Origin: a virus
Virus record (IMG/VR): IMGVR_UViG_3300007513_000253
Coordinates: 1 to 20,094 of that record
Length of the DNA stretch: 20,094 nt
Direction: 5' to 3' (one strand)
A program made the position numbers and the translations under genes. The first letter of the stretch is position 1; each line of letters starts with the position of its first letter. This document shows positions 1 to 20,094 of this stretch, piece by piece. The notes under the pieces were generated by a model. It was not told the DNA's origin. It ran no database searches and worked only from the letters and a program-made list of their open reading frames with translations.

Positions 1-334
1 TGCACTTGCATTATTAAAAGAAGAAACTAAATTAGACTCAAACCAAGCAGACGAACTGTTTGAGAAATTCTATAGACATCTAAAAGAAGAAGATATCTTT
101 CATGCAGATATGATAACAGAAGGTGTAGAAGTTGGAAGACTCGTACATCAAGATATCTATAGATTGAGAAGAAGACTTGAACAAAACTTCGATGAGAACG
201 GAGAGATTAAAGTTTACGAAGAGAAATCCATTGTCACCAATGTAGTTAATAACAGTATTGGTTATGGTGTTCTCATATACGAAGGAAGAATAGGAGACGA
301 TAAAATCCTATTCACGGCAGAAGATGTATATTAA
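1..334 (+). CDS. C-terminal part of an unrecognised phage protein
   Basis: The frame is open from the left edge (first whole codon at base 2) to TAA at 332-334, giving about 110 residues with no start inside the window. An internal ATG at 110 exists, but the same frame is open and protein-like upstream of it, so this is the tail of a longer gene. The visible part is charged and mostly helical (runs of E/K and an RRRLEQ-type helix), then predicted beta segments near the end (VNNSIGYGVLIYEGRI). There is no signal peptide or cysteine motif. The stop overlaps the ATG of the next gene by 11 nt, so the two are probably cotranscribed. Function unknown. Confidence 0.7.
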   Translation, partial: ALALLKEETKLDSNQADELFEKFYRHLKEEDIFHADMITEGVEVGRLVHQDIYRLRRRLEQNFDENGEIKVYEEKSIVTNVVNNSIGYGVLIYEGRIGDDKILFTAEDVY

Positions 335-2372
335 CGAAGTATTATATCATATAGACGAAGATTATAGGAAGTATTGTGACACCATAGATTTGGTGTGCGA
401 AGAGATTCTATTAGAAGATGCAAAAGAGAAAGATGCATGGTTCTTCGACATGTCGCCTGAGAAACAAAAAGAATATATCAAGGCACATCCAGATTCAGAG
501 AAGACAAAACAGTTAAAGAAACAACTCGCAAAGATGAAGAAGGGTGACGACTCAAAACCTACTTCAAAGGATACCCCAAAGAAACAAGACAAACCCGAAC
601 CCAAATCAAAGGACAAACCCGAAGAACCCAAAAAAGATAATACAGTTGGTGGTGCATTACCAGACACAGTTGCCGATTTAAAATCACATGTTAAGGGTGT
701 TAGAGATGCCGTTGGTGCAGACTTAGAAACTATTGCAACTGCATTTAAAGAACCGTCAGTCTATAACACAGTTAAGGCAATTGGTGGTTCTATATCTGCA
801 TCATCAAAAGTTGTAATGGGAACACTCAGAACTGTAGGCAAAACTCTTACACTTGGTGGTGCTGCCATTCATGACACGAAAGCCTTCCAACAATTAGAGA
901 AGGGCCTTATTAAAACAGATGAGTTCATGAGTAAAAACAAGGCACTCGCAACTATGAGTGCTGTTGCAGTATCAGGACTTGCAATAGGTCAGTGGTTGAG
1001 AATGTCATTCTCAGGTGATATAGAGTCTGATTTTGACCTCACTATAATCCCAGCCGCCTTTGCTGGTAACGCTGGTTTTGCAGACCTTATCGCCACACCT
1101 GATGGCATTAAAGGCATAGGGTTATTAAGTGCAGGTATGGCTACAGGTGGTTTACCCATTTGGATGGGTGGTCCAGTAGGACTTGCAATGGCACTAACAT
1201 ATTCTGGTCTCAAGAGTGCAGGTGAAACTGAAAAGGGCAAAGAAATCAAGAAAAAGATGATAGATTACGCAAATGAGATGGGTGACACCATTGGTGATGT
1301 TGCGAAAAAAGCCGATAAAAAACTAGGATTAGATAAGAAATCCACACCGACTATGAAAGATGTTAAAGATACAATGTGGGGTAAAGGCAAACATTCAACT
1401 AAGAAACCTAGAATGAGTGAAGAAGAATTTGATAGAAGTTTAGTTGAGTCAGTTTTAGTTCTTCAAACTCCAACACAAGCAGACGAATATATTGCTGACA
1501 AGATAATGGAAATCTTGAAGAAATCTAATTTCAAACAGAAACAAGCACTGGCGAAGAAGTTTGGTATCAAACTCTTCAAAAGAGGAAAGAAGATGGCCAT
1601 CGAGTCAGTTGTAAATATAAATTCAGTAGTCTTTGCACCCAAAGATGAATTAAAACAACCGAAATATGAAGAGATAGATATCTTTGAAGAAGGTTGGGAC
1701 AGTATCAAGTTAGACCCACCATCAGAAAATAGTTCAGGTCAAACAAAGAAAGAATTAACACAAGTAATAGATGAGTCAAATAATGCAAGTGACGAAGCGA
1801 TAAAACAATACATCAATTGTGATGAAGACGCCAACTATTACATAAAAGAATATATGGAAGATTCAGACTTAGAGTTTGATGAAGAGGAAGTTGACTACAT
1901 TAAGAGTCAATGTAAACCTATAGGTAGACATTACAAGAACATGTATAATCGTCCTAGACCATATCAACTCGCAGAAGAATATAACATGGAGTTAAACAAG
2001 TTCAAAACAGGAACTGCAAATACACCATCATATCCTTCCAGTCACGCACTACAATCATATGTTGTCGCAAATTTCTATGCAAAGAAATATCCAGAACACG
2101 AGGGTAATCTAAGAGATATGGCAGACATATGTGCATGGGGTAGAGTTCAAGCAGGACTACATTACCCAAGTGACTACAAGGCAGGTATAAAACTTGCAGA
2201 TGAAGTATCAAAATATTTTAAAGAAACTATAGAAGAAGATGCGCCAGTGAATTCTACAGGCAGTGCCGTATCAACAGACACGCCTCTAGTAAAAAGAAAT
2301 AAGTATCAGAAAAAGAATGAGAAAGATAGTAAAAATATCTATAAACGAATTCTTAAAAGATACGATTACTAA
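324..2372 (+). CDS. Large phage protein with C-terminal PAP2-type phosphatase/haloperoxidase domain
   Basis: 682 aa. Residues ~1-70 are charged and include a W-F-x-D-M-S-P-E-K-Q-K-E-Y stretch. Residues ~70-110 form a Lys/Pro/Asp-rich low-complexity linker. Residues ~140-300 contain Gly/Ala-rich hydrophobic segments (about 207-227 and 262-296) that could insert into or pack against membrane. Residues ~525-640 carry all three signature motifs of the PAP2/vanadium haloperoxidase superfamily: K-x6-R-P (K538 to P546), P-S-x-H (P571 to H574) and R-x5-H-x3-D (R607, H613, D617). The family removes phosphate from lipid or other phosphoesters through a His nucleophile, or binds vanadate. The catalytic residues look intact. 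What it acts on here is unknown. The fusion to a long phage-type N-terminus suggests a virion-associated or membrane-associated enzyme, which is inference. The gene starts inside its upstream neighbour and ends 6 nt before the next gene. Confidence 0.8.
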   Translation: MYINEVLYHIDEDYRKYCDTIDLVCEEILLEDAKEKDAWFFDMSPEKQKEYIKAHPDSEKTKQLKKQLAKMKKGDDSKPTSKDTPKKQDKPEPKSKDKPEEPKKDNTVGGALPDTVADLKSHVKGVRDAVGADLETIATAFKEPSVYNTVKAIGGSISASSKVVMGTLRTVGKTLTLGGAAIHDTKAFQQLEKGLIKTDEFMSKNKALATMSAVAVSGLAIGQWLRMSFSGDIESDFDLTIIPAAFAGNAGFADLIATPDGIKGIGLLSAGMATGGLPIWMGGPVGLAMALTYSGLKSAGETEKGKEIKKKMIDYANEMGDTIGDVAKKADKKLGLDKKSTPTMKDVKDTMWGKGKHSTKKPRMSEEEFDRSLVESVLVLQTPTQADEYIADKIMEILKKSNFKQKQALAKKFGIKLFKRGKKMAIESVVNINSVVFAPKDELKQPKYEEIDIFEEGWDSIKLDPPSENSSGQTKKELTQVIDESNNASDEAIKQYINCDEDANYYIKEYMEDSDLEFDEEEVDYIKSQCKPIGRHYKNMYNRPRPYQLAEEYNMELNKFKTGTANTPSYPSSHALQSYVVANFYAKKYPEHEGNLRDMADICAWGRVQAGLHYPSDYKAGIKLADEVSKYFKETIEEDAPVNSTGSAVSTDTPLVKRNKYQKKNEKDSKNIYKRILKRYDY

Positions 2373-2378
2373 TAAATT

Positions 2379-3542
2379 ATGGAAAGATTTTATAACTACC
2401 TAGCCCTAGGTACCTCTCTCGCAATTGCAGGTATCGCCGCTTACTTTTCAGTCATAGGACTTGCAACGATATTTGCAGGTGCGGCTTTGGGTGTCATTAT
2501 TATGACATCTGTATTAGAGTTTGGTAAGATAGTCACGGCAGCCTATCTACATATATTTTGGGAAAAACTCAATTATATGAAATACTATCTGGCATTGTCA
2601 GTATTTGTATTGATGTTGATTACTTCATTAGGGATATTTGGGTATCTAGCCAAGGCAAGTTCAGATACATCATATGCAACAGGTGTGGCACAATCAGAAG
2701 TTAATAGAATAAACTCTCAAATCCAAAGAGAAGAGAATCAGATACAGACAATAGAAGAGAGAATAGTTGCTTTAAGTAATAGTGGTGTAGATGTGACACG
2801 GTCTGTTGATGCACAAATAGAGATAAGAGATGGTGCATGGGACAGAGTTCAAGGCGACATAGACTACGCACAAGGACAGATAACCAGTCTAAGGGCCGAA
2901 CTAACTGCATTAGATAAATCTGTTAATGACTTAAGGAATAGGGGTATTGAGACTATTACTGTATCAGAAGGTGTCTTTAATGAAGAGACTCAAGTAATAG
3001 ATTATGTTCAACAGGCGAATGACTTATTTGCATCTCAATCAGAACAGAGACAACAGATTAGAGATGATATCAAAGAACAACAGTCGAATATAGACAGATA
3101 TAGAGAACAAGCCCAAGACACCATAGACGGTGCAAACACAGAGATAAGTAGATTACAAGAGTTGTCTACAGGTGATGTTGATGAGATTATAGTTAAGACA
3201 GAAGAATACAACACAGAGATTGATGTTATCTATGATGATATAAAGATACTCAAGGATGAAAGATTTGTATTTGAACAAGAAATATTAGGATTCGAGGCGG
3301 AGATTGGCCCAATCAAGTATGTCGCAGAAGTGATATATGGCCAGGAAGAGAGTGTCAAGTACCTTGACAACGCTGTTAGGTGGGTGATTTTTGCGCTCAT
3401 CTTTGTATTCGACCCCTTAGCGGTGTTATTATTGATTACCTCTACTGGCCTGATTGTTCGCAAGAAAAAAGACGATAAACCCAAAGTCGTAGAACAAAGA
3501 TATATACTACAAGTACCCAAGTCTTTACGAAAAACCAACTAG
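2379..3542 (+). CDS. Membrane-anchored coiled-coil protein
   Basis: 387 aa of unknown function. Hydrophobic segments lie at about residues 8-48 (probably two helices) and 69-90. A long Gln/Glu/Arg-rich region at ~100-315 has heptad-like spacing, indicating coiled coil. A further transmembrane segment lies at ~334-360, followed by a Lys-rich tail (RKKKDDK). The topology is therefore a membrane-bracketed coiled-coil body. It follows the PAP2-domain gene by 6 nt, so the two may act together at the host membrane or in the particle; that is context only. No enzymatic motif is visible. It could be an infection-specific inner-membrane protein or a structural component. Confidence 0.75.
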   Translation: MERFYNYLALGTSLAIAGIAAYFSVIGLATIFAGAALGVIIMTSVLEFGKIVTAAYLHIFWEKLNYMKYYLALSVFVLMLITSLGIFGYLAKASSDTSYATGVAQSEVNRINSQIQREENQIQTIEERIVALSNSGVDVTRSVDAQIEIRDGAWDRVQGDIDYAQGQITSLRAELTALDKSVNDLRNRGIETITVSEGVFNEETQVIDYVQQANDLFASQSEQRQQIRDDIKEQQSNIDRYREQAQDTIDGANTEISRLQELSTGDVDEIIVKTEEYNTEIDVIYDDIKILKDERFVFEQEILGFEAEIGPIKYVAEVIYGQEESVKYLDNAVRWVIFALIFVFDPLAVLLLITSTGLIVRKKKDDKPKVVEQRYILQVPKSLRKTN

Positions 3543-3570
3543 TATTTTAACACATTTTACTGTATAATGG

Positions 3571-4614
3571 ATGTTAATGCTATGGTTAGAACGAAAATAT
3601 TTGTCTATGGTTATGGCGAACCTAGACCGCTCAAAATGGGTTAATGAAAACACATTAAATCACAGATGTCCTTATTGTGGTGACTCACAAAAGAATATCT
3701 ACAAGTCTAGAGGATATCATTTTGTAAAGGACCAATCGTTCATTTACAAGTGTCATAATTGTGGAAAAACAACATCGAGTGTCAATTTTCTAAAAGAAAA
3801 TTTTCCCACAATTCACAGAGAATATCTCAAAGAATTTTTGTCAGAAAAAGGGCATAAACCTAAAAGAAAAATGCCTCCAGCTGACAAATTTAAGTTCACC
3901 CCACGAGCGGATATTCTAAATAAAAGTGAGTCTAAGAACAGAGATAGCAGTTTAAAGGCAATCGCCTTTTTGGCATCTGAAAAGGCCGAGGCACGCAAAT
4001 ATCTTCTTGATAGAAAGGTGCCTGAGTATGCAATGAAAGATATCTGGTTCGTGCCTCATGCACAAACACTACATCTTTTGTCTAATAAGTATACAGATAG
4101 AGTTCTAGGCAATGACCCTAGAATCGTATTGCCATTCTACGATGAGAATGGGAAATTAGTTGGGGTGTCTGGTCGTGCAATTAATAATTCACCACTCAGA
4201 TACTTAACAATGAGATTTCAAGATGATGTTCCACTCATCTTCAATTTGAATTCAGTGGACAGAACGAAGACGATTTATGTCACAGAGGGACCCATAGATA
4301 GTCTATTCCTACCCAACGGTATCGCAGTAGCGGGTAGCGATTTTAAAAAGATACCAGAAGATATAAAGGACAACGCAATACTCGTTTATGATAATGAACC
4401 ACGAAACAAACAAATTATAAAGAAGATGGAAGAGGTCATCGACCTCGGCTATCGTGTTTGTATTTGGAATGATAAAAGAATAACAGAGTATAAAGATATT
4501 AATGAAATGATTATGGGTGGTTTGAGTGAGAGTGAAGTCGTAGACATCATCAATAGTAATACAGTTTATGGTCTCTCAGCAAAATTACAATTGATGGAGT
4601 ACAAAAAAATATGA
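3571..4614 (+). CDS. 61: DNA primase, T4 gp61 type
   Basis: 347 aa. The protein makes RNA primers for lagging-strand synthesis, in T4 together with the gp41 helicase. The N-terminal zinc-binding domain has C33-x2-C36 (in CPYCGDS) and C61-x2-C64 (in CHNCG). A TOPRIM domain follows with the conserved Glu in VTEGPID (E239), an acidic loop at LVYDNE (D274) and KDIN (D309). The length matches gp61-type primases. The start at 3571 (or ATG 3577) is chosen because ~30 residues before the zinc finger are normal in this family; ATG 3607 would shorten that leader. No good Shine-Dalgarno is visible. A TATAAT at 3563-3568 lies too close to serve this start. The stop overlaps the nrdA start (ATGA), giving translational coupling. 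Confidence 0.93.
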   Translation: MLMLWLERKYLSMVMANLDRSKWVNENTLNHRCPYCGDSQKNIYKSRGYHFVKDQSFIYKCHNCGKTTSSVNFLKENFPTIHREYLKEFLSEKGHKPKRKMPPADKFKFTPRADILNKSESKNRDSSLKAIAFLASEKAEARKYLLDRKVPEYAMKDIWFVPHAQTLHLLSNKYTDRVLGNDPRIVLPFYDENGKLVGVSGRAINNSPLRYLTMRFQDDVPLIFNLNSVDRTKTIYVTEGPIDSLFLPNGIAVAGSDFKKIPEDIKDNAILVYDNEPRNKQIIKKMEEVIDLGYRVCIWNDKRITEYKDINEMIMGGLSESEVVDIINSNTVYGLSAKLQLMEYKKI

Positions 4615-6935
4615 ATTCAGAAGTCAAGGTCATTAAGTCAGACGGTTCAAAAGTTTCAATAGATTTAGATAAGATACATATAATGGTAGAGAAAGCCTGT
4701 AGACATATTGCAGGTGTTTCAGAGTCACTAGTAGAGATGAACAGTGGTCTACAATTTTATGATGGCATCACAACTAAAGAAATACAGAAGATTCTAATCA
4801 AGTCTGCAAGTGACTTAATCTCACTAGATAACCCAAATTATCAATTTGTAGCGGCCAGACTATTGTTGTTCGCAATACAGAAACAAGTCTTCAATACAAA
4901 GTGGAAGGATAAATCTAAAGACGACTCGTTAGACAAAATATATCCGCCATTAAAGGAATTGATAAAGAGAAATATAAAGAAGGGTCTTTATTCAAATGAC
5001 TTAATTTCTAAATACTCAGACGAGGAGTTAATTAAACTCAACTCATATCTAAAGCATGGTAGAGATTTAGATTTCACCTATGCAGGTTTACAACAAGTAG
5101 TAGATAAGTATCTTATACAAGACAGGTCATCTAACACTTTGTTTGAAACACCGCAATACATGTATATGTTAATTGCAATGACACTGTTTCAAAATTACAA
5201 TGGTCATGGCGAAAAAGATAGATTATGGTATATCAAGAAATATTATGATGCATCATCGACATTTAAAATAAACATACCCACGCCTATAATGGCAGGTGTA
5301 AGAACGCCGATGAAACAATTTGCATCATGTGTCCTAGTAGACAGTGATGATACTTTAGATTCATTATTCTCTAGTGACATGGCGATTGGTAGATATGTCG
5401 CCCAAAGAGCAGGCATTGGCATCAACGCAGGAAGAGTCAGAGGATTGGGTTCAAGAATAAGAGGTGGTGAAGTACAACACACAGGTGTTATACCATTTCT
5501 TAAGAAATTTGAGTCAACAGTGAGATGTTGCACTCAGAATGGAGTCAGAGGCGGAAGTGCAACAGTTCATTTCCCTATTTGGCACCAAGAGATTGAAGAC
5601 ATTATTGTATTAAAGAACAATAAGGGAACAGAAGACAACAGAGTAAGAAAGTTAGATTACTCTATACAACTATCAGAGTTGTTTTATAAGAGATTTCTTC
5701 AAAATGGAGAAATAACATTATTCTCACCTCATGATGTGCCAGGTTTATATGATGCATTTGGCACGCCAGAGTTTGATGAAATGTATGAGAAGTATGAAAA
5801 TGCATACTCAATCCCTAAAAGAAAAATTAGTGCAAGAGAACTAATAACAGATTTATTGAAAGAACGAGCGGAGACTGGTCGTATCTATATCATGAACATT
5901 GACCATTGTAATAGTCATAGTTCATTTACAGACAAGATTAATATGAGTAATCTTTGTCAAGAGATAACATTACCAACAGAACCCATACAACATATCGATG
6001 ACCATGGTGGGGAGATTGCCTTATGTATATTAAGTGCAATCAATGTTGGTGTTATCAAAGATTCAGAACTAGAAGAGATATGTGACATTGCAGTCAGAGG
6101 TCTAGACGAGTTAATAGATTATCAAGAATATCCAGTGGCAGCCGCCGAAATGTCAACACTCGCAAGACGAAGTTTAGGCATAGGATACATTGGACTGGCA
6201 CACTATTTAGCAAAAAACCGTGTCAAATATGGTGATGAGAGCGCCTGGAGACTCGTCCACGAGTTGTCCGAGAAATTCCAATACTATCTACTCAAATCAT
6301 CTACGACATTAGCGCAGGAAAAGGGTAAATGTGACTATTTTGATAGAACCAAGTATGCACAAGGCATATTACCCATAGACACATACAAGAAAGATGTAGA
6401 TGATATAGTAAAACCCGAATATAAGATGGATTGGGAGAAACTAAGAGAAGAGATATTAACACATGGGTTGAGACACTCTACATTGACCGCACAAATGCCA
6501 AGTGAATCGTCAAGTGTCACATCTAACGCAACTAATGGCATTGAACCACCTAGAGATTATCTATCAGTTAAGAAAAGTAAGAAGGGAACACTCAAACAGA
6601 TAGTTCCTCAATACTCACATCTTAAATCTGCATACACTTTATTGTGGGATATGGAAGATAACACAGGTTATATCAATATAGTTGCAGTAATGCAAAAGTT
6701 CTTTGACCAAGGGATAAGTGGTAACTGGTCATATAATCCCGAGAATTATGATAATAATGAAGTTCCAGTCTCTATCATGGCAAGAGACTTGTTGAATACA
6801 TATAAGTATGGATGGAAGACATCTTATTACCAAAACACAATGGATGGTAAAGTAGAAGATGTTATAGAAGAGCCACTACCTAGTGACCCTTTTGATTCCG
6901 ATAGTGAGGAAGATTGTGATGCCTGTGCCATTTAA
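4611..6935 (+). CDS. nrdA: Ribonucleoside-diphosphate reductase class Ia, alpha subunit
   Basis: 774 aa. It reduces ribonucleoside diphosphates to deoxyribonucleotides using a radical relayed from NrdB. An N-terminal ATP-cone is recognisable (VIKSDGSKVSIDLDKI near residue 6), so allosteric dATP control is plausible. The active-site set is complete: C240 and C472 (equivalent to E. coli C225/C462), the N447-x-C449-x-E451 loop (E. coli N437/C439/E441), and the radical-transfer pair Y739-Y740 in SYYQNT. The C-terminal redox pair is C769-x2-C772, closer together than the E. coli C-x4-C. No intron or intein interrupts it. It overlaps the primase by 4 nt, and the following oxygenase starts 17 nt before its stop. 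Confidence 0.97.
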   Translation: MNSEVKVIKSDGSKVSIDLDKIHIMVEKACRHIAGVSESLVEMNSGLQFYDGITTKEIQKILIKSASDLISLDNPNYQFVAARLLLFAIQKQVFNTKWKDKSKDDSLDKIYPPLKELIKRNIKKGLYSNDLISKYSDEELIKLNSYLKHGRDLDFTYAGLQQVVDKYLIQDRSSNTLFETPQYMYMLIAMTLFQNYNGHGEKDRLWYIKKYYDASSTFKINIPTPIMAGVRTPMKQFASCVLVDSDDTLDSLFSSDMAIGRYVAQRAGIGINAGRVRGLGSRIRGGEVQHTGVIPFLKKFESTVRCCTQNGVRGGSATVHFPIWHQEIEDIIVLKNNKGTEDNRVRKLDYSIQLSELFYKRFLQNGEITLFSPHDVPGLYDAFGTPEFDEMYEKYENAYSIPKRKISARELITDLLKERAETGRIYIMNIDHCNSHSSFTDKINMSNLCQEITLPTEPIQHIDDHGGEIALCILSAINVGVIKDSELEEICDIAVRGLDELIDYQEYPVAAAEMSTLARRSLGIGYIGLAHYLAKNRVKYGDESAWRLVHELSEKFQYYLLKSSTTLAQEKGKCDYFDRTKYAQGILPIDTYKKDVDDIVKPEYKMDWEKLREEILTHGLRHSTLTAQMPSESSSVTSNATNGIEPPRDYLSVKKSKKGTLKQIVPQYSHLKSAYTLLWDMEDNTGYINIVAVMQKFFDQGISGNWSYNPENYDNNEVPVSIMARDLLNTYKYGWKTSYYQNTMDGKVEDVIEEPLPSDPFDSDSEEDCDACAI

Positions 6936-7908
6936 AGATAAAACTGTAGATTATAGAATAAAATCAAATTTAGACATCGATAAACCTAGAAATTTGAGTT
7001 CGATGTCGTCAAATACATCTCTTGTGCCTGGAAAAACTAACCCATTGACATGGGAACTCATGTTCGATAGATATGTCGTTCTACGAGATTTCCTGCCACA
7101 AGATATAATAGAGGTGGTCATGGATATGTGGCGTTCTGCTGAAGATGTTGGTGCATACATGCATCGAGAAAATAAAGATATCACATATAAGAATCCCGAA
7201 GAGTCAATAGGCAAATCATTGGGTGGTTATTGCACACCATGGGGCATTGCATTACATGGATATATTCACAACAAGTTAAAAGATTATATCGACATGGATT
7301 TGCGAGAGACATACTCGTATACTAGAAAGTATGAGAGAGGTGCATATTTGGGTTCACACACTGATAGACCATCATGTGAGATAAGTGCAACACTTTGTCT
7401 AGATTATCATACTGATGATAACACGCCATGGAAGATATGGTTGAGAAATGATAAGAACTATGCTGGCATAGATGCAGAGACAGTTAAGAAAGAAACGCAA
7501 GACTTGACTCAACGAGAGAGATTGAGAAATGGGCTCAAGTCAGTTTCTTTAGAACCTGGTGATATATTATTATATCAAGGTCCAAACATGCCACATTGGA
7601 GAGACTACTTATTGGGTGATTACTCATATCACTTGTTTGTTCATTTCTTTAATGCAGATTCTAGAATGGAAGGCATAGAGGGATTTCACTCAGGTCAAAA
7701 TCATGATTTACACACCGCACCTGCCGCCTATGCATTAGATTTAGATGGAAGAACTAATCGTTGGGAAACAAGAGGAGATGATGAACAGCCCGATACTGAT
7801 AAGATGAGAAAGTTTACAGATTTTAATGATACATATTATAAGAGTGATTATGGTTCTATGGTAAATGACTACGAACACTTTGAATTAGTTAAGAAGAGAA
7901 GAAAATGA
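6919..7908 (+). CDS. 2OG-Fe(II) oxygenase between nrdA and nrdB (no. 1)
   Basis: 330 aa from ATG 6919. This start is preferred over an upstream ATG at 6883 because GAGGA at 6906-6910 lies 8 nt before it. The double-stranded beta-helix core is marked by H147-x-D149 in SHTDRPS, then LEPGDILLY and the distal ligand H226 in MPHWRDY, ending in a hydrophobic strand (HLFVHFF). The H-W-R...FVHF ending recalls a phage/bacterial 2OG subgroup with HWRE...FLHY (recalled from general knowledge, not searched). No Arg sits at the usual ~10 residues after the distal His; R228 is the nearest. The family couples 2-oxoglutarate decarboxylation to substrate hydroxylation or demethylation. The substrate is unknown. 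Its position within the RNR operon is striking. Confidence 0.85.
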   Translation: MPVPFKDKTVDYRIKSNLDIDKPRNLSSMSSNTSLVPGKTNPLTWELMFDRYVVLRDFLPQDIIEVVMDMWRSAEDVGAYMHRENKDITYKNPEESIGKSLGGYCTPWGIALHGYIHNKLKDYIDMDLRETYSYTRKYERGAYLGSHTDRPSCEISATLCLDYHTDDNTPWKIWLRNDKNYAGIDAETVKKETQDLTQRERLRNGLKSVSLEPGDILLYQGPNMPHWRDYLLGDYSYHLFVHFFNADSRMEGIEGFHSGQNHDLHTAPAAYALDLDGRTNRWETRGDDEQPDTDKMRKFTDFNDTYYKSDYGSMVNDYEHFELVKKRRK

Positions 7909-8096
7909 GAACTGAATTTTGCAAATTTCTAAGAGAAGTATCAACCGAAGAAGGCGGTAAAGAATATCACGAACTCGCACAATGTATTCGTTCAGGTCAA
8001 GTATCATATGACCAAATACAAGAACACATGAAAGATGAAGACTTTAAAGAGTATTACTTGAACAATTTCTATGATTATGGAATAATACCACAATGA
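7905..8096 (+). CDS. Small acidic protein of unknown function
   Basis: 63 aa, rich in Glu, Asp, Tyr and Gln, predicted mostly helical, with no transmembrane segment. Two Cys (C6, C27) are too far from other ligands to suggest a metal site. It starts in an ATGA overlap with the preceding oxygenase and ends in an ATGA overlap with the next one, so translation is probably coupled across the three genes. Not recognised. The tight fit and full-length frame between two coupled genes are the main evidence that it is real. Confidence 0.7.
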   Translation: MRTEFCKFLREVSTEEGGKEYHELAQCIRSGQVSYDQIQEHMKDEDFKEYYLNNFYDYGIIPQ

Positions 8097-8698
8097 AACA
8101 TCATACTTATTATAAAGAGTTTCTTTCTCCTACAGAATGTGAACAATTATCATCATTTGTTATGTCAGAAGAACCTAGAATCATGGCAATTGATAACCCA
8201 TACAAACATCCAGATTCATGGAAAGGACTTACAGGACAACATCTGGTCTATAATTGGTTATCTCATCCGACACTTCAAGCGTTAAATATACCACAAAGAC
8301 TGTTTGAATTGCCAGATTTTCAAAATGCTACAGTTCTTGGTATACAATGTTGGATGAATATTTTAAGACAAGAGGAAAGAATAGAACAACACGCACATGG
8401 TGAACCAGATGATTCTCCTTCATATGCTTGTAATGTATTTCTCTCAGGTAACCTGACCACCGGAACACGATATGAAGATATTGGTTATACACCAAATGAA
8501 ATTGGAGAAATTCACATATGTTCACACGAACTAGAACACGCAGTTCCTTCTCAATTATTCAGAGAACCACGAATCAGTATGGCGATGGATGTGTGGTTTA
8601 ATGATGAAAGTATACAAGAGATTTACAACTCGCCAGAAACATTTCCAAATAGTAGTGTTCGCATTATAGAATTCAGGAGAAGTAATGACAGTATTTAA
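8093..8698 (+). CDS. 2OG-Fe(II) oxygenase between nrdA and nrdB (no. 2)
   Basis: 201 aa, a compact single-domain member of the superfamily. The first metal motif is in EQHAHGEP: H102-x-E104 would give the His/acid pair, with H100 nearby. Strand residues YACNVFLSG follow, then IHICSHELEHAVP with distal H149 and R160 eleven residues later in FREPRIS, the position usual for the 2-oxoglutarate-binding Arg. The His/acid-His-Arg set therefore looks complete. Sequence around the motifs differs from oxygenase no. 1, so it is not a simple duplicate. It starts in an ATGA overlap, and its end overlaps nrdB by 14 nt. Substrate unknown. Confidence 0.82.
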   Translation: MKHHTYYKEFLSPTECEQLSSFVMSEEPRIMAIDNPYKHPDSWKGLTGQHLVYNWLSHPTLQALNIPQRLFELPDFQNATVLGIQCWMNILRQEERIEQHAHGEPDDSPSYACNVFLSGNLTTGTRYEDIGYTPNEIGEIHICSHELEHAVPSQLFREPRISMAMDVWFNDESIQEIYNSPETFPNSSVRIIEFRRSNDSI

Positions 8699-9782
8699 TA
8701 AGAAAAATGTAGACTTCAAAAAGAATAAGATATTCTTTGGTGAACCATTAAATACACAAAGATTCGATGAGTTCAAATATCCCATATTTGATAAACTCAC
8801 ACAAAAACAATTAGGATTCTTCTGGCGGCCAGAAGAAGTATCATTACAGAAAGATAGAAATGACTATCAAACTTTAAATGATGCACAGAAACACATATTC
8901 ACCTCAAATTTGAGGTATCAAACTTTGCTTGACTCAGTTCAAGGTAGAGCGCCATCCATAGCATTCTTACCGTTTGTCACTTTGCCTGAACTTGAGTCTT
9001 GCATCATTACATGGGATTTCATGGAGAGTATTCACTCTAGAAGTTATACACATATTATAAAGAATGTATACTCAGACCCTAGTGATGTTTTCGACACCAT
9101 CTTAAATGAAGATGCAATTATCAAGAGAGCAAAGACGGTGACTGAACAATATGACCACTTTATTACATTGGGTCGTAGAAAACTATTGGGACTGAAAGTA
9201 GATGATTATGAGTTATATAAGGCATTATATCTCGCATTGATTAGTGTCAACATACTGGAGGGTCTACGATTTTTTGTGTCATTTGCCTGTAGTTTCGCAT
9301 TTGGAGAATTGAAATTGATGGAAGGCAGTGCAAAGATTATAGGATTTATCGCCAGAGATGAGGCACAACATCTTGCAATCACACAACACATATTGAAGTG
9401 TTATAAGAATCAAGAGAAAGACAAGATGATGTTAAAAGTCATGAAAGATTGTGAAGATGAAGTATATGAGATGTATCAAGAGGCAGTCAATACAGAGAAA
9501 GACTGGTCAGAATTTCTATTCAAAGATGGCAGTATGATTGGGTTATCAGTGCCATTATTAAACAAATATGTAGAATATATCGCAAACAAGAGACTGCGTA
9601 TGATTGGGTTGGGCCCGATATATGATATCTCTTCTGCAAATAACCCATTACCTTGGACTAGACACTGGTTGAATAGTAGGGGTTTACAGAACGCACCACA
9701 AGAGACAGAGATTGAGTCTTATGTCATTGGTGGTATTAAACAAGATGTCAGTGATGATACATTTGAGGACTTTAAATTATGA
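8685..9782 (+). CDS. nrdB: Ribonucleoside-diphosphate reductase class Ia, beta subunit
   Basis: 365 aa. It holds the di-iron centre and tyrosyl radical that activates NrdA. All ligands are present, shifted slightly from E. coli numbering: D83 (LLDSVQGR), E114 and H117 (MESIHSRSY), E192 (LEGLRFF), E226 and H229 (RDEAQHL). The radical tyrosine is Y121 (E. coli Y122). The acidic, hydrophobic C-terminus (DDTFEDFKL) matches the tail that docks into NrdA. The start at ATG 8685 agrees with family length and lies inside the preceding oxygenase. It is uninterrupted, unlike T4 nrdB, which has an intron. Confidence 0.97.
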   Translation: MTVFNKKNVDFKKNKIFFGEPLNTQRFDEFKYPIFDKLTQKQLGFFWRPEEVSLQKDRNDYQTLNDAQKHIFTSNLRYQTLLDSVQGRAPSIAFLPFVTLPELESCIITWDFMESIHSRSYTHIIKNVYSDPSDVFDTILNEDAIIKRAKTVTEQYDHFITLGRRKLLGLKVDDYELYKALYLALISVNILEGLRFFVSFACSFAFGELKLMEGSAKIIGFIARDEAQHLAITQHILKCYKNQEKDKMMLKVMKDCEDEVYEMYQEAVNTEKDWSEFLFKDGSMIGLSVPLLNKYVEYIANKRLRMIGLGPIYDISSANNPLPWTRHWLNSRGLQNAPQETEIESYVIGGIKQDVSDDTFEDFKL

Positions 9783-10048
9783 TGAAGAAATGGTACCAAA
9801 TCCTTTGGGGTAGTAGAGAAGAAGACGAACTAGTTCGAAGAGTTCAAGAGGTAGAAGAGAAACTACATGGCATGGGTGATATAACAGATGAACCAACATA
9901 TCAACCTGACGCCGATCCGGATGAATTAACAATTGAGAACGCATACAAAACTAGATGGATATGGTATCACACCATATTAGGTATTCTTATGTTAATGGCA
10001 AATTTTATCATGTTGGCAATATTTACATTGCTGGCAATTAAACTATAA
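9779..10048 (+). CDS. Small membrane protein downstream of nrdB
   Basis: 89 aa (88 if the second ATG at 9782 is used). Residues ~15-55 are strongly charged and acidic (VRRVQEVEEKL helix, then QPDADPDE). A hydrophobic helix fills residues ~63-88, so it is likely a tail-anchored inner-membrane protein with a cytoplasmic N-terminal part. The start overlaps the nrdB stop (ATGATGA). Function unknown. The operon position hints at a membrane link for the replication or nucleotide apparatus, but nothing in the sequence proves it. Confidence 0.65.
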   Translation: MMKKWYQILWGSREEDELVRRVQEVEEKLHGMGDITDEPTYQPDADPDELTIENAYKTRWIWYHTILGILMLMANFIMLAIFTLLAIKL

Positions 10049-10062
10049 CTATATAATATATT

Positions 10063-10218
10063 ATGAAAAGAGCGAGTACACTATTCAGACATGAAACCTC
10101 TAAAAAGAGTTCTTCCATCGGTCAAGGTGGCAGAGGCAGAAGAGTCAAGATTTCCATGTCTACGATGAATAAAAACAAAAAGAAATCACACAAAGCATAC
10201 AGAGGTCAAGGACGATGA
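10063..10218 (+). CDS. Small, highly basic protein (51 aa)
   Basis: An ATG at 10063 opens a 51-codon frame ending TGA at 10216-10218. The product is very rich in Lys, Arg, Ser and Gly (SIGQGGRGRRVKIS; MNKNKKKSHKAYRGQGR at the end), with almost no acidic residues, so it probably binds nucleic acid or is packaged with it. From memory, marine T4-like phages carry small basic proteins ending in similar KxYRGQGR tails near their nrd genes; this was not searched. The stop overlaps the next start by ATGA, and the preceding gap is only 14 nt, which supports a real gene. No clear Shine-Dalgarno. Confidence 0.65.
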   Translation: MKRASTLFRHETSKKSSSIGQGGRGRRVKISMSTMNKNKKKSHKAYRGQGR

Positions 10219-10361
10219 ACATGCATGATGTTTTCATGGGAATCCTGATAGCCTGGTTTCTATTTGGTTCCTTCTTAACATGGGCTTTCTTTAGAATCGA
10301 CATGAGAGTCGATAAGAAAGTTGTCAAAGAGGCAAGAAATGGATATGGAGAGATAGAGTGA
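10215..10361 (+). CDS. Single-pass membrane mini-protein (48 aa)
   Basis: ATG at 10215 (ATGA overlap with the basic protein) to TGA at 10359-10361. A hydrophobic helix spans residues ~6-26 (VFMGILIAWFLFGSF), followed by a charged tail (RIDMRVDKKVVKEARNGYGEIE). Its stop overlaps the GTG start of glutaredoxin (GTGA). Overlaps at both ends make it very likely translated despite its length. Function unknown. Confidence 0.6.
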   Translation: MNMHDVFMGILIAWFLFGSFLTWAFFRIDMRVDKKVVKEARNGYGEIE

Positions 10362-10597
10362 TTGAGATATACGGAAAACCACAATGTCCCTATTGTGACA
10401 GAGCGAAGACATTATGTGAACAGAATGATTATGAATACACCTATAATCAGTTAGATGTTGAATTCACAAGAGAAGAACTGTTTGAGATGTTTCCACAGGC
10501 AAGAACATTTCCACAAATTACAGTAGATGGCGTACACATTGGAGGTTACGACAAATTACTACACTGGCATAGAATACGATGTGGGGTGACAGAATGA
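10358..10597 (+). CDS. Glutaredoxin
   Basis: 79 aa with a GTG start fixed by the GTGA overlap with the gene before. Classical thioredoxin fold: beta strand IEIYGKP, active site C10-P-Y-C13, the cis-proline motif in TFPQITVDG and the C-terminal GGYDKLLHW. It reduces disulfides with electrons from glutathione. In this operon the obvious partner is the C-terminal Cys pair of NrdA, as with T4 NrdC. Dithiol form, complete. The next gene starts in an ATGA overlap. Confidence 0.95.
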   Translation: MIEIYGKPQCPYCDRAKTLCEQNDYEYTYNQLDVEFTREELFEMFPQARTFPQITVDGVHIGGYDKLLHWHRIRCGVTE

Positions 10598-10848
10598 AGA
10601 TACATCTATTTTTACCACCAGTACACAAACATGATGCCTTGTGCGACAGATACAAACATATACTCAATACCGTTGACCATGTAGTACATGAAAAGAGAGT
10701 ATATATACAATATCAAGATGATTTCGAAGTCTTGAGAGAACTGCCATATGCAACGATTGATGGTAAACCAAAATCATTCGATAACTTCTGGAAAGAGGTT
10801 ATTGGCGAAAGAGAATTAGACACAGGAGAAGAGAACGATGGCGATTAA
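10594..10848 (+). CDS. Unknown protein, possibly a degenerate thioredoxin-fold protein
   Basis: 84 aa from ATG 10594, chosen over an upstream in-frame ATG at 10579 because it makes the ATGA overlap used repeatedly here. The order is beta strand (MKIHLFLPP), helix, VYIQYQDDFEVLREL and PYATIDGKPKSFDNFW. The last part recalls the cis-Pro region of the glutaredoxin just upstream (TFPQITVDG...GYDKLL), but the CPYC active site is absent. It may be a redox-dead adaptor derived from a glutaredoxin, or unrelated. The tail is acidic. Confidence 0.55.
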   Translation: MKIHLFLPPVHKHDALCDRYKHILNTVDHVVHEKRVYIQYQDDFEVLRELPYATIDGKPKSFDNFWKEVIGERELDTGEENDGD

Positions 10849-11023
10849 GAATCATATATTTTGTGAAGATTGCGACCAAGACATGACATTAACAATCTCA
10901 GATGACCAGATAATAGACATAGAATATTCTGCCGACCATTTTAGACCCAAATACTGCCCATTTTGTAGTAGTGAACAATTAGAGACATATAATGAAGAAC
11001 TAGAAGATGGAGATTTATTGTAA
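10838..11023 (+). CDS. Small zinc-ribbon protein
   Basis: 61 aa. It has two CxxC knuckles, C9-E-D-C12 and C40-P-F-C43, about 27 residues apart with predicted beta strands between, which is the layout of a zinc ribbon. The tail is acidic (NEELEDGDLL). GGAG at 10824-10827 precedes the ATG by ten bases, and the gene overlaps its upstream neighbour by 11 nt and its downstream one by 17 nt. Such ribbons usually mediate nucleic-acid or protein binding. The specific role is unknown. Confidence 0.75.
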   Translation: MAIKNHIFCEDCDQDMTLTISDDQIIDIEYSADHFRPKYCPFCSSEQLETYNEELEDGDLL

Positions 11024-11330
11024 AAACACATTACTCTTAGAAAGGGCAGTCGAATACTCAAAGACATTGGGCATAGACGATAGAAATGCTCGAATAGTAG
11101 TCAAACGATTACCACCATCCTTTACACAACAAGGATTCATAGAACACCCTAGTCACCTAGATAACGACATATACATTTCAGTATATGTGAAACTTGACAA
11201 CGACAGATATGTCACATTGGCACATGAAATGGTACACGCCAGACAGGTTTTAAACGGCCAGCCAATAGACGAAAAAGAGGCATATTTATTGGAGAATACA
11301 CTTGACAATGACCCCACAAAAATGGGATAA
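11007..11330 (+). CDS. Mini zinc-metallopeptidase-like protein (HEXXH)
   Basis: 107 aa. It contains H73-E-M-V-H77 within VTLAHEMVHARQVLNGQP, the zincin signature, with acidic candidates E89 and E91 (DEKEAYLLEN) for the third ligand or glutamate motif. The helix-HEXXH-helix-Glu order suits a gluzincin-type minimal core similar in size to SprT/ImmA-like domains. A protease function is inference; some HEXXH phage proteins may not cleave peptides. Upstream residues include beta segments (ARIVVKRLPP, DIYISVYVKL). Its last codons precede the nucleotidase start. Confidence 0.65.
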   Translation: MEIYCKNTLLLERAVEYSKTLGIDDRNARIVVKRLPPSFTQQGFIEHPSHLDNDIYISVYVKLDNDRYVTLAHEMVHARQVLNGQPIDEKEAYLLENTLDNDPTKMG

Positions 11331-11337
11331 TGGACAT

Positions 11338-11847
11338 ATGATGAAAGGTGGAGTAAAGCGAATCTTTATTGACATGGACGGCGTCCTTGCCGATTTCCTA
11401 AGAGGCGTAGAAATGCCTGAGTATTTGGGTGAACCTCTTACAAATGATGGTGCAGGTCGTACCACATACGATAACAGAAAAGAAGAATTAACAGGCAAAA
11501 GATTATTTGCAAATTTACCACCAATGGTAGATATGTATGACTTACTGGCATATGTTAGACATTGCGAAACACCGTGGGAGATATTAACTGCCGCCGGCAA
11601 TGTCAACAGAGAGTTGGTAGTATATGACAAAAACGAATGGATTAAGAGATATGTGGACCCTAATGTAGTGGTGAATTGCACATTCACTGGTACGCAAAAG
11701 GCGGGATACGCCTACGAGGGTTCTGTTTTAATAGACGATAGGCCAAAAAACATCGAGGCCTGGGAAGATGCAGGTGGAATTGGTATTGTTCACACTTCTG
11801 CATCAGAAACTATTAAAGCTTTGAAGTCACTTAGAAATTCTGTATAA
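11338..11847 (+). CDS. 5'(3')-deoxyribonucleotidase, HAD superfamily
   Basis: 169 aa from ATG 11338. It dephosphorylates (deoxy)nucleoside monophosphates and so helps balance or salvage pools alongside RNR. HAD motifs: D12-x-D14 (nucleophile and acid/base) in FIDMDGVLADF, T84 in ILTAAG, a Lys near 121 and D133-D134 in VLIDDRPKN. FANLPPM and WEIL are typical of the NT5C family. The start is uncertain: TTG 11302 and ATG 11308 are in frame, and GGAG at 11291-11294 would suit TTG 11302. I chose 11338 because family members begin just before the first motif. The stop codon lies inside the late-promoter motif that follows. Confidence 0.88.
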   Translation: MMKGGVKRIFIDMDGVLADFLRGVEMPEYLGEPLTNDGAGRTTYDNRKEELTGKRLFANLPPMVDMYDLLAYVRHCETPWEILTAAGNVNRELVVYDKNEWIKRYVDPNVVVNCTFTGTQKAGYAYEGSVLIDDRPKNIEAWEDAGGIGIVHTSASETIKALKSLRNSV

Positions 11848-11850
11848 ATA
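11843..11850 (+). promoter_or_regulatory. T4-type late promoter, exact TATAAATA
   Basis: The octamer TATAAATA is identical to the T4 late-promoter core recognised by the phage sigma factor (gp55) with the sliding clamp. By T4 spacing, transcription would begin near 11856, two bases before the ATG at 11858. It sits across the stop codon of the deoxyribonucleotidase gene and at the boundary between the nucleotide operon and the lysis-type genes, where a late start is expected. Confidence 0.65.
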
Positions 11851-11857
11851 CTAATAT

Positions 11858-12154
11858 ATGAGAACAAGAATTAAACCTTGGGTTAAAAGTATCTATAAAT
11901 TCATTAAGAAATGGGTCTTGTGGTTATACAAGACTATAAGATATTGGATATTTAAACGATATAGAGTGACAGTCTCTTTCAATAATGAATATGGTGATGG
12001 TGACGATAGAACTTATATCGCAAAGAAGATTTTGATACAAAAAGAGAAACATCTCAAGTTTAGAGATGATGATGGTAACCTAGTTGAATATCGTTCAGCT
12101 GGTGGATTAAATTTTATTATAGAGGACTACGAATATGAATCCGAGGATTCCTGA
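11858..12154 (+). CDS. Basic/amphipathic N-terminus protein, unknown
   Basis: 98 aa. Residues ~1-37 are rich in Lys/Arg and Trp/Tyr/Ile (WVLWLYKTIRYWIFKRY), a membrane-surface-binding or amphipathic helix. The rest is a small soluble domain with YGDGDDRTYIAKKI, KEKHLKFRDDDGN and VEYRSAGGLNFIIED. I recall similar proteins in marine T4-like phages but cannot name a function. No Shine-Dalgarno is visible, and the predicted late transcript starts at about the ATG, so translation may be nearly leaderless. Confidence 0.72.
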   Translation: MRTRIKPWVKSIYKFIKKWVLWLYKTIRYWIFKRYRVTVSFNNEYGDGDDRTYIAKKILIQKEKHLKFRDDDGNLVEYRSAGGLNFIIEDYEYESEDS

Positions 12155-12215
12155 ACCTGAGGATATACTGATTCCGTTATTTGTTTTAATTGGTTTACTT
12201 GTAATCGTATTATAG
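12135..12215 (+). CDS. 26-aa transmembrane mini-peptide
   Basis: ATG 12135 to TAG 12213-12215, overlapping the previous gene by 20 nt. The peptide has a short polar head (MNPRIPEPED) and a single hydrophobic helix (ILIPLFVLIGLLVIVL). Its stop lies within the AGGAG of the i-spanin, so it is compact with the lysis genes. Small phage membrane peptides near lysis genes can be holin-like or pinholin-like, but the length is below usual holins. Coding status needs expression evidence. Confidence 0.4.
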   Translation: MNPRIPEPEDILIPLFVLIGLLVIVL

Positions 12216-12224
12216 GAGAATATT

Positions 12225-12608
12225 ATGCAACAAGCATTAATTGGTATAGTAGCAGTATTAGGTTTTATGTGTTGGTATCTGTTCAGTCAGAACGAAACAT
12301 TAACCGCAAATAATATCAAACTAGAAAGTGCCATACAAGAGCAACAAGAGGCGATGACCGCCATGAAAGAGTCATACGAAAAACAAGGACAGGCATTACA
12401 GAACATGTCTCGAAAGAACGCAGAAATCGAGGCAGAGAAGGCAGAATACCTTGCAATATTTTCAAGACACAATTTAGATTTACTTGCACTCAAGAAACCT
12501 GGTCTTATCGAGATTAGATTCAGAGCTGCCAGTGATGCAGTGATGGAGGGACTAGAAGATGATACAGAAGAACTTTATAAGCTTACTGTGCCTAGTGACA
12601 CTGATTAG
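12225..12608 (+). CDS. i-spanin-like (Rz-type) inner-membrane protein
   Basis: 127 aa. An uncleaved N-terminal transmembrane helix (residues ~3-21) is followed by a Gln/Glu/Ala-rich helical region (~24-80), consistent with a periplasmic coiled coil. AGGAG at 12213-12217 gives a good ribosome site. Its end overlaps a lipoprotein gene in another frame by 50 nt, the classic Rz/Rz1 arrangement. Spanins fuse inner and outer membranes in the last step of lysis of Gram-negative hosts. The call rests on topology and gene pairing, not on recognised sequence similarity. Confidence 0.68.
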   Translation: MQQALIGIVAVLGFMCWYLFSQNETLTANNIKLESAIQEQQEAMTAMKESYEKQGQALQNMSRKNAEIEAEKAEYLAIFSRHNLDLLALKKPGLIEIRFRAASDAVMEGLEDDTEELYKLTVPSDTD

Positions 12609-13149
12609 TGGTTGTTCACTAATACCAGCAAGAGATGTAAAGATAGTCTCTAAACCAATAGAGATAGATATCATGCAACCCGATTTACCAAGACCTGTTA
12701 ATTTGACTGCACCGAAATGGTATGTTGTATCAGAGGCGACTATCACCAATCCATGTAGGGCGACAATATCACACGACCCGAAAAAATTCAAAGAAGATGG
12801 CACAGAAATGTTGAAGAGACCCAAGGCTTGTGCAAAAGAGGATACAGAGAATCCAGATTGGCCAGAAGGTTACACATATCTCGATAGATTTTTAGACGAG
12901 ATGAAAGAACAGAACAATGGTGAGGTGTTGTTTGTTGCAACTACTGTTGGTGACTACAAAGTCATGGCAGAAGACATGCAAGAACTCAAACGATACATCA
13001 AACAAATGGGTGAAGTAATAGTGTATTATAGAAATGTCACTATTAAGAATCCTGATGGCACCGAAGAGAAGGGTGTTGGTGTTTCCAATTCTGACGATGA
13101 TTCAAAAAGACCGAGTGTTGGTTTATTTCCAAGAAATAAAAAAGATTAA
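12559..13149 (+). CDS. o-spanin-like (Rz1-type) outer-membrane lipoprotein
   Basis: 196 aa. The lipoprotein signal peptide is clear: hydrophobic residues 6-14, lipobox L15-I-S-G-C19 and cleavage before C19. The ATG at 12559 has GGAGGG at 12545-12550, eight bases away, inside the upstream coding region. The mature protein is ~178 residues, much longer than typical Rz1. It has a polar region with C62 and C86 (possible disulfide), a helical segment around DMQELKRYIKQMG and a charged, disordered C-terminus. Pairing with the membrane coiled-coil gene supports an o-spanin. A longer lipoprotein with an extra domain is the alternative. Confidence 0.68.
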   Translation: MIQKNFISLLCLVTLISGCSLIPARDVKIVSKPIEIDIMQPDLPRPVNLTAPKWYVVSEATITNPCRATISHDPKKFKEDGTEMLKRPKACAKEDTENPDWPEGYTYLDRFLDEMKEQNNGEVLFVATTVGDYKVMAEDMQELKRYIKQMGEVIVYYRNVTIKNPDGTEEKGVGVSNSDDDSKRPSVGLFPRNKKD

Positions 13150-13227
13150 TACTCACTAGACAACCATCATTTCCTGTGATACCATGGATCCCATGATGTT
13201 CAAAAATGAACAACAGAGAGTTATAAT

Positions 13228-13359
13228 ATGAAACATATGATTAGATGGTTGAAGATATGTGCATTGTTATTGTCGATTATGTTAATACTTCATTCATTAG
13301 AAATAGTGTATGATATACTTTATCATCATCAAGCAGGCAACATACTTACTCCACATTAA
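13228..13359 (+). CDS. 43-aa membrane mini-protein
   Basis: ATG 13228 to TAA 13357-13359. Basic N-terminus (MKHMIRWLK), hydrophobic helix (ICALLLSIMLIL), then a Tyr/His-rich short tail. N-in, C-out topology is likely. No strong Shine-Dalgarno (only GAGAG at ~13216). The stretch between the o-spanin stop and this ATG (13150-13227) shows no other gene. Position after the spanin pair suggests a lysis accessory or holin-like peptide, but that is only contextual. Confidence 0.45.
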   Translation: MKHMIRWLKICALLLSIMLILHSLEIVYDILYHHQAGNILTPH

Positions 13360-13388
13360 AATTTTATGATTCCAGAAACTATTTTAGA

Positions 13389-13396
13389 CATAAATA
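13389..13396 (+). promoter_or_regulatory. Late-promoter-like box CATAAATA
   Basis: One mismatch (first base) to TATAAATA, in non-coding sequence. T4 spacing places the start near 13402, at the GG run in GGGTAGGCAC. It precedes the two-hairpin element rather than a long ORF. Confidence 0.4.
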
Positions 13397-13401
13397 CAAT
13401 G

Positions 13402-13462
13402 GGTAGGCACGATTTAAAATGAATGAGTGCCACACACTATGGCAGATTGCGTAGTGTTTTTA
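13402..13462 (+). ncRNA. Candidate ~60-nt structured RNA
   Basis: Between the predicted start and a T-run lie two hairpins in tandem. Hairpin 1 pairs GGCAC (13406-13410) with GTGCC (13427-13431). Hairpin 2 pairs ACACTA (13434-13439) with TAGTGT (13452-13457), with inner GCA/TGC pairs, and runs straight into TTTTT. No convincing ORF covers it (only 11- and 16-codon frames). It may be a discrete small RNA, or simply a terminator plus a leader hairpin. Confidence 0.35.
13434..13461 (+). terminator. Rho-independent terminator
   Basis: Six-base stem ACACTA/TAGTGT with a partly paired interior (GCA...TGC) followed at once by a run of five T. It lies downstream of the spanin block and before the lipoprotein gene, a sensible place for a transcription end. 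The stem is AT-containing and moderate in strength. Confidence 0.55.
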
Positions 13463-13502
13463 TTAGATAGATTATTAATAATTAATTAAAGGAAGAATAG
13501 TT

Positions 13503-13775
13503 ATGAAAAACTTAAGTATATTGAGTTTACTTCTCTTACTTTCCGCATGTGGAACAATGAACTCCGTATGGGAAGGTGGAAAGACAGTCGTTACCGGCAC
13601 AGTAGATGCCGTAGTTCAAGGCACATCAACAGTCGTTTCAGCAGTTGCTGAAGATGTAGTTGATACTGTCGCTTTCGTTTCTGACACAGCAGCTGGTGTT
13701 GTTGAAGAAGGTGCAGAATTTGCTGACAAACAGACTGACGCTTTACAAGATGAAGAAGAAAACCCAAAAGAATAA
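13503..13775 (+). CDS. Small lipoprotein
   Basis: 90 aa with a good ribosome site (AAAGGAAG ending 13495, seven bases before ATG). Signal peptide: Lys at position 2, Leu-rich core, lipobox L-S-A-C16. The mature part is Val/Ala/Thr-rich with repeated V-x-x-V-x-D/E patterns (GTVDAVVQGTSTVVSAVAE, VVDTVAFVSDTAAGVVEEG), likely an amphipathic helix, then an acidic tail. This resembles entericidin-like or other small outer-membrane lipoproteins. A role in superinfection exclusion or envelope change is possible but not shown. Near its stop is an A AAC CCA heptamer that could give a -1 extension. Confidence 0.75.
   Translation: MKNLSILSLLLLLSACGTMNSVWEGGKTVVTGTVDAVVQGTSTVVSAVAEDVVDTVAFVSDTAAGVVEEGAEFADKQTDALQDEEENPKE
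13760..13766 (+). promoter_or_regulatory. Candidate -1 frameshift heptamer A AAC CCA
   Basis: In the lipoprotein reading frame the codons are read ..A AAC CCA.., matching the X XXY YYZ pattern of -1 slippery sites, nine bases before the TAA stop. After slipping, the -1 frame stays open for 63 more codons. AAC/CCA is not among the most efficient bacterial slip codons, and no strong hairpin starts within ten bases, so activity is uncertain. Confidence 0.2.
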
Positions 13776-13957
13776 GCTCCTTCCGACAGTTCAGAAATCG
13801 TAATGAGAGCTCAAATGAGATTCGAACTGAACAGAATAGTTCGATTATCAGAATAGAAGTCAGAAGCAGAGAAGATTTACTATCTGCTTCTGAATTCGTT
13901 AAAAAGTTTTGTAATGATACAGTTCAATGTGAGATAGTTGTATCGTTCAAGGACTGA
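13766..13957 (+). CDS. Startless reading frame downstream of the lipoprotein
   Basis: The frame ending TGA 13955-13957 is open back to 13754 and has no ATG, GTG or TTG. Its translation is protein-like, especially the distal part: SSIIRIEVRSREDLLSASEF, then VKKFCNDTVQ and CEIVVSFKD, giving beta-helix-beta. Three readings are possible: -1 frameshift extension of the lipoprotein, a separate gene broken by an indel (short frames MRAQMRFELN... at 13803 lie in another phase), or chance. Without a start codon I hold it as tentative. Confidence 0.3.
   Translation, partial: KRISSFRQFRNRNESSNEIRTEQNSSIIRIEVRSREDLLSASEFVKKFCNDTVQCEIVVSFKD
13860..13893. repeat. Perfect 11-bp inverted repeat (hairpin)
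   Basis: TCAGAAGCAGA (13860-13870) and TCTGCTTCTGA (13883-13893) are exact reverse complements separated by 12 bases. No T-run follows directly, so it is not a standard terminator. It lies within the startless reading frame and could be an RNA structure or protein-binding site. Confidence 0.6.
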
Positions 13958-13971
13958 AACTTGACAGAAAC

Positions 13972-14049
13972 ATGATAGTTGGTATTACAGTATTCATTGT
14001 TTCCGTCACACTATATATTATGAATAAGAATGAAACCAGTCAAAATTGA
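13972..14049 (+). CDS. 25-aa transmembrane mini-peptide
   Basis: ATG 13972 to TGA 14047-14049, overlapping the next gene by 20 nt. The sequence is almost wholly a hydrophobic helix (MIVGITVFIVSVTLYIM) with a polar tail (NKNETSQN). No clear Shine-Dalgarno. It resembles in layout the 26-aa peptide at 12135. Coding status is uncertain. Confidence 0.3.
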   Translation: MIVGITVFIVSVTLYIMNKNETSQN

Positions 14050-14785
14050 TACACCAAAAAATACATATGCGCCTTGCCGAGGTGAATATCATCAGATGTT
14101 CCCAACGCCTATGTTTCAAGGCAAAGTCAACTTAAATCATAAAGAAGTTGCAAAACACTGTAAAGAGATTGTTGCAAAGGTGCCTAATGGCAACCCAACA
14201 ATGGAGTATACAACATATTTCGATAATGACTTAAGAGAAGAGACACACAATCAACCGTGGTTTAACTCATTTGCCAATCAGATGAAGGATTCGTATATCG
14301 CATTTCTCAGAGAGATGTGGTTATTTCCAACTGATGGCCTCAACAGACACAACATACATTTCTTTGCATGGGTGAATGTCTATAATCAACCACACCAACA
14401 CGAAACACACAATCATGTCAAGTCTAGACTATCAGGTACATACTATGTGAAGACTGATTTTGATTCAGAACCAATTAAATTCTTTAACCCGAATATGAGT
14501 TCTTTATTTGGTCATGGCGCCAATGACGATAGAATGAAATACAATGAACAAATGGAAGGTGCAGGTACGCCAGGTGGAATGACAGACCTCGAATTCTTTC
14601 CTAAGACTGGTGACTTTATGTTGTGGCCTTCGTATCTATTACATACTGTTCCAAGGGGTAAGGCACGAGATATGCTGAACTATGAACGCATAAGTGTTTC
14701 ATTCAATTTACAACATTCAGAAGATTTGGGTTCATATCATCATGGCGATAACTTTGATTATGGGGTTTTAGATGAACAAAGATAA
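14030..14785 (+). CDS. 2OG-Fe(II) oxygenase (no. 3), HxH-type
   Basis: 251 aa. The core resembles the 2OG-FeII_Oxy_5 group: WVNVYNQPHQHETHNH with H127-x-H129 preceding RLSGTYYV, then FFPKTGDFMLWPSYLLHTVP with distal H205, and R220 in NYERISVSFNL in the 2-oxoglutarate Arg position. In that group an HxH stands where most relatives have HxD. The N-terminal ~100 residues include FPTPMFQGK, a short motif common at the start of this family. It begins the run of five oxygenase genes and its stop overlaps the next start by 14 nt. Substrate unknown. Confidence 0.85.
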   Translation: MKPVKIDTPKNTYAPCRGEYHQMFPTPMFQGKVNLNHKEVAKHCKEIVAKVPNGNPTMEYTTYFDNDLREETHNQPWFNSFANQMKDSYIAFLREMWLFPTDGLNRHNIHFFAWVNVYNQPHQHETHNHVKSRLSGTYYVKTDFDSEPIKFFNPNMSSLFGHGANDDRMKYNEQMEGAGTPGGMTDLEFFPKTGDFMLWPSYLLHTVPRGKARDMLNYERISVSFNLQHSEDLGSYHHGDNFDYGVLDEQR

Positions 14786-15464
14786 TGTAGTCATACTAGA
14801 TGAACTCTATAAGATGAGGTCGTCATTTGACAATGCAGAGTTTGATGGTTTCTGTTTGACTATAGATGATTTCTATGAAAACGCAGAAGACTTATATGAA
14901 CATATCACGAACAGACAATACCCAATGTGGAAATACAACCCCGAATCTAATACACGCAATGGCATAGATTATCTCGACTGTAGGATAGTAGATAAGGTTG
15001 GGCACCCTACGAGAATATACAATAATGAGAATGAGAGACTACTAGATGTATGCAGACGATATTGGTGGAAGGGCGAATACAATTGGTCAGGTCTATATGA
15101 GTTTAATTGTTTTCAAACGATTACAGTAGATGACCCTAAGATGCAACATTACCCACATATCGATAGTGCATTAGACACGCCAGACAATTGTTCAACACTC
15201 AACATGTTAGTATACTTAGATAAAGAAGAAGATGGTGGTACTGCCGTATATGACGGAGAATGGATTACTAATGATGAGAACATGAGTTTACTGTATCCTG
15301 TTGAAGACAGATTTGATATAGAACGAATCATACCACACAAGTTTAACAGATGTGTTATATTTCCAGGCAATCGTATGCATGGTGCATATATAAATGACTA
15401 CAATAAATACAAAGACAAGTGGAGATTTACCCAAGTGATATTCTACCACCCACAAAGGAATTAA
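14772..15464 (+). CDS. 2OG-Fe(II) oxygenase (no. 4), DUF6445-like
   Basis: 230 aa. Motifs: H129-I-D131 in QHYPHIDSALD, strand LNMLVYLDKEEDGGTAVYD (the GGT turn typical of the fold), distal H203 in FPGNRMHGAYI, and R218 in KWRFTQVIFY fifteen residues later. All expected metal and co-substrate positions are filled. The layout resembles DUF6445-type proteins of marine phages and bacteria (recognition by eye only). The N-terminal half is helical with a YWWKGEYNW aromatic patch. The gene overlaps the previous one by 14 nt and is followed two bases later by the next. Confidence 0.84.
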   Translation: MNKDNVVILDELYKMRSSFDNAEFDGFCLTIDDFYENAEDLYEHITNRQYPMWKYNPESNTRNGIDYLDCRIVDKVGHPTRIYNNENERLLDVCRRYWWKGEYNWSGLYEFNCFQTITVDDPKMQHYPHIDSALDTPDNCSTLNMLVYLDKEEDGGTAVYDGEWITNDENMSLLYPVEDRFDIERIIPHKFNRCVIFPGNRMHGAYINDYNKYKDKWRFTQVIFYHPQRN

Positions 15465-15466
15465 TT

Positions 15467-16276
15467 ATGACCCCAAAATTCAAAATAGGCAATCCTGTCA
15501 ACATGGAAGATACGAATATAGAGAAGAATGAAGAAGGTATTCTTGATGGTGTAGGTAATGATTACGCTAGAGACGGTGATGCAAATGAGTATTTTATAGG
15601 AGACTCAGAATTGGATCCTTCACATTCTCGATACAGAGAACGGAACGAACCGAACTTCATTTACATAAAACCTAGAATAATCAATGACCGTGGTTGTTCA
15701 GCACTTATCAACATGTTTCTAGATATGCCATTTGATGAGGTCACCATAGAGAACGAACACGATATCACTCCATCTGAGAGAGTGCAAAAACACAATCTAT
15801 CTTACAAGTATGAGGCAGGTTACAACAAAGACCATATGACACTGGCACACGACTCGCCAGAGTGGAATAAGGCATTAGAGGTCGTAGGTTCTCAGTTAAT
15901 CGAACATCCAGATTTTGATAGAATCACATATATGCAAATCGTTCATTATAAACAAGATGCACTCTTCCCATTTCATAGAGACATGGCGAAGAATGATGTA
16001 GGCAGAGATTACGGAACATGCATCACTCAATTGAATGACGATTTTCATGGCGGACAACTGAATGTAGAAGGTTGCCTTATACCCAAGAGAGCGGGTACAA
16101 TGGCATTCTTTAACAATTCAAGTGAAGTCTGGCATGGTGTTGAACCGATATATGACGGTGAACGATATGTCTTTTTAATGTGGTTTGGGAGGGACTATGA
16201 ATCAAGCGAAATGCAGTCAATGTCAGAAGACACTGAATCTGGAGACGGTGAGTTATCACTCGAAGATAATCAATAA
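15467..16276 (+). CDS. 2OG-Fe(II) oxygenase (no. 5), prolyl-hydroxylase-like
   Basis: 269 aa from ATG 15467, with AAAGGAA at 15454-15460 as the ribosome site; an in-frame ATG at 15419 inside the upstream gene is less likely. The first ~60 residues are acidic and probably disordered. The catalytic set is complete: H170-R-D172 in FPFHRDMAK, FHGGQLNV turn, RAGTMAFFNN, distal H223 in VWHGVEP and R233 in GERYVFLMWF exactly ten residues on, as in SM-20/P4H-type enzymes. The last 80 nt also encode the start of the zinc-finger ORF in another frame, and the C-terminus is correspondingly acidic (SEDTESGDGELSLEDNQ). Confidence 0.88.
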   Translation: MTPKFKIGNPVNMEDTNIEKNEEGILDGVGNDYARDGDANEYFIGDSELDPSHSRYRERNEPNFIYIKPRIINDRGCSALINMFLDMPFDEVTIENEHDITPSERVQKHNLSYKYEAGYNKDHMTLAHDSPEWNKALEVVGSQLIEHPDFDRITYMQIVHYKQDALFPFHRDMAKNDVGRDYGTCITQLNDDFHGGQLNVEGCLIPKRAGTMAFFNNSSEVWHGVEPIYDGERYVFLMWFGRDYESSEMQSMSEDTESGDGELSLEDNQ

Positions 16277-16406
16277 TACGGTAGAACATGTGTGGTGTAA
16301 TGCAGAATGTAGTCATAAGTGGCATCAGGCAAATAAGAAATATGAAGAATCACTCAAGAAGAGACCGAAGAATATATGGCCATCACATGAAGGGCATGGT
16401 GGGTAA
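16197..16406 (+). CDS. Small Cys-rich zinc-finger protein
   Basis: 69 aa from ATG 16197; GGGAGGG at 16187-16193 just upstream sets this start. Ligands C6-x2-C9 and C34-x3-C38 (WCNAECSHKWH, with nearby His) suggest a treble-clef/TRASH-like zinc finger. The C-terminal part is basic (KKYEESLKKRPKN). The gene shares 80 nt with the preceding oxygenase, long for this genome, and its stop overlaps the next ATG (TAATG). It could bind nucleic acid or act as a partner for the oxygenases around it; neither is shown. Confidence 0.68.
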   Translation: MNQAKCSQCQKTLNLETVSYHSKIINNTVEHVWCNAECSHKWHQANKKYEESLKKRPKNIWPSHEGHGG

Positions 16407-16918
16407 TGGAAATAATAGATAATTTTTATAAAGAGAATTTCTTTAACGACTTAGTAGAACAACTTGAGGGTCCATATTGTCCTTATTATATCAATCCAGT
16501 CAATAGAGATAGTTCGTATTATCAATTCACTCATGCAATCTATTATCGTAATCGACCCGAAAGTGATATGTTTGAATTGATTCAACCTTTATTAGAACAA
16601 CTTGATTGTCTCAGTCTCATAAGGGCAAAGGTCAATTTGCTACCACGAACCGACAAAAGAATTGAACATGACTATCATATAGACATAGACTTTGCACCTA
16701 CGAATGTGAAGACTGCCATATTGTACTTGAATGACAACAATGGTTACACTAAATTTAAACATCAAGACGAGAATAGAGTCAATAGTAAAGCGAACAGATT
16801 AGTCAGGTTTGCAAATGGCATCTATCACACTGGTTCAACTAACACATGTGATGAACCCTATAGATTGGTTTTGAACATAGATTATATCCAAAAAAATAAT
16901 GACATCAGAGAATACTGA
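16406..16918 (+). CDS. 2OG-Fe(II) oxygenase (no. 6), compact
   Basis: 170 aa, near the minimum for this fold. Motifs: H91-I-D93 in DYHIDIDF, strand KTAILYLNDNNGYTKF, distal H141 in FANGIYHTGS and R153 in EPYRLVLNIDY, twelve residues on. The metal and 2-oxoglutarate residues are all present. The start overlaps the previous stop (TAATG) and the end overlaps the next gene by 20 nt. Substrate unknown. Confidence 0.86.
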   Translation: MEIIDNFYKENFFNDLVEQLEGPYCPYYINPVNRDSSYYQFTHAIYYRNRPESDMFELIQPLLEQLDCLSLIRAKVNLLPRTDKRIEHDYHIDIDFAPTNVKTAILYLNDNNGYTKFKHQDENRVNSKANRLVRFANGIYHTGSTNTCDEPYRLVLNIDYIQKNNDIREY

Positions 16919-17522
16919 AAAACCCCAATACCATTGGATAGACCATGGCGACCACATACTCGCCATTGAGAACTGTTTTGATGATGGTCTAATAGATGCA
17001 TGTATTGATGTATTCAATGATTGTGAAGAGAAGGGTTTAACTCTCGACAGACTAGAGAGTCATCCTGGTTCACATAAACATCTTCGTGCTGACACCTCGA
17101 TATTCTATAGTTCAATGGACCCTATGTTGTCTCCACCAATGCAAGACATGAAAGGAATCATCGACAATGAAATCATTGACTCATGGTTAGAACATTATCC
17201 AGTGATAGAGACTGAACAATATAGAGAACTATATACTAGTCAGCTGAAGATACAGAGAACACGATTGACAGAAGGGTATCATAATTGGCATAGTGAACAC
17301 ACGAGTAAGATACAAGATGTTAGAACGATACTTGCATATATGGTATACTTGAATGATGTTGATGAAGGTGGTGAGACTGAATTCTTATATCAATCAAAAC
17401 GAATACGGCCTAAACGCAATACATTTGTTATATGGCCAGCGGGATTTACTCACACTCATCGTGGAAACCCACCGTTGAGTAATGATAAATATGTTATAAC
17501 AGGTTGGATAAATGTTATCTAA
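16899..17522 (+). CDS. 2OG-Fe(II) oxygenase (no. 7), prolyl 4-hydroxylase-like
   Basis: 207 aa. Motifs: H131-S-E133 in YHNWHSEH (Glu instead of Asp as the acid ligand), AYMVYLNDVDEGGETEF with the GGxTEF signature of prolyl 4-hydroxylases, then IWPAGFTHTHRGNPP with distal H185 or H187. K197 in DKYVITGWI occupies the 2-oxoglutarate-anchoring position, where P4H enzymes use Lys. It is the last oxygenase of the plus-strand run. The next gene has its own strong ribosome site. Confidence 0.87.
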   Translation: MTSENTEKPQYHWIDHGDHILAIENCFDDGLIDACIDVFNDCEEKGLTLDRLESHPGSHKHLRADTSIFYSSMDPMLSPPMQDMKGIIDNEIIDSWLEHYPVIETEQYRELYTSQLKIQRTRLTEGYHNWHSEHTSKIQDVRTILAYMVYLNDVDEGGETEFLYQSKRIRPKRNTFVIWPAGFTHTHRGNPPLSNDKYVITGWINVI

Positions 17523-17542
17523 TCACAAACAAAGGAGAAACT

Positions 17543-17725
17543 ATGGACTATTTTAATTTAGCGAAAGCATGGGTTCAAGCCAGACTAGGCGAAAGAACAT
17601 CATGGGATGGTGGAGTTATCATTGCAGTTAGTATAATCGCATTAGTGGCATCGCCATTGATTAAGTGGGCCGCATGGGGTGGATTACTCTACGGTGCATG
17701 GACTATATACAAAGAAGAATCTTAA
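17543..17725 (+). CDS. Small membrane protein (60 aa)
   Basis: ATG 17543 follows AAAGGAG at 17531-17537, one of the best ribosome sites in the window, so the upstream in-frame ATG at 17504 is not used. A soluble amphipathic N-terminus (MDYFNLAKAWVQARLGERTS) precedes a hydrophobic region of one or two helices (residues ~24-55) and a short charged end. I recall similar small proteins with an R-T-S-W-D-G-G stretch in marine T4-like phages; the function is unknown. The region to the next gene (17726-17795) holds only the promoter-like box and ribosome site. Confidence 0.7.
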   Translation: MDYFNLAKAWVQARLGERTSWDGGVIIAVSIIALVASPLIKWAAWGGLLYGAWTIYKEES

Positions 17726-17745
17726 AAACCACCTTGAAAAATTTG

Positions 17746-17753
17746 AATAAATA
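17746..17753 (+). promoter_or_regulatory. Late-promoter-like box AATAAATA
   Basis: One mismatch to TATAAATA, in a non-coding gap. T4 spacing gives a start near 17759 and a 37-nt leader with GGAGA at 17783-17787, eight bases before the ATG at 17796. The adjacent TATAATATATTA (17757-17768) could instead act as a sigma70-type -10. Confidence 0.4.
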
Positions 17754-17795
17754 ATTTATAATATATTAATGAACTTTATAATGGAGAAATAACAA

Positions 17796-18692
17796 ATGGC
17801 ATTTAATATTACGACTGTATGTATGAAGGGTGACTCACATAGAACACCCGAAGATGTAATCAGACTTAAGATACATCTCGACAGACAACGATTGATAATT
17901 CACGAAGGTATGCAACTTGCACGCTTTTGTGTTCTTAGTGACTATACGGAGGAAGACTTTCTTGCAGTTGAACCTGCATTTGAAAGCGACCCACACCATG
18001 TCTCTAACTTTTCTTTAGTCTCAGTACCATCGCTCGCCGATGATGAACATCCATCATTTGCAACTCGACATGTATTCAAGAACGATAAGTTTGGTGAGTT
18101 AGACAAGACAATGTTCATTGATTGTAAAGTGATACCACGAGGTGTCTCTCATTCTATACTGTTCAGTTCATTACCAGAGAAGGGCAACCCCAACCACTCA
18201 TCATTTACTGTTGAAGAAGACGATAGACAAGCAATCATATTGAACAATTGGTCGACTCTTAACTATTGCGTTGATTGGACCGAAACCGAAGATACTCAAC
18301 TCTTACCTTACTTCTTTCAACACAACTATGGCGAACATGAAGAACTCGTTAAGAAGATGAACGATACAGAAGTCACGAGTAAGTACCCGACATTTCAGCA
18401 TTTCATTGAAGGTGAGTATGACGAGTTCATGTTACCATTTCAACCTGCCGTGATAGGCAAATACTATTCTTGTAATCTAGAGATGAACAAGGCATTGAAT
18501 GAGGCGTATGAGAAGAATGTCAGACCGTCATATCCAGAACAATGGCGTGGTACAGGTGGTGACGAAGAACAGAAGTACATTGAATTCGAACACGACTGGA
18601 GAGATATCACTAGACAAACATCGATGTTATATATCGATGAATCCATAGATACTATGGATAAAGATTATTATCTTAGACTTTGGGTATTATAG
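17796..18692 (+). CDS. Unrecognised protein, perhaps glycosyltransferase-like
   Basis: 298 aa, ribosome site GGAGA. No family is certain. The beginning (FNITTVCMKGDSHRTPEDV, then FCVLSDYTEEDF) resembles the first beta strand and the 'C-x-S/T-D' strand of phage/bacterial glycosyltransferase-like proteins. A later GGDEEQKYIEF and a Trp/Tyr-rich second half are compatible with that fold, but no DxD motif stands out. The middle contains many His and acidic residues (ESDPHHVSNF). It has its own promoter-like box. Its stop overlaps the stop of the opposite-strand gene by 6 nt (tail to tail), with no terminator hairpin visible at the junction. Confidence 0.6.
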   Translation: MAFNITTVCMKGDSHRTPEDVIRLKIHLDRQRLIIHEGMQLARFCVLSDYTEEDFLAVEPAFESDPHHVSNFSLVSVPSLADDEHPSFATRHVFKNDKFGELDKTMFIDCKVIPRGVSHSILFSSLPEKGNPNHSSFTVEEDDRQAIILNNWSTLNYCVDWTETEDTQLLPYFFQHNYGEHEELVKKMNDTEVTSKYPTFQHFIEGEYDEFMLPFQPAVIGKYYSCNLEMNKALNEAYEKNVRPSYPEQWRGTGGDEEQKYIEFEHDWRDITRQTSMLYIDESIDTMDKDYYLRLWVL

Positions 18693-19847
18693 AGTTTTCT
18701 TTCCAGAGAAATCTTTTGATGTATAGTCTAACATGATGTGTGAAGGGTATACGCCAGACTGTTTATTACGAATGTTCATCTTGAAGTCATAATACTCATT
18801 ACTGAACTCTACATCAATACGCTTTCCCTTACCTGATTTACCACCGTAGTATGCAATCATCTTACTTGTTGATATATTAGCGAACTTCTTATTCTCTCTT
18901 TCGCCCACCCACCAATAGTAAACTTTGCCTCCTAGGGCATGTACCATATGATAGTTGGCACCGATTGCTGTTTGCATGAATAAACTCAACTTTTGTTTAT
19001 CAACATGTTTTGTCACATTCTCGGTAGGGAACTGTTCTCCACTGTTGTATTTGTTAAAGACTTTACAGAATAACGCATTGTTTAGACCAAACGCTTCGAG
19101 TAGGTCGATGCCGTCTTGACTAGAGACTTGACCTTTCATCATTTCTCTTGCAACGAAGAAGTTCTTAGACACGCCTGAGTTGATAAAGGTAATCGTCTTA
19201 CTTGTCTTTAATGATAGATACGACTCATGGCCATTTGCGTGTTTTGCCGTGATGTCAGTGAGTAATGCACCATGTTTGCCTGGTTGTTTGGGTTCTATAT
19301 ACGGTTTTTTACTGGCGACTTTAATGGGTCTTGATGTATTTGCACCACCTACTAAGTCGACTGTATGCACCGCACTACCCATATGTTTGCCTAGTATCTG
19401 CAATAGGTTCTTTGACTCATCATCGTATTCGCCCTTACAACATCTAGCATTTAAACACTCTTTTAAACGCCTGTCTAACTCTCTTTCAAACTGATGACCT
19501 GCATTACCTTTAGCGCCTTGGCCACCGAACTCATCAGACTTAAACAACTTCGTGACATTGATTTCTTTCTTAGTCTTTTTACCATTTTCGAATCGCCCTA
19601 TTAGGTAGATACCTGGATTCTTGGCTGCCGATGTGAGTATAACAGGTAGATTCTTATCGTATTTCGTATACTTTGTGCCCCCTATTATAACTGCCTCAGA
19701 GAAGAACAACCCACCATCAGACGCCTTACTTGTGTTCCAATTGTTCTCATTGGGTCGACCATCTTTGCCCTTCCTACCGAACACCTTATCACAAAACTTG
19801 TTTGCGTTGTTTCGTTTACCTAAATCTGCATATGAAAGACTTGCCAT
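18687..19847 (-). CDS. Unknown 386-aa protein with PD-(D/E)XK-like features
   Basis: 386 aa from ATG 19847; a longer frame back to 19928 would run upstream through the promoter-like box and over the neighbouring oxygenase end. The N-terminus (MASLSYADLGKRNNANKF) is followed by a Lys/Gly-rich region. GNAGHQFERELDRRL (E121) looks like the first helix of a PD-(D/E)XK nuclease. D198 in ALLTDIT and S212-L-K214 in YLSLKTSKTITF resemble its beta-hairpin catalytic signature, with Ser replacing the second acid. The C-terminal stretch NKQSGVYPSHIMLDY recalls, from memory, conserved hypothetical proteins of marine T4-like phages. A DNA end-processing role is possible but unproven. Confidence 0.72.
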   Translation of the reverse strand: MASLSYADLGKRNNANKFCDKVFGRKGKDGRPNENNWNTSKASDGGLFFSEAVIIGGTKYTKYDKNLPVILTSAAKNPGIYLIGRFENGKKTKKEINVTKLFKSDEFGGQGAKGNAGHQFERELDRRLKECLNARCCKGEYDDESKNLLQILGKHMGSAVHTVDLVGGANTSRPIKVASKKPYIEPKQPGKHGALLTDITAKHANGHESYLSLKTSKTITFINSGVSKNFFVAREMMKGQVSSQDGIDLLEAFGLNNALFCKVFNKYNSGEQFPTENVTKHVDKQKLSLFMQTAIGANYHMVHALGGKVYYWWVGERENKKFANISTSKMIAYYGGKSGKGKRIDVEFSNEYYDFKMNIRNKQSGVYPSHIMLDYTSKDFSGKKTL

Positions 19848-19852
19848 ACTAC

Positions 19853-19860
19853 TATTTATC
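19853..19860 (-). promoter_or_regulatory. Late-promoter-like box GATAAATA (minus strand)
   Basis: One mismatch to TATAAATA, five bases before ATG 19847. T4 spacing would place the first transcribed base on the A of that ATG. The box overlaps the TGA stop of the upstream oxygenase, as the TATAAATA at 11843 overlaps the nucleotidase stop. Confidence 0.4.
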
Positions 19861-20094
19861 AATCCGAGTACATGAAATTGATGTTTAATACATATCGATC
19901 CTCTACACCACCGATATACGAGTGCCATGAATGATTCGCCGATGGTCTAAACATATACGCCTGATTCACCGCCCATGGAATAGACCTTGTCATCTGAGTT
20001 CCATTTAGACCATGAAAACGAGTTGGTTCGCAGACACCTGGTGCTATAGGGACTATAATGGTTAACGCCTTCGCACCATAATCCGTATGAGGTT
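19859..20094 (-). CDS. C-terminal part of a 2OG-Fe(II) oxygenase (no. 8)
   Basis: Minus-strand frame open from the right edge (first full codon at 20092) to TGA at 19861-19859; 77 residues visible and no start in the window. Near the edge, P-H-T-D gives the HxD metal pair. Strands KALTIIVPIAP and QAYMFRP follow. SANHSWHSYIG carries the distal His (H54 or H57 of the fragment) and GGVEDRYVLNINF supplies the Arg (R66) for 2-oxoglutarate. All catalytic positions of the second half of the fold are thus present. It lies just upstream of the 386-aa gene on the same strand. Confidence 0.75.
   Translation of the reverse strand, partial: PHTDYGAKALTIIVPIAPGVCEPTRFHGLNGTQMTRSIPWAVNQAYMFRPSANHSWHSYIGGVEDRYVLNINFMYSD

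Follow-up and report, generated by a model that had tools for sequence, protein, structure and literature searches.

The window, a stretch of 20,094 nt representing one strand of positions 1 to 20,094 of IMGVR_UViG_3300007513_000253, contains five different 2OG-Fe(II) oxygenase genes (ox1-ox5) at 14030-17522, all on the plus strand. The oxygenase block is a conserved module across marine phages, and its five oxygenases are under purifying selection. We give close to an even chance to the reading that the block is a phage module for post-translational protein hydroxylation, coupled to a glycosyltransferase-fold partner, with repeat proteins encoded elsewhere in related genomes as the lead substrate.

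Oxygenase genes and their order across marine phages

The features considered are as follows.

oxN1: about 6919-7908, plus strand, 2OG-like protein between nrdA and nrdB (phrog_2954, named ferrochelatase)
oxN2: 8093-8698, plus strand, PF13759/phrog_81-like oxygenase between nrdA and nrdB
Spanins: 12225-13149, plus strand, putative overlapping i-spanin and o-spanin genes, assigned by inspection
ox1: 14030-14785, plus strand, TIGR02466/PF13759 2OG-Fe(II) oxygenase, HxH...H...R
ox2: 14772-15464, plus strand, DUF6445-type 2OG oxygenase, HxD...H...R
ox3: 15467-16276, plus strand, PF13640 oxygenase, HxD...H...R; start taken as the first ATG (15467), the listed ORF beginning at GTG 15419
zf: about 16197-16406, plus strand, small zinc-finger-like protein with CxxC...CxxxC, its gene overlapping the ox3 end
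ox4: 16406-16918, plus strand, phrog_274-type 2OG oxygenase, HxD...H...R
ox5: 16899-17522, plus strand, prolyl-4-hydroxylase-like PF13640 oxygenase, HxE...H...K
GT-A protein: 17796-18692, plus strand, GT-A (GT8-like) fold protein with a degenerate DxD, downstream member of the block
ox6: 19859-20092, minus strand, 2OG-like protein truncated at the contig end, HxD...H...R

The initial annotation had described five distinct oxygenases with an HxH (ox1), HxD (ox2-ox4) or HxE (ox5) ligand set and Arg or Lys for 2OG. Pfam, TIGR and PHROG profiles and conserved ligands bore out both the enzymes and the ligand sets. The five are adjacent as oxygenases but not strictly consecutive as genes, as had been stated, since zf lies between ox3 and ox4 and splits the run. 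The count of eight 2OG-type genes in 20 kb was also correct (seven whole, one partial), with the assignment of oxN1, oxN2 and ox6 resting on motifs and weak profiles. In oxN1 the HxD and distal H were invariant and the 2OG Arg/Lys was not located; in ox6 HxD...H...R was kept in 10 homologues.

In the Pfam search proposed earlier, ox1, ox2, ox3 and ox5 scored above the cut-off. The ox1 protein matched PF13759 (1.5e-17), TIGR02466 (9.3e-22; 77.8 bits, passing the curated cut-off of 62.5) and PDB entry 2rg4 (7.1e-11). The ox2 protein matched DUF6445 (1.6e-9; 38.5 bits against a gathering cut-off of 24) and, weakly, PF13640, which was also the match of ox3 (2.2e-11) and ox5 (1.5e-12). For ox4, PF13640 fell below the cut-off (0.0045) and phrog_274 matched at 2.7e-41. 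A direct fold prediction was made for ox2, where the AlphaFold model showed a confident double-stranded beta-helix (DSBH; pLDDT 92.6). DSBH support for ox1, ox3 and ox5 comes from the above-threshold Pfam matches, and for ox4 from the sub-threshold PF13640 match and the motif.

Metal and 2OG residues were 92-100% conserved within each family, as computed over 46, 46, 38, 7 and 31 homologues of ox1 to ox5, respectively. The ligands were H127xH129/H205/R220 in ox1, H129xD131/H203/R218 in ox2, H171xD173/H224/R234 in ox3, H91xD93/H141/R153 in ox4 and H131xE133/H187/K197 in ox5. The HxD/E...H triad was kept in 92-100% of ox2-ox5 homologues, ox1 having HxH...H, and the 2OG-binding R220, R218, R234, R153 and K197 in 95-100%. 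Across the oxygenase families dN/dS was 0.09-0.28, with 0.13-0.17 for ox1 and 0.09-0.13 for ox2, the best conserved member of the block.

The best blastp match among oxygenases within the window had E = 0.001, and ox1, ox3, ox4, ox5 and oxN1 were each nearer to a separate HTVC008M or P-SSM2 protein than to any window paralogue. Recent tandem duplication was therefore rejected, in line with the earlier argument against simple tandem duplication, which stands as far as recent events are concerned. Only an ancient relationship was seen between ox3 and ox5 (hhalign 91%).

Gene order was compared in 46 non-redundant marine phage loci retrieved through ox2. The synteny anticipated by the initial annotation was found: ox1 preceded ox2 in 46 of 46 loci, ox3 followed ox2 in 37 of 41, and the GT-A protein was present in 13 of the 14 with enough flank. 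Members of the zf family adjoined ox3, or its expected place, in 30 of 46 loci, which confirms the embedded zinc-finger ORF as a real gene; its linkage to ox3 is real, and an adaptor role is conjecture. Putative spanin genes lay upstream of ox1 in 45 of 46 relatives. Placing eight oxygenases at random among 30 genes would give five in six consecutive genes with a chance of about 4%; the conserved synteny is stronger evidence against chance clustering than this figure.

Because the order ox1-ox2-ox3-zf-...-GT-A protein is conserved, the earlier suggestion of a multi-step or multi-substrate pathway is supported as regards a multi-enzyme pathway, for which we infer the chemistry and substrate below. 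It is rather unlikely that the run is instead a plastic region accumulating independent auxiliary 2OG genes, each with its own substrate. The three longest relatives did have PF13640 at 6-8 places, and HTVC008M has PF13759 at 14. Moreover, ox4 is an accessory gene of patchy occurrence, oxN2 is likewise patchy, and ox5 is placed upstream of ox1 in some relatives. Against this, the ox1-ox2(-ox3) order persists among relatives whose ox2 identity is as low as about 52%, and the genes mostly overlap by a short stretch. A phage porin-like gene, absent from the window, was found near the block in 7 of the 14 relatives with enough flank and was weighed as a candidate oxygenase substrate.

Likeness to protein hydroxylases and the GT-A partner

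In profile comparisons with solved P4H and P3H proteins, ox3 matched prolyl 3-hydroxylase 1 (P3H1, 6.9e-5) and bacterial P4H, and ox5 matched bacterial P4H (1e-7) and the P4H of PDB entry 5c5t (5.2e-6). For ox4 and oxN1, profiles gave no useful match to solved structures. In sequence profile, ox3 and ox5 lie nearest to P3H1, Bacillus P4H and 5c5t, with which they share an HxD or HxE...H...R or K arrangement; the similarity is weak, however, ox5 uses HxE, and prolyl activity of the phage enzymes is a prediction from sequence. The ox2 model matched OGFOD1, mimivirus L230 lysyl hydroxylase, PHD2 and human LH3 with Z of 11.8-12.7. For ox2, ox3 and ox5, most of the closest relatives with a known function are prolyl or lysyl hydroxylases of proteins. 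A shared fold with protein hydroxylases does not set the substrate.

The evidence favours protein over DNA as the substrate. None of ox1-ox5 matched the Pfam families Tet_JBP or AlkB, even with E values of up to 1 allowed, and a TET/JBP or AlkB identity was rejected. Hydroxylation of DNA or nucleotides by the oxygenases, aided by the nearby nrd genes and with sugar added as in T4, is very improbable, given that protein hydroxylases or small-molecule oxygenases gave the closest profile and structure matches; oxN1 and oxN2 do lie inside the nrd operon, and one relative (G004, L125) carries a DNA cytosine methyltransferase-like gene.

The small-molecule enzymes PolD, PasI and EasH also ranked among the ox2 structure matches. 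They agree with a metabolic role, in which the enzymes would deplete 2OG or make a small molecule and so alter nitrogen signalling or energy in the infected cell. Such a role has already been put forward for cyanophages (PMC3037559), and in HTVC008M a halogenase adjoins a 2OG gene. We regard it as quite improbable here, as it leaves several strongly conserved, non-redundant enzymes and a GT-A partner unexplained.

The product of 17796-18692 folds like GT8 enzymes (1ss9, 4.8e-6; best structure match 3tzt, Z 13.6), with a model of moderate confidence (pLDDT 75) and no PF01501 match in the Pfam search. Its DxD motif reads D-x-N/K, and in one subgroup is gone entirely. With the second Asp lost, the protein may be inactive or metal-independent. 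In mimivirus L230 and human LH3, a lysyl hydroxylase is paired with a GT-A glycosyltransferase. The phage block resembles them in the ox2 fold match (Z 11.8-11.9) and differs in having hydroxylase and GT-A as separate genes, in the degenerate DxD and in that no collagen substrate was seen.

Proline-rich repeat proteins as candidate substrate

All five long relatives (contigs of at least 97 kb with ox2) encoded two proline-rich repeat proteins beside neck and terminase genes, flanked by a GT8 glycosyltransferase and two further 2OG oxygenases. The repeat proteins contained 11-14% Pro, in repeats such as RSPFTYQHRSPFTY and QEPNIRNAQQPYPYIA, and Pro-Pro spacings were even in 308 of 327 cases. The repeat-GT8-2OG order recurred in most of 51 loci of at least 8 kb (GT8 in 41, the two oxygenases in 37 and 36). 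No repeat gene was found in the window, a 20-kb fragment. ox2 was not found in 15 contigs of 49-90 kb that carry the repeats, nor was the island GT8 in shorter ox2 contigs (44-86 kb); most of either set are too short to span both loci. The GT-A protein profile did not match the island GT8.

Under the favoured protein-hydroxylation reading, ox1-ox2-ox3, with zf and ox5 as frequent partners, would each act on a different residue or position in long repetitive phage structural proteins; proline is the most likely site of hydroxylation, with lysine or asparagine as further possibilities. The GT-A protein would then attach or bind sugar on the hydroxylated residues. The two repeat proteins are the lead substrate, and the outcome could be a stiffened or sugar-coated virion fibre that aids adsorption or resists proteases or host defence. 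Since 68-85 kb separate the island from the ox block, and the island brings oxygenases of its own, ox1-ox5 may act on other substrates. The more specific proposal of a hydroxyproline-rich, glycosylated fibre analogous to collagen or extensin, made by a multi-oxygenase pathway from two loci (ox1-ox2-ox3-zf-ox5-GT-A and repeat protein-GT8-2OG), is possible and, in our estimate, doubtful.

Alternatively, the oxygenases and GT-A protein might act on carbohydrate, oxidising or decorating LPS or sugars of the host or a glycan of the virion, and so cause receptor change or phage exclusion. HTVC008M and Mosig carry glycosyltransferases and methyltransferases downstream of nrdB, the side matching the ox block of the window, with a carbamoyltransferase or a sulfotransferase in one case each, and in P-SSM2 a 2OG gene lies together with epimerase and glycosyltransferase genes. 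GT8 genes of pelagimyophages have been interpreted as O-chain modification (PMC7029224). We consider such tailoring unlikely, because neither genes for sugar-nucleotide synthesis nor others typical of a glycan cassette could be recognised in the block of the window or its relatives, and ox2, ox3 and ox5 resemble protein hydroxylases.

Relation to known phage oxygenases

Runs of 2OG oxygenases are already known. The T4-like marine Pelagibacter phage HTVC008M has, like the window, consecutive 2OG genes (gp068-gp072, five in a row, and gp034-gp039). Next to its neck genes these comprise relatives of oxN1, ox5, ox1 and ox3, and the second cluster contains gp037, which is a DUF6445 protein. The phage differs in the order and place of these genes, in being without the ox1-ox2-ox3 cassette and in having no GT-A protein match; a proline-rich repeat protein was not seen in the parts searched, which make up nearly all of its genome. 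In uncultivated pelagiphages, eight non-orthologous 2OG families are near one another, often with "ferrochelatase" (PMC9599517). Those genomes are podoviruses and the partner genes near but not adjacent, and the parts of that account available to us neither describe a set order of several genes nor propose a substrate.

In isolate phages, tblastn found no match to ox2 or to the GT-A protein and, for the repeat protein, weak low-complexity matches and nothing else. A literature search found no published papers on DUF6445. The only cellular relatives of ox2 were two contigs binned in MAGs, which are likely phage, and a host was therefore not inferred.

Marine-phage 2OG oxygenases are numerous, with substrates left open or speculative in the accounts consulted. 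The conserved multi-enzyme block and the repeat-GT8-2OG island offer a concrete, testable substrate. If the proposal is true, fibres of uncultivated ocean phages are hydroxylated and glycosylated, a type of modification for which the best-known examples are otherwise collagen, the cell walls of plants and some giant viruses. The results also point to family names that mislead and conceal further 2OG-type proteins in phage annotation: endonuclease V, minor coat protein and, probably, ferrochelatase. In a DNA-level comparison with cultured phages, only about 4% of the 13.5-20.1 kb query could be aligned, over the ox5 region.

Oxygenase genes of the window

The window is a genome fragment of a T4-like marine phage (a 20,094-base IMG/VR virus record) whose nrdB has its closest cultured match in Pelagibacter phage HTVC008M (68%). 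Five 2OG-Fe(II) oxygenase genes (ox1–ox5) and a small zinc-finger gene (zf) lie between putative spanin genes on one side and a 298-aa ORF on the other, and several neighbours in the block overlap by a few bases, an operon-like arrangement. Several gene calls, spanins included, were made by inspection.

Features of the window
14030-14785, +, ox1, TIGR02466/PF13759
14772-15464, +, ox2, DUF6445
15467-16276, +, ox3, PF13640
about 16197-16406, +, zf, small zinc-finger gene
16406-16918, +, ox4, phrog_274
16899-17522, +, ox5, PF13640
17796-18692, +, GT-A protein (298 aa), GT8-type fold by predicted structure
6919-7908, +, oxN1, 2OG-like, phrog_2954, between nrdA and nrdB
between nrdA and nrdB, +, oxN2, 2OG-like

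As the initial annotation had counted, there were further 2OG-type genes in the nrd region (two) and at the minus-strand end (one, partial). The ORFs of this T4-like phage also included one of 682 aa (324-2372), whose C-terminal portion holds a PAP2 phosphatase domain, and one of 413 aa (18687-19928, minus strand) of no known family, with 34–64% identity across several relatives.

The differing ligand sets proposed for the five oxygenases, with Arg or Lys for 2OG, were located at H127xH129/H205/R220 (ox1), H129xD131/H203/R218 (ox2), H171xD173/H224/R234 (ox3), H91xD93/H141/R153 (ox4, seven sequences only) and H131xE133/H187/K197 (ox5), and were kept in 92–100% of homologues in each family. The dN/dS of window oxygenases against close relatives was 0.09–0.28. 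Structure models covered two products of the block, ox2 and the GT-A protein. For ox2, AlphaFold gave a confident double-stranded beta-helix (pLDDT 92.6, pTM 0.90), best aligned with OGFOD1, PolD, mimivirus L230 lysyl hydroxylase, PHD2 and human LH3 (Z 11.8–12.7). Relatives of ox1 with solved structures (2rg4 and 3bvc) are both uncharacterised. By profile search, ox3 was nearest to prolyl 3-hydroxylase 1 and bacterial prolyl 4-hydroxylase (P4H), and ox5 to bacterial P4H and to PDB 5c5t, another P4H.

Simple tandem duplication, against which the initial annotation had argued, was rejected as the origin of the array, since blastp matches among window oxygenases were weak (best E = 0.001) and the profiles of ox1, ox3, ox4, ox5 and oxN1 found separate HTVC008M or P-SSM2 proteins with scores above any window paralogue. 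The ox2 profile found nothing strong in either protein set. Profile–profile comparison linked ox3 to ox5 (91%), and ox1 to ox5 across 25 columns only.

A conserved module in relatives

Of 100 relatives retrieved from viral contigs with ox2 patterns, 80 were retained, and removal of redundancy left 46 loci, in which the presence of ox2 is trivial, given the selection, and that of other members informative. The ox1 gene was upstream of ox2 in all 46 (overlapping in 33, at most 20 bases apart in 38), preceded by putative spanins in 45. Where at least 1 kb of downstream sequence was available, ox3 followed ox2 in 37 of 41 loci; where at least 5 kb was, the GT-A protein was present in 13 of 14 and ox5 in 11 of 14 (upstream of ox1 in six). 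The zf family occurred in 30 of the 46 loci, adjoining ox3 or occupying its place, and the distribution of ox4 and oxN2 was patchy.

A predicted outer-membrane porin-like gene lay near the block in some relatives (cluster c23, e.g., L064, L073, L082); HTVC008M also has a porin near its 2OG/DUF6445 cluster. At L018:1308-3621, the nrdA match fell into two parts separated by a short gap, and the gene there may be split or frameshifted. Relative G004 carried a DNA cytosine-methyltransferase-like ORF (L125:14381-15655).

The GT-A protein had no significant match in Pfam, PHROG or NCBIfam. Its model (pLDDT 75, pTM 0.79) resembled GT8-type glycosyltransferases (LgtC 1ss9, E 4.8e-6; 3tzt, Z 13.6). Because its DxD motif is degenerate, it could be a metal-independent, atypical or inactive enzyme.

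A second locus and candidate substrates

The 146-kb relative G004 has a second pair of 2OG genes alongside its neck and terminase genes, adjoined by genes for a GT8 protein and for tandem-repeat proteins rich in proline. This arrangement was found in all five ox2-bearing relatives of at least 97 kb, 68–85 kb from the ox block. The repeat proteins contain 11–14% proline, and in six of them the spacing between prolines was even in 308 of 327 cases. Each island has two such proteins (L124, L126–L129, representing G001–G005; e.g., L127:12020-15626). The second ORF ends in an intein/Hint-like domain (PF14890 below cut-off in L127:13527-15626; similar end in L128:12663-13697). Scanning with one repeat motif gave, among the matches listed, 51 loci of at least 8 kb, five being the same long genomes and some redundant; a GT8 gene was present in 41 and the two island oxygenases in 37 and 36. 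Co-occurrence of block and island was assessed in long contigs, shorter ones being unusable as a test.

Several oxygenases of differing specificity may hydroxylate phage-made proteins, the proline-rich repeat proteins being the lead candidate, to which a GT-A protein would then add or bind sugar. We consider this the most economical reading, in which activity, substrate and residue are inferred. The main argument for it is that the two loci are parallel in make-up: each pairs a PF13759 and a PF13640 oxygenase with a GT-A/GT8 protein. The two PF13759 enzymes, ox1 and that of the island, are related (hhalign 98%); no close relationship was detected between the island PF13640 enzyme and either ox3 or ox5. 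Rival explanations for the oxygenases are glycan tailoring, nucleic-acid modification, metabolic effects or a set of unrelated auxiliary genes.

Known systems and annotation names

Many 2OG genes have been tabulated in cyanophages, with 2OG or repair roles proposed (Sullivan et al. 2010, PMC3037559); Wittmers et al. (2022, PMC9599517) describe eight 2OG families that are non-orthologous and lie close to each other, along with ferrochelatases; and GT8 genes and collagen repeats are reported in pelagimyophages (PMC7029224). HTVC008M has its own run of five 2OG-type genes (gp068–gp072) but lacks the ox1-ox2-ox3 cassette of the window clade, and the stretches of it searched held no such repeats. 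As far as these sources show, three things are new: the ox1-ox2-ox3-zf-GT-A module as a fixed unit, the spread of this module, and the island of repeat, GT8 and 2OG genes.

PHROG names can be misleading. The ox4 family, phrog_274, is named 'DNA endonuclease V', yet PF13640 is the sole match of P-SSM2 denV (L029:2522-3067) and is also passed by HTVC008M gp039 (L130:26549-27034), another member; these proteins appear to be 2OG oxygenases rather than counterparts of the DenV glycosylase of T4. HTVC008M gp037, a 'minor coat protein', is DUF6445. The 'ferrochelatase' phrog_2954 (oxN1; HTVC008M gp068, L131:7809-8450) had no Pfam ferrochelatase match and retains the 2OG-type HxD...H pattern, which suggests, without proving, a 2OG-type protein.
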